The position numbers and the translations under genes are program-made. DNA of 64,000 nucleotides from an uncultured Bacteroidia bacterium (lineage in GTDB: Bacteria; Bacteroidota; Bacteroidia; Bacteroidales; UBA932). The stretch spans positions 124,001 to 188,000 of the forward strand of contig CADBYT010000004.1 in NCBI GenBank assembly GCA_902798975.1, read 5' to 3'. Positions 1 to 64,000 of the stretch are shown here, piece by piece (the stretch's first letter is position 1; every line of letters starts with the position of its first letter). A model generated the notes under the pieces. It did not search any database. It was not told the DNA's origin and saw nothing but the letters and a program-made list of their open reading frames with translations.

Positions 1-1244
1 GCAATGTCACCGCCGCCATCAACCGCCTGCACAGCTTCCGCCGTCCCGACGGATCGCTGAGCTACTGGCCGGGCAGCACCTCCTCCTCTTCGTTCGGCAC
101 CGCCTACGCCCTCCACTTCCTGCAGGAAGCCGAGAACCAGGGCTACGCCGTGCCCGCCGACCTCAAGGCCGGCCTTGTGCGCTACCTCACGAACAGCGTG
201 GTCAGCAACAAGAAGGAAGATGACATCGTGCGCGCCTACGGCCTCTACGCCCTCGCCACGGCCGGCAAGCCGCAGCGCAGCGCCATGAACCTGCTCCGCG
301 AGTCCGCCAAGAAGATGCCGCGCAGCGCCGTCTGGATGCTCGCGGGCGCCTTTGCCAGCGACGGCAAGAAGCAGGTGGCCACCAGCCTCACCAACGGTCT
401 GCCTTACCTCGAGGCCAACGGCCAGTATTATTACAGCTGGTACGGCAGCGAGGACCGCAATATGGCCATCGCCCTGCGCACCTCCATTCTCACCGGCCAG
501 AAGGAAACCGCCTTCGAGCTGGCCGAGAAGATCGCCGCCCACCTCAATGACAGCCAGTACTACATGAGCACCCAGGCCACCGCCTGGTCGCTCTATGCCA
601 TCTGCGACTACGCCCGCACGATTGCCGGCGGCGGTGTGAACGCTTCGGTCAAGGGTCCGGAGAAGAGCTACAAGATGAGCACCGCCAAGGCCATCATCCG
701 CCAGGAGATCGACCTTCCGAAGGACGCCACCGGCAAGACGCAGCTGAACGTGTCCAATACGGGCAGCGGCACCATCCATGCCGTGGTGGCCGTGACCGGT
801 ACGCCGCAGGCCGGCAGCGAGAAGGCCAAGGCCGACGGCCTGTCCCTCAAGATCAGCTACGTCGGTCCTGACGGCCAGCCCATCAAGGTCGACACCCTCT
901 CCCGCGGCCGCAACTTCAAGGCCGTCGTGACCGTGACCAACACCGGTTCCTCTTCCGTGCGCGACCTCGCGCTCGCCCAGAAGTTCCCGTCCGGCTGGGA
1001 GATCCAGAACGACCGCATCGGCAAGGAGAACTACTCCTACCCGGCGGGCGTGACCTACCAGGACATCCGTGACGACCGCGTGTACAGCTTCTTCGATCTC
1101 GGCGCCGGCCAGAGCGTGACCATCACCACCGGCCTCACCGCCACCTACCCGGGACGCTTCTACCTCCCGGCCGTGAGCTGCGAAGCCATGTACGACGACA
1201 AGGTCTCCGCCCTCGTGCCCGGCAAGTGGACGGAAGTCAAATAG
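1..1244 (+). CDS. Alpha-2-macroglobulin family protein, C-terminal part
   Basis: The reading frame is open from the window edge (first full codon at base 3), so about 413 C-terminal residues are visible and the start lies upstream. The first part (RLHSFRRPDGSLSYWPG, then alternating helices) is the alpha/alpha toroid of the complement-component domain of bacterial alpha-2-macroglobulins. The last 150 residues are beta-rich (RNFKAVVTVTNTGSSSVRDL), matching the receptor-binding end. In this family such large secreted or lipid-anchored proteins trap proteases. No thioester motif is visible in this part. It ends at a terminator and is convergent with the nucleoside kinase gene. The family call is secure; the substrate is unknown. 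Confidence 0.85.
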   Translation, partial: NVTAAINRLHSFRRPDGSLSYWPGSTSSSSFGTAYALHFLQEAENQGYAVPADLKAGLVRYLTNSVVSNKKEDDIVRAYGLYALATAGKPQRSAMNLLRESAKKMPRSAVWMLAGAFASDGKKQVATSLTNGLPYLEANGQYYYSWYGSEDRNMAIALRTSILTGQKETAFELAEKIAAHLNDSQYYMSTQATAWSLYAICDYARTIAGGGVNASVKGPEKSYKMSTAKAIIRQEIDLPKDATGKTQLNVSNTGSGTIHAVVAVTGTPQAGSEKAKADGLSLKISYVGPDGQPIKVDTLSRGRNFKAVVTVTNTGSSSVRDLALAQKFPSGWEIQNDRIGKENYSYPAGVTYQDIRDDRVYSFFDLGAGQSVTITTGLTATYPGRFYLPAVSCEAMYDDKVSALVPGKWTEVK

Positions 1245-1258
1245 AAACGGATGGAAAT

Positions 1259-1290
1259 GAAAATCCCCGGCCGACAGCCGGGGATTTTCA
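1259..1290. terminator. Bidirectional intrinsic terminator
   Basis: A perfect 12-bp stem, AAAATCCCCGGC / GCCGGGGATTTT with a 5-nt loop, has T-rich sequence on both strands. It lies in the 48-bp gap between two convergent genes and can serve both. Confidence 0.85.
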
Positions 1291-1292
1291 TT

Positions 1293-2281
1293 TTACAGCG
1301 TCTGGCCTCCGATGAATTCCCGCATGATCGAGGTCGGCGGGATGGCCGCGATCTCGACCGGCTTGAGGGCCGTGACCCTGGTCAGGAAGGAGAGCAGGCT
1401 CTGAGCCTTCTCGTAGGCGGGCGAAGACTCGCTGATGCCGCACAGGAGCGGCTCCGCATAATATTTCAGCAGCGGCACGTCGTACAGCGTCGAGGAATTG
1501 AAGACGATGTTGGCGTTCTCCTCGTACGGGAAGATGTTGCGCTTCTCGCCACGGCGTACGGACGGCCAGCGGAGGATGTTGTCCTCCGGGGAGATGCCAC
1601 GGGTGCGGTTGTCGCGCACGATGCGGCGGAGCAGGCGCTTGTCCGTGGTGGAGCCGTGGTCCTTCTCGCCGCCCGGCAGGGCGGACAGAGCGGAGATGTA
1701 GATGTTGAAGATGCGGTCGCGCGGCACGTCGGGCGTCAGGTCCGGGTTGAGGGCATGGATGCCCTCCATGAAAAGGATGTCACCCTCCTCCATCTTGAGG
1801 AAGTTGCCGTTATACATGCGGTGCCCCTGCTTGAAGTCGAAAGTGGGGAGCTCGACCTCCTTGCCCGCCAGCAGGTCGTTCAGCTGCTGGTTCAGGAGGG
1901 CGACGTCCATGGCGCCGAGCGACTCGTAGTCGCGCTGGCCGTTCTCGTCGAACGGCGTGTCTTCGCGGTTCACGAAATAGTTGTCGAGTTCGATCACTTT
2001 CGGCTTGAGCCCGAGCACGCGGGCCTGTTGCGCGATACGTAGTGAGGAACTGGTCTTGCCGCTGGAGGACGGCCCCGACATCATCACGATGCGGCAGCTG
2101 TGCCGTTTCCAGAAGATCTGGTCGGCGGCCTGCGCATACTGGCGCTCCTGACGCGCCTCGCAGAGGTTGATCAGTTCGATGGCCTTGCCGGCCTGCAGGG
2201 TTTCGTTGACTTTCTCGAGGGTGTCGATGCCGATGGCCTGGCACCATTCCTTGTACACCTCGCGTGCAGCTTCAATCTTGG

Positions 2282-2285
<4 letters not shown>
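1293..2285 (-). CDS. Uridine kinase-like nucleoside kinase, short form
   Basis: A 330-residue P-loop kinase of the uridine kinase/phosphoribulokinase family, which phosphorylates uridine or cytidine in pyrimidine salvage. Walker A is SGPSSSGKTSSSLR near residue 70, followed by family motifs ELDNYFVNRE, LPTFDFKQGHR, FMEGIHALNP and RLLRRIVRDNRTRG. Bacteroidales homologues are, from memory, about 550 residues with an N-terminal TGS/ThrRS-like region. Here the protein starts just before the kinase core, so about 220 residues are missing. The start ATG overlaps the uvrA stop by 4 nt (ATGA), implying translational coupling. Kinase family is sure; substrate is inferred. Confidence 0.85.
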
Positions 2286-4993
<2,708 letters not shown>

Positions 4994-5001
4994 AAGAAGT
5001 A

Positions 5002-5034
5002 GACAAAGTTACGAAATTTATGGTTAACTTTGTC
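5002..5034. promoter_or_regulatory. Divergent promoters of uvrA and the DMT gene, forming an inverted repeat
   Basis: Two Bacteroidota -7 boxes TAACTTTG face away from each other: minus strand 5004-5011 for uvrA and plus strand 5025-5032 for the permease. With flanking bases they form a perfect 10-bp inverted repeat GACAAAGTTA / TAACTTTGTC around a 13-nt spacer. The spacing means the two polymerase sites overlap. Confidence 0.7.
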
Positions 5035-5051
5035 AAAATCTCGATTGCAGT

Positions 5052-5900
5052 ATGTGGCTTTGGCTGGCCCTCGGTTCCGCGTTGCTTCTTGGTGTCTATG
5101 ACGTCGCCAAGAAACGGGCGCTTCAGTACAACAGCGTGTATTGGATTCTGCTCTGCGCCACGGCGCTGACCACGCTTTTCCTGAGTCCTTTCCTGTCCGC
5201 ACGTCCGATTGCGGACCATTATCCGCTGATATTCAAGGCCGTGCTCGTCTCGGTGTCGTGGATCTCCGGCCTCAAGGCGATGGAGTGCCTGCCCCTGACC
5301 ACGGTCAGCACGATCAAGGCCTCCCGGCCGATGTTCGTGGTCATCTTCTCCATCCTCATCTTCGGCGAGCGGCTCAACCTCGTGCAGTGGCTCGGCGTGG
5401 CCGTGGTGATGACCGCCCTCTTCCTGAGCACCCGCTCGTCCCACCACGACACCGACAAGATGACTTCCGCCAAGGGCGTGCTGTTCATGGCTTTCTCGGT
5501 GCTGTCCGGCGCGGCCAGCGCCCTCTGGGACAAGATGATCCTGCAGCGGCTGGAGCCACTCTTCGTCCAGAGCTGGACCAACCTGTATATCACCATCCTG
5601 CTCGCCCTCGTGCTGCTCCTCCAGTACCTGGTGAAGCGGGACCACTTCAAGCCCCTCACCTGGGACTGGCGTCTCCTGCTGATCGCAGTGCTGATCACTG
5701 TCTCCGACGCCCTGTATTTCTTCGCGGTCAAGCAGCCGGATGCCCTGCTGTCCATCATTTCGACGATACGCCGCTCCTCCGTCATCGTGACCTTCCTGGG
5801 CGGTGTCCTGATCCTCAAGGAGGGCCATGTGCGCGACAAGGCGCTGGTACTCGTACTGATGATTGGCGGCGTGGCATTGTTGTTGTCCGGTTCGGCGTAA
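5052..5900 (+). CDS. EamA/DMT family permease
   Basis: A 282-residue, very hydrophobic inner-membrane protein with about ten transmembrane segments in two EamA repeats (the first begins at MWLWLALGSALLLG; the second covers roughly residues 140-280, e.g. DALYFFAVKQPDALLSIIST). This is the drug/metabolite transporter fold. Substrates of such proteins cannot be read from sequence. It starts 19 nt after a TAACTTTG box shared back-to-back with uvrA and is followed after 13 nt by the S41 protease gene, so the two may be co-transcribed. Confidence 0.85.
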   Translation: MWLWLALGSALLLGVYDVAKKRALQYNSVYWILLCATALTTLFLSPFLSARPIADHYPLIFKAVLVSVSWISGLKAMECLPLTTVSTIKASRPMFVVIFSILIFGERLNLVQWLGVAVVMTALFLSTRSSHHDTDKMTSAKGVLFMAFSVLSGAASALWDKMILQRLEPLFVQSWTNLYITILLALVLLLQYLVKRDHFKPLTWDWRLLLIAVLITVSDALYFFAVKQPDALLSIISTIRRSSVIVTFLGGVLILKEGHVRDKALVLVLMIGGVALLLSGSA

Positions 5901-5913
5901 TTGTTTTGTACGT

Positions 5914-7527
5914 ATGAAAAAGATCCTCATCCTGATACTGCTCGGCACCTCCCTGTGCGCCGGCGCCCAGTCTCCCCGCTTCAAGCTCGGCAAATGGACC
6001 GAGATCCAGACGGCCATCCTGCAGGAGCTGAACCGCTCCTACGTGGACTCCCTGCCCATCGACCGCATCGAGCGGCGCGGCATTGACGCGATGCTCGCCG
6101 ACCTGGACCCGTACACGGTCTATATTCCCGAAGAGGAGAATGAGAACCTCCAGATGATGATCCACAAGACCTACGGCGGCATCGGCGCCGTGATCTACAA
6201 GCCCGACCTGCAGGGCAACGTCATCATCACCGAGCCCTACGCCGGATCGCCGGCCTCGAAATACGGCCTGGTGTGCGGCGACGAGATCATGTCCATCGAC
6301 GGCGAGTCCGTCGTGGGACTCAACTCCCAGCAGTGCAGCGAGCGCATGCGCGGCGAGCCGGGCACGCAGGTGGTTTTCCACGTCAAGAAGCTGCGCAGCG
6401 GCGAAATCGTGGACATCACGGTCACGCGTGACCGCATCAAGATTGACGACATCGAATACGCCGGGATGCTGGAAGGCGGCGTGGGCTACGTGTCCCAGAC
6501 CGGTTTCACCGACGGCGTCGGGGACGATTTCCGCAAGCGGGTCGCAGAACTCAAGAAGCAGGGCATGAAGCTACTGGTCCTGGACCTCCGGGGCAACGGC
6601 GGCGGCTTGATGAACGAAGCCGTCGAGATCGTGTCGGCGCTGGTGCCGAAGGGATCCGTCGTGGTCTCCGCCCAGGGCCGGGAGAACGGCTCCAGCTACA
6701 CCCTCCGCACCACCAAGGAACCCATTGATACAAAGATTCCCGTCATCGTGCTGGTGGATTCCGGCTCCGCCTCCGCTTCCGAAATCGTGGCGGGCGCGCT
6801 GCAGGACATGGACCGCGCCACCATCATGGGCGAGCGCACCTTCGGCAAGGGCCTTGTGCAGAGCATCCGTTCGCTCCCCTACGGGGGCGAGCTCAAGGTG
6901 ACGACCGCCAAGTACTATACCCCTTCCGGCCGCTGCGTGCAGGCCATCGACTACGCCCAGCGGCGCGAGGACGGCAGCGTGGCGCATATTCCCGATTCGC
7001 TGACGCACGAATTCACGACCGCCCACGGGCGCACGGTGCGCGACGGCGGCGGCATCACGCCCGATGTCCAGCTGGATTTCCGGGAATACAGCCGCCTGAC
7101 CTATTCGCTTGTGACCTACGGCATCATCGAGCAGTATGCGCTCGAATACGTGCGCGGCCACGAGAGCATCCCCGCCGTGGAGGATTTCCACCTCTCGGAT
7201 GCCGACTATGAGGCGTTCATCGAGTTTGCCAAGGGCAAGCAGTTCGACTACCGCTCCTCCGCCAAGACCTATTTCGACCGGGCGAAGGAGGAACTCCGGC
7301 GGGATGGCCTCGACGAAGCGATGAAAGAGGAGCTGGCCGCCCTGGAGAAGTCCCTGAACATGGAGAAAGAAGACTTCCTGCGGCTCAAGAAGGACGAAAT
7401 CCTTCCCTTCATCGAGGAGGAGATCGCCGTCCGCTACTACTTCCAAGAAGCCGGCGTCAAGATACGCATCCGCTACGACGACGCCCTCCGCCAGGCCCTC
7501 GCCAGCGAGCGGATCAAGCAGTACTGA
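5914..7527 (+). CDS. S41 family C-terminal processing protease
   Basis: A 537-residue exported serine protease of the Prc/CtpA type. The start at 5914 (MKKILILILLGTSLCAGAQ) gives a clear signal peptide; an upstream in-frame extension has none. A PDZ domain (GGIGAVIYKPDLQG, GDEIMSIDGESV) precedes the peptidase domain, whose Ser motif is GSASASEI (near residue 288) and whose Lys motif is TFGKGLVQ (near 312). Such enzymes trim or degrade periplasmic proteins recognised by their C-termini. The C-terminal 130 residues are a helical extension. The stop codon shares one base with the recO start, so the two are coupled. Confidence 0.92.
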   Translation: MKKILILILLGTSLCAGAQSPRFKLGKWTEIQTAILQELNRSYVDSLPIDRIERRGIDAMLADLDPYTVYIPEEENENLQMMIHKTYGGIGAVIYKPDLQGNVIITEPYAGSPASKYGLVCGDEIMSIDGESVVGLNSQQCSERMRGEPGTQVVFHVKKLRSGEIVDITVTRDRIKIDDIEYAGMLEGGVGYVSQTGFTDGVGDDFRKRVAELKKQGMKLLVLDLRGNGGGLMNEAVEIVSALVPKGSVVVSAQGRENGSSYTLRTTKEPIDTKIPVIVLVDSGSASASEIVAGALQDMDRATIMGERTFGKGLVQSIRSLPYGGELKVTTAKYYTPSGRCVQAIDYAQRREDGSVAHIPDSLTHEFTTAHGRTVRDGGGITPDVQLDFREYSRLTYSLVTYGIIEQYALEYVRGHESIPAVEDFHLSDADYEAFIEFAKGKQFDYRSSAKTYFDRAKEELRRDGLDEAMKEELAALEKSLNMEKEDFLRLKKDEILPFIEEEIAVRYYFQEAGVKIRIRYDDALRQALASERIKQY

Positions 7528-8177
7528 TGGACCTCCACACCCGGCTCATCATCCTGAATACCACGAAGATCGGGGAGCGTTCCCTGGTCCTGCACGCCCT
7601 CAGTCCCGACTGGGGGCGCCGCAGTTTCATCGCTTCCGTCCCGAAAGGCGGCGGGATGGCGCTCTTCCAGCCGCTGACCGTGCTGGACGCCGAAGTCCGG
7701 GAGAATCCCCGGTCCGATCTCTGGCGCGCGCACGCCCTCTCGGCAAGCCACCCCCTGACGGGCATACGCACCAGCGCGGCCAAGAACGCCATGACGCTCT
7801 TCATGAGCGAGGTGCTTTACCGGACCGTCCGGGACGGTGCCCGCGAGGAGGGTCTCTTCGAATGGTGCGAACGCTCGATCCTGACCCTGGACGCCCTCCA
7901 GGGCGATTATGCCAACTACCATCTGCGCTTCCTGCTGGAATTCGCCGCGGCCCTGGGGTTCTCCCCTTCGCTGGAGGACCTGATGCCCTTCGCCGGCGAG
8001 CGGCTGCAGGAGGTCAGGGCGCTGGTGCAGTCCGACTTCGGCGCCTGCATGCTGATTCCCCTGAACGGCGAGACGCGCAGCGAGATCGCGGAGATCCTGC
8101 TCCGCTACCTGGGATATCATACGGAAACCCGCATCGAAGCCCGGTCCCTGCGCGTCCTGCGGGAATTATTTCGCTAA
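7527..8177 (+). CDS. recO: DNA repair protein RecO
   Basis: RecO works with RecR (and RecF) to load RecA on SSB-coated DNA during gap repair. The 216-residue protein begins with the typical OB-fold N-terminus (TRLIILNTTKIGERSLVLHA, then WGRRSFIASVPKGG) and continues as the helical RecO C-terminal domain. Length is slightly under the usual 230-245. Its ATG overlaps the protease TGA by one base. The 3' end overlaps the convergent export-protein gene by 12 nt. Confidence 0.92.
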   Translation: MDLHTRLIILNTTKIGERSLVLHALSPDWGRRSFIASVPKGGGMALFQPLTVLDAEVRENPRSDLWRAHALSASHPLTGIRTSAAKNAMTLFMSEVLYRTVRDGAREEGLFEWCERSILTLDALQGDYANYHLRFLLEFAAALGFSPSLEDLMPFAGERLQEVRALVQSDFGACMLIPLNGETRSEIAEILLRYLGYHTETRIEARSLRVLRELFR

Positions 8178-8639
8178 GTTGATGGCGCCGAAGACGCCAA
8201 GGCTGGCGAGCAGCATGATGCCGGCGGCAAGCAGCAATCCGAGGAAGACGAAGAGCATGCTCTTCTTGAAATCCATGTTCAGGATGCTGGCCGCGAGCGT
8301 GCCCGTCCAGGCACCCGTACCGGGAATGGGAATGCCGACGAAGAGCAGCAGGGCCAGGTAGAGGCCCTTCCCGGCCTTGGCTTCCAGTTTGCGGCCGCCC
8401 TTCTCGCCTTTTTCCAGGCACCAGGTGAAGAAGCCGCCGATATATTTCTTGTCCTTGCCCCACTCGAGGATCTTCCGGGCGAAAAGAAAGATGAACGGCA
8501 CCGGAACCATATTGCCCAACAGGGCCACGATCAGCGAAGGCACCAGCGGCAGGCCGAAGCCCACGGCATAGGGAATGGCACCGCGAAGCTCGATCAGCGG
8601 CACCATCGATATCAGGAAAACAATGATGTATTTCTTCAT
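8166..8639 (-). CDS. Small multidrug export protein family membrane protein
   Basis: A 157-residue inner-membrane protein with about four transmembrane helices, matching the putative small multi-drug export family (COG2426). Signature stretches are PLIELRGAIPYAVGFGLP, NMVPVPFIFLFA and FVGIPIPGTGAWTG. The name is inherited from weak evidence; real transport has not been shown for most members. The start overlaps the DUF6913 stop by 4 nt (ATGA), making it the last gene of a three-gene coupled unit. Confidence 0.85.
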   Translation of the reverse strand: MKKYIIVFLISMVPLIELRGAIPYAVGFGLPLVPSLIVALLGNMVPVPFIFLFARKILEWGKDKKYIGGFFTWCLEKGEKGGRKLEAKAGKGLYLALLLFVGIPIPGTGAWTGTLAASILNMDFKKSMLFVFLGLLLAAGIMLLASLGVFGAINLAK

Positions 8640-9121
8640 TGGATCTTGTTCAGGAAATCTTTGATGGCGGAGAAGGCCGCCAGTTGGGTGGGGATTCCGT
8701 CCTCGGGCACGGCCACCACCAGGTCGAACACATCGCCCGACAGCTGGTACCGCCCCACCTTGAAGCGGGCCGTACTGCAGCGGGCTTCATACTCCGCGGC
8801 AAAATTATCCGGCGAGCCGGCCAGGGAGATGAAGAGGTCCTCCTGACGGAATTCCGCGGTGCCGCGCACCCGCTTCCGAAGGATGCCCAGCAGGTTGACG
8901 TCCCGCTTCCCGGGACACAGGATCTGGACTGGAATGCTATGATAATCAAAATATTGTCTCACCACGCTGCAGATGCTGGCCGCATCTTCGTCCGGGGCCG
9001 TACCGTCCACGAACACCAGGACATCCCGCACCTTCGACAAGGGAATGAGCGCAGTCGGAACCGTGCTGCGGCCCCGTCGCACCACGATCCAGTGGATGAA
9101 GGTGAGGATGGGATTTTTCAT
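8636..9121 (-). CDS. DUF6913 family protein
   Basis: A 161-residue protein of unknown function. The start at 9121 (MKNPILTFIHWIVVRRGRS) overlaps the kinase stop by 4 nt; longer upstream frames only run antisense to or across the kinase. The pattern of an N-terminal basic helix, a strand-rich core (VRDVLVFVDGT) and the C-terminal motif ARFKVGRYQLSGDVFDLVV resembles the Bacteroidota family DUF6913, as recalled. No catalytic motif is visible. It sits between a sugar kinase-like gene and a small membrane protein. Confidence 0.65.
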   Translation of the reverse strand: MKNPILTFIHWIVVRRGRSTVPTALIPLSKVRDVLVFVDGTAPDEDAASICSVVRQYFDYHSIPVQILCPGKRDVNLLGILRKRVRGTAEFRQEDLFISLAGSPDNFAAEYEARCSTARFKVGRYQLSGDVFDLVVAVPEDGIPTQLAAFSAIKDFLNKIQ

Positions 9122-10116
9122 GCACCGAGGGCTTCTGTCAGTTCCCGGATCTCCTGTTTGGCAATCCGCCAGCGGGGAATGTCGATCTTGGTACCGATCA
9201 CTTCGACCACCTTGGCCGCGATGATGGATCCAATCTCGCCGCAGACCTTGAGCGGCATCCCCTGCGCATCGGCATAGAGGAATCCGGCGGCGTAGGTATC
9301 TCCGGCACCCGTAGCGTCCACGGGATCGGCCGGCCAGGGCTCGACGAATTCCACTTCTTCGCCCCGCTTCAGCCAGCTGCCCGCCTTGCCAACTTTGACG
9401 ATGGCCGTACGGCTGATGCGTGCGAGCGCGTCCAGCGCGGTGCACGGATCGGAGGAGCCGGTGAAGGCGCGGGCCTCGGATTCGTTGGCGAAGACGATGT
9501 CCACGTATTTCTCGACGATATCGTGCAGGAACGTGAGGTTGGACTCCACGACGTTGTAAGACGCCAGGTCCAGGGAGATGATGCAGCCTGCCGCACGGGC
9601 GAGCTCGACGGCCCGGCGCACCAGATCCTGGTTCTGCACCAGGTAGCCTTCGATATGGAAATAGTCGTAGCCTTCGAACCACTCCGGCTTCAGGTCTTCT
9701 GGGACAAGGTCCAGCGCGGCGCCGAGGTACACGGCGAACGTGCGTTCGGCATTGCCGCCGCTCACGAACACCATCGAGCGGCCGCTTGCATGCGTACCCG
9801 TCAGCAGATGCGTCTGCACGCCGTACTGCTCCTGATCGCTCTTGAAGAGCAGGCCGAGCTCGTCGTTGCCGATCTTGCCGATGAAACCGGACGGCATCCC
9901 GAGGATGGCCGTGCAGGCGATCGTGTTGGCGGCCGATCCGCCGGCCACGTATTTCACACCGAGGGGCTTGAGCGCCTGCCAGATGTTGTCGCCCGTCTCC
10001 GCGTCGACATGCTGCATGCTGCCTTTCGGGAGATGGAACTCCGCCAGCAGGGAATCATCCGGCAGAACGGCCAGGATGTCCGTCAGGGCATTGCCAATTC
10101 CAAGAATCGATTTCAT
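9118..10116 (-). CDS. PfkB family carbohydrate/adenosine kinase
   Basis: A 332-residue ribokinase-fold kinase. The N-terminal signature is GGSAANTIACTAILG (near residue 55) and the C-terminal ATP/anion-hole signature is DATGAGDTYAAGFLYA with the catalytic Asp. In Bacteroidota these proteins are usually annotated adenosine kinase; fructokinase cannot be excluded. The start at 10116 (MKSILGIGNALTD) was chosen over an upstream in-frame codon because a minus-strand TATTTTTG box ends only 6 nt before it. First gene of a coupled unit with DUF6913 and the export protein. Confidence 0.88.
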   Translation of the reverse strand: MKSILGIGNALTDILAVLPDDSLLAEFHLPKGSMQHVDAETGDNIWQALKPLGVKYVAGGSAANTIACTAILGMPSGFIGKIGNDELGLLFKSDQEQYGVQTHLLTGTHASGRSMVFVSGGNAERTFAVYLGAALDLVPEDLKPEWFEGYDYFHIEGYLVQNQDLVRRAVELARAAGCIISLDLASYNVVESNLTFLHDIVEKYVDIVFANESEARAFTGSSDPCTALDALARISRTAIVKVGKAGSWLKRGEEVEFVEPWPADPVDATGAGDTYAAGFLYADAQGMPLKVCGEIGSIIAAKVVEVIGTKIDIPRWRIAKQEIRELTEALGA

Positions 10117-10122
10117 ATTGTA

Positions 10123-10152
10123 CAAAAATAACAATTATTAATCGTAAATTTG
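10123..10152. promoter_or_regulatory. Divergent promoters of the PfkB kinase and YbhN-like genes
   Basis: Minus-strand box TATTTTTG (10123-10130) and plus-strand box TAAATTTG (10145-10152) lie back-to-back with a 14-nt AT-rich spacer. Each box ends 6 nt from its ATG, which suggests leaderless or almost leaderless mRNAs. Confidence 0.65.
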
Positions 10153-10158
10153 CAGCCG

Positions 10159-11139
10159 ATGAACAAGAAAACGGGAAATATTATCAAATACACCCTGTCC
10201 GGCATTCTGGCTGTCGTGCTGGTCTGGCTCGCCTTCCGGGGCGTGGATTGGAAAACTTTCTGGGAAGACCTGCAGCAGACCCGCTGGTTCTGGATGGTGC
10301 TCTTTTTCATCGCGGCCACCCTGGCGCTCGTCTTCCGCGAGCGGCGCTGGACAGCCCTGATGCGTCCGCTCGACCCGGAGCTGCGGCGCCTGCATGTCTG
10401 GGATTCCATCAACGTGGGCAACCTCGTCAACGTCGCCCTGCCGGGTGCCGGCGAGTTCGTCCGCTGCGGCTATGTCAGCTCCAAGCGCATGAGCTACGAC
10501 AAGGCCCTGGGCACCATTGCCTGCGAACGCCTGTCCGACCTGGTCGCCGTCGCCATCCTGCTCATCATCGCCCTGGCTTCCAAGTGGAGCAGCTTCGGCC
10601 CCTTCTTTATCGAGAACATCTGGGCGCCGATGACCGGCCGCATGGGCAGCGCCTTCATCTGGCTGATCACCGGCGTGGTGCTGCTGATCGCCGGCTTCAT
10701 CTGGGCCATCTTCCATTTCCGCGAACGCGTCCGGCTTTTCGCCCGGATCGCCGACGCCCTCAAGGGGCTCGGGACCGGCTTCGCCAGCATCGCGAAAATG
10801 GAGCGCAAGCTGCCCTTCATCCTCAGCACGCTCGGCATCTGGGTGATGTACGTGACCACGATGTGGTGCACCGTCCGCGCCATTCCGATGCTGGACGCCC
10901 TGACCTGGACGGATATCCTTTTCCTGTCAGCCATCAGCAACGTCGCATCCGTAATTCCCGTTCCGGGCGGCATCGGTGCCTATCACTACCTGATGGCCCT
11001 GTCGGCCCAGAGCCTCTACGGCGCCTCCTGGGAGACCGGCATCCTGCTGGCCACGCTCGGACACGAAGCCCACGCCATCCTCATCATCGTCGTGGGCGTC
11101 ATCTCCTACTTCCACCTGACCCTGAAGCGCAGGAGATAG
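10159..11139 (+). CDS. YbhN/UPF0104 lysylphosphatidylglycerol synthase-like membrane protein
   Basis: A 326-residue polytopic membrane protein with about eight transmembrane segments, of the LPG synthase transmembrane/flippase family (PF03706). Family features include LVWLAFRGVDWKTFW at the N-terminus, NVALPGAGEFVRCGYV, KALGTIACERLSDLVAV, and the later SNVASVIPVPGGIGAYHYL. There is no catalytic MprF domain, so it is likely a lipid or isoprenoid-phosphate translocase rather than a synthetase; substrate unknown. The ATG at 10159 was preferred over a TTG three codons upstream because that codon lies inside the -7 box. Confidence 0.88.
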   Translation: MNKKTGNIIKYTLSGILAVVLVWLAFRGVDWKTFWEDLQQTRWFWMVLFFIAATLALVFRERRWTALMRPLDPELRRLHVWDSINVGNLVNVALPGAGEFVRCGYVSSKRMSYDKALGTIACERLSDLVAVAILLIIALASKWSSFGPFFIENIWAPMTGRMGSAFIWLITGVVLLIAGFIWAIFHFRERVRLFARIADALKGLGTGFASIAKMERKLPFILSTLGIWVMYVTTMWCTVRAIPMLDALTWTDILFLSAISNVASVIPVPGGIGAYHYLMALSAQSLYGASWETGILLATLGHEAHAILIIVVGVISYFHLTLKRRR

Positions 11140-11161
11140 ACACATTTACAAATTTATTCAC

Positions 11162-11169
11162 TATCTTTG
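11162..11169 (+). promoter_or_regulatory. -7 box of asnA
   Basis: TATCTTTG, the classic Bacteroidota -7 element, 30 nt before the asnA ATG. An AT-rich stretch with TTTAC lies upstream in the expected -33 region. Confidence 0.7.
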
Positions 11170-11199
11170 CATCAGGTTAGTACGTAGTTATCGCCCCTT

Positions 11200-12237
11200 A
11201 TGCAACTGATCCTTCCTGATCATTACGTGGACCTGCTCGGCGGCGCCGAGCGCACGGAGAAGGCCATCAAGGCCGTCAAGGACATGTTCCAGAACAATCT
11301 GTCAGCCCAGCTGGCCCTGTTGCGCGTGACCGCTCCGATGGTCGTGCTCTCCGGGACCGGCCTCAACGACGAGCTAAACGGCGTGGAGCGGCCCGTCCGC
11401 TTCCCCATCCGGGACATGGCGGAGCAACAGGCGGAGGTCGTGCACTCCCTCGCCAAATGGAAGCGCGTCAAGCTGGCGCAGATGGGCATCCAGCCCGGGC
11501 GGGGCATCTATACCGACATGAACGCCCTGCGTCCCGACGAGGAACTGGACAACATCCACTCCATCTACGTGGACCAGTGGGACTGGGAGAAGGTCATCCG
11601 CCGGGAAGACCGCCATCTGGGTTTCCTCAAGCAGACCGTCCGGCGCATCTACGAAGCCATCAAGGTCACCGAGAACAAGCTTTTCGTCGAGTTCCCGCAG
11701 ATTACGCCGGAGCTCCCGGAAGATATTCATTTCGTGCACGCCGAGGAGCTGGTACAACTCTATCCGGGGCTGAGCCCCAAGGAGCGGGAGAATGAGATCG
11801 TGCGCCGCTGGGGTGCCGTGTTCATCATCGGCATCGGCGGGGCCCTGTCCGACGGGCAGGCGCACGACGGCCGTGCCGCCGACTACGACGACTGGAGCAG
11901 CCCCAACGAGGAGGGTTTCAAGGGCCTCAACGGCGACATTCTCGTCTGGAACAACATCCTCCAGCGTCCCTTCGAGCTGTCCAGCATGGGCATCCGCGTG
12001 GATGAAGCGGCCCTGCGCCGCCAACTCGAGATCCGGGGCGAAAGCTGGAAGAAAGACCTGCCTTTCCACGAGAGCCTGCTCGCAGGCGAGCTCCCCTGCA
12101 CCATCGGCGGCGGCATCGGACAGAGCCGCCTCTGCATGTACCTGCTGCGCAAGGCGCACATCGGAGAGATCCAGAGCAGCATCTGGCCGGAAGACATGGT
12201 CAAGCAGTGCCGCGACGCCGGAATCAATCTGGTGTAA
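11200..12237 (+). CDS. asnA: Aspartate--ammonia ligase
   Basis: AsnA makes asparagine from aspartate, ammonia and ATP through an aspartyl-AMP intermediate; it is a class II aminoacyl-tRNA synthetase-like enzyme. The 345-residue length is typical. Recognisable stretches are VTAPMVVLSGTGLNDELNG, VRFPIRDM, VDQWDWEKVI and the C-terminal GGGIGQSRLCMYLLRKAHIG. It has its own promoter. The last 18 bases of coding sequence reappear about 600 bp downstream, so the region after the gene was disturbed. Confidence 0.97.
   Translation: MQLILPDHYVDLLGGAERTEKAIKAVKDMFQNNLSAQLALLRVTAPMVVLSGTGLNDELNGVERPVRFPIRDMAEQQAEVVHSLAKWKRVKLAQMGIQPGRGIYTDMNALRPDEELDNIHSIYVDQWDWEKVIRREDRHLGFLKQTVRRIYEAIKVTENKLFVEFPQITPELPEDIHFVHAEELVQLYPGLSPKERENEIVRRWGAVFIIGIGGALSDGQAHDGRAADYDDWSSPNEEGFKGLNGDILVWNNILQRPFELSSMGIRVDEAALRRQLEIRGESWKKDLPFHESLLAGELPCTIGGGIGQSRLCMYLLRKAHIGEIQSSIWPEDMVKQCRDAGINLV
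12216..12233 (+). repeat. Direct repeat, copy 1 (3' end of asnA)
   Basis: CGCCGGAATCAATCTGGT at the end of asnA is repeated exactly at 12812-12829. Bases before it (CCGGAAGACAT) also have a degenerate counterpart (CCGGAGGAACAT) before the second copy. In both copies a stop codon follows in the same frame. Confidence 0.7.
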
Positions 12238-12678
12238 TCACTCTCCCTGCACCCGCATGGCGCGGGAGAAGGGCGTTGACCCCCATTCAACAATGGCCAT
12301 TCCTGTCAGCCATACCTCGTCATAATGGCCGGTATCGGCATCAATGAAAAGATGCAGGCATTCATCGGGAGCGGAAGCGACATCAGCTCCAACCTCGACA
12401 ATTGCGACCAACCATGCGCGATAATTCGGGGTAACATACTCATGGATTAGTTCCGGTCTGTCCCAAAGTATGCCAAATTTGGAATACTGCATCGTCGTAC
12501 CGGGTTCAAGTACGTTTTTACTTACATACCAATCATAACCAGGATATCGCCTGATAACCTTTTCAGCCTTTTTAATCGCACCTTCCATCGTAAGCGGATA
12601 AGTCTCTTTCTGACAGGCTGTCATAGCGATAACCAACATGAGTAAAACGACTAAGTTTTTAATTTTCGTCCAAAACAT
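12238..12678 (-). CDS. Small lipoprotein of unknown function
   Basis: A 146-residue predicted lipoprotein: a short basic N-terminus, a hydrophobic core and lipobox VIAMTAC. I do not recognise the family. The mature part (MEGAIKKAEKVIRRYPGYD, then a strand-rich region with HLFIDADTGHYDEVWLTG) could be a small periplasmic domain. The ATG at 12678 was chosen because a minus-strand TATTTTTG box ends 6 nt upstream and the alternative TTG overlaps that box. It lies tail-to-tail with asnA, inside the segment bounded by the asnA-tail direct repeat, and is visibly more AT-rich than its neighbours, so it may be acquired. Confidence 0.7.
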   Translation of the reverse strand: MFWTKIKNLVVLLMLVIAMTACQKETYPLTMEGAIKKAEKVIRRYPGYDWYVSKNVLEPGTTMQYSKFGILWDRPELIHEYVTPNYRAWLVAIVEVGADVASAPDECLHLFIDADTGHYDEVWLTGMAIVEWGSTPFSRAMRVQGE

Positions 12679-12684
12679 ATTAGC

Positions 12685-12692
12685 CAAAAATA
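12685..12692 (-). promoter_or_regulatory. -7 box of the lipoprotein gene
   Basis: TATTTTTG on the minus strand, 6 nt from the ATG, implying a nearly leaderless transcript. Confidence 0.6.
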
Positions 12693-12853
12693 ACCATTAT
12701 TAGTCATAATGCAAAAAAAAAGTAGCCTCGGATCGAAGCTGCTCCCTTTTGTTGATGATGCGTGTTTTCAAGGCCCCTGAGTTCCCGGAGGAACATCCAT
12801 CCCGGTCGCGCCGCCGGAATCAATCTGGTATAGCGTTATTCCCGAATAATCAG
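12693..12853. other. Intergenic region with degenerate asnA-tail copy
   Basis: About 160 bp without a supported gene. It contains a poly-A run at 12714-12722, then higher-GC sequence ending in the second copy of the asnA tail (12812-12829). No open frame here resembles a protein. Confidence 0.5.
12812..12829 (+). repeat. Direct repeat, copy 2 (asnA tail remnant)
   Basis: An exact 18-nt copy of the asnA 3' end (see 12216-12233), again followed in frame by a stop (GTA TAG). With copy 1 it brackets the lipoprotein gene, as expected after a duplication or insertion event. Confidence 0.7.
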
Positions 12854-12861
12854 TATATTTG
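12854..12861 (+). promoter_or_regulatory. -7 box of the HNH leader
   Basis: TATATTTG on the plus strand, about 120 nt before the HNH start. It would place transcription start near 12866, just before the first hairpin. Confidence 0.6.
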
Positions 12862-12865
12862 TACT

Positions 12866-12958
12866 TGTCCTGAAGGACACCACAAGTCTGAACACCGTGG
12901 TACTTCGAGTCCACAAAGCGAGTTAGGTTATATCGTGCCTGGCTCGCTTTGTGTTTTT
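12866..12958 (+). ncRNA. Structured leader or small RNA ending in a terminator
   Basis: Between the promoter and the HNH gene lie three hairpins: TGTCC-tgaa-GGACA (12866-12879), GTGG-t-ACT-tcg-AGT-CCAC (12897-12914), and an 11-bp perfect stem CACAAAGCGAG / CTCGCTTTGTG (12912-12953) followed by TTTTT. Hairpins 2 and 3 share three bases, so they may be alternatives. This could be an attenuator controlling the HNH gene or an independent ~90-nt RNA. I do not recognise a known RNA family. Confidence 0.5.
12912..12958 (+). terminator. Intrinsic terminator inside the leader
   Basis: A perfect 11-bp stem (12912-12922 with 12943-12953) and a T5 tract, located 25 nt before the HNH ATG, so most transcripts from the upstream promoter should end before the gene. 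Confidence 0.7.
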
Positions 12959-12982
12959 AAGGGACCTTTGTTTAGTTGTAGA

Positions 12983-13348
12983 ATGGAAACGAAAACATGT
13001 TCAACCTGCCTTCATGAGAAACCGATCTCCGAGTTTTATGCACAACCCGGCCACAAGTACGGGGTCATGAGCCTGTGCAAAGAATGCTTCAACAAGTTTT
13101 GCGCGGAACGTTGGAAACAAAGGAAGATCCGGTATATCAAACAGTTCGGCGGCAAATGCCAATCCTGCGGTCTTGAATTGACGGACAACAATTACTGCGT
13201 GTTCGACTTTCATCACACAGATCCTCAGGAAAAAGAATATATGTGGACAAAACTAAGGTTGTTCTCTGATTCGCGGATTCAAGAAGAACTGGCAAAGTGT
13301 ATATTGCTTTGTGCGAATTGCCACAGAATGGCCCACCATGATCAGTAG
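12983..13348 (+). CDS. HNH endonuclease-like zinc protein
   Basis: A 121-residue protein. N-terminal half: a zinc ribbon with CSTC and CKEC pairs (CSTCLHEKPISEFY). C-terminal half: an HNH fold with CQSC, the core motif FDFHHTDPQ and a closing CANCHRM. The start at 12983 (METKTCSTC) was chosen because upstream in-frame sequence crosses the leader hairpins and the asnA repeat. HNH proteins of this size occur in phages, introns and mobile islets; a nuclease role is inferred, not shown. Its TAG stop overlaps the 3' end of the convergent tRNA-Arg gene by three bases, which fits an islet anchored at a tRNA. Confidence 0.8.
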   Translation: METKTCSTCLHEKPISEFYAQPGHKYGVMSLCKECFNKFCAERWKQRKIRYIKQFGGKCQSCGLELTDNNYCVFDFHHTDPQEKEYMWTKLRLFSDSRIQEELAKCILLCANCHRMAHHDQ

Positions 13349-13419
13349 TCCCTGAGAGATTCGAACTCTCGACTTACGGTTTAGAAGACCGTTACTCTAT
13401 CCAACTGAGTTAAGGGACC
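13346..13419 (-). tRNA. tRNA-Arg (anticodon TCT)
   Basis: A 74-nt cloverleaf on the minus strand: acceptor GGTCCCT / AGGGACT (first pair G-U), D-arm ACTCAGTTGGATAGAGT, anticodon stem ACGGT / ACCGT with loop CTTCTAA (anticodon TCT), T-arm GAGAG-TTCGAAT-CTCTC, discriminator A. CCA is not encoded. A TATATTTG box lies 11 nt upstream. Confidence 0.95.
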
Positions 13420-13430
13420 AAACGGAGCTG

Positions 13431-13438
13431 CAAATATA
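13431..13438 (-). promoter_or_regulatory. -7 box of tRNA-Arg
   Basis: TATATTTG on the minus strand, 11 nt before the mature tRNA 5' end. Confidence 0.6.
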
Positions 13439-13465
13439 CGGATTTTCCGGAAATAAACGATACTC

Positions 13466-14344
13466 TTACTGCTGGCGCATACCTTCGAAGAACTTCTCCT
13501 GCAGCTGGCGGGCGAGGGCATTGTCCGGATTGAGCTTCAGCGCCTTCTCATAGTAGTCCATGACGGCAAAGTTCAGGCTCTGCAATGCGATGTAGTACTT
13601 GGGCACCGCGCTGCCGGGCGCCATCGCATCGATGCGCTTCAGTTCGGCGACGCAGTTCCAGAAAGCCTCCGGCGAGGAATCCTGCTGGAGTTTGGCGAGG
13701 GACTCTCCGATGAGCGCGCCCATCGGGACATCCTTCGCCATTTTCCCGTCTTTCAGGAAGTACACGGCCACGTTGTTCTTCTGCGCCTCGATGTAGAGAA
13801 GTTCGTTGACAGGCAGCGTGAGGTCATTCCCGCGCACGCGGGTGTCGTGGATCGTGACGGAGAGCCCCTGCTGCTGCTCCGTGGTCTTGTCCAGCAGGGA
13901 ATCCAGCTGCCCGCGCAGGAAGCGGAAATAGGAGATGCCCGTGGAAAGGGCCGTGATGATCACCCCGATGATCAGGGTCCAGTACAGGAATGCCAGGCAG
14001 ATATCCAGCCGGATGGGGTGATGGAAACCGAAGGAGAACAGCAGGAAATTGCAGATGCCGATGAACAGCACCAGGCCCAGCACCAGGAGCGCCTGGTGCC
14101 AGATCCGCCACGGCCGGACCCGCTTCTGCAGTGGGGTGCAAACGAGCAGCTGGTACACCACGCAGCACAGGAAGGTAACGGCCCCGAACAGGACGGAAGC
14201 CAGGAGCTTGCTCCCGCCGTACTGACTGAAGCCGAAGGGCTGCAGGATATAGAGGATCAGGAAAACGATGACTCAGTCCAGCACGTAATCCCGAATCCAC
14301 GGACCACGTTCCCGCCAGGGGTATTTCCTGCTGAGAAATGACAC
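13466..14344 (-). pseudogene. LytTR-type membrane regulator, broken and fused to a TPR tail
   Basis: Reading from a GTG at 14344, the frame encodes a basic start (SFLSRKYPWRERGPWIRDYV), an in-frame TGA at 14275-14273, then membrane helices (VIVFLILYILQPFGF and three more) and the first strands of a LytTR DNA-binding domain (VNELLYIEAQKNNVAVYF). The LytTR domain stops halfway and the frame continues into a TPR-like tail (NALARQLQEKFFEGMRQQ) of the kind found in small secreted TPR proteins. Nonsense codon plus chimeric C-terminus indicate a decayed gene. A shorter product from the GTG at 14161 remains possible but would lack the first membrane segments. Confidence 0.65.
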
Positions 14345-14348
14345 CGCG

Positions 14349-15272
14349 CTATCCCCTCTTCTTCCGATGATCCGACCAGAGGCCGTAGACCTCGCTGACG
14401 TTGCCGGCGGTGATGAAGGCCGGAATCTTGTTGTCGCGGATAAACTTCATCAGGTCGGCGAACTCGTCCTTGGTCAGCAGGGCCTGCACCTCCACGCGCT
14501 TGTCTCCCTTGTAACCGCCCTCGCATTCGTACAGGGTGCAGCCGCGCACAATCTTGTTGACGATGTAGTCGCGGATGACCTCATGGTCGTCGGAGATGAC
14601 ACAGACACGTTTGCGGCGGCTCAGGGACGCCATGAAGTAATCCACGATCAGGCCGTTGATCCAGGTGCCGATGAGGCCGATGATCACCAGGCGGAACGGG
14701 TTTACGAAGAAAGCCGTACAGCAGATGACCACGCCGGCGATCGTCACCGACAGGCCGATGTCGAAGTGCAGGTACTTGTTGACGATCTTGGCCAGGATGT
14801 CGAGACCGCCGGTGGAGGCGTTGATCCGGAACATGATGGCCTGTGACATGCTCAGAATGAGCACGAAACAGACCAGGTCGAACCACAGGTCGCCCATCAC
14901 GGACGTCTCGCCAGGAGCCAGCAGGTTGGTGTACGGGCAGATCTTTTCCCAGACGTCCATCATCGGACCGAGAATCAGGGCCGTGTAGCAGGTCTTGATG
15001 CCGAACTCCTTTCCGATCAGGAAATAGGCCAGCACCAGCAGGATGGCATTGATGATGAGCACGACCGTGGACACCTTGACGACGATGCCCGCATTCTCGA
15101 GAATGGCGCTGATGACAATCGACAGACCGGAGATGCTTCCGACCACGATCTTGCTCGGTACGAGGAAATAGTAGACGGCCGCCGCAGCGATGAACATGCC
15201 GACGGTCATGATCAGGAGCTCCTTCCAGAACTTCCAGGTTCCGAGGGGCGCCAGAAGGCTTTGAAGTTTCAT
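14349..15272 (-). CDS. YitT family membrane protein (DUF161/DUF2179)
   Basis: A 307-residue inner-membrane protein. Residues 1-200 hold about five transmembrane helices of the YitT family (VYYFLVPSKIVVGSISGLSI, NASTGGLDILAKIVNKYL). The C-terminal 80 residues form the soluble DUF2179 domain (RKRVCVISDDHEVIRDYIVN, then GCTLYECEGGYKGDKR). Function is unknown; members are suspected transporters. It lies a few bases upstream of the broken LytTR gene, probably one former operon, and is preceded by a terminator that separates it from the nfn genes. Confidence 0.9.
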   Translation of the reverse strand: MKLQSLLAPLGTWKFWKELLIMTVGMFIAAAAVYYFLVPSKIVVGSISGLSIVISAILENAGIVVKVSTVVLIINAILLVLAYFLIGKEFGIKTCYTALILGPMMDVWEKICPYTNLLAPGETSVMGDLWFDLVCFVLILSMSQAIMFRINASTGGLDILAKIVNKYLHFDIGLSVTIAGVVICCTAFFVNPFRLVIIGLIGTWINGLIVDYFMASLSRRKRVCVISDDHEVIRDYIVNKIVRGCTLYECEGGYKGDKRVEVQALLTKDEFADLMKFIRDNKIPAFITAGNVSEVYGLWSDHRKKRG

Positions 15273-15291
15273 TAATTTGTGGTTATGGAAA

Positions 15292-15314
15292 GCCGGGGCC
15301 TGGACGGCCCCGGC
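15292..15314 (-). terminator. Terminator after the nfn genes
   Basis: A perfect 9-bp stem GCCGGGGCC / GGCCCCGGC with a 5-nt loop, 14 nt downstream of the nfnB stop on the minus strand. It is followed by only a short T run, so termination strength is uncertain. Confidence 0.6.
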
Positions 15315-15327
15315 GCAGATATCCGTT

Positions 15328-16707
15328 CTATTTCAGGTAAGCGTCGATCGCCTTGGCGGCCGTGCGGCCCGCACCCATGGCGAGGATCACCGTGGCGGCT
15401 CCCGTGACGGCGTCGCCGCCGGCGAACACGCCCGGACGGGTGGTCGCACCCTCCTCCGTGGCCACGAGGCAGCCGCGGCGGTTGGTCTCCAGTCCCTGCG
15501 TGGTCTTGGAGATCAGCGGGTTCGGCGAGGTGCCGAGGGCCATGATGACGGTCTCCGTGGGGATCTCGAATTCCGAGCCCTCGACAGGCACCGGGCTGCG
15601 GCGTCCGCTCTCGTCGGGCTCGCCCAGCTCCATCTTGATGCACTTCAGGGCCTTGACCCAGCCCTTCTCGTCACCGATCACCTCCACCGGGTTGGTCAGC
15701 ATGTCGAAAATGATGCCTTCCTCGATAGCGTGGTGGACCTCTTCCTTACGGGCTGGCAGCTCGGCCTCGGTGCGGCGATACACGATATGCACCTCGGCGC
15801 CCAGGCGCAGGGCCGTACGGGCGGCGTCCATGGCGACATTGCCGCCACCCACGACGCAGACCTTCTTGCCGGCATGGATCGGCGTGAGGTAGTCCTCGCG
15901 CCAGGCCTTCATGAGGTTGTTGCGGGTCAGGAATTCGTTGGCGGAGAAGACGCCGTTATAGTTCTCGCCCGGGATGCCCATGAACTTGGGCAGGCCGGCG
16001 CCGGTGCCGATAAAGACGGCTTTGAAGCCTTCCTGGTCCATCAGGGAATCGATGGTCACGGTCCGGCCGGCGATGACGTTGGTCTCTATCTTGACGCCGA
16101 GCGCGCGCACGGCTTCGATCTCGTGCTTGAGCACCTTGTCCTTCGGGAGACGGAACTCCGGGATGCCATACTCGAGCACGCCGCCGGCTTTGTGCAGCGC
16201 CTCGAAGATGGTCACGTCGTAGCCCCATTTCGCGAGGTCGCTCGCGCAGGCGAGTCCGGCAGGACCGCTGCCGATGACGGCGACCTTCTTGCCGTTCGCG
16301 GGCGCGACCTTCGCGGCCTGGGCACCCTGTTCGCGGCTGTAGTCCGCCACGAAGCGCTCGAGCTTGCCGATCGCGACCGGCTCGCCCTTGACGCCGAGCA
16401 CGCAGCTGCCTTCGCACTGGGTTTCCTGCGGGCACACGCGGCCGCAGACGGCGGGCAGCGAGGAATCCTCGGCAATGACCGCGGCGGCGCCGGAGATATT
16501 GCCCTGGGCGAGCTCCGCGATGAAGCGCGGAATCTGCAGGCCCACCGGGCAGGCCGTCATGCAGCGCGGGTTCTTGCAATTCAGGCAGCGGGACGCTTCG
16601 AGAAGCGCCTCCTCCTTGTTGTAGCCGTAGCACACTTCGTCGAAGTTGGTGGCGCGGACCTTCGGGTCCTGCTCGCGCACCGGAACACGGGGAATTCTGT
16701 TAGCCAT
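15328..16707 (-). CDS. nfnB: NfnB / GltD-like NADPH-dependent flavoprotein
   Basis: A 459-residue flavoprotein often annotated as glutamate synthase small subunit (GltA/GltD). N-terminal 4Fe-4S ligands are CLNCKNPRCMTACPV and CGRVCPQETQCEGSC. The FAD site is IGSGPAGLACA and the NADPH site GGGNVAMDAARTAL. No large glutamate synthase gene is adjacent; instead the gene directly follows an NfnA-like reductase with one base between. That pairing is the hallmark of NfnAB, which reversibly couples NADH and reduced ferredoxin to NADP+ reduction by electron bifurcation. Rnf genes nearby support this reading. Confidence 0.85.
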   Translation of the reverse strand: MANRIPRVPVREQDPKVRATNFDEVCYGYNKEEALLEASRCLNCKNPRCMTACPVGLQIPRFIAELAQGNISGAAAVIAEDSSLPAVCGRVCPQETQCEGSCVLGVKGEPVAIGKLERFVADYSREQGAQAAKVAPANGKKVAVIGSGPAGLACASDLAKWGYDVTIFEALHKAGGVLEYGIPEFRLPKDKVLKHEIEAVRALGVKIETNVIAGRTVTIDSLMDQEGFKAVFIGTGAGLPKFMGIPGENYNGVFSANEFLTRNNLMKAWREDYLTPIHAGKKVCVVGGGNVAMDAARTALRLGAEVHIVYRRTEAELPARKEEVHHAIEEGIIFDMLTNPVEVIGDEKGWVKALKCIKMELGEPDESGRRSPVPVEGSEFEIPTETVIMALGTSPNPLISKTTQGLETNRRGCLVATEEGATTRPGVFAGGDAVTGAATVILAMGAGRTAAKAIDAYLK

Positions 16708-16708
16708 A

Positions 16709-17569
16709 TTACTTGCCCCTCCCTATTTTACAGACATGTTTCTCGTTCGCTTCGGCCTCTTCGGCCTTGTACTGGCCCTGACGGCGCATGGCCTCGTCGA
16801 AGTCGACCTCGTAGCCGTCGAACTCAGGACCCTCGACGCACGCGAAGCGCGTCTTGCCGCCCACGCTCACACGGCAGGCACCGCACATGCCGGTGCCGTC
16901 CACCATCAGGGAGTTGAGACTCACGATGGCCGGAATGCCGAGCTTCTTGCAGGTCAGGGTCGTGAACTTCATCATGATCATCGGGCCGATGATGACGGCC
17001 TGGGTGTATTTGTGTCCTTCCGAGACGACATGCTCCAGCATGTTCGTACCCATGCCGTGGAAGCCCTCGGAACCGTCGTCCGTGCAGATGAAGAGATTGT
17101 CGCATGCACCGCTCATCTCCTCCACGTAGATCAGCAAGTCCTTGGTCTTGGCGCCGATGATCACGTCCACGGGCACGCCGTGCTCCTTGAGCCACTTGGC
17201 CTGCGGATACACGGGAGCGGTGCCGACGCCGCCGGCGATCAGGATATAGCGCTGCTGCGCCAGCTTCTCAGGCGCCATCGTGACGAATTCGGACGGGAGG
17301 CCCAGGGGGCCGACCACGTCGGCGAATGCCTCACCGGGCTCATAAGCGATGATGTCGGAGCTGGACGCGCCGATCTTCTGGGTAACGATCGTAACGGTCC
17401 CCCGCTTCGCATCGAAGTCGCTGATAGTTAACGGGATTCGTTCGCCCTTCTCGTCCGCGCGGACGATCAGGAACTGGCCCGGCTTGGCGGCTGCTGCAAG
17501 CCGCGGGGCCTCTACCTCCATCCGACAGATCGTCGGAGTCAGCATCTCTTTGGAAAGGATTTGATACAT
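16709..17569 (-). CDS. nfnA: NfnA / ferredoxin-NADP reductase-like subunit
   Basis: A 286-residue protein of the dihydroorotate dehydrogenase electron-transfer/sulfide dehydrogenase subunit family. It has an FAD-binding barrel (GQFLIVRADEKGERIPLTIS), an NAD-binding domain (YILIAGGVGTAPVYPQAKWL) and a C-terminal 2Fe-2S cluster region (CGACRVSVGG, CVEGPEFDG). With NfnB it should form the bifurcating transhydrogenase. The ATG at 17569 was preferred over a TTG three codons upstream because that TTG is part of the TACCTTTG promoter box, which ends 6 nt before the ATG. Confidence 0.85.
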   Translation of the reverse strand: MYQILSKEMLTPTICRMEVEAPRLAAAAKPGQFLIVRADEKGERIPLTISDFDAKRGTVTIVTQKIGASSSDIIAYEPGEAFADVVGPLGLPSEFVTMAPEKLAQQRYILIAGGVGTAPVYPQAKWLKEHGVPVDVIIGAKTKDLLIYVEEMSGACDNLFICTDDGSEGFHGMGTNMLEHVVSEGHKYTQAVIIGPMIMMKFTTLTCKKLGIPAIVSLNSLMVDGTGMCGACRVSVGGKTRFACVEGPEFDGYEVDFDEAMRRQGQYKAEEAEANEKHVCKIGRGK

Positions 17570-17575
17570 AGCTTT

Positions 17576-17583
17576 CAAAGGTA
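17576..17583 (-). promoter_or_regulatory. -7 box of nfnA
   Basis: TACCTTTG on the minus strand, 6 nt from the ATG and directly after a terminator, so nfnAB starts a new, apparently leaderless transcript. Confidence 0.6.
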
Positions 17584-17587
17584 CGCA

Positions 17588-17622
17588 AAAAATCCCCGAA
17601 TTGTTCTCTATTCGGGGACTTT
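17588..17622. terminator. Bidirectional terminator upstream of nfnA
   Basis: A 7-bp stem CCCCGAA / TTCGGGG (17594-17600 with 17611-17617) has a T6 tract on the minus strand and T5 on the plus strand. On the minus strand it would end the transcript of the rnf and barrel-protein genes. Confidence 0.75.
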
Positions 17623-17786
17623 TTATGTAGGCTTGCCGCGTGCGTTGGCGTTGTGGAGGGCGGAGCAGAAATTGGTTTTTCGAGCAACTGCACGAGTCGA
17701 CAACAGTCGACCGGCCGTAGGCCGCAGGGGTTCGGGGATATGCCCGTAAAAACCGTGGCCGCCCGCGAGGGAGGCAAGCCGGCTAA
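17623..17786. other. GC-rich intergenic region with small palindromes
   Basis: About 160 bp downstream of the barrel-protein gene with no supported gene. It contains GTCGAC-aaca-GTCGAC and CGGCC-gta-GGCCG palindromes, giving it the look of dispersed-repeat DNA, but no second copy lies in this window. Confidence 0.4.
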
Positions 17787-18242
17787 TTAGAACCTATAGC
17801 GGATACCGAGAGCGAAGCTGGCCCAGTTGAAAGCGGTGCCACCACCGATACCGATGAAGTAGAAAGCCGGACGCCAGTCAAGGGAAAGGTTCACCGGAGC
17901 GCCGGAGAAAGCATACTCCATACCGGCCTGACCGACGATACCACCAAAGAGAGCGACAGCGCCGTCGGCACCGGCCAGGCCGAGGTTGATACCAGGACCC
18001 GCGTAGAAATTCATATTGCCGCTGGAGGCCAGGACGAAATCATAAACACCGGTTGCAGAGAAAACATTGCCCCATACACCGAGATCAGCCTCAATGAAGT
18101 TGGCACCCACCGTGTGCTGATAGGAAGCTTCAATGTTGAACGCACTCGCCCAACCACCACGGATACCAACGGCACGGGGCTGTGCGGAAACGACGGTCGC
18201 AAAAGCGAGGACCGCCACGAGAACAATAAGTAATTTCTTCAT
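17787..18242 (-). CDS. Small outer-membrane beta-barrel-like protein
   Basis: A 151-residue exported protein: signal peptide MKKLLIVLVAVLAFATVVSA, then alternating strand-like segments rich in Gly and aromatic residues, ending in the typical barrel C-terminus FALGIRYRF. The start at 18242 is fixed by the signal peptide; the upstream frame extension is antisense-like and lacks one. Function unknown. It follows rnfA after 23 nt without a visible promoter and is followed by the terminator at 17588-17622, so it is probably the last gene of the rnf transcript. Confidence 0.75.
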   Translation of the reverse strand: MKKLLIVLVAVLAFATVVSAQPRAVGIRGGWASAFNIEASYQHTVGANFIEADLGVWGNVFSATGVYDFVLASSGNMNFYAGPGINLGLAGADGAVALFGGIVGQAGMEYAFSGAPVNLSLDWRPAFYFIGIGGGTAFNWASFALGIRYRF

Positions 18243-18265
18243 AATTAAATAGATTTTATTGAAGG

Positions 18266-18868
18266 TTAAACAATTCCGGAGAAGCCGAGGAAGGCCATGG
18301 CCATAATGCCCACGGTGATAAGCGCGATCGGCAGGCCCTTGAAAGCCTTGGGCACGTCGTTGCCCGCCAGGTGCTCGCGCAGGCCGGCGAACAGGCACAT
18401 CGCCAGGCCGTAGCCGAGCGAGGTGGCCAGGGCGTACACCACCGCCTCCCCGAGGTTCAGCATGTGCGGCACACCGTCGCCGAAGGCAAACTCCTTGCTC
18501 ACCACGGTGATAGCCACGCCGAGCACGGCGCAGTTCGTGGTGATCAGGGGCAGGAAGATACCCAGGGCCTGGTACAGGGAAGGGCTGATCTTCTTCAGCA
18601 CGATCTCCACCATCTGCACCAGCGCCGCGATCACGAGGATGAAGGCGATGGTCTGCAGGAATTCCAGCCCGAAGGGCACAAGCAGGTAGCGGTTCAGCAG
18701 GTAGGTCACCACGGTGGCAAGCGTGATCACGAAGCAGACCGCTCCCGACATGCCCGTGGCCGTGGACAGCTTGTTGGACACGCCCAGGAAGGGGCAGATG
18801 CCCAGGAACTGCGCCAGCAGGATGTTATTGACGAAAATCGCCGAAACGATGATGAGGAAGTATTCCAT
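18266..18868 (-). CDS. rnfA: Rnf electron transport complex subunit A
   Basis: A 200-residue integral membrane subunit of the Rnf complex, which couples ferredoxin oxidation and NAD+ reduction to ion translocation. Six transmembrane helices are apparent. The signature NNILLAQFLGICPFLGVS carries the Cys that with RnfE holds a membrane 2Fe-2S cluster, and NCAVLGVAI is the second family motif. Last rnf gene of the order B-C-D-G-E-A, 6 nt after rnfE. Confidence 0.97.
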   Translation of the reverse strand: MEYFLIIVSAIFVNNILLAQFLGICPFLGVSNKLSTATGMSGAVCFVITLATVVTYLLNRYLLVPFGLEFLQTIAFILVIAALVQMVEIVLKKISPSLYQALGIFLPLITTNCAVLGVAITVVSKEFAFGDGVPHMLNLGEAVVYALATSLGYGLAMCLFAGLREHLAGNDVPKAFKGLPIALITVGIMAMAFLGFSGIV

Positions 18869-18874
18869 GGCGCA

Positions 18875-19462
18875 CTACTTTTTAGCTAGATACTTGTTGA
18901 ACAGGACCATCAGGAAGCCGAGCACCAGGAAGGCGCCCGGAGCCATCACGAAGGCGAGGATGCCGTCGCCGGAGATGAACTTCCAGCCGAAGACGGCGCC
19001 GCTGCCGAGGATTTCGCGCACGATGCCGATGACCGTCAGCGAGGCGGTGAAGCCAAGGCCGACGCCCAGGCCGTCGAGGGCGGACTCGCCCACGTTGTGC
19101 TTGTTGGCAAAGCCTTCCGCACGGCCGAGGACGATGCAGTTGACGACGATCAGCGGGATGAAGAGACCGAGCGTCTCATAGACCGCAGGCGTGAAGGCCT
19201 GCATCAGCAGCTGGAGCACGGTCACGAAGGTGGCGATCACGGTGATGTAGACCGGGATACGGACCTTGTCCGGCACCATCGGCGCGATGAGCGAAATCAC
19301 GATATTGCTGAGGATCAGCACGAACATGGTCGCGAGACCCATCTCCAGACCGTTCATCGCGGAGGTCGTGGTGGCGAGCGTCGGGCACATGCCGAGCACC
19401 AGCACGAAGGTCGGGTTGTTCTTGACGAACCCGTCGGTGATGAAATGCAGTTTGCTACTCAT
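18875..19462 (-). CDS. rnfE: Rnf electron transport complex subunit E
   Basis: A 195-residue membrane subunit, homologous to RnfA and in opposite topology in the complex. Family motifs are NNPTFVLVLGMCPTLATTTSA (with the cluster Cys) and NCIVLGRAEGFA. The ATG at 19462 (MSSKLHFITDGF) overlaps the rnfG stop by 8 nt; a six-codon upstream extension is less likely. Together with RnfA it forms the electron path through the membrane. Confidence 0.96.
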   Translation of the reverse strand: MSSKLHFITDGFVKNNPTFVLVLGMCPTLATTTSAMNGLEMGLATMFVLILSNIVISLIAPMVPDKVRIPVYITVIATFVTVLQLLMQAFTPAVYETLGLFIPLIVVNCIVLGRAEGFANKHNVGESALDGLGVGLGFTASLTVIGIVREILGSGAVFGWKFISGDGILAFVMAPGAFLVLGFLMVLFNKYLAKK

Positions 19463-20021
19463 TGCCCAGCCCTCCTTCATTCAGTTTGTTGAACACAGCC
19501 ACGGCGTTGGACACCGCCAGCGTGTAGGCGCGGGAGGTGATCGTGGAAGCCGTGATGGCGTCCACGTCGCCGCCGTCCTTCTTCACCGCGAGGGTTTTCG
19601 CAGCGGGATCGAAGCCCTGGAACTGCGAAATGAAATGCTCGTCGGTGGTACACTTGGCGCCGAGACCCGGAGTCTCGCTGTGCGAGAGGACCGTGGTGTT
19701 GTGGATGGTGCCGTTCTCGGCGATGCCCACCATCAGCGAAAGGACCCCGCCGAAACCGGAGGTCGAAGAAATGATGGCGCAGCCCGCTCCGGGCACCTTG
19801 TAATACTGGTAATTGACCCCGTTCAGCTCGATGCTGCCCTGTTCGGGCTCCGCCGTGAACTCCGGCAGCACGCGGGCGATGGACGCGGTGGTCTTGGCCC
19901 TGGCGGCTTCCGCGATCGGATCCGCGGTCACGGCGTATGCGACGCCGACCACGGCCGAGCAGACCAGACACACGGCCGTCAGGCAGAATGCCATATTCTT
20001 GAGTGTGGATTTTGCTGCCAT
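19455..20021 (-). CDS. rnfG: Rnf electron transport complex subunit G
   Basis: A 188-residue flavoprotein: one N-terminal membrane helix (MAFCLTAVCLVCSAVVGVAY lies within residues 10-30) and a periplasmic FMN-binding domain. The covalent FMN site should be the Thr in VDAITASTITSRAY, a variant of the usual SGAT-x-T sequence also remembered from other Bacteroidota RnfG proteins. The glycine-rich motif STSGFGGVLSLMVGI and the stretch SETPGLGAKCT are typical of the family. It overlaps rnfE by 8 nt. Confidence 0.94.
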   Translation of the reverse strand: MAAKSTLKNMAFCLTAVCLVCSAVVGVAYAVTADPIAEAARAKTTASIARVLPEFTAEPEQGSIELNGVNYQYYKVPGAGCAIISSTSGFGGVLSLMVGIAENGTIHNTTVLSHSETPGLGAKCTTDEHFISQFQGFDPAAKTLAVKKDGGDVDAITASTITSRAYTLAVSNAVAVFNKLNEGGLGNE

Positions 20022-20022
20022 A

Positions 20023-21015
20023 TTATGCCCTCCCGTATTTCTTTTGGTGGAACCACATGTTCAGCAGCGGCACGGTGCAGTTCATCAGCAGGATGGCGAA
20101 AGACATGCCCTCCGGATAGGATCCGAAGTAGCGTATCATCATCGCGATCAGGCCGATGCCGATACCGTAGATAATGCCGCCCAGGGTGCTCATCGGCGAG
20201 GTCACGTAGTCCGTCGCCATGAACAGGGCGCCCAGCATCGCGCCGCCGGTCAGCAGGTTGAACTGCACGCCGGTATAGACGTCGGGGTTGATCCCGTGGA
20301 AAATGACGGAAATCAGGGCCATCGTGCCGAGCACGCAGATCGGGATCCACGGCTTGACCACGCGGCGGATCAGCAGGTACACGAAGCCGATCAGCAGCGC
20401 GCCGGCGGAAATCTCACCCGCGGAGGCACCCGCATCCCAGAGGAAGGAGGCCAGGTCGTAATTGTTCGCGCTCATGAATTCCGGGATGGTCGATCCGGAC
20501 TTGATCGCTTCCTTGAGCGCGCTCAGCGGCGTGGCGCCGGAGACGGCATCGGGGATAGGGATGAAGCCGGGCGTCGGCTGCCAGTTGGTCATCTGGGCCG
20601 GGAACGAGACCAGCAGGAACACACGGCCGGTGATGGCCGGGTTGAACACGTTCTGGCCAATGCCGCCGAAGGGCAGCTTGGCCACGCAGATCGCCACGAA
20701 GGCGCCGATGAACACGATCCACAGGGGAATCGCGGACGGCAGGTTCATGGCCAGGAGCAAGCCCGTCACGACGGCGGACAGGTCGCCGACCGTCGAGGGG
20801 CGCTTCATCATCCACTTGGTCACCGCCCACTCCAGCAGCACGCAGGAGAGCACGCTGACCGCGACGACCAGCAGCTCCGCCCAACCGTATGCCAGTACGG
20901 AAACGATCAGGGCCGGGCACAGCGCGATGATGACATCGCGCATGATGGAGGTCGTGGAGACACTTGCGTGGATGTGCGGATTCGGAGAAACAATATATTT
21001 CTTGTCCATACGCAT
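20023..21015 (-). CDS. rnfD: Rnf electron transport complex subunit D
   Basis: A 330-residue membrane subunit homologous to NqrB, with about nine helices. The covalent FMN site is DAVSGATPLSALKEA (Thr). Other family motifs are SPNPHIHASVSTTSIM at the N-terminus and KLPFGGIGQNVFNPAITGRV. It lies between rnfC and rnfG with one-base spacing. RnfD with its FMN is thought to be part of the ion-conducting path. Confidence 0.97.
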   Translation of the reverse strand: MRMDKKYIVSPNPHIHASVSTTSIMRDVIIALCPALIVSVLAYGWAELLVVAVSVLSCVLLEWAVTKWMMKRPSTVGDLSAVVTGLLLAMNLPSAIPLWIVFIGAFVAICVAKLPFGGIGQNVFNPAITGRVFLLVSFPAQMTNWQPTPGFIPIPDAVSGATPLSALKEAIKSGSTIPEFMSANNYDLASFLWDAGASAGEISAGALLIGFVYLLIRRVVKPWIPICVLGTMALISVIFHGINPDVYTGVQFNLLTGGAMLGALFMATDYVTSPMSTLGGIIYGIGIGLIAMMIRYFGSYPEGMSFAILLMNCTVPLLNMWFHQKKYGRA

Positions 21016-22410
21016 TTACTTTTTAGCTTCGGCAGCGGCTTTCGCGGCCTCGGCGGCAGCCTTGGCGGCGGCCGCGCGGGCGCGGATGACACCCATCACC
21101 TGGCCCTTCGCCTGGCGGATGTGGTCCAGCAGGGGGATGCAGGCCGGGCAGCTGTACAGGCAGCAGCCGCATTCGATACAATCCTGGGCGGCGTTCGCTT
21201 CGAGCGCGTCGAGGTCGCCGGCCTTGTACAGGCGGTTGAGCAGGAACGGCTCCAGGCCCATCGGGCAGGCGTCCGCGCACTTGCCGCAGCGGATGCAGTT
21301 CGTCTCGGGCTTGCGCCGGGTGTCCTCGTCGCTGAGATAGAGCACGGAGGAGGATCCCTTCACGGTGGTGGCGTCCAGGTTGCTGATGGCCTTGCCCATC
21401 ATCGGGCCGCCGCTGATCAGCTTGGCCGCCGTGTCGGGCACGCCGCCGGCCTGCTCCACCACGAAGGAGAGCGGAACGCCGATGCGGAAGAGGTAGTTGT
21501 GCTGAAGGTTGCCGGGAATCTTGTTGCCGGTGACCGTGAGCACGTTGGTAATGAGCGGCTTGTTCTTCTGGACCGCCTCGTAGACGGCCAGCGAGGTGGC
21601 GACGTTCTGCACCACGGCGCCGACGTCGATCGGCAGGCCGCCGGACTTCACCTGACGGTGCATCACGGCGTCGATGAGCTGCTTCTCGCCGCCCTGCGGG
21701 TAGCGCTTTTTGAGCACCTTCACCTCCATGTTCGGATAGCCGAGTTCGGCCACGGCGGCGCGCATCGAAGCGATGGCCTCGGGCTTGTTCTCCTCGATGC
21801 CGATCACGCACGGGCAGCCCAGCACCTTCTGCATGATGGCGGCGCCGATGACGATTTCCTTCGGGCGCTCGATCATGATGCGGTGGTCGCTGGTCAGGTA
21901 GGGTTCGCACTCGGTGCCGTTGAGAATGAGGCACTCCGCCACCTTGCCGGGAGGCGGGCTGAGCTTGACATGGGTCGGGAAAGTCGCACCGCCCAGGCCC
22001 ACGACGCCGCAGGCCTTGATCTTGTCGAGGATGGCGGCCTTGTCGTCAGGAATGGCGGTCACGAGTTCCTTGCTGCGGTCGATCGCAGGATCCCATTCGT
22101 CGCCTTCGACGGCGATCTCCACGTGCATGACGGGATTGCCGGCGAGGTCCTTGCGCGGGGCTACGGCCTTGACCGTGCCCGACACGGGCGAATGGACGAA
22201 GGCGGAGATGAATCCGCCCGGCTCCGCGATCACCTGGCCGACGAGCACTTTGTCGCCGGGAGCGACCAGCGGCTTGGCCGGGGCGCCCAGGTGCTGGGCC
22301 ATCGAGACATAGACGGTCTGCGGGAGCGGAAGCTCCTCAATGGCGCATTCGCGGGCGTATTTGCTGTCGTTCGGGTGGACACCACCCATCGAGAATGTCA
22401 GTTTACCCAT
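21016..22410 (-). CDS. rnfC: Rnf electron transport complex subunit C
   Basis: A 464-residue cytoplasmic subunit that exchanges electrons with NAD(H). The N-terminal barrel-sandwich domain is followed by an NADH/FMN-binding domain (GVVGLGGATFPTHVKL, LILNGTECEPYLTSD) and two 4Fe-4S motifs, CIRCGKCADACP and CIECGCCLYSCP. It ends in an Ala/Lys-rich tail (roughly the last 25 residues), a shorter version of the tails common in RnfC. It overlaps the rnfB stop by 8 nt. Confidence 0.97.
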   Translation of the reverse strand: MGKLTFSMGGVHPNDSKYARECAIEELPLPQTVYVSMAQHLGAPAKPLVAPGDKVLVGQVIAEPGGFISAFVHSPVSGTVKAVAPRKDLAGNPVMHVEIAVEGDEWDPAIDRSKELVTAIPDDKAAILDKIKACGVVGLGGATFPTHVKLSPPPGKVAECLILNGTECEPYLTSDHRIMIERPKEIVIGAAIMQKVLGCPCVIGIEENKPEAIASMRAAVAELGYPNMEVKVLKKRYPQGGEKQLIDAVMHRQVKSGGLPIDVGAVVQNVATSLAVYEAVQKNKPLITNVLTVTGNKIPGNLQHNYLFRIGVPLSFVVEQAGGVPDTAAKLISGGPMMGKAISNLDATTVKGSSSVLYLSDEDTRRKPETNCIRCGKCADACPMGLEPFLLNRLYKAGDLDALEANAAQDCIECGCCLYSCPACIPLLDHIRQAKGQVMGVIRARAAAAKAAAEAAKAAAEAKK

Positions 22411-23356
22411 TGGCGTCCTCCTTTTTATTAGTTTCCGCCTCTGCGGCCGGAATGACGGGCGCAGCCGCCTTGGCTGCCTCGGCGGCCTTGGCCTTGCGGT
22501 CGGCGATGCGCTTCTTGACGGCCTCCTTGTCGAGCTCCTTCGGGAAATTCACCCCATGGATGGCGCCCGTCGGGCAGACCGCCTCGCACTCGCGGCAGAG
22601 TTTGCACTTCGTGAAATCGATGTAGGCAATATTGTCCGTGACGGTGATGGCCTCGTGTGTGCAGGTCTTGGCGCACAGGCCGCAGCCGATGCAGGCATTG
22701 GCGCAGGCCTTCTTGGCGACGGGACCCTTGTCCTTGTTGACGCAGGACACGAATTCGCGCATGCCGCGCGGGCCCTTCAGGCGGAGCTCGATGATGTGCT
22801 TGGGGCAGGCTTTGGCGCAGGCGCCGCAGGCGGTGCACTTGTCTTCGTCCACGACGGGCAGGCCCGTCGCCGGATCCATCGACAGAGCGCCGAACTGGCA
22901 GGCGGCCACGCAGTCGCCGCAACCCAGGCAGCCGAAAGCGCAGCCGGTGTCGCCGCTGTAGAGGGCGGCCTTCACCCGGCAGGACTGGGCGCCGTCGTAC
23001 TCGTTGGTGCGCGGACGGGCCTCGCAACTGCCGTTGCAGCGGACCACCGCGACCTGCGGAGCCTTGGCGGCCACGGTGAAGCCGAGGATGGCTGCGACTT
23101 TCTGCATCACCTCATCGCCTCCCACCGGGCAATACTGGTTGTCCAGGTTAGGTGCTTTGACCGCCGCATCGGCGAATGCGCGGCATCCGGCGAAGCCGCA
23201 GCCGCCGCAGTTGGCGCCCGGCATCACCTTCTCCACTTCGTCAATCCTCGGGTCTTCCTCCACCTTGAACTTGCGCGCCACCCAGAAGAGGATCAGCGCA
23301 AGCAGCAGGCCCAGGACACTCAGGATCGCAACGGTCCAGATGATTGTTTGAGTCAT
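22403..23356 (-). CDS. rnfB: Rnf electron transport complex subunit B
   Basis: A 317-residue polyferredoxin, the likely ferredoxin-docking subunit. An N-terminal membrane helix is followed by the Fe-S domain motif CGGCGFAGCRAFADA (near residue 50) and several 4Fe-4S motifs (CGDCVAACQ, CTACGACAKACP, CIGCGLCAKTC, CKLCRECEAVCP). The C-terminus is Ala/Lys-rich. Its start overlaps the rseC stop by one base, and it opens the rnfBCDGEA series. Confidence 0.96.
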   Translation of the reverse strand: MTQTIIWTVAILSVLGLLLALILFWVARKFKVEEDPRIDEVEKVMPGANCGGCGFAGCRAFADAAVKAPNLDNQYCPVGGDEVMQKVAAILGFTVAAKAPQVAVVRCNGSCEARPRTNEYDGAQSCRVKAALYSGDTGCAFGCLGCGDCVAACQFGALSMDPATGLPVVDEDKCTACGACAKACPKHIIELRLKGPRGMREFVSCVNKDKGPVAKKACANACIGCGLCAKTCTHEAITVTDNIAYIDFTKCKLCRECEAVCPTGAIHGVNFPKELDKEAVKKRIADRKAKAAEAAKAAAPVIPAAEAETNKKEDANG

Positions 23357-23775
23357 TATGCTTTAATGTTAAAAACGTATTCATTTCTCAGGCGGCCGCG
23401 CAGGAGCCAGATGGCCAGGTAGTACACGGCCACGGCGCCGATTGCGATCAGGCCCGCCAGTAATTCCGTTCCGCCGGCGGAGAGCGTCCCCAGCAGGGCC
23501 GCCACCATGACGATCAGGGGCAGCACGTAGGCCAGCCAGACGGCCTTGTGGCCCATTGATGCCCGCAGCACCACGTCCACTTCCTGGCCCGGCTGGTAAT
23601 TGTCCCATCCCCGCGTCGGGAGCTCGACCTGCTTCACCGTGCTGTCGCCCAGGCTGCAGAGCCCCTTGGCATGGCAGGCGGCACAGGCCGACTCGGACAC
23701 GATCTCCACGGTCGTGACCTCGGGCGTAATCGATACGATACGCCCCCGGTGGGATATCTCGCTATTGGAACTCAT
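23356..23775 (-). CDS. rseC: RseC/MucC family protein
   Basis: A 139-residue protein of the SoxR-reducing/RseC family: an N-terminal beta domain with a Cys-rich motif (CAACHAKGLCSLGD) and two C-terminal membrane helices. In several bacteria RseC-like proteins are encoded beside rnf genes and take part in redox signalling (SoxR reduction) or sigma-E control; the role here is inferred from position. It overlaps dnaB by 14 nt upstream and rnfB by one base downstream. Confidence 0.88.
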   Translation of the reverse strand: MSSNSEISHRGRIVSITPEVTTVEIVSESACAACHAKGLCSLGDSTVKQVELPTRGWDNYQPGQEVDVVLRASMGHKAVWLAYVLPLIVMVAALLGTLSAGGTELLAGLIAIGAVAVYYLAIWLLRGRLRNEYVFNIKA

Positions 23776-25234
23776 TGTTCACCATTGTGTTCATGGCGGA
23801 GTCGATGGTCATCGAACCGGCCCGCATGTCCAGCGTGTCGTCGATCTCGACGAAGCGGATCTGCTCGCTCTTGAAGAGCATGTCAATGTCGCAGGTCTCG
23901 CCGTTGCGGTGCTTGGCGATGATGATCTGCGTCTTTTCCTTGTCCTCGGGATTCTCGCTCAGGCCCACGAAATCCGGCCGGTGGATGAAGAGCACCATGT
24001 CGGCGTCCTGCTCGATGGAGCCGGACTCGCGCAGGTCGGACAGCTGCGGCTTGCCGCCGCCACCCTGCCGCTGCACGGCCTGGCGGGAGAGCTGGGACAG
24101 CGCGATGATGGGCACGTCCAGCTCCTTGGCCGTGGCCTTGAGCGTACGGGAAATGGCCGCCACCTCCTGCTCGCGCATGCCCTTGAGTTCGGCGGGACCC
24201 TGCATCAGCTGCAGGTAGTCCACGACGATGAGGCGCACGCCCTTGTTCTTCACGAGGTTCTTGGCCTTGGTGCGGAACTCCATCAGCGGGAGGCCCGGGG
24301 TGTCGTCGATATAGAGCGGAGCCTTGGACAGGGCCTTGAGCTTGTACTCGAGCTGTTCCCACTCGTAGTCCTCCAGCTTCACGCCGCCCTTGATCTTGTC
24401 GGCCGGCAGGCCGGACTCGGAGGTGATCAGACGCTTGACCAGCTGGATGGCGGACATCTCCAGGGAGAAGAACGCCACCGCCATGTGATGGTCCACCGCG
24501 GCGTTGCGCGCCAGGTTCAGCGAGAAGGCCGTCTTACCCACGGAAGGGCGGGCCGCCAGGATGATCAGGTCGGATTTCTGCCAGCCCATCGTGATGCGGT
24601 CGATGCTGTAGAAGCCGGACGGCACGCCGTTCAGGCCGGTGCTGCCCTGCATCTCCTGGATGTCCGACATCGCGACGTTGATCAGGCTTCCGATGTCCTG
24701 CACCTCGCGGCGCACGTTGCTCTGGATGGCATCGTACACCTTGCTCTGCGCCTTGTCGATCAAGTCGTCCACCTTGATCGAATCGTCGAACGAATCCTTC
24801 AGGATGTCGTACGAGGCGGAGATCAGGTCGCGCTGGATGGTCTTCTGCTTGAGGATCTTGACGTAGTACTCGATGTGCGCGGCGGAACCGACCTTTTCGG
24901 AGAGGTTCGCGAGCACGACAGTGCCGCCCACGGCCTCCAGGTTACCCTGGGACTTGAGTTCCGTGCTCACCGTGATGATGTCGACCGAGGTGTGGTCCGT
25001 CACGAGGCGCGACATCGCCTCGAAGATCATCCGGTGCTTGGGATCGTAGAAGCAGGAGGGCGTGAGCTCCTCCATGGCGATGTCCACGCAAGACGGCTCC
25101 AGCAACATCGCACCCAGGACGGCCTCCTCGACGTCAGGGGCCTGGGGCGGCTTGTTGCCGATCTCCATGCCGAGCGTCTCGAGATTGACCGACTGGTCTT
25201 TCTTGCGTGCGGTGCCGGGCCGTTGCGCAGCCAT
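23762..25234 (-). CDS. dnaB: Replicative DNA helicase
   Basis: DnaB is the hexameric 5'-3' helicase of the replication fork. The 490-residue protein has the N-terminal primase-interacting domain (PQAPDVEEAVLGAMLLEP) and a RecA-like helicase domain with Walker A ARPSVGKTAFSLNLA near residue 230, the stretch MAVAFFSLEMSAIQLVKRL and Walker B VRLIVVDYLQLM. The motif LSDLRESGSIEQDAD near the C-terminus is diagnostic. No intein is present. It follows the zinc-ribbon gene after 8 nt and overlaps rseC, so one long transcript into rnf is plausible. Confidence 0.97.
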   Translation of the reverse strand: MAAQRPGTARKKDQSVNLETLGMEIGNKPPQAPDVEEAVLGAMLLEPSCVDIAMEELTPSCFYDPKHRMIFEAMSRLVTDHTSVDIITVSTELKSQGNLEAVGGTVVLANLSEKVGSAAHIEYYVKILKQKTIQRDLISASYDILKDSFDDSIKVDDLIDKAQSKVYDAIQSNVRREVQDIGSLINVAMSDIQEMQGSTGLNGVPSGFYSIDRITMGWQKSDLIILAARPSVGKTAFSLNLARNAAVDHHMAVAFFSLEMSAIQLVKRLITSESGLPADKIKGGVKLEDYEWEQLEYKLKALSKAPLYIDDTPGLPLMEFRTKAKNLVKNKGVRLIVVDYLQLMQGPAELKGMREQEVAAISRTLKATAKELDVPIIALSQLSRQAVQRQGGGGKPQLSDLRESGSIEQDADMVLFIHRPDFVGLSENPEDKEKTQIIIAKHRNGETCDIDMLFKSEQIRFVEIDDTLDMRAGSMTIDSAMNTMVNNEFQ

Positions 25235-25242
25235 TTTCGCTA

Positions 25243-26012
25243 CTATATGTCAGGATTGACGATGATGCGTCCGCAGTGCTCGCAGATGACGAGCTTCTTG
25301 CCGGAGGCGATGTCCAGGATGCGCTGCGGGGTGATGGTGTGGAAGCAGCCGCCGCAGGCGTCGCCATAGGTGCCGTCCTCATGCTTCGGGAACAGGGTCA
25401 CCACGGCGAGGTGGTTGTGGGCGTTGCCGCGGATGCGCTCGTAGGCGCTCAGCGTACGCTCGTCGATCTTGGCCGCGCAGGCGCTGCGCTTGGCCTGGAG
25501 GGCCTTCTCCTCCTTGGCAGTGGACTCCACGATCGTGGCCAGCTCTTCCTGCTTGGCCTTGAGGTCCTCCTCGCGGATCAGGATGCGGTCGGCGATGCGC
25601 TCGCGGTCGAGCTTGCGCTCTTCGATGGCGGCGCGGGCGTCGGTAATGTTCTTCTCGGCGATGGCGCGCAGCAGGCCCTGGTTCTCCAGCTCCTTGTTGA
25701 TGGAGTCGAACTCGCGGCTGTTGGAGATGTTCTCCAGCTGGCTGCGGTACTTCTCGATCTCGGCGTCCAGCTCGACGATCTGCTTGTTGGCGTTGTCGAT
25801 GGTGGCGTTGTAGCCCTCGATCATCTGTCCGATCTTTTCGGACTTGGCGCGCAGGCCGGCCAGCTCCTCTTCGAGGATCGCGACCTCTGCGGGCAGCTCA
25901 CCGCGCAGGTGGACCAGCTCGTCGATGGCGACGTCGGCCTCCTGCAGTTCACAAAAGTCTCCCGCTCGTCGATCGGAGTGGGCACTTTCGTTGTTTTCTT
26001 GGTGGTAGCCAT
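25243..26012 (-). CDS. C4-type zinc-ribbon coiled-coil protein, apparent frameshift
   Basis: The product is a long coiled coil (residues about 40-190, e.g. EEELAGLRAKSEKIG) followed by a zinc ribbon with CGGC and CEHC pairs, the CdsZ/YacL-like family common in Bacteroidota; function unclear. The natural start is MATTKKTTKVPTPIDERETF at 26012, but after about 20 codons this frame is lost: the conserved part (CELQEADVAIDELV) continues in another frame. One extra T in the TTTT run (25953-25956, minus strand) would restore a continuous protein of about 256 residues. Either a sequencing error or a recent mutation. Confidence 0.75.
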
Positions 26013-26054
26013 ATATGCTTTCTTGATATTTATTACTACGTAATATTACAAACT

Positions 26055-26062
26055 GCAAATTT
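26055..26062 (-). promoter_or_regulatory. -7 box of the zinc-ribbon/dnaB transcript
   Basis: TAAATTTG on the minus strand, overlapping the end of the MerR gene and 42 nt before the zinc-ribbon start. Confidence 0.55.
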
Positions 26063-26381
26063 AGGAAATATTTTTCTTAATCTCCACAAGTTGGGCGCGG
26101 ATTTCCTTGAGCGATTCGATCGCCTTGACGCTCCTGTCCACGGGACGCCGGTCGCCGGCCAGCTGGAGGGCGGCGCCTTCCAGGGTCAGGCCGCGATCCT
26201 TGACCAGGTGGTGGATCTGCTTGAAGGTTTCCACGTCGGCAGCGGTGAACTGCCGGTTGCCCTTGGCGTTGCGCTTGGGCTTGATGAATTTCGGGAAGGA
26301 GTTGGACCAGAAACGTACCAGGGACACCGACTCGCCCAGGATCCCGGCCACCTCGCCGATCGAGTAATACAGTTTCTCCAT
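26061..26381 (-). CDS. MerR family transcriptional regulator
   Basis: A 106-residue regulator with a winged helix-turn-helix (YYSIGEVAGILGESVSLVRFW) and the short coiled helix of MerR proteins. It has no sensor domain or Cys ligands, so it is of the short Bacteroidota type whose inducer is unknown. It follows two M23 peptidase genes with 4 nt spacing, in the same direction, so it is probably in their operon. Confidence 0.85.
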   Translation of the reverse strand: MEKLYYSIGEVAGILGESVSLVRFWSNSFPKFIKPKRNAKGNRQFTAADVETFKQIHHLVKDRGLTLEGAALQLAGDRRPVDRSVKAIESLKEIRAQLVEIKKNIS

Positions 26382-26385
26382 ATCG

Positions 26386-27342
26386 TTAATCCATTGATTG
26401 CAAAGTATTGACGGACATGTACAGCATGTTCACGTATTCCGACGGACTGACGGAAGCGAAGAAGAAGCCCACCGGGTCCATCCCGGCGCCGTCCCGGCGC
26501 ACCTCGTAGTGCAGGTGCGGAGCGAAAGCCTGTCCGGACATGCCCACGGTGCCGATCCGGTCGCCGGCGCGCACGCGCTGCCCGACATGGACGGTCATGC
26601 TCTCCAGGTGGGCATAGACGGTCTCGTAGCCGCCCGTGTGGGCGATCCGGACGATGTTGCCCTGGGATTTGTTGGAAGAGGCCGTCGTCACGGTCCCGTC
26701 CGCGGCGGCCATCACCGGCGTGCCGCGAGTGACGATCAGGTCCAGGCCTTCGTGGTAGACGTAGGCCTTCAGGAACGGATTCATCTTGCGGCCCGTGGAG
26801 GCACCGACCTGCGGATAGGTGATGTCGGCGATCGGGAGCGTCATCGGCGGCAGGACCATGGCCGTGTCGGACAGGGCCCGGAAAATGCGCTCGAAGGAAG
26901 CATCCACCGCCGCGCTGCGCCGGAGCAGGCTGTCCGCCTTGTGCTGCGTGTAGCTGACCAGGTCCCATTCCGGGATGGTGTCGGCCACGCTGATGGTCTG
27001 CGGCTCTTCCATCGGATCCAGCATGGGGGCGCCGGAGGAATGGAAGACCAGGCCGTAAATCTCGTTGTCCTTGTGCTGCAGGTTGGCGATGGCGTCGCCG
27101 AGCAGCTGCTCGCGCTCCTCCAGTCCGGGATAGAGCCGCTCGTACATGCGGATTTCCCGCCGCAGGCGGCGTTCGGTATCCGTGCGGAAGACCACCGTGA
27201 ACGCGAGGTAGACCAGCACCGCCAGGGTGAAGGTCAGCAGCAGGTACACCACGAGCGTCGCCACGGTCCGCCCGATCTGGCGCGGCACCTGTCCGAAATG
27301 GAAGCTCTCGGCATTGAATATGAACAGCTTGCGTTTAGCCAT
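26386..27342 (-). CDS. M23 family metallopeptidase (2nd of a pair)
   Basis: A 318-residue membrane-anchored LytM-type protein: one N-terminal transmembrane helix (ATLVVYLLLTFTLAVLVYLA), a coiled region, then the M23 domain with zinc motifs HEGLDLIV and HLHYEVRR. These are the conserved HxxxD and HxH ligands, so it may be a real peptidoglycan endopeptidase. It overlaps the first M23 gene by 8 nt; the two are paralogues with the same layout. Confidence 0.9.
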   Translation of the reverse strand: MAKRKLFIFNAESFHFGQVPRQIGRTVATLVVYLLLTFTLAVLVYLAFTVVFRTDTERRLRREIRMYERLYPGLEEREQLLGDAIANLQHKDNEIYGLVFHSSGAPMLDPMEEPQTISVADTIPEWDLVSYTQHKADSLLRRSAAVDASFERIFRALSDTAMVLPPMTLPIADITYPQVGASTGRKMNPFLKAYVYHEGLDLIVTRGTPVMAAADGTVTTASSNKSQGNIVRIAHTGGYETVYAHLESMTVHVGQRVRAGDRIGTVGMSGQAFAPHLHYEVRRDGAGMDPVGFFFASVSPSEYVNMLYMSVNTLQSMD

Positions 27343-28357
27343 TGCCTTGTTTGCTGCGCCGGAGCAGCTCCGTCGTGCTGGTATGCTTGCCGTCCGTCGT
27401 CTCTTCCCTGCGGGAATTGAGCAACGCGCGATACTCGTCCAGCGACATGTTGAAATCCATATAGTTCATCGGGTTCACGCGGTTGCCGCGGTAGACCACC
27501 TCGTAGTGGAGGTGGGGGCCCGTGGACTTGCCGGTCGAGCCGACGTTGCCGAGTTGCTCGCCCCGTTTGACCTTCATACCCACCGACACGGAGATGGCGC
27601 TGAGGTGCGCATAGCGCGTCTGGTAGCCATAGCCGTGGTCGATGACGATCTGGTTGCCGTAGCCGTTGGACTTGAATTCCGCCATCGTCACCACGCCGTC
27701 TCCGGTGGCATATACCGGCGTGCCCGTGGCCGCGGCCATGTCCTGCCCGCCATGGACTTCACCGCCGCCGAAGACGGGATCCGTCCGGTAGCCGAAGCCG
27801 CTCGAGAGATGGACCTTGTTGTGGTCGGGCAGCAGCGGCGGCACGCTCGGCACGCAGGCAAGCATGTCGCCCGCGGTGCGGGCCAGCAGGCCCACTTCGT
27901 CAAGCGACATGCCCTGGATGTAGGCGCGCTTGGTCAGCTTGTCCAGCCGCCGGACCGACCAGCCCAGCGTGGAGTTCGAGCCGAGCAGGTCGATCTCGGC
28001 GTAGCGGTTGACGCCGCCGAGGCCGGAATTCTTCACCTCGTCCGGAATCTCGCCCAGGCCATAGATGGAGCGGTACACTTCGTCGTCCCGCTGCTCGATA
28101 CCCGTCAGCGTGCGGTCGTACAGGTCCAGGCGGTTGGAGAGCACCTCCATCCGCGCCTCCCACTCGGCCACCCGGCGCTTGAGCACCGCGGTCCGCGGGA
28201 GGTCCCAGTGGAACACGGAGGTATAGAGCCAGAAGTACAGGAACACGAAGCCCGCGGCGGCCAGGGCGGCTACCGACAAACGCACGTATTTGAGGTACTT
28301 GGGGTCTTCCCGTTCCTCATACAGCAGCGTCTCGGGATTGAGGACGTACTTGGGCAT
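27335..28357 (-). CDS. M23 family metallopeptidase (1st of a pair)
   Basis: A 340-residue protein with cytoplasmic basic N-terminus (MPKYVLNPETLLYEEREDPK), one transmembrane helix, a coiled linker and an M23 peptidase domain with HGGQDMAA and HLHYEVV zinc motifs. The start at 28357 is supported by the TATCTTTG box ending 7 nt upstream; the 30-codon upstream extension would include the promoter. The probable role is peptidoglycan remodelling during growth or division. Confidence 0.9.
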   Translation of the reverse strand: MPKYVLNPETLLYEEREDPKYLKYVRLSVAALAAAGFVFLYFWLYTSVFHWDLPRTAVLKRRVAEWEARMEVLSNRLDLYDRTLTGIEQRDDEVYRSIYGLGEIPDEVKNSGLGGVNRYAEIDLLGSNSTLGWSVRRLDKLTKRAYIQGMSLDEVGLLARTAGDMLACVPSVPPLLPDHNKVHLSSGFGYRTDPVFGGGEVHGGQDMAAATGTPVYATGDGVVTMAEFKSNGYGNQIVIDHGYGYQTRYAHLSAISVSVGMKVKRGEQLGNVGSTGKSTGPHLHYEVVYRGNRVNPMNYMDFNMSLDEYRALLNSRREETTDGKHTSTTELLRRSKQGNG

Positions 28358-28364
28358 AGGGATG

Positions 28365-28372
28365 CAAAGATA
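28365..28372 (-). promoter_or_regulatory. -7 box of the M23 pair
   Basis: TATCTTTG on the minus strand, 7 nt before the ATG at 28357. Confidence 0.65.
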
Positions 28373-28414
28373 CTCATTTTTTGCAAATTGCACCCACTCA
28401 CCTAAAGAAACCTT

Positions 28415-28466
28415 CCCGTCATGCCCGGACGTGACCTTCTCCGTCATGCCCGGCTTGACCGGGCAT
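28415..28466. repeat. Dispersed palindromic repeat, GTCAT family
   Basis: A complete unit GTCAT-GCCCGG-CTTGA-CCGGGC-ATC (28443-28467) lies just behind the TonB receptor stop, with a degenerate unit (CGTCATGCCCGGACGTGACC) before it. Related units with different but still pairing stems lie at 34358-34431 and 40249-40340. The hairpin might help end the receptor transcript, though no T tract follows. Confidence 0.7.
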
Positions 28467-28468
28467 CT

Positions 28469-30475
28469 CTAAAATTCTATCCGGTAGCTGAAGTTCGGCA
28501 TGATGGGCAGCAGGGCGATCTCTTTCCAGGACTCGGTCCGCGTGTCGAAGTACAGCATGAAGGGATTGAAGTGGTTCGTCACATTGCAGACACCGAGGTT
28601 CACCTTGTGCTCCACCCGGCCCGTCCGGAAGGAGAATTGATAGCCCAGATCCAGGCGGATGACCGTCGGCATCCGATAGTTGTTCACACCGGAATAATAC
28701 TTTGCCGTCCATTCCATCCCGGGAAGCGGCATCTGATAGGTCTCCGGAGCGCCGTTCTCCCAGTTCCCGCTCTGCAGGATGAACGTGGCGCAAATACCTT
28801 TCCACTGGGCCATGACGTTCAGCACGTGCGGCCGGTCGAAGCGTGCGGGGAAGGGCAGGCCCCGGTTGGTCTCGGCGAAGTCATGCCGCGTCGTCTTCGA
28901 CAGCGTATAGGCCACGCGTGCATAAAAGTCGTTTCCCTGGTACTCGTACAGGAACTCCGCGCCATAGGCCGTTCCCTTGCCAAAGTCCACCTGGTTCTCC
29001 CATGCGGCCAACGCCCCGCTGAACAGGCTCTGCGAGTATTTGTAGTAGATCAGGTTGCCCATCGCCTTGTAAAAGCCGCCCAGCGACAGGGAGTGGCCGC
29101 CGAACTTAATGGTCAGGCCCACATTGCCCTGCAGGGCCGTCTCCGGTTTGACCTTTGCGCCGGAAGGCACCATCATGTCCAGCGACCAGCCCAGCGGCAT
29201 ACCCTCCAGCGTGTGGTAATACTGCAGCATCCGGTCCCCGGTGATTTCCATCTGCAGCCAGTCCGTCAGGTTCATCCGGGCCGACAGGCCACCTTCAACG
29301 TCGAAGCGTCCGCCGGTGGCGTCCGAGAAATTCTTAAAATAGTGCCCCCGCGCAACCGCCTTCACGGTCAGCCGGTCGGGGATGACGTAATCCGCCTGCA
29401 CCCACGTCGTCGTCAGCAGCGAATTCGTATTGTTGTTCGTCTTCGCCACCTGACCCGGTGCGAACTGCGCCCAGCGCAGATTGAGTCCTTCGCTCAGCGT
29501 GAAACCGTCCGCCAACGTGTGGCGCAGGTTTCCCGCCAGGGCATACTCTCCGACAAGCGAACGCAGCGACAGGTGGTTCTTCGTGTCGTGGTAGCGCTTG
29601 TCCTGCTCCTGGCTGCTCCCGTAGCGGTTGGCCGATGCCGTTATCTCCAGCCGCATGTTGTCTTCGTAATGACGGAAGCGCACCAGCCCTACCAGGTTGT
29701 TCCAGCCCATCACCTCGTGCGAGGCGTCCGGCGTGTCGAAGGCATACCGGTCCATGCTGCCCAGCACCGAGGCTTCCAGGAAACTCCGGGCCCCCGCCTG
29801 CCAGCGGAGCTTTGCGTACACGTCGCCCACCGTGGTGGTGAAATTATCAAGACCGTTCACCATGTCCGGAAGGGCTTTCCGCAGGGCGCGGAACTCCCAG
29901 GTCAGCGGAGAGTAGCGCACCGAGAGGATGTAGGACAGTTTCTTCCCGAGAGGGCCTTCCGTTGCGGCACTGATAAGGAAATTGTTCAGCGCTATGCTGG
30001 TCTGCTGCGCATCCGAAGGCGTTTTCGAGACCATCCGCAGATGCGCCGCCGTGAAATTGCTGTCCCCGCCGTCGAAGCCGCCTTTGGCCAGCGACGCCCC
30101 CTCCGCCACTTCTGAAGGGATAATGGTCGTCAGTCCCAGGATATGCGAATAACCGTAGACGGGCACGCCGTCCAGCGAGAAAAGATTGTTCCCCGAGCCG
30201 CCGCCACGCACATACATGGACGTGGTACCGTCCGCACCTGTCGTCACGCCCGGGAGGCTCTGTGCCCAGCGGACCGCATCACCCTCTCCCATCGGGGACA
30301 TCAGGACGCGAATCCCCTCAAGGCCCGTCTGCAGGCGTCCCAGGCTTACTTCGATGCGCCGCGCGTCCGTCTTCACCGCCGCCTGGAGGGTGTCGCTCCA
30401 GGCAGTGACCTCCTGCTGCGCATGGGCAAGCAAGGAGGAAAACAAGATGACCGAGAATAATATGATTCGTTTCAT
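28469..30475 (-). CDS. TonB-dependent outer-membrane receptor
   Basis: A 668-residue receptor: signal peptide MKRIILFSVILFSSLLAHAQ, a plug domain (SMYVRGGGSGNNLFSLDGVPVY is its DG-V-Y region) and a beta-barrel ending in FSYRIEF. It lacks the carboxypeptidase-like N-terminal domain of SusC proteins. It lies 13 nt after a DUF4249 lipoprotein gene. Such pairs are common in Bacteroidota; the ligand is unknown and may be an iron compound or a peptide. The unusual start of the plug (VLMSPMGEGDAVRWAQSLPG) is normal for this subtype. Confidence 0.9.
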   Translation of the reverse strand: MKRIILFSVILFSSLLAHAQQEVTAWSDTLQAAVKTDARRIEVSLGRLQTGLEGIRVLMSPMGEGDAVRWAQSLPGVTTGADGTTSMYVRGGGSGNNLFSLDGVPVYGYSHILGLTTIIPSEVAEGASLAKGGFDGGDSNFTAAHLRMVSKTPSDAQQTSIALNNFLISAATEGPLGKKLSYILSVRYSPLTWEFRALRKALPDMVNGLDNFTTTVGDVYAKLRWQAGARSFLEASVLGSMDRYAFDTPDASHEVMGWNNLVGLVRFRHYEDNMRLEITASANRYGSSQEQDKRYHDTKNHLSLRSLVGEYALAGNLRHTLADGFTLSEGLNLRWAQFAPGQVAKTNNNTNSLLTTTWVQADYVIPDRLTVKAVARGHYFKNFSDATGGRFDVEGGLSARMNLTDWLQMEITGDRMLQYYHTLEGMPLGWSLDMMVPSGAKVKPETALQGNVGLTIKFGGHSLSLGGFYKAMGNLIYYKYSQSLFSGALAAWENQVDFGKGTAYGAEFLYEYQGNDFYARVAYTLSKTTRHDFAETNRGLPFPARFDRPHVLNVMAQWKGICATFILQSGNWENGAPETYQMPLPGMEWTAKYYSGVNNYRMPTVIRLDLGYQFSFRTGRVEHKVNLGVCNVTNHFNPFMLYFDTRTESWKEIALLPIMPNFSYRIEF

Positions 30476-30488
30476 GACGGATTATCAA

Positions 30489-32105
30489 CTAATGATGTAC
30501 CACCCCCATCTGAGGCAAGATTACGTCCGCGACTATAGTGTCAGGCAAGGTCGCGTGAGAGACAAAACTATCAATCTCCCCGCACCGTTCCACGTCCGCC
30601 CTGTCTACCACCAGGGCCACACGGCTGGAAGTGAAAGGATCCTGAAGAGTACCAAGGTTACTAACCGAATCCCCCATTATGACCATCTGGAAAGCACCTT
30701 TGGGAGCCCCGCCCTCCTGGTTTTCCTCAACCTTCCAATCTATCACGAACGGAATCTTGAATCCAACAAACGCATTGTATGCCACGAGAACGGTCTTGGT
30801 GGAGAAATCCACCGGGCCATACTCTGCCATTCCATGATCCAGAAGTTCATCCTCGTTATCGATACGGTATAACGTTGTTCCCGAGGGTTGAAGCATTATG
30901 TTGCTTATGTTGGGGTCCAGTTTCAGTCCATACTTCCATTCCTCCGGATGCCCGGCACGAACCTCGTAAAGGAGCAGGGAGAACAGCCTGTGGCCCTGTC
31001 CGGTGAGAGCCTCGATATCGCCGGGATACAAATCAGGGATATCAATATAGCTTTCCGGAGACGGGTATCTTGCATCTTTCTCGTAAGCGGCAAAGCAGAA
31101 AGGGCCATCACCCCAGTATTGGTCATCATCCCAACGCACGCTCCGGTCCACCATCGCACCAAAAATGCCTATCGCGCCCTGGATGTTCGTATAGATGTTG
31201 TCCCGGAGGAAAATGTCCGCCAGGTCCGTAGAGCTGCCGGCCTGTCCGAACAGGAAGCTGTCGGTCAGGTACCGGTCATATTCTTCGGAGGCCGAAAAGT
31301 AATGCAATTCCGAGAAGCGCTTCTCGCTGCGGACGAAATCCTTCGGGTCTGCCAGATAATTCCGGAAGTCGCCCGAAACCAGGAAATCCGTCCGTTCGGC
31401 TTCCCGGGCAGGGAAACGAAGATAATTCCGGTGGTACGGCGCGCCTTCCAGGTCCGGATAGGCCGATGTGGAGAACCAGCAGTTCCAAAGCAGGGACGCG
31501 TCTCCGGACCAGAATGAAGCAGGAATCTCGTTGAAACTGTCCACTTCGGGAAAATCCGTGATCAAGCGCTCTGTCAGTTCTCCCTGCGATCCAGCGTCCG
31601 GATAATTGATTCCATAGAACCATACCGGCACGGGTAAAGTGCCTGCCGAGAAAATGTAACCATGGTTTTTCCTGTACTTGGCGTCTTCCGGGAGATGTTT
31701 CCGCCACCATTCCCACCGCACGTCGATAGCGGGCGCTTCCGGCATCGTTTGCTCTGCCCAGACGGGTTCGTGACCCGGAACGGTGACATCCAGCCGGTAG
31801 CGGTGCGTCGGGATGGCGGAATAGGCCAACTGCCAGGAGCCGTCTGCCGAGCGGGCGAAACGACCGGCTTCCTTACCTTCCGTCAGGTCTGTCAGCACGG
31901 CTGTCGCCTCCGGCGGGTCCGGAGCCTGATCGCGCGAGGCCCCCTTCGTGTACAGCAGCTTCAATACCTGCACCGGATCGTCACTCAGCACACATGCCAC
32001 CACCAGCTCAGGATCCTCCATCGCATCCATAATGATGTCCTTGACGCAAGCGGTCGCCGCGGCCAGGCAGGCCACGGCAACCAGTAAACGGTACAGGTAT
32101 CTCAT
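30489..32105 (-). CDS. DUF4249 family lipoprotein
   Basis: A lipoprotein of about 538 residues: MRYLYRLLVAVACLAAATAC is a signal peptide with lipobox. The mature protein has a beta-sandwich start (PELVVACVLSDDPVQVLKL; YRLDVTVPGHEPVWAEQTMP) characteristic of DUF4249. These proteins are the usual outer-membrane partner of the downstream TonB receptor type and probably act as its surface lid or binding subunit. The ATG at 32120, five codons upstream, is an alternative start. The promoter box TACTTTTG lies upstream at 32131. Confidence 0.8.
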   Translation of the reverse strand: MRYLYRLLVAVACLAAATACVKDIIMDAMEDPELVVACVLSDDPVQVLKLLYTKGASRDQAPDPPEATAVLTDLTEGKEAGRFARSADGSWQLAYSAIPTHRYRLDVTVPGHEPVWAEQTMPEAPAIDVRWEWWRKHLPEDAKYRKNHGYIFSAGTLPVPVWFYGINYPDAGSQGELTERLITDFPEVDSFNEIPASFWSGDASLLWNCWFSTSAYPDLEGAPYHRNYLRFPAREAERTDFLVSGDFRNYLADPKDFVRSEKRFSELHYFSASEEYDRYLTDSFLFGQAGSSTDLADIFLRDNIYTNIQGAIGIFGAMVDRSVRWDDDQYWGDGPFCFAAYEKDARYPSPESYIDIPDLYPGDIEALTGQGHRLFSLLLYEVRAGHPEEWKYGLKLDPNISNIMLQPSGTTLYRIDNEDELLDHGMAEYGPVDFSTKTVLVAYNAFVGFKIPFVIDWKVEENQEGGAPKGAFQMVIMGDSVSNLGTLQDPFTSSRVALVVDRADVERCGEIDSFVSHATLPDTIVADVILPQMGVVHH

Positions 32106-32372
32106 AGCGTTACGATGCATAGGTTTCGAACAAAAGTAGAAAGGACACTCGAGAAAATAAAAACTCAAATCGGTTTCATATTGCTCGTGTATTTCTGCGA
32201 TAAAGTTAAGTATTATTCCCGGTTTTATCTGTTTTTCGTAAAATGTAAATCTTACAAACACCCCTTGGAATATACTTATAATCAGACATTTATAAAAGTG
32301 AAAGAATTCAAAATCTTACACGCCTCCAAAACGGCTTTTCAAGGCAGCCAAAATGACTATTCCGCCCCGGCT
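32106..32372. other. AT-rich intergenic region with the DUF4249 promoter
   Basis: About 265 bp without a supported gene between the TPR regulator and the lipoprotein gene, with clearly lower GC than its surroundings. It holds the minus-strand -7 box TACTTTTG at 32131-32138. I see no tRNA-like or riboswitch-like fold. Confidence 0.5.
32131..32138 (-). promoter_or_regulatory. -7 box of the DUF4249/TonB receptor operon
   Basis: TACTTTTG on the minus strand, 25 nt before the ATG at 32105. Confidence 0.55.
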
Positions 32373-34097
32373 TCAGATGCTCTTTGTAAGATTTTTCTGT
32401 ATAAGCGGCATGTACTCCGCTTTACCCAGGTCGCGGATACGTTTCTCCAGTCGATGGGTCTTGACGTATACATAGTTGTTGGAGATACCCAACAGTTCTG
32501 CAATCATGTCCGGCTTGAGGTCTATCAGCCAGTAGCACAGGAACTTCTCGTCCTCGGTGTGTTCCCGAATCCCCAAATCCGCTTTCAAATGCGAAACGAT
32601 TCCGTCCAGATCAGCATTGAGCCTGCGTTCCAGCGCCCGGGTATCCTTTTCCAGGGCACAGACCTCCTGGAATTCTTTCCGTAAGCCATTGATGATATGC
32701 GCATCCGACGAGCGTCCATTTTGTTCCATCCACATCCAGTAGCTATATCGCCCTCCCCTTCTCAGACGATCCAGGCGCTCCCGGCCAAGCTGGAGTCGCA
32801 AATCCTCAAGACGGGAGGAGAAGTCGTCAGACATCGCTGCGGAACGGGATTCCTGTGCAGCCGCTTCCTTTTCCAGATTGGAGTACAATTCCAGTATTCT
32901 TGACTTCTCGGCCTCCAACTTGGTTTTCCGCATTTGAGCAACGCAAAGCAAAAAGATTATAAGCAGTACAAAAAGCAGAGAAAAAACAAAGCCATATAGT
33001 CTGTTCCGTTGAATTCTTTGAGACAGGAACATTTCCTGTTGGCGGTAATACTGCGCCTGGGCCCTGTCAACTGAACGAAGAATGGTATTGCGCGTAAAGG
33101 CGTCCGTCTTCTCAATAATATCTTCTTGTAATGCGACATACTGTTCCATATCTCCCGCTTCCCGCGCAATCCGTGCTTCCCAGGGCAGCACATATAAACT
33201 ATCCTTTGACGTGCGAGCCGCATTCTGTGCGGAAATAATCATTTCTCTTGCGGTTAGCTTATCTCCTTTCAGATATAGACTCCAGGCATATAATGCTTGT
33301 TGTTGTACAGAAAGCGGATATAATTTGGCCGTTTTGTCCAAAAGAATAAGGGTGCTATCATACTGCGGTGGCGTTTTATGGATATACACCATGGCCGCGG
33401 TAAAATATGAATCCGCTAAAACCCCTGAATTCCCTGCGGAAGCAGCTTCTACCTGAAGACTATCACACAAATTGAGACAGATATCCGAATATCCGTTGTT
33501 GTAGTAATCTTCGGCAAGCATTAACCTGGCATACAGTACGTGTGCCGGTGCTTCTGCCTGAGAAAAGTAAACCACCGATTTTCTGGCATATTCCAACGAA
33601 CGCCTATAGTCGAAACCGGAACGGTAGATATCCGACATATTTCTTGCACACATTCCGGCGAGGAACCAATCCTCCCCTTTTTCTGCCAAGCCTAGGGCAC
33701 GGGAGAAGTTCACAGCTGCTTCAGCGATATCATCCGCATCCTTTTGCTGGTCAGCAAAATAAAACCAAGCACGGGCGCGTTCTTCCATGGTTCCATGCAG
33801 CGCATACCATTCGGCTGCGGTCTCCATTTCGGCAAGGAAAGACCCGTCATCAATATAATTCTTGTCCAGCGCAACGCTTTTCAAAAGAAAGTACCGGGCC
33901 CGCAGGGCACGGGTGGTCAGGGACGTGGTGTCAACGGCCGTCAGCACCGCCAGGGCGCTGTCCGGACGCTCGTTGATGTAGGTCTCGACATCGTCCAGCA
34001 CCGCCACTGTCCGCTGCCGCGGCGCAGGGCCGCAGGCCGCCAACAGCAAGGTTGCAGACAAAAAGAAAACCGCTATTTTTCCAGATAAGTGGTTCAT
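32373..34097 (-). CDS. Membrane-anchored TPR regulator with C-terminal HTH
   Basis: A 574-residue protein: lipoprotein-type signal (VFFLSATLLLAACG), about 330 residues of periplasmic TPR helices, one transmembrane helix (GFVFSLLFVLLIIFLLCVAQ), a cytoplasmic coiled coil and a C-terminal helix-turn-helix-like region (DMIAELLGISNNYVYVKTHR). This layout is a Bacteroidota one-component sensor in which periplasmic TPRs signal directly to a DNA-binding end (DUF6377-like, as recalled). It sits upstream of and parallel to the DUF4249/TonB receptor genes and may control them. The start at 34097 is supported by a TATTTTTG box 4 nt upstream. Confidence 0.8.
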   Translation of the reverse strand: MNHLSGKIAVFFLSATLLLAACGPAPRQRTVAVLDDVETYINERPDSALAVLTAVDTTSLTTRALRARYFLLKSVALDKNYIDDGSFLAEMETAAEWYALHGTMEERARAWFYFADQQKDADDIAEAAVNFSRALGLAEKGEDWFLAGMCARNMSDIYRSGFDYRRSLEYARKSVVYFSQAEAPAHVLYARLMLAEDYYNNGYSDICLNLCDSLQVEAASAGNSGVLADSYFTAAMVYIHKTPPQYDSTLILLDKTAKLYPLSVQQQALYAWSLYLKGDKLTAREMIISAQNAARTSKDSLYVLPWEARIAREAGDMEQYVALQEDIIEKTDAFTRNTILRSVDRAQAQYYRQQEMFLSQRIQRNRLYGFVFSLLFVLLIIFLLCVAQMRKTKLEAEKSRILELYSNLEKEAAAQESRSAAMSDDFSSRLEDLRLQLGRERLDRLRRGGRYSYWMWMEQNGRSSDAHIINGLRKEFQEVCALEKDTRALERRLNADLDGIVSHLKADLGIREHTEDEKFLCYWLIDLKPDMIAELLGISNNYVYVKTHRLEKRIRDLGKAEYMPLIQKNLTKSI

Positions 34098-34101
34098 TAT
34101 C

Positions 34102-34109
34102 CAAAAATA
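34102..34109 (-). promoter_or_regulatory. -7 box of the TPR regulator gene
   Basis: TATTTTTG on the minus strand, only 4 nt before the ATG at 34097, implying a leaderless message. Confidence 0.6.
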
Positions 34110-34147
34110 GCGATTTGCGCCGAGAAATCCAACGGGGACGGATGGCA

Positions 34148-36607
34148 TCAGCAGGCCTGCCAGGACTGGGGATCGCGGAAGCCTTTGAGGAATTCGGCGA
34201 CGGGCATGCGCTTCTTGCCGGCGAGCTGGATGTCGGTCAGGGCGAGGGCGCCGTCGAGGGTGGCGATGGCGAGCCAGGTCTTGCCGTCGGAGAGGACGGT
34301 GCCGGGCGCGGCGTGGAGGTCCGGGCGCTTCTCGGTGCGGTAGATTTTGAGGATCTGGGATTCGCCGGTCGGGGCCGGCGAATGACGGGAACTGTCCTGA
34401 GAATCAGCGGTCGGAGTCGGCGAATGACGGGATGTCAATTCGGTGAAGGCAGCGGGATACGGCGAGAGGCCGCGGATGAGGTTGTAGATCTGGTCCGTGG
34501 GCCGGGTCCAGTCGATGCGGCAGAGCTCCTTGGTGAGTTTCGGGGCCGGCTTGAGCTCCTCGGAACCCTGGATGAAGGAGCGCTGGACGCGCAGCTCGAC
34601 ATTGTGCTGGATCAGGGCCTCAACGGTCTGCAGCACGAGGTCGGCGCCGATCATCATGAGGTCGTCATGTAGCTCGCCGGCCGTCTCGTCCGGCCGGATG
34701 CGGCACTCCTGACGGAGAATGATGCCGCCGGTGTCGATGTCCTTGTCGATCATGAAGGTCGTCACGCCGGACATCTTCTCCCCGTTGATGACGGCCCAGT
34801 TGATCGGGGCGGCGCCGCGGTACTGCGGCAACAGGGCCGCGTGGAGGTTGAAGGTACCCAGCCGGGGCATGGCCCAGACCTCTTCCGGGAGCATGCGGAA
34901 GGCCACTACGACAAAGAGGTCGGCCTTCCAGGCGCGCAGCGCCTCGAGGAATTCCGGATCCTTGAGCTTGACGGGCTGCAGGACCGGGATGCCGTGCGCG
35001 ACGGCGTACTGCTTGACTGCGCTCTCGTTCATCTTGAGGCCGCGGCCTGCCGGTTTGTCGGCCACCGTGACCACGCCCACGACTTTGTAGCCGGCCCGCA
35101 CGAGGGTGTCAAGCGGCTTCACGGCGAATTCGGGCGTGCCCATATAGACGATGCGCACAGGGCGGAACAGGCGCACGACCTTGCTCTTGAACTTGCGCCA
35201 CCAGGTGGAGAATTGATCCATATTGAGAAGCTCTGCGTCCCGCATCGCCTTCCAGGTGAAGAAGACGCCGAGAGGCGCTATGACGGCAGCGGATATGAAG
35301 ACGCCGACGGGCGTCTCCACGGCACCGTCCCGCGCCAGCTTGCTGCCGGAAATGTTGAAAACGTAGTAAATGACGAAGAAGAGCACGGAGATGATGAGGC
35401 TCACGCCGAGTCCCCCGCGCTTGCTCTTCACGAGCGCGCCCAGCGGCGCTCCGATGAAGAAAAGCAGGAAGCAGGCCAGTCCCTGCCCGTATTTCTCCAG
35501 GAAGGAAAGGTCGGACTGCCGGAGGTTGTAGCTCCTGTCGTAGCTATTGAAACGGAAATTGTTGATCTCGGCGCTGAAGCGTCCCACATTGTCCGCCGCG
35601 CGGACGCGGGCCTGCGCCTCGGCGTCCGGCCCGTGCCATTTCATGTAATCCGGCGCGTCGAAATCCATCCTGTCCGTATTGCGGAAGGCCGTGTCCAGCT
35701 GCCGGTTCATCTGGAACACGGAGCTGTAGCGGATGCTCTGGTACTGCCGGTTGTGGAGGGAATCCAGCTCACGGCGCAGCGAGTCGCTGAGCGCGCGCAG
35801 CTCCGCCATCTGCTTGGTCTTGATCGCGTCGTCGAAGCGGGCGGAGTCCGATTTCTCGAAGCTGTAGTTCTTCAGCGGAATGATCAGCTCCTGCCGGTCG
35901 AAGTTGATGTGCTGCAGGACCAGGTTCGTGTCCTTGTAGTTCACCGTGTTGTCCTCCCGGTAGGTCGAGCCGTGGAAGAGCGTGAAGGTCAGGTAGTCCT
36001 TGCTCTTGGACATCTTCAGGAGGGCGGAATCCGCCATCGTCACGGAGATGTTGCCCTTGTGCGCCGTGTGGTCGTAGACCTGCACGTCGTAGAGCATTTT
36101 GTTCTGCTTGTTCTGGGCGCCGACGCGCAGGATGTAGCCGTCGATGCCGTTGTAGAAAGTCCCGGGCGGGATTTTGATCTCGTCCTTGGTGCGGGCGATG
36201 TCGTCGCGCAGGGTGTAGATCTGGTTGAAGGCGTGGGGCACGAGCCGCGAGCAGACCACGAAGGCGCCCAGGCCGATGAACGCGGCGGTGACCGCGAGCG
36301 GCAGGATGACCCGGCCGAAGGAAATGCCGGAAGCCCGGATGGCCATCAGCTCCGTCCGCTCGGCGAGCTGGCCGATGGTCATGGTGGCCGCGAGCAGGGT
36401 CGCGAGCGGAATGGCGAGCGGCAGGGCGATGCTGCACACGCCCCAGAACAGGAATTCCAGGATGGTGCGGATGCCGAGGCCCTTGCCCACCAGCTCGTCG
36501 ATGTAGAGCCAGAGCGTCTGCATCGCCAGGATGAAGACCACGATGAAGAGGATCGCGACGAACGGTCCGATGAACGACTTCAATATGAAGCGGTCGAGCT
36601 TCTTCAT
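34148..36607 (-). CDS. fmt: LptF/LptG permease fused to methionyl-tRNA formyltransferase
   Basis: One 819-residue frame holds two unrelated proteins. Residues 1 to about 484 are a YjgP/YjgQ (LptF/G) permease of lipopolysaccharide export, with six membrane helices and a large periplasmic domain. Residues from about 485 are a complete Fmt: VRIVYMGTPEFAVKPLDTL, catalytic NLHAALLPQYRGAAPINW, IDKDIDTGG, then the C-terminal domain. No stop separates them; a GTG at the join (VRIVYMG) could permit separate initiation. An extra segment of about 28 residues in the Fmt C-terminal domain is a dispersed repeat inserted in frame. The fused permease is probably LptG- or LptF-like. Confidence 0.85.
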   Translation of the reverse strand: MKKLDRFILKSFIGPFVAILFIVVFILAMQTLWLYIDELVGKGLGIRTILEFLFWGVCSIALPLAIPLATLLAATMTIGQLAERTELMAIRASGISFGRVILPLAVTAAFIGLGAFVVCSRLVPHAFNQIYTLRDDIARTKDEIKIPPGTFYNGIDGYILRVGAQNKQNKMLYDVQVYDHTAHKGNISVTMADSALLKMSKSKDYLTFTLFHGSTYREDNTVNYKDTNLVLQHINFDRQELIIPLKNYSFEKSDSARFDDAIKTKQMAELRALSDSLRRELDSLHNRQYQSIRYSSVFQMNRQLDTAFRNTDRMDFDAPDYMKWHGPDAEAQARVRAADNVGRFSAEINNFRFNSYDRSYNLRQSDLSFLEKYGQGLACFLLFFIGAPLGALVKSKRGGLGVSLIISVLFFVIYYVFNISGSKLARDGAVETPVGVFISAAVIAPLGVFFTWKAMRDAELLNMDQFSTWWRKFKSKVVRLFRPVRIVYMGTPEFAVKPLDTLVRAGYKVVGVVTVADKPAGRGLKMNESAVKQYAVAHGIPVLQPVKLKDPEFLEALRAWKADLFVVVAFRMLPEEVWAMPRLGTFNLHAALLPQYRGAAPINWAVINGEKMSGVTTFMIDKDIDTGGIILRQECRIRPDETAGELHDDLMMIGADLVLQTVEALIQHNVELRVQRSFIQGSEELKPAPKLTKELCRIDWTRPTDQIYNLIRGLSPYPAAFTELTSRHSPTPTADSQDSSRHSPAPTGESQILKIYRTEKRPDLHAAPGTVLSDGKTWLAIATLDGALALTDIQLAGKKRMPVAEFLKGFRDPQSWQAC
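34358..34431. repeat. Dispersed palindromic repeat inside fmt
   Basis: A complete unit, read on the minus strand as GTCAT-TCGCCGG-CCCCGA-CCGGCGA-ATC, lies at about 34359-34386, followed by a degenerate second unit to 34431. It codes for the low-complexity residues SRHSPTPTADSQDSS and SRHSPAPTGESQ in the Fmt part of the fusion protein. Confidence 0.75.
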
Positions 36608-36622
36608 CCTGACGGGAAAAGT

Positions 36623-39256
36623 TTACGCGCGGACGGCGATCTCCTTGAGGGCGTCGAGCGCCTGGGCCAGGCCCTCGGCGTTCTTGCCGCCGGCAGTCGC
36701 GAGGCCGGGCTGGCCACCGCCGCCGCCCTGGATGAACCTGGCGGCGTCACGGATGTCCTTGCCGGCGTTGCGGCCTGCGGCCACGAGGTCGTCGGAGTAC
36801 ATGAGGACCAGCTGCGGCTTGCCTTCGAAAGCGAAGGCGCCGATCAGCGCGGTGTTCTTCAGTTCTTTCTGGAGGGCCAGCGCGGCGTTGCGCACCAGGG
36901 CGGGATCGAACTCCTGCCCGGCGGCGCCGGCCACGATAAGCTTGATACCGTTCACCTCCTGCGCCTTCTCGGAGAGCTGGCGAGCGAACTCGGCGGCCTT
37001 CTGCTTTGCGAATTCCTCCGCCTGCTTCTTGAAGCTGGCGTTGTCCTCGATAAGCTTCTGGATGGCGCCGGCGAGGTCCGGGACGTTGTTGAAGAAGCTG
37101 CGGGCGGTCTTGAGCAGGCCCTGGATGCCCAGCACGAGCTCTTCCGCCTGCTCGCCGGTCACGGCCTCGATGCGGCGGATACCGGCCGCGATGGCGGATT
37201 CGCCGGTGATCTTGAAGAAGCCGATGTTGCCCGTAGCGGAGGTGTGGCAGCCGCCGCAGAGCTCCACGCTCGGGCCGAAGCGGACCACGCGCACGCGGTC
37301 GCCGTACTTCTCGCCGAAGAGGGCCATCGCGCCCATCTCGCGCGCCTCGTCCATCGTGGCGTCGCGCTTCTCCGCCAGCGGGAAGTTGCTGCGTATCAGC
37401 TCGTTGACACGCTTTTCCACGGTGGCGAGCTGCTCATCGGAGAGCTTCTCGAAATGGGAGAAGTCGAAGCGGAAGCCCTGGTCGCCCACGAAGGAACCCT
37501 TCTGCTCGACATGGGTGCCGAGGATCTCGCGGAGAGCCCGGTGCAGCAGGTGCGTGCAGCTGTGGTTGTTCGCGATGCGCTGGCGGCGTGCCGCGTCCAC
37601 GCTCAGGGTGAAGGCGCCGGTGCAGTCCTTCGGCAGGCGCTCGGCGATATGGATGGTCAGGTTGTTCTCCTTGACCGTGTTCAGGATCTTGATCTGCTCG
37701 CCGTCGGCGGCGGTGATGGTACCCGTGTCGCCGATCTCGCCGCCCATTTCCCCGTAGAACGGGGTGCGGTCGAAGACAAGCTGGAGCATCTCCTTGTTCT
37801 TCTGGACGACGGTGCGCTGCTTGAGCAGCAGGGCGCCGCCCAGCTCGGTGGTGTCGAAGCCGACGAACTCCACGTCCTCGCCCTCGTGGTAGACGGTCCA
37901 GTCGCCGAAGGTGTTGGCGGTGGCGTTGCGGGCGCGGTCCTTCTGCTGCTGCAGCTCGGCCTGGAAGCCCTTCTGGTCCACCGTGTAGCCGTTCTCGGCG
38001 GCGATCAGCTCTGTCAGGTCGATCGGGAAGCCGTAGGTGTCGTAGAGTTTGAAGGCGTCGGCGCCGGCGATGACCTTGCCGTCCTTGCTGCGCTCCATGC
38101 ACTCGTCCATCAGGCGGATGCCGCGGTCGAGGGTGCGCAGGAAGGCGAGTTCCTCTTCGCGGATGACGCTCTCGATGAATTTCTGCTGCTTCGCGATCTC
38201 GGGATAGGCTTCGCCCATGTCGTTCACGAGCTGCTGCACGAGCTGGCAAAGGAAGGGCTCGGACAGGCCGAGGAAGGTGTAGCCGTAGCGGACGGCGCGG
38301 CGCAGGATGCGGCGGATCACGTAGCCGGCCTTGACGTTGGAAGGCAGCTGGCCGTCGGCGATGCTGAAGCTGATGGCGCGGATGTGGTCCGCGATCACGC
38401 GCATCGCGACGTCGGTCTTGTCGCTTTCGCCGTATTTGTGGCCGGAGAGCTCTCCGATGCGGTTGAGCATGCCGGTAAAGACGTCGGAGTCGTAGTTGCT
38501 GTTCTTGCCCTGGAGCACGGCGCAGAGGCGCTCGAAGCCCATGCCGGTGTCGATGTTGCGGGCGGGAAGCGGCTCCAGATGGCCGTCGGCCATGCGCTGG
38601 TACTGCATGAAGACGAGGTTCCAGATCTCGATCACGTGCGGGTCGGATTTGTTGACCAGGTCGCGGCCGGCGATGCCGGAAGCGGCTTTTTCTTCCGCGG
38701 TGCGGATGTCGATGTGGACCTCGGAACAGGGGCCGCAGGGGCCGGTGTCGCCCATTTCCCAGAAGTTGTCGTGCTTGTTGCCCAGGAGGATGTGGTCCTC
38801 CGGGAGGTATTTGCGCCAGGCCTGCTGGGCCTCGGTGTCGAGCGCGGTACCGTCTTCGGCTGCGCCTTCGAACACAGTGGCGTAGAGGAGGCTCTTGTCG
38901 ATCTTGTAGACTTCGGTCAGGAGTTCCCAGGCCCAGTCGATGGCCTCGGTCTTGAAGTAGTCGCCGAAGCTCCAGTTGCCCAGCATCTCGAACATGGTGT
39001 GGTGGTAGGTGTCGTGGCCGACCTCCTCCAGGTCGTTGTGCTTGCCGCTGACGCGGAGGCATTTCTGGGAGTCTGCCGCCCGGTTGTAGGGGGCCTTGGC
39101 GTTGCCCAGGAAGATGTCTTTGAACTGGTTCATGCCCGCGTTGGTGAACATCAGGGTCGGGTCGTTCTTGACCACCATCGGCGCAGACGGGACGACGGTA
39201 TGGCCCTTGGATGCGAAGAAGTCGAGGAATTTCTGACGGATTTCCTTGGAAGTCAT
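36623..39256 (-). CDS. alaS: Alanine--tRNA ligase
   Basis: AlaRS charges tRNA-Ala and edits mischarged Ser/Gly. The 877-residue protein contains the class II catalytic core (residues 1-250, e.g. [18 protein letters not shown] is close to its [13 protein letters not shown] motif), the tRNA-recognition region, the editing domain with [10 protein letters not shown] and CGGCH zinc ligands, and a C-terminal oligomerisation/C-Ala domain. The length is normal. A TACTTTTG box lies 41 nt upstream. The lptG-fmt fusion follows after 15 nt. Confidence 0.98.
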
Positions 39257-39297
39257 ATACTTTTGTCTTTAAATTTTGTTCAATTTGAATCGAACTA

Positions 39298-39305
39298 CAA
39301 AAGTA
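39298..39305 (-). promoter_or_regulatory. -7 box of alaS
   Basis: TACTTTTG on the minus strand, 41 nt before the alaS start. Confidence 0.6.
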
Positions 39306-39378
39306 ACTATTTTCTTCGAAAATACGAAAACGGCGGCGCGGGCGTGACGGGCATTGTCTGTTTTTTCGGGATTTCTGC

Positions 39379-39386
39379 TATCTTTG
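39379..39386 (+). promoter_or_regulatory. -7 box of the polyferredoxin gene
   Basis: TATCTTTG, 27 nt before the ATG at 39414. Confidence 0.65.
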
Positions 39387-39413
39387 CAAGACACACCGTT
39401 TTTTATCCATTCT

Positions 39414-40955
39414 ATGTTACGTAAAATCCGCATTGCCCTGGCAGCATTCTTCTTTATCGGAATCACGCTGCTGTTCATGGGCATCGGCCACAACTGGTGG
39501 GGCTGGATGGCCAAGCTCCAGTTCCTGCCCTCGGCCCTGGCCCTGAATCTTGTCGTGGTCGCCATCATCCTGCTGGCCTGCTTCCTCTTCGGCCGCGTGT
39601 ATTGCTCGACCATCTGCCCGATGGGCGTCTTTCAGGACATCGTGATCTGGCTGCGCCGTACCATCGGCAAATGGCAGCGCAACCGCGGCGTCCGCAAGCT
39701 CCAGCGCATGAAGGAACAGGGCCTGAAGCCCGGTCCCGAGGCGAAGAACCTCATCAAGCATTTCGAATACAAATACATCCCCGAACATGCGTGGGTGCGC
39801 TATGGCTTCCTCGTGCTGTCGCTGGTGTCGCTCTTTGTAAGCGGCCAGATGCTGATTGCTTTGGTGGCGCCGTACAGCGCCTACGGGCGCATCGTGCGGA
39901 GCATCGTAGGCCTTGCCAACGGGTCCGTCGCGGTTCCGCTGTTGATCACGGGCCTGGTGACGCTGGTCTTCATCGGCTGCTGCGCCTGGTTCTGGGGACG
40001 CGAGTACTGCAACACCATCTGCCCGGTGGGCACGACGCTGAGCCTGGTGAGCCGCTTCGCCCTGTTCCGCCCGGTCATCGACACGACCAAGTGTACCCAA
40101 TGCGGCCGCTGCGAGCGGGGATGCAAGTCCTCCTGCATCGACTACAAGACCGGTCATATCGACTACTCCCGCTGCGTGGGCTGCTTCGACTGTATGGAGC
40201 GCTGCAAGGAGAAGGGGCTGAAATACAGGTTCGTAGGGTTCGGTAAGGGGATTCCGGGTCAAGCCCGGAATGACGACAATGGAGCCCGGAATGACGGAGG
40301 AGTCAAACTGGCGAATGACGAAAAGACAGCGGCGAATGATACCGGCCGGCGGGCGTTCATCGCCACGACGGCGCTGGTGGGTACGGCGCTGGCGGCCAAG
40401 GCGCAGCACGCGCAGGGCGGTCTTGCCGACGTAACGCCCAAGGAGGCGCCGTTGCGCGGTACGCGCCTCGTTCCGCCGGGCGCGGAGAGCGTGAAATCAT
40501 TCTACGACCATTGCACGGCCTGCCAGCTCTGCGTGAGCGCGTGCCCCAACGGGGTGCTGCGGCCGTCCACGGATTTCGAGCATTTCCTGCAGCCGCAGAT
40601 GGGCTATGAGAACGGCTACTGCCGCCCGGAGTGTCACGCCTGCAGCGACGTCTGTCCGGCGGGCGCCATCCGTCCCTTGAAACCGGGTCAGAAGCAGACC
40701 ATTGCCATCGGTCTGGCGCACGTCAATCTGGAGCTCTGCTTCGCCGCCAACGGCACGGCGAGCTGCGGCAACTGCGCCCATCACTGCCCGTCCGGCGCCA
40801 TCCGGATGGTGGATCTGGAAGGAGCGCGCTTCAAGGTGCCGACCGTGTCCGAAGCCCAGTGCATCGGCTGCGGCGCCTGCGAGTTCCTGTGCCCGTCCCG
40901 CGCGATCAGCGCCATCACCGTGCGCGGCAATTCCGTTCACCACACCAACGCATAA
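39414..40955 (+). CDS. Membrane polyferredoxin (NapH/YccM-like 4Fe-4S protein)
   Basis: A 513-residue protein. The N-terminal third has about four membrane helices with CxxxCP motifs (YCSTICPMG, YCNTICPVG) as in NapH/CcoG relatives, then two ferredoxin motifs (CTQCGRCERGC, CVGCFDCMERC). A linker of about 38 residues encoded by dispersed repeats (GIPGQARNDDNGARND) follows, then a Tat-like segment (RRAFIATTALVGTALAA) and four more Fe-S motifs (CTACQLCVSACP, CHACSDVCP, CGNCAHHCP, CIGCGACEFLCP). It probably moves electrons from the membrane to a reductase; the aldo/keto reductase gene 5 nt downstream is the likely partner. Confidence 0.85.
   Translation: MLRKIRIALAAFFFIGITLLFMGIGHNWWGWMAKLQFLPSALALNLVVVAIILLACFLFGRVYCSTICPMGVFQDIVIWLRRTIGKWQRNRGVRKLQRMKEQGLKPGPEAKNLIKHFEYKYIPEHAWVRYGFLVLSLVSLFVSGQMLIALVAPYSAYGRIVRSIVGLANGSVAVPLLITGLVTLVFIGCCAWFWGREYCNTICPVGTTLSLVSRFALFRPVIDTTKCTQCGRCERGCKSSCIDYKTGHIDYSRCVGCFDCMERCKEKGLKYRFVGFGKGIPGQARNDDNGARNDGGVKLANDEKTAANDTGRRAFIATTALVGTALAAKAQHAQGGLADVTPKEAPLRGTRLVPPGAESVKSFYDHCTACQLCVSACPNGVLRPSTDFEHFLQPQMGYENGYCRPECHACSDVCPAGAIRPLKPGQKQTIAIGLAHVNLELCFAANGTASCGNCAHHCPSGAIRMVDLEGARFKVPTVSEAQCIGCGACEFLCPSRAISAITVRGNSVHHTNA
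40249..40340. repeat. Dispersed palindromic repeats inside the polyferredoxin gene
   Basis: A complete unit GATTCCGGG-TCAAG-CCCGGAATGAC (40250-40274) is followed by partial units CCCGGAATGACG (40284), GCGAATGACG (40311) and GCGAATGAT (40332). The segment is translated in frame as a linker between the two ferredoxin modules. Confidence 0.75.
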
Positions 40956-40960
40956 GCCCT

Positions 40961-42286
40961 ATGGACAGAAGAGAATTCCTGAAATCTGCAGGTCTGGGCG
41001 CCGCTGCGATCGGCGTGGCCGCCTGCGCACCCGGTGCCACCAAACAAACAACCACCGGAAACAAAGACCTCCACGGAGAGATGCTCCGCAACTACGATGG
41101 CATCGGCACCCTGGGCTACGGCTGCATGCGCTGGCCGATGGTCAAGGGCGAGGACGGTCAGAACCATATCGACCAGGCGGAAGTCAACCGCCTGGTGGAC
41201 TTCGCCATCGAGCATGGCGTCAATTATTTCGACACTTCCCCGGTCTACCTGGGCGGCGACAGCGAACGTGCCACGGCCGAGGCCCTGAACCGCTACCCGC
41301 GCGAGAAGTGGCTCCTGGCCACCAAACTGTCCATGTTCGGCCCGTCTTCCTTCGAGGACTGCGTGAAGATGTACCGGCGCTCGCTGGAGATCTTCAAGAC
41401 CGACCACATCGACTACTACCTGCTGCATGCCATCAGCAGCGGCGACGACTTCAAGAACCGCTTCGAGAACAGCGGCATCGTGGACTTCCTCGTGAAGGAG
41501 CGCGAGGCGGGCCGCATCCGCCACTTCGGCTTCTCCTTCCACGGCCACCAGGAGGGCTTCGACTACATGATGTCCATGCATGAGAAGTACCACTGGGACT
41601 TCGTCCAGATTCAGATGAATTACATGGACTGGGAGCACCCCAGCGGCAACAATACCCGCGCCGACTACCTCTACGCGGAACTGGACAAGCGGGAGATTCC
41701 CATCGTGATCATGGAGCCGCTACGCGGCGGCGCCCTTGCGGAGATTCCCGCCCAGTTGAGCGACCAGCTCAAGGCGCGGGAACCCGAGCGCTCCGTCGCC
41801 TCCTGGGCCTTCCGCTACGTGGGCAGCTTCCCGCGCGTGATGTGCGCCCTGTCGGGCATGACCTACATGGAGCACCTCCAGGACAACCTGGAGACTTTCC
41901 TGGACTTCAAGCCGCTCGACGACGAGGGCAAAAAGTTCCTGATCGGCATCGCCGACCAGATGGTCAAATACCCGCTGGTGCCCTGCACGGGCTGCCAGTA
42001 CTGCATGCCCTGCCCCTACGGCATCAACATCCCGGGCATCTTCAAGTTCTACAATGACAACGTCACCGCGGGCACCTACGTGGTCAACAAGGAGCAGGAA
42101 GGCTACGCCAAAATGCGCCGCAAATACCTGCTGGCCTACAACGAGGCCATCCCGACGGTCCGACAGGCCGACCACTGCATCGCCTGCGGCCACTGCGCCC
42201 CGCTCTGCCCGCAGAATATCCGCATCCCGGGCCAGCTCCGCCGCATCGATGCCTACATCGAAAGCTTAAAACAGGAAACGCTCTAG
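40961..42286 (+). CDS. Aldo/keto reductase with C-terminal 4Fe-4S domain
   Basis: A 441-residue enzyme. The N-terminus MDRREFLKSAGLGAAAIGVAA is a Tat-type signal with a Cys (AAC) that may be lipidated. The AKR barrel follows (GTLGYGCMRWPMV, NYFDTSPVYLGGDSE, LLATKLSM). The C-terminal 90 residues carry two 4Fe-4S motifs, CTGCQYCMPCP and CIACGHCAPLCP. Substrate unknown. The combination with the upstream polyferredoxin suggests a ferredoxin-linked rather than NADPH-linked reductase. It is the second gene of a two-gene unit. Confidence 0.9.
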   Translation: MDRREFLKSAGLGAAAIGVAACAPGATKQTTTGNKDLHGEMLRNYDGIGTLGYGCMRWPMVKGEDGQNHIDQAEVNRLVDFAIEHGVNYFDTSPVYLGGDSERATAEALNRYPREKWLLATKLSMFGPSSFEDCVKMYRRSLEIFKTDHIDYYLLHAISSGDDFKNRFENSGIVDFLVKEREAGRIRHFGFSFHGHQEGFDYMMSMHEKYHWDFVQIQMNYMDWEHPSGNNTRADYLYAELDKREIPIVIMEPLRGGALAEIPAQLSDQLKAREPERSVASWAFRYVGSFPRVMCALSGMTYMEHLQDNLETFLDFKPLDDEGKKFLIGIADQMVKYPLVPCTGCQYCMPCPYGINIPGIFKFYNDNVTAGTYVVNKEQEGYAKMRRKYLLAYNEAIPTVRQADHCIACGHCAPLCPQNIRIPGQLRRIDAYIESLKQETL

Positions 42287-42354
42287 CGTTCCCGCTACAA
42301 TGTTTCCCAAAAGGGCTGTGATGCATAAACCGCTAATTTACAAATAATTACCAC

Positions 42355-42387
42355 ATTATACTACCCCCAAAAACGGGGTAGTATAAT
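42355..42387. terminator. Strong 13-bp inverted repeat after the aldo/keto reductase gene
   Basis: A perfect stem ATTATACTACCCC / GGGGTAGTATAAT with loop CAAAAAC. It sits between convergent genes (aldo/keto reductase and trmB). No long T tract follows, so it may be a terminator for both or a repeat end. The surrounding 42287-42413 is AT-rich and holds no gene. Confidence 0.55.
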
Positions 42388-42413
42388 TGTATTAGCAATT
42401 GAATTCGAGCTAG

Positions 42414-43568
42414 TTACAGATCACAAGGATTGGGCGAGCTAGCGCCGTGGAGTTTCTGCCGGCGGGTCTCGGCGGAGTCGTGGCCGAAGAGCAGGCGCGG
42501 CCCCTCGGCGGCGCGCCAGGCCTTGCTGTCGAATTGTTCCGGGTCCCGGGGGCTCGCATACGGCCCCTCATGGTCGATGACGAACGACAGATACGTAATC
42601 GGATAACCCTGCTCCAGGAACAGCTGCTCGTAAAATGTCTGCACTTCACGTACGACCGGTTGCACGGCCGGCGCTGAATTGCCTGTTTCGGCAGTCCTCC
42701 CAGAAAACCGTGCCACCCTCGGCTTCGTAAGAGGGAGGGGCCCATCGTCAGATGGGAGGGGTCCGGCATAGCCGGACGTTTTTCGGGGGGAGCTGCCGAA
42801 CAGCTCAACGTCGGCCGATCCGTACAGGTCCGTGGTACAGGCAAGCACTTTGAGGCCATTGGCCTCGCAGACGGCGCGGGTGTATTCGTGGAGGAAACGG
42901 GAGTCGGTCTTGAGATGGACGATGCCGCCGGGCTTCAGGAAGGAGCGGTAGCGCTCCAGGAAGAGCGGCGAGCTGAGGCGCGAGTTCTCGCTGCGGTACT
43001 GCGGATCGGAGAAGGTCAGCCAGATCTCGGACACTTCGCCGGGGGCGAAGAACGCGGTAATGAATTCGACGCGCGTCCGCAGAAACGCCACGTTCGGCAG
43101 CGCGTGTTCGGTGGCGTATTTCGCCCCCTTCCACAGGCGCGCGCCCTTGATGTCCACGCCGATGTAGTTCCGCGCCGGATCCCGCTCCGCCAGCGCAATC
43201 GTATACTCCCCCTTCCCGCATCCCAGCTCCAGAACGATTTCGCGCGCAGCAGCTTCGGCAGTCTCCCCGGCAGACCGTAGCCGCCCTCGGCTTCGTAAGA
43301 GGGAGGGGCCCGCCGGACTTGGGACGGAGGCCGCAAGCTCGCTTGCAGGCATCCGGTCAAAGGACGGTGGGAGGGGTCCGGCGCAGCCGGACGTCTGCAG
43401 GGGGGAGCTGCCGAGCTGCAAGCCGCCGAAGAAATCATTCCAGCGACCTTTGATGGCGTGGTCGCGGAGGTGGAAGTAGCCGTCGGCGAGCAGCTCCTGC
43501 GCGGAAGGCTGCAGGAGACAGGAGAACGTCTCGTTCTCCGCGAATTTCCGTAATTTATCGTGTCCCAT
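42414..43568 (-). CDS. trmB: tRNA (guanine-N7)-methyltransferase with two in-frame repeat insertions
   Basis: TrmB makes m7G46 in tRNAs using SAM. Conserved parts are all present: MGHDKLRKFAENETF at the start, SAM motif VLELGCGKGEYTIAL, FIGVDIKGARLWKGAK-like GVDIKGARLWKGAK, WLTFSDPQ (usually WITFPDPQ), HLKTDS and FYEQLFLEQGYPITYL. At 384 residues it is some 130 longer than usual. The excess consists of two insertions, about residues 51-110 and 256-300, each containing SSP-x-x-TSG-x-AGPLP, encoded by a repeat element. The gene overlaps gldH by 14 nt. Confidence 0.9.
   Translation of the reverse strand: MGHDKLRKFAENETFSCLLQPSAQELLADGYFHLRDHAIKGRWNDFFGGLQLGSSPLQTSGCAGPLPPSFDRMPASELAASVPSPAGPSLLRSRGRLRSAGETAEAAAREIVLELGCGKGEYTIALAERDPARNYIGVDIKGARLWKGAKYATEHALPNVAFLRTRVEFITAFFAPGEVSEIWLTFSDPQYRSENSRLSSPLFLERYRSFLKPGGIVHLKTDSRFLHEYTRAVCEANGLKVLACTTDLYGSADVELFGSSPRKTSGYAGPLPSDDGPLPLTKPRVARFSGRTAETGNSAPAVQPVVREVQTFYEQLFLEQGYPITYLSFVIDHEGPYASPRDPEQFDSKAWRAAEGPRLLFGHDSAETRRQKLHGASSPNPCDL
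42687..42800. repeat. MITE-like element, copy B, inside trmB
   Basis: About 114 bp bounded by inverted ends TTCGGCAGTCCTCCC and GGGGGGAGCTGCCGAA. Inside are CCCTC...GAGGG and the perfect hairpin GTCCGGC-ATA-GCCGGAC. It shares its ends, both hairpins and GGCTTCGTAAGAGGGAGGGG with copy A. Confidence 0.8.
43254..43414. repeat. MITE-like element, copy A, inside trmB
   Basis: About 160 bp bounded by inverted ends TTCGGCAGTCTCCCC and GGGGGGAGCTGCCGA. It has the same inner hairpins as copy B (GTCCGGC-GCA-GCCGGAC) plus an extra segment of about 46 bp containing GCAAGC-tc-GCTTGC. The stem is conserved while the 3-nt loop differs from copy B. Confidence 0.8.
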
Positions 43569-43983
43569 CCTGCTTCTTGCAAATCACGCCGAGCCCCAGG
43601 AAATCCCCGTCCACCCCGACGGGCCGCACGCTCAGCTGCCAGTCCCCCGCCTGCGTGGGCACCATCCCGCTGCGGTACAGCTCCTTCGAGCCCTTCGGCT
43701 CCACGGAGCGCATGTAGACCGTCTCCGAAAAGCCGTCGCCCGACGGAGCCAGCCACTGGATGTTGAGCTGGAGACTCTCCAGCGCGTTGTGTTCGGTCCG
43801 GCTATAAAACCAGAAATCATACGCCGCCGTGGTGTCCTTCAGCGGCAAAGAATACACATAGACACCGTCGCGCGCCTCGTCCTGCCGGACAAACAGTTCC
43901 AGCGAATCAGGCTCCCGGCAGGCCGGCAGCGCCAGCCCCAGGGCCAGTACCGCCAGGACTGCTCCCAAACGACGGCGCGTCAT
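43555..43983 (-). CDS. gldH: GldH-like lipoprotein
   Basis: A 142-residue lipoprotein (lipobox LALPAC) with a beta-sandwich-like body (AAYDFWFYSRTEHNALESLQ, GDWQLSVRPVGVDGDFLGLG). Sequence pattern and position right behind ricT and holB match the GldH family, first known from gliding motility in Flavobacteria and widespread in non-gliding Bacteroidales, where its role is unknown. It follows ricT by 3 nt and overlaps trmB by 14 nt. Confidence 0.75.
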   Translation of the reverse strand: MTRRRLGAVLAVLALGLALPACREPDSLELFVRQDEARDGVYVYSLPLKDTTAAYDFWFYSRTEHNALESLQLNIQWLAPSGDGFSETVYMRSVEPKGSKELYRSGMVPTQAGDWQLSVRPVGVDGDFLGLGVICKKQDGTR

Positions 43984-43986
43984 GAT

Positions 43987-45177
43987 TTATTCGGAAGATT
44001 TCGGCGGCTTCTGGCCGCCCTCCTGACGTCCCTTGTTCCGGCCGCCGCGGCCCCGGTTCTTGCCGCCGCGCGAACGCTTGCGCTTCGGCGCGTCGAAACG
44101 GCTGATGCTGTCGTCGCCGACCGCCGTCACGAACTCCGGCACATAGGGTTCCGGCTCCGAGCGCAGCGACTCCGGCTTCTCGCCGTTGCGGTTCATCTCA
44201 ATGATGTCCCATACCTCGGCGGCATCCAGCGGATACAGGTCCGCGTCGGAAGTCTTGTCGTACGAAAAATACATCACCTCGCGCAGGATATCCGTCTTGC
44301 GCAGCCAGGCCAGGCCGTCCTCGAACTCCAGCGGTCCGCTGACCTTGGGGATGCGGGACTGGGCGTCCAGGTATGTGGCCACTTCGTAATTGAGGCAGCA
44401 CTTGAGCTTGCCGCACTGGCCCGCCAGTTTCTGCGGGTTGAGCGACAGGTCCTGGCAGCGCGCGGCCGCCGTGGAGATGCTCTGGAACGAAGAAATGTAA
44501 TTGGCGCAGCACAGCTCGCGGCCGCAGATGCCCAGGCCTCCGATGAGGCCGGCTTCCTGCCGCGCACCGATCTGCTTCATCTCGATGCGGATACGGAACT
44601 CCTCCGCGAACACCTTGATCAACTGGCGGAAATCCACCCGTCCGTCGGCAATGTAGTAGAAAATGGCCTTGGAGCCGTCCCCCTGGAATTCCACGTCTCC
44701 GATCTTCATCTCGAGCCCCATCTCGGCCGCGATGCGCCGGGCCTTGATCATCGTCTCCTGCTCGCGGGCGATAGCCTCCTGCCACTTCTCGATATCGCTC
44801 TGGCGGGCCTTGCGGTAGATGCGCTTGAACTGGGTCGTCTCCGGGTCGATGCCCCGGGCGCGCATCTGGCGGCCGACAATCGGACCTTCGAGCGTCACGA
44901 TGCCGAGATCCTGGCCGGTCGTGGCCTCCACGACCACCAGGTCGCCGAGGCGGACGTTCTGCTGGGAGTCATTGACGTAGAAGCCCTTGCGGGTGTTCTT
45001 GAAACGCACCTCGAACAGGCCCCGGCAGGTGCCGTCGGAAGCGTCCTTCAGCCAGTTGTAGTCCCCGAGCTTGCAGCAGCCGGCGCGATAGGTGCAGCGG
45101 GTCTCGCCCGTCTCCGCCTCGTGCGTGACCACGCAGCCACGGAAGCAATCGTATTGAATGGATTCGTTAGTCGTCAT
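43987..45177 (-). CDS. ricT: PSP1/RicT (YaaT) family protein
   Basis: A 396-residue protein containing the PSP1 domain with its Cys signature (GRELCCANYISSF, CGKLKCCLNYEV) that binds a 4Fe-4S cluster in Bacillus RicT. A Lys/Arg/Gly-rich C-terminal tail (about 40 residues) follows. In Bacillus the Ric complex influences RNase Y and cell fate; here the function is open. The start at 45177 (MTTNESIQYD) overlaps the holB stop by 4 nt; the long upstream extension of the frame only runs antisense-like across holB. Confidence 0.88.
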   Translation of the reverse strand: MTTNESIQYDCFRGCVVTHEAETGETRCTYRAGCCKLGDYNWLKDASDGTCRGLFEVRFKNTRKGFYVNDSQQNVRLGDLVVVEATTGQDLGIVTLEGPIVGRQMRARGIDPETTQFKRIYRKARQSDIEKWQEAIAREQETMIKARRIAAEMGLEMKIGDVEFQGDGSKAIFYYIADGRVDFRQLIKVFAEEFRIRIEMKQIGARQEAGLIGGLGICGRELCCANYISSFQSISTAAARCQDLSLNPQKLAGQCGKLKCCLNYEVATYLDAQSRIPKVSGPLEFEDGLAWLRKTDILREVMYFSYDKTSDADLYPLDAAEVWDIIEMNRNGEKPESLRSEPEPYVPEFVTAVGDDSISRFDAPKRKRSRGGKNRGRGGRNKGRQEGGQKPPKSSE

Positions 45178-46157
45178 ATCTGTAAATACAAGCGATCGGC
45201 CATGTCGGTGAAGAGGATCTTCAGGTTGACATTGCGCCCGATCAGGGTCTGTGTCCGGTTCATGACTTCCAGCGCCTGGCGCGGGAAGGTCTTGCGGCAT
45301 TTGACTGCCCAGCTGCGGGCCTGCGGGGAAATCTCCCCAGCACCTTCCACCCCCTGCTGCGCCAGGAAGACCTGGCGGAAGCGGTCTGCCGCGAAGGTGC
45401 AGAAAGCTTTTGCCTGTTCGCGCGAAGGCAGGGAAGCAATGCGCTCCGACACCTCCAGGGCGTCCGGCAGGTTCCTTCCCAGCAGCGCGTTCATCAGCTC
45501 GTCCAACAAGTCCGCATCCGCGAAAACGGGACCTGCCGGCCCGCCGGCAGGGCGGACTCGGATACGCTGGCAACGGGACGAGATTGTCGTCAGCACGCGC
45601 TCCGGCTGGTGCGCGATCAGGAGGAACTGCGTCTGTGCGGGCGGCTCCTCGATCATCTTGAGCAGGCGGTTCGCCGCTTCGGCGTTCATCCGCTCCGGCA
45701 GGTAGATGACCACCGCCCGCCAGCCCCCTTCCAGGGCGCTCAGGGACAGTTTCTCCAGCAGGCGGCGCGACTCGGCGACGGCGATCACCGAATTCTTGCC
45801 CTCGATGCCCAGCGCCTCGGAGAGCTCCGCTTCGCGGAAATCGGGCCGCTCGGCCACCAGCTTGCGCAGCGGCTCCATGTACTGCTCGGAGAGCACGCCG
45901 GCCGCCGTCGGGAAGACGAAATGCACGTCCGGATGGATCAGCTTCGCAATCTTGCCGCAGGACGGACAGGCGCCGCAGGAATCCCCTGCGCGGCGATCCC
46001 GGCAGAACAGGTACTGCAGGAAGGCGAGCGACAGCGGGAAGGCCCCGCCGCCGTCGTCCTCGTGGAAGAGGATGGCATGCGGGATGCGGCCGGAGTCTAC
46101 CATGCCGGCCAGCGCCTGCTTCACGTCTTCATTTCCCAGCACCTGCGCAAACGTCAT
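45174..46157 (-). CDS. holB: DNA polymerase III subunit delta'
   Basis: The clamp-loader delta' subunit, 327 residues. The AAA+ fold starts with FAQVLGNEDVKQALAGMV and lacks a functional Walker A (HEDDGGGAFPLS in its place), as expected of delta'. The zinc module CRDRRAGDSCGACPSC and the helix with RLLKMIEEPPAQTQFLL followed by SRCQRIRV (sensor-1/SRC motif) are diagnostic. Overlaps of 4 nt link it to the prenyl synthase gene and ricT. Confidence 0.93.
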   Translation of the reverse strand: MTFAQVLGNEDVKQALAGMVDSGRIPHAILFHEDDGGGAFPLSLAFLQYLFCRDRRAGDSCGACPSCGKIAKLIHPDVHFVFPTAAGVLSEQYMEPLRKLVAERPDFREAELSEALGIEGKNSVIAVAESRRLLEKLSLSALEGGWRAVVIYLPERMNAEAANRLLKMIEEPPAQTQFLLIAHQPERVLTTISSRCQRIRVRPAGGPAGPVFADADLLDELMNALLGRNLPDALEVSERIASLPSREQAKAFCTFAADRFRQVFLAQQGVEGAGEISPQARSWAVKCRKTFPRQALEVMNRTQTLIGRNVNLKILFTDMADRLYLQI

Positions 46158-47125
46158 ACTTCCCGAATCATGTTAAAGCGAGCAATCCGGACGAGCATCT
46201 GCCGGGCCTCCCCGTCCGGGAAAACGTCCAGCGCCTCCTCTGCGCGGGCGACCCACTCCCCGAGCCGCCGGGAAGCGGCCGCAATCCCGTCGCGCTCGGC
46301 CACAAAGGCGCGGATCGCGTCACAATGCTCCGGATGGGACGGGATTTCCCGCACCATCGCGCGTATCTCATTCTCCCGCGGCGAGCCCTCCAGGGCCGCG
46401 AGCAGCGGAAGCGTAATTTTCTGTTCCTTCAGGTCCACGCCGACCGGCTTGCCCAGAGCGTCCGTGCCGGCGTAGTCCAGGATGTCATCCTTGATCTGGA
46501 AGGCGATGCCCAGGGCCGAACCATAGGCCCGGGACGCCTCCCGCTGTTCGGGCGTGGCCGCAACGGAAATGGCCGCCGTCTCGGCCGCCACGCTGAAAAG
46601 CGAAGCGGTCTTGCAATAGATGATCCTGAGATAATCCTCCTCGGAGGTGTTGGCGCTGCCCGCCTTCTCCAACTGGAGCATTTCCCCCTCGGCCAGATCG
46701 GTCAGCGTACGCGCAAAGAGCGGAATCACATCGTTGCGGTGCGCCGAGGCGGAGATCAGGGACACGGCCCGGGCCAGCCAGTAGTCCCCCACCAGCACGG
46801 CGGGGCCGGGGCCGAGCAGCGACGAAAGCGTGGGACGGCCGCGCCTTTCGGCACTCTCGTCGGCCACGTCATCATGCATCAGGGTGGCGTTGTGCAGCAT
46901 TTCCGCGGCAGCGGCGAAGCGGCAGCTGTCCTCCGAGACCGGACCGATCATCCGGGCGAAGAGCATGGCGACCACCGGGCGCAGCATCTTGCCCGAATTG
47001 GACAGGATGCGCTCGTTCGTCTCCTCCAGCAGGGCCACGCCGGAATGCAGGTTGGAGCGGATCAGGGCCAGTACATGGTCCCAATCCCTGCCCAGGAATG
47101 CTATGATCTCCTCTCTTCTGTTCAA
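46154..47125 (-). CDS. Polyprenyl diphosphate synthase
   Basis: A 323-residue trans-prenyltransferase that extends allylic diphosphates with IPP, probably for menaquinone side chains. First Asp-rich motif is LMHDDVADESAERRGRPT, second is FQIKDDILDYAGT; the KMLRP region of IPP binding is present. The start is a TTG at 47125 overlapping the upstream TGA (TTGA). A longer frame reaching 47299 is antisense-like inside the upstream gene. Chain length cannot be told from sequence alone. Confidence 0.92.
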   Translation of the reverse strand: MNRREEIIAFLGRDWDHVLALIRSNLHSGVALLEETNERILSNSGKMLRPVVAMLFARMIGPVSEDSCRFAAAAEMLHNATLMHDDVADESAERRGRPTLSSLLGPGPAVLVGDYWLARAVSLISASAHRNDVIPLFARTLTDLAEGEMLQLEKAGSANTSEEDYLRIIYCKTASLFSVAAETAAISVAATPEQREASRAYGSALGIAFQIKDDILDYAGTDALGKPVGVDLKEQKITLPLLAALEGSPRENEIRAMVREIPSHPEHCDAIRAFVAERDGIAAASRRLGEWVARAEEALDVFPDGEARQMLVRIARFNMIREV

Positions 47126-47652
47126 AGCAGTTGCGCCAGTTCTTCGACCGTCTCCGGGAAGTGGATCATGGCGCGGGAAGCCGCATCCATCATCCCCCGC
47201 TCCACGTAGCGGTCCAGTTGCTGCTTGAACGGATCGTAGAATCCGTCCATGTTGAAAATGATCACCCGGCCGGGATAACGGCCGAGCTTCGCCAGGCAAT
47301 AGGTTTCGGCCACCTCATCCAGGGTGCCGATACCGCCAGGCAGGGCGATGGCGAGAGAAGTTCCCTCCCGCATCAGGTCCTTGCGCTCCGACATCCGCTC
47401 CGTCCAGAGACACTCCGTCAGGCGGGGATGCTCGAAGCCTTTCATAAAGCGGGGGAGCACGCCGATCACGCGCACGCCATGCGAGAGGGCCTCGTCACAG
47501 ACATGGCCCATGGTCCCGCGCCACGATCCCCCCGACACGATATCATATCCAGCCAAACAAGCTGCGCGGACAATTTGCCGCGCAGCTTGATTGTAAGCCG
47601 GATCGATGTCGGAACTGGAAGAGCAATAGATAACTGCCCGTTTATCCGACAT
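47122..47652 (-). CDS. LOG family Rossmann protein (TIGR00730)
   Basis: A 176-residue protein of the LONELY GUY/lysine decarboxylase-like family, phosphoribohydrolases acting on nucleoside 5'-monophosphates. Motifs RKDLMREG and PGGIGTLDEVAE are the catalytic ones. The usual N-terminal GGG-x-x-GLMG loop reads SGGSWRGTMG here, a mild variation. It starts the coupled series LOG, prenyl synthase, holB, ricT, gldH, trmB. Physiological substrate in these bacteria is unknown. Confidence 0.88.
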   Translation of the reverse strand: MSDKRAVIYCSSSSDIDPAYNQAARQIVRAACLAGYDIVSGGSWRGTMGHVCDEALSHGVRVIGVLPRFMKGFEHPRLTECLWTERMSERKDLMREGTSLAIALPGGIGTLDEVAETYCLAKLGRYPGRVIIFNMDGFYDPFKQQLDRYVERGMMDAASRAMIHFPETVEELAQLL

Positions 47653-47658
47653 TTCAGT

Positions 47659-48276
47659 CTAGAAGAGGAGTGCGACGGAAGCGATGATACCGCTGGCACC
47701 CCTGTTGGTGACGGCCTGCATGGTTTCGCTTAAGTTGGCGTTTTTGGCGCTGCCCAGGTTCCAGAAGTAACGGGCAGACACCTGGACGTGTTTGATCAGT
47801 TCGACACCGACGCCCACACCGACACCATACTCGAGTTTATCCTTCACGTCCTTGTTCCAGTCAAAGCTGAAACCAGCGACATTAGCCTGGTAGCTATTGC
47901 TGATAGCATAACCGATGAAAGGCTCGGCGATACCATAGAGACGGGCAAGACCGAGGTCGAAACCGACCTGCAGCTGCACGGGGATCTCGATGTAACCGTT
48001 CTTATATTCAAAACTACCTATCGGCTGTCCACCGTTCATGAGGTTCTTTAAGCTGGCACCTTTGACATTGTAGATAATGGACGGCTGAATAGCGAAAAGA
48101 GATCCGAGAGACACCTTGTAGGTGACACCCACGTGATACTGGGTCACGTTGGCGACGTCCTTGACAGCGTCGTTGACGTTGTTTCTGGCAGAGGTAACAC
48201 CCGCCACGATACCGAACTGGGCGTGGGCGCTCACTGCGATGAGCAGGGAGGCGATAACAACAATAAACTTTTTCAT
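47659..48276 (-). CDS. PorT-like outer-membrane beta-barrel protein
   Basis: A 205-residue exported protein: signal peptide MKKFIVVIASLLIAVSAHA, then an eight-strand-like barrel pattern (YHVGVTYKVSLGSLFAIQPS, YIEIPVQLQVGFDLG) ending GIIASVALLF. This resembles the PorT/OmpW-like beta-barrel family of Bacteroidota. Function unknown. It sits 24 nt behind trxA without an obvious promoter and 6 nt before the LOG gene. Confidence 0.8.
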   Translation of the reverse strand: MKKFIVVIASLLIAVSAHAQFGIVAGVTSARNNVNDAVKDVANVTQYHVGVTYKVSLGSLFAIQPSIIYNVKGASLKNLMNGGQPIGSFEYKNGYIEIPVQLQVGFDLGLARLYGIAEPFIGYAISNSYQANVAGFSFDWNKDVKDKLEYGVGVGVGVELIKHVQVSARYFWNLGSAKNANLSETMQAVTNRGASGIIASVALLF

Positions 48277-48300
48277 TATAAAACTTGGTTAAAAAAGTGA

Positions 48301-48615
48301 CTACATTAATTTACTGAGGCGGTCGATGATCTCCTGTTTGGGAACCACGCCCACGGAACGGTCCGCCAACTGCCCGTCCTTGAAATAGAGCAGGGTCGGG
48401 ATGTTGCGGATGCCGTACTGGACGGCGATGTCCTCGCAGTCGTCGACGTTGCACTTGGCCACGACGGCCTTGCCTTCCAGCTCCTTGGCAACCTCATCCA
48501 CGGTCGGAGAGAGTATGCGGCAGGGGCCGCACCAGGAGGCCCAGAAGTCAATCAGGACAGGCATGGGAGACGCGAGAACCTCGCTGATATTGTTGGGATT
48601 GATAACTACTTCCAT
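48301..48615 (-). CDS. trxA: Thioredoxin
   Basis: A 104-residue cytoplasmic thioredoxin with active site WASWCGPCR near residue 28-36 and the cis-Pro region IRNIPTLLYF. It reduces protein disulfides with thioredoxin reductase. A TATCTTTG box at 48664 lies about 48 nt upstream, and the leader contains a small GCGGA / TCCGC hairpin. Confidence 0.96.
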   Translation of the reverse strand: MEVVINPNNISEVLASPMPVLIDFWASWCGPCRILSPTVDEVAKELEGKAVVAKCNVDDCEDIAVQYGIRNIPTLLYFKDGQLADRSVGVVPKQEIIDRLSKLM

Positions 48616-48663
48616 ATACTTTTTCTATCGGTTATTGGTCTGCGGACAACGTATCCGCACCTG

Positions 48664-48671
48664 CAAAGATA
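48664..48671 (-). promoter_or_regulatory. -7 box of trxA
   Basis: TATCTTTG on the minus strand between the PII-like gene and trxA. Confidence 0.65.
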
Positions 48672-48676
48672 GTAAA

Positions 48677-48970
48677 TTAATAGAAAGATTCAATACTCCA
48701 GGTAAACGCACGGAGTCCCAGGTCGGGTGCTTCCTTGTCCTTGGACTCCAGCGCCGCGAGCAGCGGAGCGACCTTCTCGTCCTCCATCATCACCAGCAGC
48801 GCGTGGTTCATTTCCGGCCACGCGTGGCTGCCGAAACGGGGGAACCCGTTGAAGCTTCCCTTCCCTTCCACGCCTTCCCAGCGGGTGAATCCCCGCTGTC
48901 CGTGGGCGGCGAGCAACTCCACGATATCCTCGTTATATGCCTGGTTATAGGCGATGAACATGGCTTTCAT
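48677..48970 (-). CDS. PII-like small protein linked to the RND pump
   Basis: A 97-residue protein with the alternating strand-helix pattern of PII/GlnB-like folds (MKAMFIAYNQAYNEDIVELL, then GFTRWEGVEGKGSFNG, where PII proteins have their T-loop). It lacks the PII uridylylation Tyr signature. It overlaps the RND pump stop by 4 nt, so it is translated with the pump. PII-like proteins next to metal pumps (for example CutA or DUF3240 types) can sense ligands; such a role here is inference. Confidence 0.6.
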   Translation of the reverse strand: MKAMFIAYNQAYNEDIVELLAAHGQRGFTRWEGVEGKGSFNGFPRFGSHAWPEMNHALLVMMEDEKVAPLLAALESKDKEAPDLGLRAFTWSIESFY

Positions 48971-51900
48971 TGGCGATTCCTCCTTCTTTCAAGTCTTCTT
49001 TCCATCCGGTTGGTGAACGCGCAGTAGACCGTCGGGATGAGCACGAGGGTGATGAGCGTGGAAACGGTCAGACCCCAGCACACGGTAATACCCAGTCCCT
49101 GCCACATCTCGGAACCCTCACCCGTACCGATAGCCATCGGGAGCATACCCAGCACGGTGGTCAGGGTGGTCATCAGGATCGGGCGCAAACGGCTCTTGGC
49201 GGCCGTCGTGGATGCGTCGCGTATATTCATGCCGCGCTCGCGGCAGAGAATCGTATAGTCGATGAGTACGATACCGTTCTTCACCACGATACCGATCAGG
49301 ATGATGATACCGATGATGGACATCATGCCCAGGGCCATGCCCGTGATGCGCAGGCCGAGCAGCACGCCCACCAGGGCGAACGGCACGCTGAACATGATGA
49401 CGAACGGTCCCATCAGGTTCTCGAACTGCGAGGCCATCACCATGTAGACGAGCAGGATCATCAGCACAATCAGCACGGCCATCTGGCCGAACATCTCCTG
49501 CTGGTCCTCGTAGTCACCGGCAATGACCGTCGTAATTTCGGACGGGATCACCATGCCGTCCAGGGCGCGGTTGCAGCCTTCCACGGCGTCGCTCAGGGCG
49601 GCGCCCTTCGCTACGATGCCACGGACGGTAATCAGGCGGGAACGGTCCTTGCGCTCAATGGTCGGCGGCACCATGCCTTCGACCACGGTGCCGAGTTCCT
49701 TCATCTTGACGGTGGCGCCGGTCGGCGTCGTGACCACGATGTTCTCCATGTCTTCGACGCTGGAACGGAATTGCGGCGCATAGCGCACGCGGATGTTGTA
49801 TTCCTCGCCGTCCTCCCGGTAGAGCGAGGCCACCGTGCCGCTCATCGCCGAGCTGAACGCGGACGCCGCGGTGGTGGAATTCAACCCGTTCAGGGCCAGC
49901 TTGGTGCGGTCGAAGTCCATCCGCAGCTCGGGCGTGTATTCGTCGCGGCTGAGGGTCACCTGCGTGAAGGAGGGTTCCTTCGCAAGGCGGGCCTGCAGTT
50001 CCTGCGCCACGCGGTCGGTCTCGGCGAAATCATAACCATAGACCTCCACCTCAACGGTGGACGCACCCATACCCATGCCCATGCCTTCGGACACCATGGC
50101 GCGGCGAATCTCAGGATACTGCGCGCAGATGCCGCGCACCACGTCAGAGATTTCGGCGGACGAACGCTTGCGCGTGCTTGAGGTGCCGATGTTGAGGTTC
50201 AGCGAGATGATGTGCGTTCCGTGGCTCTGCATGCTCGCGAAGGTATTGTCGGTATCGGCCTGGCCGAAGGTGGCGTTGAGCACCTGGATTTCCGGCACGG
50301 CTGCGGTAATGTCCGCATACAGCCGCTCGTACACCTCGCGGGTGACGTCCTGCGCCGTACCCATCGGCAGGTTGATCGTGACGGTGAGGCGCTCGGAGTC
50401 GCCGCGCGGGAAGTATTCCGTCTTGAGGCCGGGGGCCAGCAGGGCCACGGCCGCGACAAAGACGGCGGCGAAGCTCAGGATCACAAGCTTGCGGCGTTTG
50501 GTCGCCCAGTGGATCACGTGGGCGTAACCGCGGGATATCTTGTCGATGAACTTGTTGATCGGAACGAAGATGGCATTGTAGGCCTTGCCGTGGGTCACGT
50601 CACGCTTGAGCCAGCGGGAGCACAGCATCGGCACGAAGGTCAGGGCGGCCGTCGTGGACACGATCATGATGATGGACACGATCCAGCCCAGCTGGCGGAA
50701 CATGATGCCAGCCATGCCGTTGATCATCGTCAGCGGCAGGAAGACGCAGAGCATCGTCAGCGTGGAAGCGATGACGGAGATACCCACCTCGCCCGTACCG
50801 TGCACGGCCGCCTCTTTCGGCTTCTCGCCGCGGGCGATGTGCGAGGAGACATTCTCCAACACCACGATGGCGTCGTCCACGACCATACCGATCGCGATGG
50901 TGAGGGCGGACATCGAGATGATGTTCAGCGTGTTGCCGGAGGCGAACAGGTACATCAGCGAGGCCAGCAGTGCCAGCGGGATGGACAGGACAATGATAAT
51001 GGTGGACTTCCAGTTGCCCAGGAAGATGAAGACCACGAGCATGACCACCAGGAAGGTGATGAGGATGGTCTCGATGAGGGTCCGGATGGTATTGATGATC
51101 TCGCGGGAGCCGTCCACGATGGGCGTGATCTTCACGTCCGCGGGCAGCGTCTTCTCGATCTGGGCGAGCTGTTTCTTGACGCCACGGATGACGTTCACCG
51201 TGTTGGCATCGCTCTGCTTCTGGATGATGATGCGGGCGGAACGCTCGCCGTTGGTGTAGGACTCCTGCTCACGCTCCTGCTCGCCGTCAGTCACGGTGGC
51301 CACGTCGCGCAGGTATACGGCCCGGCCGTTCATCGTGCCGACCACGACGTCCAGCAGTTCGGACGGATCGGAAAATTCCTTCTGCACGCGCAGGGTGTAG
51401 GTTTCGGAGCCGATATCGATATTTCCCGAAGGGAGGTTGCGGTTCTCGGCCGAGATCATGCTCGCGATGGAGCTGATGCTGAGGCCGTATGCCTGCAGTT
51501 TGCTGGGGTCGCAGTAGACCTGGATCTCGCGCCCGGGCGCGCCGCTCACGGACACGGTACCGACGCCGGAGACGCGCGCCAGCGGGGTGGAAACCTTGTC
51601 GTCCAGGATCTTGTCCAGGCCCGAAAGGCTCTCGTCCGCCGTGGCGGAGAGCAGCATGATCGGCATATCGGAGGCGCTGAACTTGAAGATGACGGGATTC
51701 GACACACCGTCCGGCAGCATCGAATTGACCATGTCCAGCTTGTCTCGCACGCTGTTGGTCGCCGCTTCGATGTCCACGCCGTAATTAAAGGTCAGCGTCA
51801 GCAGGGAGATGTTCTCCTTGGACTGGGAGGTCATCTCCTTCAGGTCCTCGACGCCGTTCAGGGCGTTCTCCAGGACCTTGGTCAGGTTGGTCTCGATCTC

Positions 51901-52071
51901 CTGTGCGTTGGCGCCCTGATACGACGCCATCACCATGATCGTATTGGAGTCAAACTCCGGCAGCAGGGCGATGGACGTCCGGCTCAGGGAGAAGACGCCA
52001 AGGATGGCGAGGGCGATGAACAGCAGCGTCGTCGTGACGGGATGTTCGACCGCAGATCGGTAGATACTCAT
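48967..52071 (-). CDS. RND efflux permease (AcrB/HAE1-type)
   Basis: A 1034-residue proton-driven inner-membrane pump with twelve helices and two large periplasmic loops. It starts MSIYRSAVEHPVTTTLLFIA. The proton-relay Asp pair lies in AIGMVVDDAIVVLENV (TM4), and the TM10-11 region includes GIIILIGIVVKNGIVLIDY. Asp-Asp in TM4 marks an HAE/AcrB-like drug pump rather than a metal pump. Four-nt overlaps join it to the adaptor and the PII-like gene. The cognate TolC gene upstream looks broken. Confidence 0.94.
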   Translation of the reverse strand: MSIYRSAVEHPVTTTLLFIALAILGVFSLSRTSIALLPEFDSNTIMVMASYQGANAQEIETNLTKVLENALNGVEDLKEMTSQSKENISLLTLTFNYGVDIEAATNSVRDKLDMVNSMLPDGVSNPVIFKFSASDMPIMLLSATADESLSGLDKILDDKVSTPLARVSGVGTVSVSGAPGREIQVYCDPSKLQAYGLSISSIASMISAENRNLPSGNIDIGSETYTLRVQKEFSDPSELLDVVVGTMNGRAVYLRDVATVTDGEQEREQESYTNGERSARIIIQKQSDANTVNVIRGVKKQLAQIEKTLPADVKITPIVDGSREIINTIRTLIETILITFLVVMLVVFIFLGNWKSTIIIVLSIPLALLASLMYLFASGNTLNIISMSALTIAIGMVVDDAIVVLENVSSHIARGEKPKEAAVHGTGEVGISVIASTLTMLCVFLPLTMINGMAGIMFRQLGWIVSIIMIVSTTAALTFVPMLCSRWLKRDVTHGKAYNAIFVPINKFIDKISRGYAHVIHWATKRRKLVILSFAAVFVAAVALLAPGLKTEYFPRGDSERLTVTINLPMGTAQDVTREVYERLYADITAAVPEIQVLNATFGQADTDNTFASMQSHGTHIISLNLNIGTSSTRKRSSAEISDVVRGICAQYPEIRRAMVSEGMGMGMGASTVEVEVYGYDFAETDRVAQELQARLAKEPSFTQVTLSRDEYTPELRMDFDRTKLALNGLNSTTAASAFSSAMSGTVASLYREDGEEYNIRVRYAPQFRSSVEDMENIVVTTPTGATVKMKELGTVVEGMVPPTIERKDRSRLITVRGIVAKGAALSDAVEGCNRALDGMVIPSEITTVIAGDYEDQQEMFGQMAVLIVLMILLVYMVMASQFENLMGPFVIMFSVPFALVGVLLGLRITGMALGMMSIIGIIILIGIVVKNGIVLIDYTILCRERGMNIRDASTTAAKSRLRPILMTTLTTVLGMLPMAIGTGEGSEMWQGLGITVCWGLTVSTLITLVLIPTVYCAFTNRMERRLERRRNRQ

Positions 52072-53102
52072 CGCTTGACCTCCACTTTATCGCCGGACCT
52101 GAGGTTGGAGTGGCCGCCGGTAAGCACCTGCTCGCCCTCCTCCAGACCGGAAAGGATCTCATACTGGCTGCCGAAATGGCGGCCTGTCTCCACGGTCCGC
52201 ACGGACACGGTGTTGTCGGTGTTCAGCACGAACACGGTCCGCTGGCCGGAACCCTGGAGCTTCATCACGGCGGCGTCCGGTACCACGATGCTCTCGGCGG
52301 CGCCGTAGTCCACGGTGACGCGGGCGTACATGCCCGGACGGAGTTCACGCTTCTCGTTGGCCACGCGCACTTCCGCGTTGAACGTATGGGAGGCGGGATC
52401 GATCGTCGGGTAGAGGCGCACGATGGTGCCCGTATAGCTGCGGCCCGGCAGGGCGTCGGCCGTAAGGGACACCTTGTCTCCGCGCTTCACCTTGGTGTAG
52501 TCCGCTTCGGAAATGGGGACCAGCAGCTTCACCGGCGTGATCTGCTGGACGGTGTAGATGGGCTGACCCATCGAATAGAGATCGCCGCGGTCGTAGTTGC
52601 GGGCGGAGATCACGCCGCTCACGGGAGCACGCAGGATGGTGTTCTCCAGCAGGTTGTCATAGCTACTCTTGGACACGTTGAAGGCCAGCTCCAGCGCTTC
52701 GTAGTCGGACTGCGAGACGCCGCCCTGCTCGAAGAGCTGCTTCACGCGGGCGAGCTCGGTCTCGTCGTTCTTGAGGCGCAGCGCAGCCTGGTCGAGCTGC
52801 ACGCGGTCCATCTCGGCGAGCACCTGGCCGGCGGACACGAAATCGCCGACCTCGACGTCCAGCTTCTGGATGCGCCCGCTGGTCAGCGGGGCGATATTGT
52901 TGATTACGTTGGCCTGGACGGAGGCGGAGTAAACCGCGTCACGGGCGACCTGCTGCCGCACGGCAGAGGTCACGGAGACCACGGGGGTCGCATTCATCGC
53001 GGCCATCATCGGGTCCATGGCCGGCGCGCCCGACTGCCGCTGGCCGCAGGCAGCGCACACGAGGGCGCACAAACTTATTCCTATTGCACTAATCTTATTC
53101 AT
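52068..53102 (-). CDS. RND periplasmic adaptor subunit
   Basis: A 344-residue membrane-fusion protein: lipoprotein signal ending CALVCAACG, barrel-sandwich halves (IAPLTSGRIQKLDVEVGDFV; ILRAPVSGVISARNYDRGD) around a short alpha-hairpin, then beta-barrel and membrane-proximal domains (EGEQVLTGGHSNLRSGDKV). It links the RND pump to the outer-membrane channel. It overlaps the TolC stop by 8 nt and the pump start by 4 nt. Confidence 0.93.
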   Translation of the reverse strand: MNKISAIGISLCALVCAACGQRQSGAPAMDPMMAAMNATPVVSVTSAVRQQVARDAVYSASVQANVINNIAPLTSGRIQKLDVEVGDFVSAGQVLAEMDRVQLDQAALRLKNDETELARVKQLFEQGGVSQSDYEALELAFNVSKSSYDNLLENTILRAPVSGVISARNYDRGDLYSMGQPIYTVQQITPVKLLVPISEADYTKVKRGDKVSLTADALPGRSYTGTIVRLYPTIDPASHTFNAEVRVANEKRELRPGMYARVTVDYGAAESIVVPDAAVMKLQGSGQRTVFVLNTDNTVSVRTVETGRHFGSQYEILSGLEEGEQVLTGGHSNLRSGDKVEVKR

Positions 53103-54451
53103 GGGTGTATGTTTTATTCAGTTGGACATTCCCGTCGGCATCGATGAAGTCGGCACCGAGCGTGCCTTCGAGGTTGGCTTTCGCGGTGACGAAGCTGTAG
53201 ATGGCCTGGCAGACGCCGAGCTGCGACTGGATCAGTGCATACTGGGCGTCATTGAGATCCGTGAGTGTGCTGCGGCCCACATCGTAGGATTTCGACGCGA
53301 TATCATACGCCTTCTGAGCCGTCTCGGCGGCGCTCCGGGCCGAGCTTAAACTCTTCATCGCCGTCTCCATCTGATTCAGATACTGGCGGATGGCGATCTT
53401 GAGCTGACGCTCGGTGTTGGTGCGCTGGACATCGAGTTCGCGGGCCTGCACCTGGGCCTGGCGGACGGCGTTGAGCCGCTGGCCGCCGGAGAAGATGGGA
53501 ATCGACAGGCTCAGTCCCACGAAGGAATACGGGGACCACTTGTACTCGCTGAACTTGAAGTCGTTGGTCATCGCGTTGATGCTGTAGTTGAACGACAGGG
53601 ACAGCGTGGGCAGATAGGCGTACTGCTGGACCATCCATGTCATAGAGCATGTGCTCCGCATAATCGTCCAGGTCGCCGGCCACGTCAATGTTCGTGTCCA
53701 GGTTGACACCCATCACGGCCTTGAGCTGCCACAGGGACAGGATGACCGAGCTTTCTGCGTCATAGACGGTCGGGATAGCGTTCGCCAGCGTGGTCTTGGC
53801 GCGGGTGAGATCCAGTTCCGAGGCCTTCTGGGCGTTGAAGCGGCGCTCGACCTGCTCGAAGTTCGCGAGGGCGTTCTCGTAGGCGGACTTATACACGTCG
53901 AAAGCCTTCTTGGACAGCAGGCAGGTGAAGAAGGCCTGCTTGACCTGGTTCACCGTCTCGAGACGGGAACTGCGCGCCTGCTCGACGGCCAGCTCGACGT
54001 TCTCGCCGGAGATCTTCAGGTTTTTCCACAGCTGGGCATTCACCAGCGGCATGCTGGCGCTGATGCCGGCCGACCAGGTATTCCAACGGCCGACTTCGAA
54101 TCCGTCGGTGCGGCTGCCACTGGCATCCCCGGAGTCATCTCCGCCCGTGCTGCCCAAGCTGCCCATGCCGCCGATGTCGAAGTCCATGTACATGACCTGC
54201 TTCTTGATGGTACGCTGGTAAGAACCGGACCCGCTGATCTGCGGGTAGAGGGAAGCGTACGTCCCTTTGCGGGCATAGCCCGTCCTTTCTATCTCCATGT
54301 CCGCCACTTTGACGGACGCGTTCTCGCTGAGGGCGACCCGCAGGGCATCCTCGAGGGTGAGGACCGTCGGCGCGGAGGCCGGATCAACTGTCTGTGCGAC
54401 AGCAATTAGCGGAAGCAAAAGAGAAATTATTAACGTTATCGGTCTCTTCAT
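53095..54451 (-). pseudogene. TolC family outer-membrane channel, frameshifted
   Basis: The N-terminal half (signal peptide MKRPITLIISLLLPLIAVAQ at 54451, then LTLEDALRVALSENASVKVA and the first TolC repeat) runs in one frame to about 53645 (DLDDYAEHMLYDM). The second half (QQYAYLPTLSLSFNYS to the stop at 53095) continues in another frame. Normal TolC proteins have some 40 more residues at this junction, so a small deletion that is not a multiple of three, or an assembly error, has occurred. If real, the RND pump lacks its own outer channel and must borrow another. Confidence 0.8.
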
Positions 54452-54468
54452 ATTACTATTTTCGCGCG

Positions 54469-54498
54469 CAAAGATATGCAAAAATTATGCTATCTTTG
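54469..54498. promoter_or_regulatory. Divergent promoters of the efflux operon and lgt
   Basis: Minus-strand box TATCTTTG (54469-54476) and plus-strand box TATCTTTG (54491-54498) lie back-to-back over a 14-nt spacer, together forming GCAAAGATA / TATCTTTGC. Each ends 17 nt from its start codon. Confidence 0.7.
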
Positions 54499-54515
54499 CA
54501 TCAAACCATCGATTT

Positions 54516-55394
54516 ATGTACAGTCTTCTCTCCGTGCACTGGCACGTCAACCCCATCCTTTTCCAGATCGGACCGCTCGAGGTCCGCTGGTACGGCCTGC
54601 TGTTCGTGTCGGGATTCGTCATCGGCTGGTATCTTTTCAAATGGTTCTTCACCCGGGAAAAGGTGGACACCAAGCTGATGGACCCCTGTCTGTACACCCT
54701 GCTGATCGCCACCGTCGTGGGCGCCCGCCTCGGGCACTGCATCTTCTACCAGCCGGATTATTATTTCGGCTCCTGGGCGGGGTTCTGGGAGATTTTCATG
54801 CCCTGGAAGGGCGGCCTCGCCAGCCACGGCGGCGCCATCGCCCTGCTCCTCGCGATGTGGTGGTTCGCCAATCATTACGGCAAGAAGAATGACTTCGACT
54901 TCTTCTGGATCATGGACCGGCTCTGCATCGCCGTCGCCTTCGCGGGCTGCATGATCCGCCTGGGCAACCTCTTCAATTCCGAGATCTACGGAGACGTCAC
55001 GTCCCTCCCCTGGGGCTTCATCTTCGACCTGCGCGGCGAGACGGAACCCAAGCATCCCACGCAGCTCTACGAGGCACTTTCCTACCTGCTGCTGGGCCTG
55101 ATCATGGTCTGGATCTACAAGAACAAACTGGACAAGGTCCACCGCGGCTTCTTCTTCGGTTTCTTCCTGCTGGGCTGCTTCGGCGCCCGGTTCCTCATCG
55201 AATTCATCAAGGAACCGCAGGTCGAATTCGAGCAGACGATGGCCCTGGACATGGGCCAGCTCCTTTCCATCCCCTTCATCCTCGCCGGCATCGCCCTGCT
55301 GGTCTACGCCGCGAAGGCAAAAAAACCGGCCGCGGTCGTTCATCCGCAGCCGGTCAAGAAAGAAACGACACACTACGCACATCCCATGAAATGA
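54516..55394 (+). CDS. lgt: Prolipoprotein diacylglyceryl transferase
   Basis: Lgt transfers diacylglycerol from phosphatidylglycerol to the lipobox Cys, the first step of lipoprotein maturation. The 292-residue membrane protein has seven helices and the family motifs VRWYGLLFVSGFVIGW, GGLASHGGAIALL, MIRLGNLFNSEIYG and HPTQLYEAL. The ATG at 54516 follows the promoter box by 17 nt; the longer upstream frame is antisense to the TolC gene. A Lys/Ala/Pro-rich tail ends the protein. The stop overlaps the MORN gene start. Confidence 0.96.
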   Translation: MYSLLSVHWHVNPILFQIGPLEVRWYGLLFVSGFVIGWYLFKWFFTREKVDTKLMDPCLYTLLIATVVGARLGHCIFYQPDYYFGSWAGFWEIFMPWKGGLASHGGAIALLLAMWWFANHYGKKNDFDFFWIMDRLCIAVAFAGCMIRLGNLFNSEIYGDVTSLPWGFIFDLRGETEPKHPTQLYEALSYLLLGLIMVWIYKNKLDKVHRGFFFGFFLLGCFGARFLIEFIKEPQVEFEQTMALDMGQLLSIPFILAGIALLVYAAKAKKPAAVVHPQPVKKETTHYAHPMK

Positions 55395-56659
55395 ACCCGT
55401 TCTTTCAACTCCGATTTGGCGTCATGACCTTGCTCTCGGTCTTGATGCTGCTGGCCGCCTTCCCCTGCGACGCGCAGCGGAAGGGTTACCGCAAAGGCAT
55501 CCACACCAACGAATACCCCGACGGTAGCAGCTACACCGGCGAGTGGAAGGACTTCCTCTTCCACGGGCAGGGCACTTACAAATACGTTAACGGCGACGAG
55601 TACACAGGTGAATGGAAAGAAGGTAAGCCGGACGGCGAAGGTACCCTCACGCAGCCGGACGGGTCCACCTACACCGGCTCCTGGAAAGAGGGCAAGAAAA
55701 ACGGCCACGGGGTGTTCGAATATGCCGAAGGAGACCGCTTCGAGGGGGAATGGCTGAACGACTTGAAGCATGGGGAAGGCATCTACATCTGGGCCAGCGG
55801 CGACCGTTATGAAGGCAATTACGTCCAGGGGGAGAAAACCGGTTTCGGCACCTTCACGACCGCGGACGGTTACCGGTATTCCGGCCACTGGATCGACGGC
55901 ATTTGGGAGGGCTTCGGAACCTACACCAATCCGAACGGCGAAACATACACCGGAGAATGGAAACAGGACCGTCGCTGCGGGAAAGGAACCCTGACGGACG
56001 CCGACGGGCACATTCTCTACGACGGGGACTGGGAAGACAACGAGAAACACGGCGTCGGGACTGCCACCTGGGAAAACGGGGACGAGTATTCCGGCGACTG
56101 GGTCCATGGTGTGCGGACCGGGACGGGAGTCTATACCCGCCCGGACGGCTCACAGTATTCCGGATCCTGGACGGACAACATGCGGGACGGCGAAGGCACC
56201 CAGCGCTATACCGACGGCAAGCGATACGAAGGCTCTTGGAAGTCCGACAAGATGGACGGCAGCGGCACCCTTTTCGAGTCCGACGGCAGCGTCATCTACG
56301 AAGGTACTTGGGCCGCCGGCATGATGAGCGGCCCGGGTACGCGCTATTACGCAAACGGCAAGAAATATGTCGGATCCTGGCAGGAGGACCACCGCACCGG
56401 TGAGGGCATCGAATATGCCGCCGACGGCCGCGTGGAGTACGAAGGCATGTGGTTCAATGACCGCAAGATGGGTGAAGGTACCTTCTACTGGGAAGACGGC
56501 AAGAAATACGTCGGATCCTGGCTGGACGACATGATGAGCGGCCGCGGCACCCTCTTCGAAGCCGACGGTTCCGTCATCTCCTCCGGCATCTGGGCTTTCG
56601 GCGACTTCCTCGGCGAAGAGAGTGAATTCGGCGAAGGCGAGGACGATTCCGAGCTTTAG
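55391..56659 (+). CDS. Secreted MORN-repeat protein
   Basis: A 422-residue exported protein: hydrophobic signal (VMTLLSVLMLLAAFPCDA) followed by 15 clear MORN repeats and one degenerate, each 23-24 residues (for example YTGEWKEGKPDGEGTLTQPDG). The tail is acidic (EFGEGEDDSEL). MORN repeats form a flat beta meander; in bacteria their targets are mostly unknown, with lipid or cell-wall association suggested. It shares an ATGA overlap with lgt, so both come from one message. It meets the next gene tail-to-tail with a 4-nt overlap. Confidence 0.85.
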   Translation: MNPFFQLRFGVMTLLSVLMLLAAFPCDAQRKGYRKGIHTNEYPDGSSYTGEWKDFLFHGQGTYKYVNGDEYTGEWKEGKPDGEGTLTQPDGSTYTGSWKEGKKNGHGVFEYAEGDRFEGEWLNDLKHGEGIYIWASGDRYEGNYVQGEKTGFGTFTTADGYRYSGHWIDGIWEGFGTYTNPNGETYTGEWKQDRRCGKGTLTDADGHILYDGDWEDNEKHGVGTATWENGDEYSGDWVHGVRTGTGVYTRPDGSQYSGSWTDNMRDGEGTQRYTDGKRYEGSWKSDKMDGSGTLFESDGSVIYEGTWAAGMMSGPGTRYYANGKKYVGSWQEDHRTGEGIEYAADGRVEYEGMWFNDRKMGEGTFYWEDGKKYVGSWLDDMMSGRGTLFEADGSVISSGIWAFGDFLGEESEFGEGEDDSEL

Positions 56660-57819
56660 TCTACATAGACATACCACTGTTCCTCACCGAAGAGCTGGAG
56701 CTGGTCGCCCTGCTGGCGCAGGCCGAAAATGTTTTTGCTCTCGGGAGCGGAATGGTTGAACCAGAGGATGACGTTGTCGTGCAGGTCGAACGCGATGCAG
56801 AGCAGTTCGGGAATTCCATAGCTGCCGTCGTCATCGACGTTCCAGGTGCTGCCATACTCGGGATTGACGTTGGTCGTCTGCACATAGGTGGCCTTGACTT
56901 TGCCGCCCTGAGTCCACGCGATCACGATCATCGCCTCGCCGTCCTTGGGCTCGAACTCGAAGATGCCCACGCGGCCGTCCTCTTCGCGTAAGTGGCCGAT
57001 GTAGTGGGACTGGGTGAGTGTGCGGCCATAGCGGGTCTCCATCTGCTTCTCGAGCGTGGCGCTCATCGACTGCTCCGACTCACCCCATTTCCAGCGGCTG
57101 AACGGCGGGAAACGGTGGAATGCGGCAAATTTGCAGTCCATGGCAAGGCCGATCACCTCCATGGCTTCGTAGCCGCGGAACATATCCTTCTTGACGTTGG
57201 CAGGCACGTCCATCTCATAGTACAGGCCCTGCATGCCCTTGTCATTCGCCAACCAAGGGTGGTAGCCCCATTTCAGCGACTCGTCGGTCAAATGGTCCTC
57301 GAGGTAGGTCAGCGGAGCGTAGTTGTGCTTGAAGAACATCCAGAGGGGCGTCGTGCGGTCCCACTCCGGCACTTCCTCCTGACGGACGAACAGCTTGTAG
57401 TTCTCGCTGGGATAGACATAGCCCGGGAGACCGTAACGGCCTTCCCAGTAGTAATACATGCCGCTGCGGTAGAACGCGGACGGGCCGACGTACTGCGTGT
57501 CGCGGTTCCAGGTCACTTCCGTCACGGCCTTGTTGTCCCGGAAGGCGTTCGCGCCGATGCCGGCCACCTCGATCTCCTTTCCGCCGACGATCAGCGACCC
57601 GGGCAGCTGGACCGTACCGGAATAACGGCCGCCCGCACAGAGTTCCAGTTTCAGGCCCTCCACATATTTATAGCAGTAGCCGTTCTCGTCGGTCACGATC
57701 TCGGTCTCGGGATCATATTCACCGTGCACGCCCGACTGCGGCTGGGCGAAGCCGGGCATACAAAAAGCCAAGACTGGCAGCAATACGGCTGCCAGTCTTG
57801 AGATAAACGTCATTTTCAT
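56656..57819 (-). CDS. Secreted protein with a short BspA-like LRR segment
   Basis: A 387-residue exported protein (signal peptide MKMTFISRLAAVLLPVLAFCMPGFA). Residues 60-110 resemble a single BspA-type leucine-rich unit (GTVQLPGSLIVGGKEIEVAG, then IGANAFRDNKAVTEVTWN). The rest has no family I recognise; it is rich in Trp/Tyr and ends FGEEQWYVYVD. No catalytic motif is seen. It could bind surface ligands. It shares no operon with the MORN gene (opposite strand) and follows TMEM43 by 9 nt. Confidence 0.6.
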   Translation of the reverse strand: MKMTFISRLAAVLLPVLAFCMPGFAQPQSGVHGEYDPETEIVTDENGYCYKYVEGLKLELCAGGRYSGTVQLPGSLIVGGKEIEVAGIGANAFRDNKAVTEVTWNRDTQYVGPSAFYRSGMYYYWEGRYGLPGYVYPSENYKLFVRQEEVPEWDRTTPLWMFFKHNYAPLTYLEDHLTDESLKWGYHPWLANDKGMQGLYYEMDVPANVKKDMFRGYEAMEVIGLAMDCKFAAFHRFPPFSRWKWGESEQSMSATLEKQMETRYGRTLTQSHYIGHLREEDGRVGIFEFEPKDGEAMIVIAWTQGGKVKATYVQTTNVNPEYGSTWNVDDDGSYGIPELLCIAFDLHDNVILWFNHSAPESKNIFGLRQQGDQLQLFGEEQWYVYVD

Positions 57820-57828
57820 GGCGTAGGA

Positions 57829-59049
57829 TTATTCGGCATCGGTCTTCGGAGCCTCCGGAGCTGCGGGAGCCGCAGGGGCAGCGGGAGCCGCAGGGGCGGC
57901 CGGAGCTGCAGGAGCAGCATCGGCGACGGCCTTGCTCTTCTTGATGAGGAAGTAGATCAGGGCGGCGATGACCAGCGCCAGCACGATGGCAAGCACCGGA
58001 CGATGGGCTACCCAGGCGATCAGGATGATGATCAGGGCCCAGACGGCGCCGACGACACCCGTCACCAGGTTGACACCCAGTTCACCGACCTTGGCCAGCG
58101 GCGGGAGCACCTTGAGGATGGTGACGAGGATGCTGAACATCATGCGGAGGGCGGCGATCACGAGGATGATACCGAGGATGCGGAGCACCCAGAGGAGGAA
58201 CTTGTTGGCCTGCTTGGCAGACTCGAACATGGACTCCATGGAATGGTTACCCATCTGGAGGGTCATCATCTGCTTGCCGTTCTTGTGCTTGAAGGGCTCG
58301 AAGGTGTTGCCGTTCACTTTACCGATGATGGAAGCCTCACCGCCGTCAGCCTGCATGAAGGTCACGCGGACGTCACCGACGGCCGGGGTGTTCGGGTTCT
58401 CACCATAATAGATCACATTGTCGCTCACGAAGGTGTCGATACCGTTTCCAAGGGAAGCCGGGAGGCTCACGGACGAGGAAGCGGGGATGGAGCTCACCAT
58501 GGACTTCGGGAGGACATAGCCGCCGAAGCTGACCTTGGTGGCCTCGACCTCGTTGTCATTCACGGTCGTACGGACATAGTTGCTGCCCTGGTAGTCAGGA
58601 TCCTTGAAGCTGTCGGAGTTGACCGGGGAGCTGACCCATTCCTTGCTGTAGGTGTAGGTCGTGGTGGTCTCCTGACCGCCGCCGATCTTGTCCTTGGTCT
58701 CGGACTGGGAATGCTCCACCCACTGATAATACTCGACATCGCGCTCCAGGCGGACAGCGTTCACGGACACACCGTAATCGGGATCGGTCAGGATCTCGTC
58801 GGTCTGTGCCACAGCCGTGGCATGGATCAGCTTGCCGTTGAGGGAGGCGTCCACGGTGGCGACGTCAGCGACGTCCACGCACTCGGACTCAGCCGATTTG
58901 ATCATTCTGGTCGTCTTGATCGCATTGCCTTCGTTCCACCACAGGAGGACGGTCGCAGCGATGAAGAGTACAAGCCCGGAGATAATTCCCTTCAGGGAGT
59001 TACCAAGCCGGGTGCCGTAGCTTGTCTTAGTTACTTCTTGGTAGGCCAT
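57829..59049 (-). CDS. TMEM43 family membrane protein
   Basis: A 406-residue protein with one N-terminal helix (GIISGLVLFIAATVLLWWNEG), a large loop domain (about residues 50-270), then three C-terminal helices (LWVLRILGIILVIAALRMMF and following) and a Pro/Ala-repeat cytoplasmic tail. The NEGNAI start and YEWVEH-like stretch YYQWVEHSQSE are typical of the TMEM43/LUMA family (PF07787). The function of bacterial members is unknown. It follows pgk by 41 nt on the same strand. Confidence 0.85.
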   Translation of the reverse strand: MAYQEVTKTSYGTRLGNSLKGIISGLVLFIAATVLLWWNEGNAIKTTRMIKSAESECVDVADVATVDASLNGKLIHATAVAQTDEILTDPDYGVSVNAVRLERDVEYYQWVEHSQSETKDKIGGGQETTTTYTYSKEWVSSPVNSDSFKDPDYQGSNYVRTTVNDNEVEATKVSFGGYVLPKSMVSSIPASSSVSLPASLGNGIDTFVSDNVIYYGENPNTPAVGDVRVTFMQADGGEASIIGKVNGNTFEPFKHKNGKQMMTLQMGNHSMESMFESAKQANKFLLWVLRILGIILVIAALRMMFSILVTILKVLPPLAKVGELGVNLVTGVVGAVWALIIILIAWVAHRPVLAIVLALVIAALIYFLIKKSKAVADAAPAAPAAPAAPAAPAAPAAPEAPKTDAE

Positions 59050-59090
59050 ACACTATTAATTTAAAGGTTAAAGAATTGCTTTTCAAGCGA

Positions 59091-60344
59091 TTAGCCGCGA
59101 ATAGCCGCGATGCCCGGGAGCTCTTTGCCTTCGAGGGCTTCGAGCATGGCACCGCCGCCGGTGGAGACATAGCTCACCTTCTCGGCATAACCCATCTGGG
59201 TCACGGCAGCGACGGAGTCACCGCCTCCCACGAGGGTGTAGGCGCCCTTGGCAGTAGCCTCGGCGAGGTCTTCCGCGATGTCAAGCGTACCCTTGGCGAA
59301 GGTCGGCATCTCGAACACGCCGACGGGGCCGTTCCAGAGGACGGTCTTGGAGCCGAGGATGATTTCCTTCCACTCCTTCAGCTGCTCGGGACCGGCGTCC
59401 ATGCCCTCCCAACCGTCAGGGATGTCGTTGGAAGGAACGACCTTCGTGTGGGCGTCGTTGCTGAACTCGTCTGCGATGACGGTCTGGTTGGACAGATAGA
59501 TCTTCACGCCCTTCTCCTTGGCCTTGGCCAGGATCTCGAGGGCCTGCGGCATCAGGTCGTCCTCGTGGAGGGAGTTGCCGATCTTGCCGCCCTGGGCCTT
59601 CACGAAGGTGTAACCCATACCGCCGCCGATGATCAGGTTGTCCACCTTCTCGAGCATGTTCTCGAGCACGGCGAGTTTGGAAGAGACCTTGGAGCCGCCG
59701 ATGATGGCGGTAAAGGGATGCTGGGCATTCTTGAGCACGTTGTCGATGGCCTTGATCTCGCCTTCCATCAGGTAGCCGAACATCTTGTCGTTGGGGAAGT
59801 AGTCGGCGATGAGGGCGGTGGAGGCGTGGGCGCGGTGGGCCGTGCCGAAGGCGTCGTTGATGTAGCAGTCAGCGTAGGAGGCGAGGGTCTTGACGAAGTC
59901 CTTCTGGCTGGCCTTCACGGCAGCCTTGGCGGCCTTTTTCTCCTCGTCGGAAGCGTCCTCCGCAAGTCCGCGGGGCTTGCCCTCCTCCTCGGCGTAGAAG
60001 CGGAGGTTCTCGAGCAGCAGGGCCTCACCCGGCTTCAGGGCGGCCACCTCGGCCTGGGCCTTCTGGCAGTCGGCGGCGAACTTCACCGGAGCGCCGAGGC
60101 ACTCGGCCACATGATCCACGATATGACGGAGGGAGAACTTGTCGGTCACGCCCTTCGGACGTCCGAGGTGGGACATGATGATGAGGGAGCCGCCACCGGC
60201 GAGCACTTTCTTGAGGGTCGGCATGGCCCGGCGGATGCGGGTATCGTCCGTAATTTCAAACTGCTCGTTGAGGGGAACGTTGAAGTCCACGCGCACGATC
60301 GCCTTCTTGCCGGCGAAATCGTAGGAATCGATGTTTTGCTGCAT
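59091..60344 (-). CDS. pgk: Phosphoglycerate kinase
   Basis: Pgk transfers phosphate from 1,3-bisphosphoglycerate to ADP in glycolysis. The 417-residue protein has substrate motifs [21 protein letters not shown] and MSHLGRPKG, the linker [15 protein letters not shown], and nucleotide motif [10 protein letters not shown] 20-residue Glu/Lys-rich stretch ([17 protein letters not shown]) in the N-terminal domain is usual for Bacteroidales. Promoter box TATATTTG lies 28 nt upstream. Confidence 0.97.
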
Positions 60345-60372
60345 TATTTTGTTGTTTTAAGTTTCCAAACTG

Positions 60373-60380
60373 CAAATATA
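60373..60380 (-). promoter_or_regulatory. -7 box of pgk
   Basis: TATATTTG on the minus strand, 28 nt before the pgk ATG. Confidence 0.65.
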
Positions 60381-60404
60381 ACAATTATTTCCGAATTATT
60401 CTGT

Positions 60405-60496
60405 CCGGCGACGGAGTCTTCCAGACGAGCGGACGCAAATTATTTTCCGGACAGGTTTGCCGGAAAACCAATTTGCACTCCGCCTTCCGTCGCCGG
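60405..60496. terminator. Large nested hairpin between the methyltransferase gene and pgk
   Basis: A 92-nt imperfect hairpin with an 11-bp outer stem CCGGCGACGGA / TCCGTCGCCGG, then nested GCGG / CCGC, GCAAATT / AATTTGC and an 8-bp inner stem TTTTCCGG / CCGGAAAA with a 9-nt loop. It starts 7 nt behind the methyltransferase stop on the minus strand. It is likely a 3' end structure, but it is much longer than ordinary terminators here and may be a repeat element or RNA. Confidence 0.55.
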
Positions 60497-60503
60497 GAGC
60501 GTG

Positions 60504-61403
60504 CTAGCGGGTCATCCGAACAACAATAGAGAGCGGCAGCGCCTTGCCGAAGGGATCGTTGAGGGCGAGTTCGCCGCTCTCGACGGTGCCGACGCGCATC
60601 GCCTGCCGGAGCACCGTTTCGCCCAGCAGGGCGGAATAGCCGTTGCTGTAGAGGTTGAGCACCAGGAAGGCGTCCTGCGGAGCGAGGATCTCCCCGACGC
60701 TGCGGAGCATGTCGAAGAGGCACTCGTCCAGCTTCCACTTCTCTCCGTCCGGGCCATGGCCGTAGGCGGGCGGGTCGAGGATGATGCCGTCGTAGCGCTT
60801 GCCGCGGCGCGCCTCGCGCCGGGCGAATTTCATGGCGTCTTCCACCACCCAGCGGATGCCGTCCAGGCCGCTGTGCTCCATGTTTCCGCGCGCCCAGGTG
60901 ACCACCTGCCGGACGGAATCCAGGTGGGTCACGTCGGCGCCGGCCGCCTTGGCGGCGAGCGAAGCCGCGCCCGTGTAGGCGAAGAGGTTCAGCACACGGG
61001 GCGTGCCGCCTTTCGCGGCGAGCGCCCGGGTCTGCCGGTAGATATAGTCCCAGTTGGGAGCCTGCTCCGGGAACACGCCGACATGTTTAAATGACGTCAA
61101 TCCAAGACGCAGATCCATCTTCAGGCCGTCCACATTCGCGTAGCGTATCCACCACTGGTCATCCATCTTCCGGAGGCGGTTCCAGGTACCGCTGTCCTCC
61201 TTGCCGGCCTTGCCGAAACCGGCACCCGGCGTGAAGGTCGTGTGCGCGAGCCTGCGCCATTCCGCTTCAGGCAGGGATTTGTCCCAGAGGGCCTTGGGCT
61301 CCGGACGCGCAAGCACGTAGGCACCGAAGCGTTCGAGCTTCTCGCCCGCGCCGCTGTCCAGGAGCTCGTAGTCCGACCAGGAAGGGGGAGGGAATTCTGC
61401 CAT
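60504..61403 (-). CDS. Class I SAM-dependent methyltransferase, RlmI/RlmK-like
   Basis: A 299-residue methyltransferase. The N-terminal part (WDKSLPEAEWRRLAHTTFTP) is followed by a Rossmann domain with SAM motif VLNLFAYTGAASLAAKAAGA, the acidic motif THLDSV and the active-site-like ILDPPAYGHG. The DPPAYG pattern resembles rRNA m5C/m2G methyltransferases of the RlmI/RlmK group, but an N-terminal PUA domain is missing, so rRNA is only a probable target. The ATG at 61403 was chosen because the upstream codons overlap the DUF2723 gene. Confidence 0.82.
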   Translation of the reverse strand: MAEFPPPSWSDYELLDSGAGEKLERFGAYVLARPEPKALWDKSLPEAEWRRLAHTTFTPGAGFGKAGKEDSGTWNRLRKMDDQWWIRYANVDGLKMDLRLGLTSFKHVGVFPEQAPNWDYIYRQTRALAAKGGTPRVLNLFAYTGAASLAAKAAGADVTHLDSVRQVVTWARGNMEHSGLDGIRWVVEDAMKFARREARRGKRYDGIILDPPAYGHGPDGEKWKLDECLFDMLRSVGEILAPQDAFLVLNLYSNGYSALLGETVLRQAMRVGTVESGELALNDPFGKALPLSIVVRMTR

Positions 61404-61407
61404 ATCT

Positions 61408-64000
61408 TTAGGATTCGTCTTCGAGTGCATCGGATGCGGCATCCACCAGGGCCACGAGGCCGTCGGTAAGCTGCTTCGACAGGTCCGTATCGCCGGCCGA
61501 CTTCATCACGTCAGCCAGGAAATATATGTACTGCCCCACGATCTCGAACTCTTCGCGGGCCCAGTTGTAGAATTCGATATAGAACTTGGCGCTCTTCAGC
61601 AACTCGTTTCCAAGCTGCGTCGCCAGGATGCGCGCCTTCTCCGGCTGCCCCAGCCGATAGTAGTCCTCGATCATCGAGATGACCATGTAGTCGTTGCCCG
61701 AGAAGCCGAGCGGGACGGTCTCCAGCGGATAGTGCTGCATGATCTCATTGGCCTTGTCCACCATCTCCAGCGCCCGGTCCTTCTCGCCCGCCTTCATGAA
61801 GGTGTCGGCGCAGGTCACGAACATGCTGCGGATAGACATCACGCCGAGGTGCGTATACATGTTCTGGTAGTCGATGAAGTAGTCGTCGCGCGCCACGTCG
61901 TCCCAGTTGTAGACCTGCGTCATCAGGCGATAGAGCTCGTCGGTGTCCACGAAGCCCGCTTCGGTGGTCGTGGTCTTGTTCTTGATCGGGACGAACTTGA
62001 AGGAATAGCCCGTGTACTCGAGGTACTCCTTGATGCCGACATTGAGGTCGCCGCCCATGTTGAGGAAACACAGCGGGCGATCCCACTCGTAACCTGACAG
62101 CAGGTCGAGCAGGAAGAGTTCCGGCTTGCTGAGGTACTCCTTGTCCTTGGAGATGGTCAGCACGATCGAATCCGGGATCTGCGCCGCGTATTTCTCATCG
62201 AGGATGCCGGATTTGATGACGTTCTCCCGGTTCACCGGCATGACGATCTTGCGCGAAGGGATGTAGTCCACCTTGCGGCCGCTGGTCATCGGGGCCTTGA
62301 TCTGCGGGTGCTTGAACACGGCCATCACGTCGGCGATGGACATCTCGCGCTCCTGGGTGTCGTAGATCGGGACGTATTCGTTGGTGCCGTACAGATACTG
62401 CTCCGGACCCACCGTGATCGGCAGCGGGGCGGACTTGTTGCACGCCCACTTCATCTGGTCGATGTGCCAGTCGGTGCCGAGCAGCGAGGTGTTGCAGATA
62501 CGCACGTCCGTGCGCACGTCTTCCACCTCCTGGGCGTACCAGAGCGGGAAGGTGTCGTTGTCGCCGTGGGTCACGAGGATGCCGTTTTCTCCCACGGAGT
62601 TGAGGTAGTTGCGCGCCATCTCCACCGCCGTGCAGCGGTTCGATCGGTCGTGGTCGTCCCAGTTTTGTGCAGCCATCTGCACGGGCACGATCAGGCACAG
62701 GACCGTGAGGGCACCGGCCGTCATCAGGCTGCCGCGGCCCTTGCGGGCGCCGTCAATCCAGCTGAAGAGCGCCGCGACGGCGAGTCCCGCCCAGACGCTG
62801 AAGAAATAGAAGGATCCCGCGTACGCGTAGTCGCGCTCACGCACCTGGTAGGGCTGCTGGTTCAGGAACAGCACGATGGCGATGCCCGTCATGAAGAAGA
62901 GCAGGAAGGTCAGCCAGCAGCCGCGCTTGTCGCGGTCGAACTGGAAGAAGAGGCCCAGCAGGCCGAGCAGCAGCGGCAGGAAGAAATAATGGTTCTTGCC
63001 CTTGTCCTTCGCCAGCGTGTCGGGGGCGTCGGACTGGTCGCCCAGGCGGATGTCGTCGATGAACTTCACGCCGCTCTCCCAGTTGCCGTGGAAGATGTCG
63101 CCCGGGCTGGGCGAATGGATCTGGTTCTGCCGGCCGACGAAATTCCACATGAAATAGCGCCAGTACATCCAGTTCATCTGATAGTCGAGGAAGAAGTACA
63201 GGTTGGCGCCGAATGTCGGCTTGCGGGCCGTCGCGCCGGGAACGCGCGCCCCCTTTCCGTTCGTATAGGTCTCGTAGAATGCCTCATAGCTGCCGTCCGG
63301 GCTCGTGCTCCACATGCGCGGGAAGAGCATCTTGCCCGACGCCTTGTAGCGGGCGTCGATCGGGCCTTCGACCTTCTTGTACTTGCCGTCGAGCGGAGCC
63401 CAGTAGGTCGTGGTCTTCAGATCGTAGGGCGCGCCGTAGTACTGGCCGTAGAGGAGCGGCTTGGAGCCGTACTGCTCGCGGGAGAGGTAGCGCACAAGGG
63501 TGAAGGCGTTGTCCGGCTGGTATTCGTTGGTCGGCGTCTTGGCGCAGGAGCGGATGATGTCGATGCTGACCACCGAGAAGCCGATCGTGATGACGGTCAC
63601 GCACAGCAGTGCGGTATTGAGGAAAACCTTCTCCTGCTTCATCGTAAGGAAAATTCCCCAGAAGAGCAGCGCCAGCAGCGCGGCCAGGAAGAAGGCGGCG
63701 CCGCTGTTGTACGGCAGGCCGAGCACATTGACAAAGAAGAGGTCGAAGTATGCCGCCACCTTCGGCAGGTAGGGCACCACCACGAAGTTGATCAGGCCCA
63801 GGATCACCACGCCCACGGCGAAGATCTTCACCAATTCCCAGAAGTTGAACGGCTTGTCCTCACGCTGACGGTAGTAGTACATAAACACGATGGCCGGGAT
63901 GACCAGCAGGTTCAGCAGGTGCACGCCGATGCTCAGGCCCATCAGGAAGGCGATCAGCACGATCCAGCGCAGGGCGTGCGGCTCGTCGGCGCGGTCGTAC
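61408..64000 (-). CDS. DUF2723 membrane protein, N-terminus beyond the window
   Basis: About 863 residues are visible; the frame is open to the window edge, so the start lies beyond 64000. The part seen begins with helices (LRWIVLIAFLMGLSIGVHLL) of a GT-C-like membrane domain, continues with further helices, a large periplasmic loop domain (QMAAQNWDDHDRSNRCTAVE, VTHGDNDTFPLWYAQ) and a C-terminal TPR-like helical part. This is the Bacteroidota DUF2723 family, related to protein O-mannosyltransferases and likely involved in surface O-glycosylation. The downstream methyltransferase follows by 4 nt. Confidence 0.92.
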   Translation of the reverse strand, partial: YDRADEPHALRWIVLIAFLMGLSIGVHLLNLLVIPAIVFMYYYRQREDKPFNFWELVKIFAVGVVILGLINFVVVPYLPKVAAYFDLFFVNVLGLPYNSGAAFFLAALLALLFWGIFLTMKQEKVFLNTALLCVTVITIGFSVVSIDIIRSCAKTPTNEYQPDNAFTLVRYLSREQYGSKPLLYGQYYGAPYDLKTTTYWAPLDGKYKKVEGPIDARYKASGKMLFPRMWSTSPDGSYEAFYETYTNGKGARVPGATARKPTFGANLYFFLDYQMNWMYWRYFMWNFVGRQNQIHSPSPGDIFHGNWESGVKFIDDIRLGDQSDAPDTLAKDKGKNHYFFLPLLLGLLGLFFQFDRDKRGCWLTFLLFFMTGIAIVLFLNQQPYQVRERDYAYAGSFYFFSVWAGLAVAALFSWIDGARKGRGSLMTAGALTVLCLIVPVQMAAQNWDDHDRSNRCTAVEMARNYLNSVGENGILVTHGDNDTFPLWYAQEVEDVRTDVRICNTSLLGTDWHIDQMKWACNKSAPLPITVGPEQYLYGTNEYVPIYDTQEREMSIADVMAVFKHPQIKAPMTSGRKVDYIPSRKIVMPVNRENVIKSGILDEKYAAQIPDSIVLTISKDKEYLSKPELFLLDLLSGYEWDRPLCFLNMGGDLNVGIKEYLEYTGYSFKFVPIKNKTTTTEAGFVDTDELYRLMTQVYNWDDVARDDYFIDYQNMYTHLGVMSIRSMFVTCADTFMKAGEKDRALEMVDKANEIMQHYPLETVPLGFSGNDYMVISMIEDYYRLGQPEKARILATQLGNELLKSAKFYIEFYNWAREEFEIVGQYIYFLADVMKSAGDTDLSKQLTDGLVALVDAASDALEDES

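Follow-up and report, generated by a model that had tools for sequence, protein, structure and literature searches.

Two in-frame insertions in trmB

The window, a 64,000-nt stretch of DNA (G000:C4:124001-188000), belongs to a genome (G000) of 2.09 Mb in 39 contigs that is 71% complete and probably belongs to Ca. Cryptobacteroides. Within it lies an open reading frame (ORF) for the tRNA methyltransferase TrmB, identified by a match to NF001080 (215.8 bits; best stretch, residues 108-252), and inside this frame lie two copies of a palindromic element, here called A and B (Table 1).

Table 1 Features of the trmB locus, in window positions
Feature	Position	Strand	Remarks
trmB, tRNA (guanosine(46)-N7)-methyltransferase, 384 aa	42414..43568	-	two in-frame element copies inside
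Element copy A	43254..43414	+	antisense to trmB reading
Copy A, outer stem, left arm	43254..43273	+	
Copy A, core	43274..43394	+	covariance-model match 81.9 bits; starts ACCGTAG
Copy A, hairpin 1	43281..43306	+	CC, mismatch, CCCTC / GAGGG, A, GG; directly 3' of GTAG tag
Copy A, hairpin 2 (variable hairpin)	43309..43371	+	longer than in most G000 copies
Copy A, hairpin 3	43377..43391	+	TCCGGC-GCA-GCCGGA
Copy A, outer stem, right arm	43395..43414	+	one extra base relative to left arm: GGAGCTGCC vs GGAGA-CTGCC
Element copy B, second insertion site	42687..42800	+	core 42707-42779
Perfect 13-bp hairpin	42355..42387		just downstream of trmB

A sequence-only reading of this DNA had described copy A as a mobile repeat inserted in frame in trmB. 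The inverted ends it reported (TTCGGCAGTCTCCCC at 43254 and GGGGGGAGCTGCCGA at 43414) and the frame open throughout are borne out by the sequence, the ORF and the NF001080 match, and the results below support its interpretation. Copy B, in the same gene, goes beyond that single-copy account. The reading had also counted two internal hairpins; hairpins are indeed present, but our core model has three of them, enclosed by an outer stem.

Relative to congeners that lack the inserts, copy A lengthens the gene by 174 nt (58 codons), where the first estimate had been about 160 bp, and copy B by 141 nt (47 codons). TrmB residues 50-107, corresponding to copy A, are missing from the insert-free orthologue of congener G080. 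Alignment with the solved structures 7nyb and 2fca placed site 1 just before the strand of the SAM motif and site 2 within the loop that follows DL[YH] (DLY in this trmB).

Both copies fold strongly: none of 200 dinucleotide shuffles matched the fold of copy A (43254-43400, last 14 nt omitted; z -3.5) or of copy B (42688-42799; z -5.8). Hairpin 1 was drawn for copy A with RNA parameters and full flanks and for copy B in a DNA fold; in the DNA fold of copy A computed without its last 14 nt, the same stretch was paired differently from the model. The perfect hairpin downstream of trmB (ATTATACTACCCC/GGGGTAGTATAAT) stands between convergent ORFs and is probably a bidirectional terminator. Its stem is similar to the arms of some intergenic copies of the element.

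Copies across the genome and the genus

A DNA search of G000 with the 161-bp segment returned 27 matches, several of them paired halves of a single copy. With a covariance model built on the 79-nt core, 28 matches were obtained at E<1, 26 of these at E<0.002. A lack of other genomic copies, which would have refuted the sequence-only reading, is thus contradicted. ORFs supported by Pfam or NCBIfam span 19 of the 26 copies in frame, in 16 genes (at each locus one or two ORFs were checked against the families, and gene names beyond the family descriptions are our reading). Two copies each lie in dnaX, trmB and the gene for a PG_1098-like protein. Single copies lie in genes for an HI0933-like flavoprotein, a DsbD-like protein, a radical-SAM protein, a YgiQ-like radical-SAM protein, a SpoU methylase, an RlmI-like methyltransferase, KsgA, RNase R (rnr), TldD/PmbA, DNA polymerase I (polA), RecG, a UvrD helicase and an Xer-like phage-integrase-family protein. 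Four copies are apparently intergenic (L062, L066, L068 and L072), and at L060, L082 and L083 the ORF tested had no family match. The two dnaX copies (L059 and L078; G000:C4:98173-98441) have opposite orientations, and dnaX of several relatives carries inserted material at the same place.

Genes read through the 19 family-supported copies in antisense (12) or sense (7) and use at least four frames, as judged by eye; every one of these copies is open, frame-keeping and free of stops. The five intragenic insertion sizes worked out, drawn from open-frame cases among the comparisons listed, were 174, 141, 132, 132 and 126 nt, all multiples of 3, and the enzymes measured gained about 42-58 residues. 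Out of six frames, the elements had on average 3.6 open in G000 against 2.8 in shuffles, and 3.1 against 2.6 at other loci. Large inserts in conserved enzymes, together with strong folds, could also mean that normal proteins result, the insert being taken out or skipped once transcribed or translated (intron, intein or translational bypass). Removal would not require the inserts to be open and frame-keeping, and their being so, in both orientations and several frames, therefore speaks against it. For the trmB region Rfam returned only matches under the gathering score (best E 0.6), on which ground a known structured RNA was set aside as well. We regard removal as very unlikely.

In G000 long ORFs span the element and random segments at similar rates, with no depletion of the element (19/26 element positions versus 401/520 random segments; these 19 are not necessarily the 19 family-supported copies). 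Among the named records, 23 of 69 copies lay in long ORFs compared with 969 of 1,380 random segments (69 of the 80 named-locus copies had enough flank), and the share was 18/38 at a GC content of at least 55% versus 5/31 below. Elsewhere in the genus, genes are thus under-represented among the sites, and the deficit is smallest where GC reaches 55%.

Extending the search, we detected the element in 84 of 101 genomes of the genus (G000 included), with up to 42 matches per genome, and in none of 24 genomes that each represent a different further family of the order. Scanning genome_contigs for the exact pattern gave at least 117 stretches; the 80 matches listed were all titled Bacteroidales, Bacteroidaceae or Bacteroidia, or Ca. 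Cryptobacteroides (four), and these titles are the ground for assigning G000 to Ca. Cryptobacteroides. The same scan of viral_contigs gave no match, and travel on viruses was set aside on this result.

Orthologous trmB genes differ in their inserts. Both are absent from congeners G080, G065 and G097 and present in G058 and G008, while in G015 a short linker stands at site 1 and the site 2 insert is reversed; the insert-free trmB pieces are about 82-92% identical to G000 in nucleotide sequence. The core was present in 16 of 30 trmB loci, these being the best-scoring 30 of 94 genomes and not a random sample. Site 2 is a loop with insertions in many congeners, some of them unrelated to the element. 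Other in-frame inserts at this site in L032, L036, L042, L044 and L057 comprise GGACCTGGTCCA repeats, a long Gly/Ala-rich tract, and CATCCTGAGG- or CATTTCGAGC-type repeats. We considered L044, where site 2 has an arm hairpin and no core, as an empty target and rejected it: read by eye, its letters are what an L042-like copy would leave after a deletion between short GGC repeats.

The comparison that the sequence-only reading had suggested thus found orthologues either lacking the insert or carrying the same or unrelated sequences in that loop; its second refuting condition, a conserved domain at this place, fails as well, and a conserved TrmB domain was set aside as the identity of the insert. 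Length variation of site 2 within the genus, and its filling by unrelated sequences, would also suit an ordinary lineage-specific TrmB loop that is not mobile DNA. This account, like that of an assembly artefact, is extremely improbable: the same DNA occurs in 16 unrelated genes and between genes, and it recurs in assemblies that, by their titles, were separately deposited by several studies.

A common core within copy-specific stems

The copies share one architecture over a length of roughly 110-175 bp. The core mostly begins with a GT[AG]G tag, followed by hairpin 1 (a stem of the CC, mismatch, CCCTC type), hairpin 2 of variable length and hairpin 3, joined by G-rich linkers; 82 of 106 copies have the tag close to where the core starts (GTGG in 48, GTAG in 34). 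An outer stem of about 22 bp closes the core, and its sequence varies between copies while complementarity is usually kept. Outer-stem complementarity exceeded the 95% point of the null in 84 of 106 copies and did not in 22. The null consisted of 400 mismatched left/right pairs, with a median of 4, a 95% point of 14 and a maximum of 224, one or more extreme values placing this maximum above every real score. Of 84 hits entered from other loci, three close to locus ends (L110, L116 and L149) had been left out, and one of the 107 copies entered had no flank, which left the 106 scored.

The stem is also asymmetric. Among the 93 of 123 entered copies that passed the flank and arm-score filters, an extra base 12-15 nt from the core occurred 30 times in the right arm versus 3 times in the left. 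Over the interval of 8-20 nt, gaps were found in the right arm only in 23 copies, in the left only in 11, in both in 10 and in neither in 49; left-arm gaps cluster at 19-20 nt from the core (14 of 21).

Core and arms diverge to different degrees. Among the 13 within-genome pairs with a core identity of at least 0.93, arm identity was 0.54-0.75 in ten and 0.89-0.93 in three; right arms of random pairs averaged 0.48. Near-identical cores between much more diverged arms could indicate that the arms are made from the target at each insertion, by inverted target duplication, or that the core jumps into the loops of pre-existing hairpins, and terminator-like T-runs outside the arms of some intergenic copies would also suit such an origin. 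Both readings are nevertheless at odds with the empty orthologous sites of L058, L062, L066, L074 and L079 (in G080, G097 or G058): all five had neither arm by eye, which implies that the arms arrive with the core. Two empty-site comparisons for L070 yielded no resulting region. Moreover, some different loci share arms (L209/L210/L211; GGCAACTGCCTCCGG type) and orthologous copies retain related arms. We consider either origin of the arms unlikely. Flanks of the empty sites were too diverged to fix the exact element ends or a target-site duplication.

Orientation of the core varies as well. It was opposite between L142 and L103, whose flanks are about 95% identical, and also between L073 and G080/G058, L068 and G097, L080 and G058, and G015 and G000 at trmB site 2. 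Such differences would be produced by an invertible DNA switch, with the arms serving as recombination sites and the flipping core giving genes alternative peptides, and 12 of 19 in-gene copies stayed open when the core was flipped in silico. Against this, the other 7 gained a stop, and the pattern common to the arms is weak (from the core outwards T/C-rich, then purine, then pyrimidine; right arms of different copies agree in purine/pyrimidine class at 0.555, versus 0.500 when shuffled). Independent re-insertion or recombination between inverted repeats would look alike, and we judge a switch improbable.

Three local observations concern the surroundings of individual copies. An extra core-less hairpin of about 24 bp stands beside the L142 element and is absent from L103. 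A CATTTCGAGCGAAGCCGAGAAATCTC-type repeat adjoins the element shared by L161 and L162 in L161 only. At the Xer-like gene site of G080 (L301), only the apparent right end of the element is left, and it looks like a decayed copy.

Among outer-stem pairs that changed between orthologous filled sites, 31 were altered on both sides, 15 on one side but still paired, and 26 were broken; sliding the stem partner by 1-3 positions gave 0-7 both-sided changes versus the 31 in register (364 stem pairs scored in register, about 145-205 in the slid controls). The count drew on 18 orthologous pairs, L142/L103 contributing nothing but gaps; without it and the two L073 pairs, which have an inverted core, 21 both-sided, 10 one-sided and 17 broken changes remained. 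These figures replace an earlier count over whole folded flanks that took in many flank pairs (40 both-sided, 35 one-sided, 123 broken and 65 gap). The both-sided changes fit selection on a folded strand or correction between the arms at replication, and the retained asymmetry of the stem argues somewhat for selection on the fold. It is possible, if rather doubtful, that the element is defined by its fold and not by the sequence of its ends, with cores being homogenised or exchanged within a genome while each copy has a private stem, whose pairing and asymmetric bulge compensatory change preserves also within coding sequence. Were this so, housekeeping genes would be under two selections, one for a nucleic-acid fold and one for an open, tolerable peptide.

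Mobilisation and relation to known palindromic repeats

Taken together, the element is probably a non-autonomous mobile repeat, akin to Rickettsia palindromic elements (RPEs) and REPs, that is recognised by its fold, kept in frame and translated as a loop. It would move as a folded single strand, of DNA or, less likely, of RNA, and would be recognised mainly by shape by a trans-acting protein, for which our first candidate is a REP-type HUH tyrosine transposase. Insertion would be broad and gene-breaking copies would be lost, while in-frame copies in loops and linkers would persist, their predicted product being extra low-complexity peptide.

Genomes with the element tend to encode such a transposase. 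PF01797 (HUH, Y1 transposase) had matches in 16 of an initial 20 genomes, in 14 above the curated cut-off; the 16 were 15 of 15 chosen genomes with copies versus 1 of 5 without. Five PF01797 proteins matched the NCBIfam family of REP-associated tyrosine transposases (NF047646) with 36-39 bits, short of the cut-off of 80. With a ten-member profile (A3), related HUH genes were found in 87 of 101 genomes at E<=1e-10, and at this threshold a REP-type HUH gene of any subtype was present in 80 of 84 genomes with copies and in 7 of the 17 lacking them (odds ratio 29, p 8e-7, statistics that ignore the kinship of the genomes). Four genomes have copies and no detected HUH gene, seven have the gene and no copies, and the gene is present in each of the 57 genomes that carry at least six copies. 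Neither reverse transcriptase (26/84 versus 6/17 genomes) nor IS110 (13/84 versus 2/17) was associated with copies, and both were set aside as partners.

No core was found near 30 HUH-family loci, the best nearby match having an E value of 0.33, and no autonomous partner was found among these loci or seen among the copies read. At least 5 of 13 type-A HUH genes inspected (L325, L336, L339, L344 and L346) have, by eye, their own, different long hairpins on both sides, varying between genes in the manner of self-mobilising REP units. Because no core lies nearby and the type-A genes have hairpins of their own, we keep the link between the element and a REP-type HUH tyrosine transposase as a tentative candidate only.

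The likeness to RPEs drawn by the sequence-only reading is fair, but its picture of fixed inverted ends is too simple, as the arms vary by copy. A review describes RPEs as palindromic repeats of about 150 bp, many of them in frame in unrelated genes, that can add peptide and have a conserved encoded peptide per element (PMC10969869). The element likewise lies in frame in many unrelated protein genes. Unlike RPEs, it has no single conserved peptide, genes reading it in either orientation and in no fewer than four frames; its three-hairpin core, copy-specific outer stem and occurrence in a different phylum set it apart by description.

REPs offer a second comparison. PMC3733652 describes them as units of 20-40 bp and places intragenic, in-frame copies of GTAG/CGTC REPs outside Rickettsia, in DNA repair and RNA-modification genes; CGTC repeats are also reported there for Bacteroidetes. 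Tagged GTAG/CGTC REPs and REPINs are mobilised by RAYTs, the REP-associated HUH tyrosine transposases. PMC6006769 notes HUH genes with atypical flanking structures in Bacteroidetes. The element resembles REPs in having a GT[AG]G tag 0-2 nt 5' of a hairpin that contains a mismatch, as drawn for copy B, and in lying within genes for DNA repair and RNA modification (PMC3733652, PMC6006769). It differs in its insertions of 126-174 nt, with the tagged hairpin one of three and a long, variable outer stem, and, whereas REPs flank their cognate RAYT gene, its core is missing from the vicinity of the 30 HUH-family loci examined.

Short, non-autonomous enterobacterial repeats of the RU/ERIC type have ORFs able to fuse to genes (PMC2759123, PMC10969869), and non-coding MITEs are described for Porphyromonas gingivalis, of the same order (PMC5771137). 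Like RU/ERIC and other MITEs, the element is short, non-autonomous and fused into gene ORFs; unlike MITEs, it has no constant terminal inverted repeat, its arms varying by copy and being shared by subsets. The diverged empty-site flanks did not establish a target-site duplication. A MITE has reportedly been described in Cardinium (PMC9769881). In integron attC sites, stem sequence varies while the fold and an extrahelical base are kept, and the element is alike in its variable stem sequence, kept fold and extra base.

These features give the element a wider use. It amounts to a second well-populated natural experiment, in gut bacteria, in how folded selfish DNA becomes protein, with 84 of 101 genomes bearing copies, orthologous sites both filled and empty, enzymes that have two insertions and a single site occupied in either orientation. 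Copy-specific yet complementary stems make shape-only recognition directly testable. For annotation, TrmB, DnaX and PolA in these MAGs are predicted to carry repeat-derived peptide.

The sequence-only reading knew of no such element in Bacteroidales, and our literature search on Bacteroidetes, Bacteroidales and Cryptobacteroides found no in-frame palindrome for Bacteroidales or Cryptobacteroides; in-frame intragenic palindromes as such had already been described outside Rickettsia. In its way of life the element is closest to RPEs and intragenic REPs, while departing from each on some points. In-frame coding palindromes are therefore already known, whereas this element family and its copy-specific stems appear to be new.
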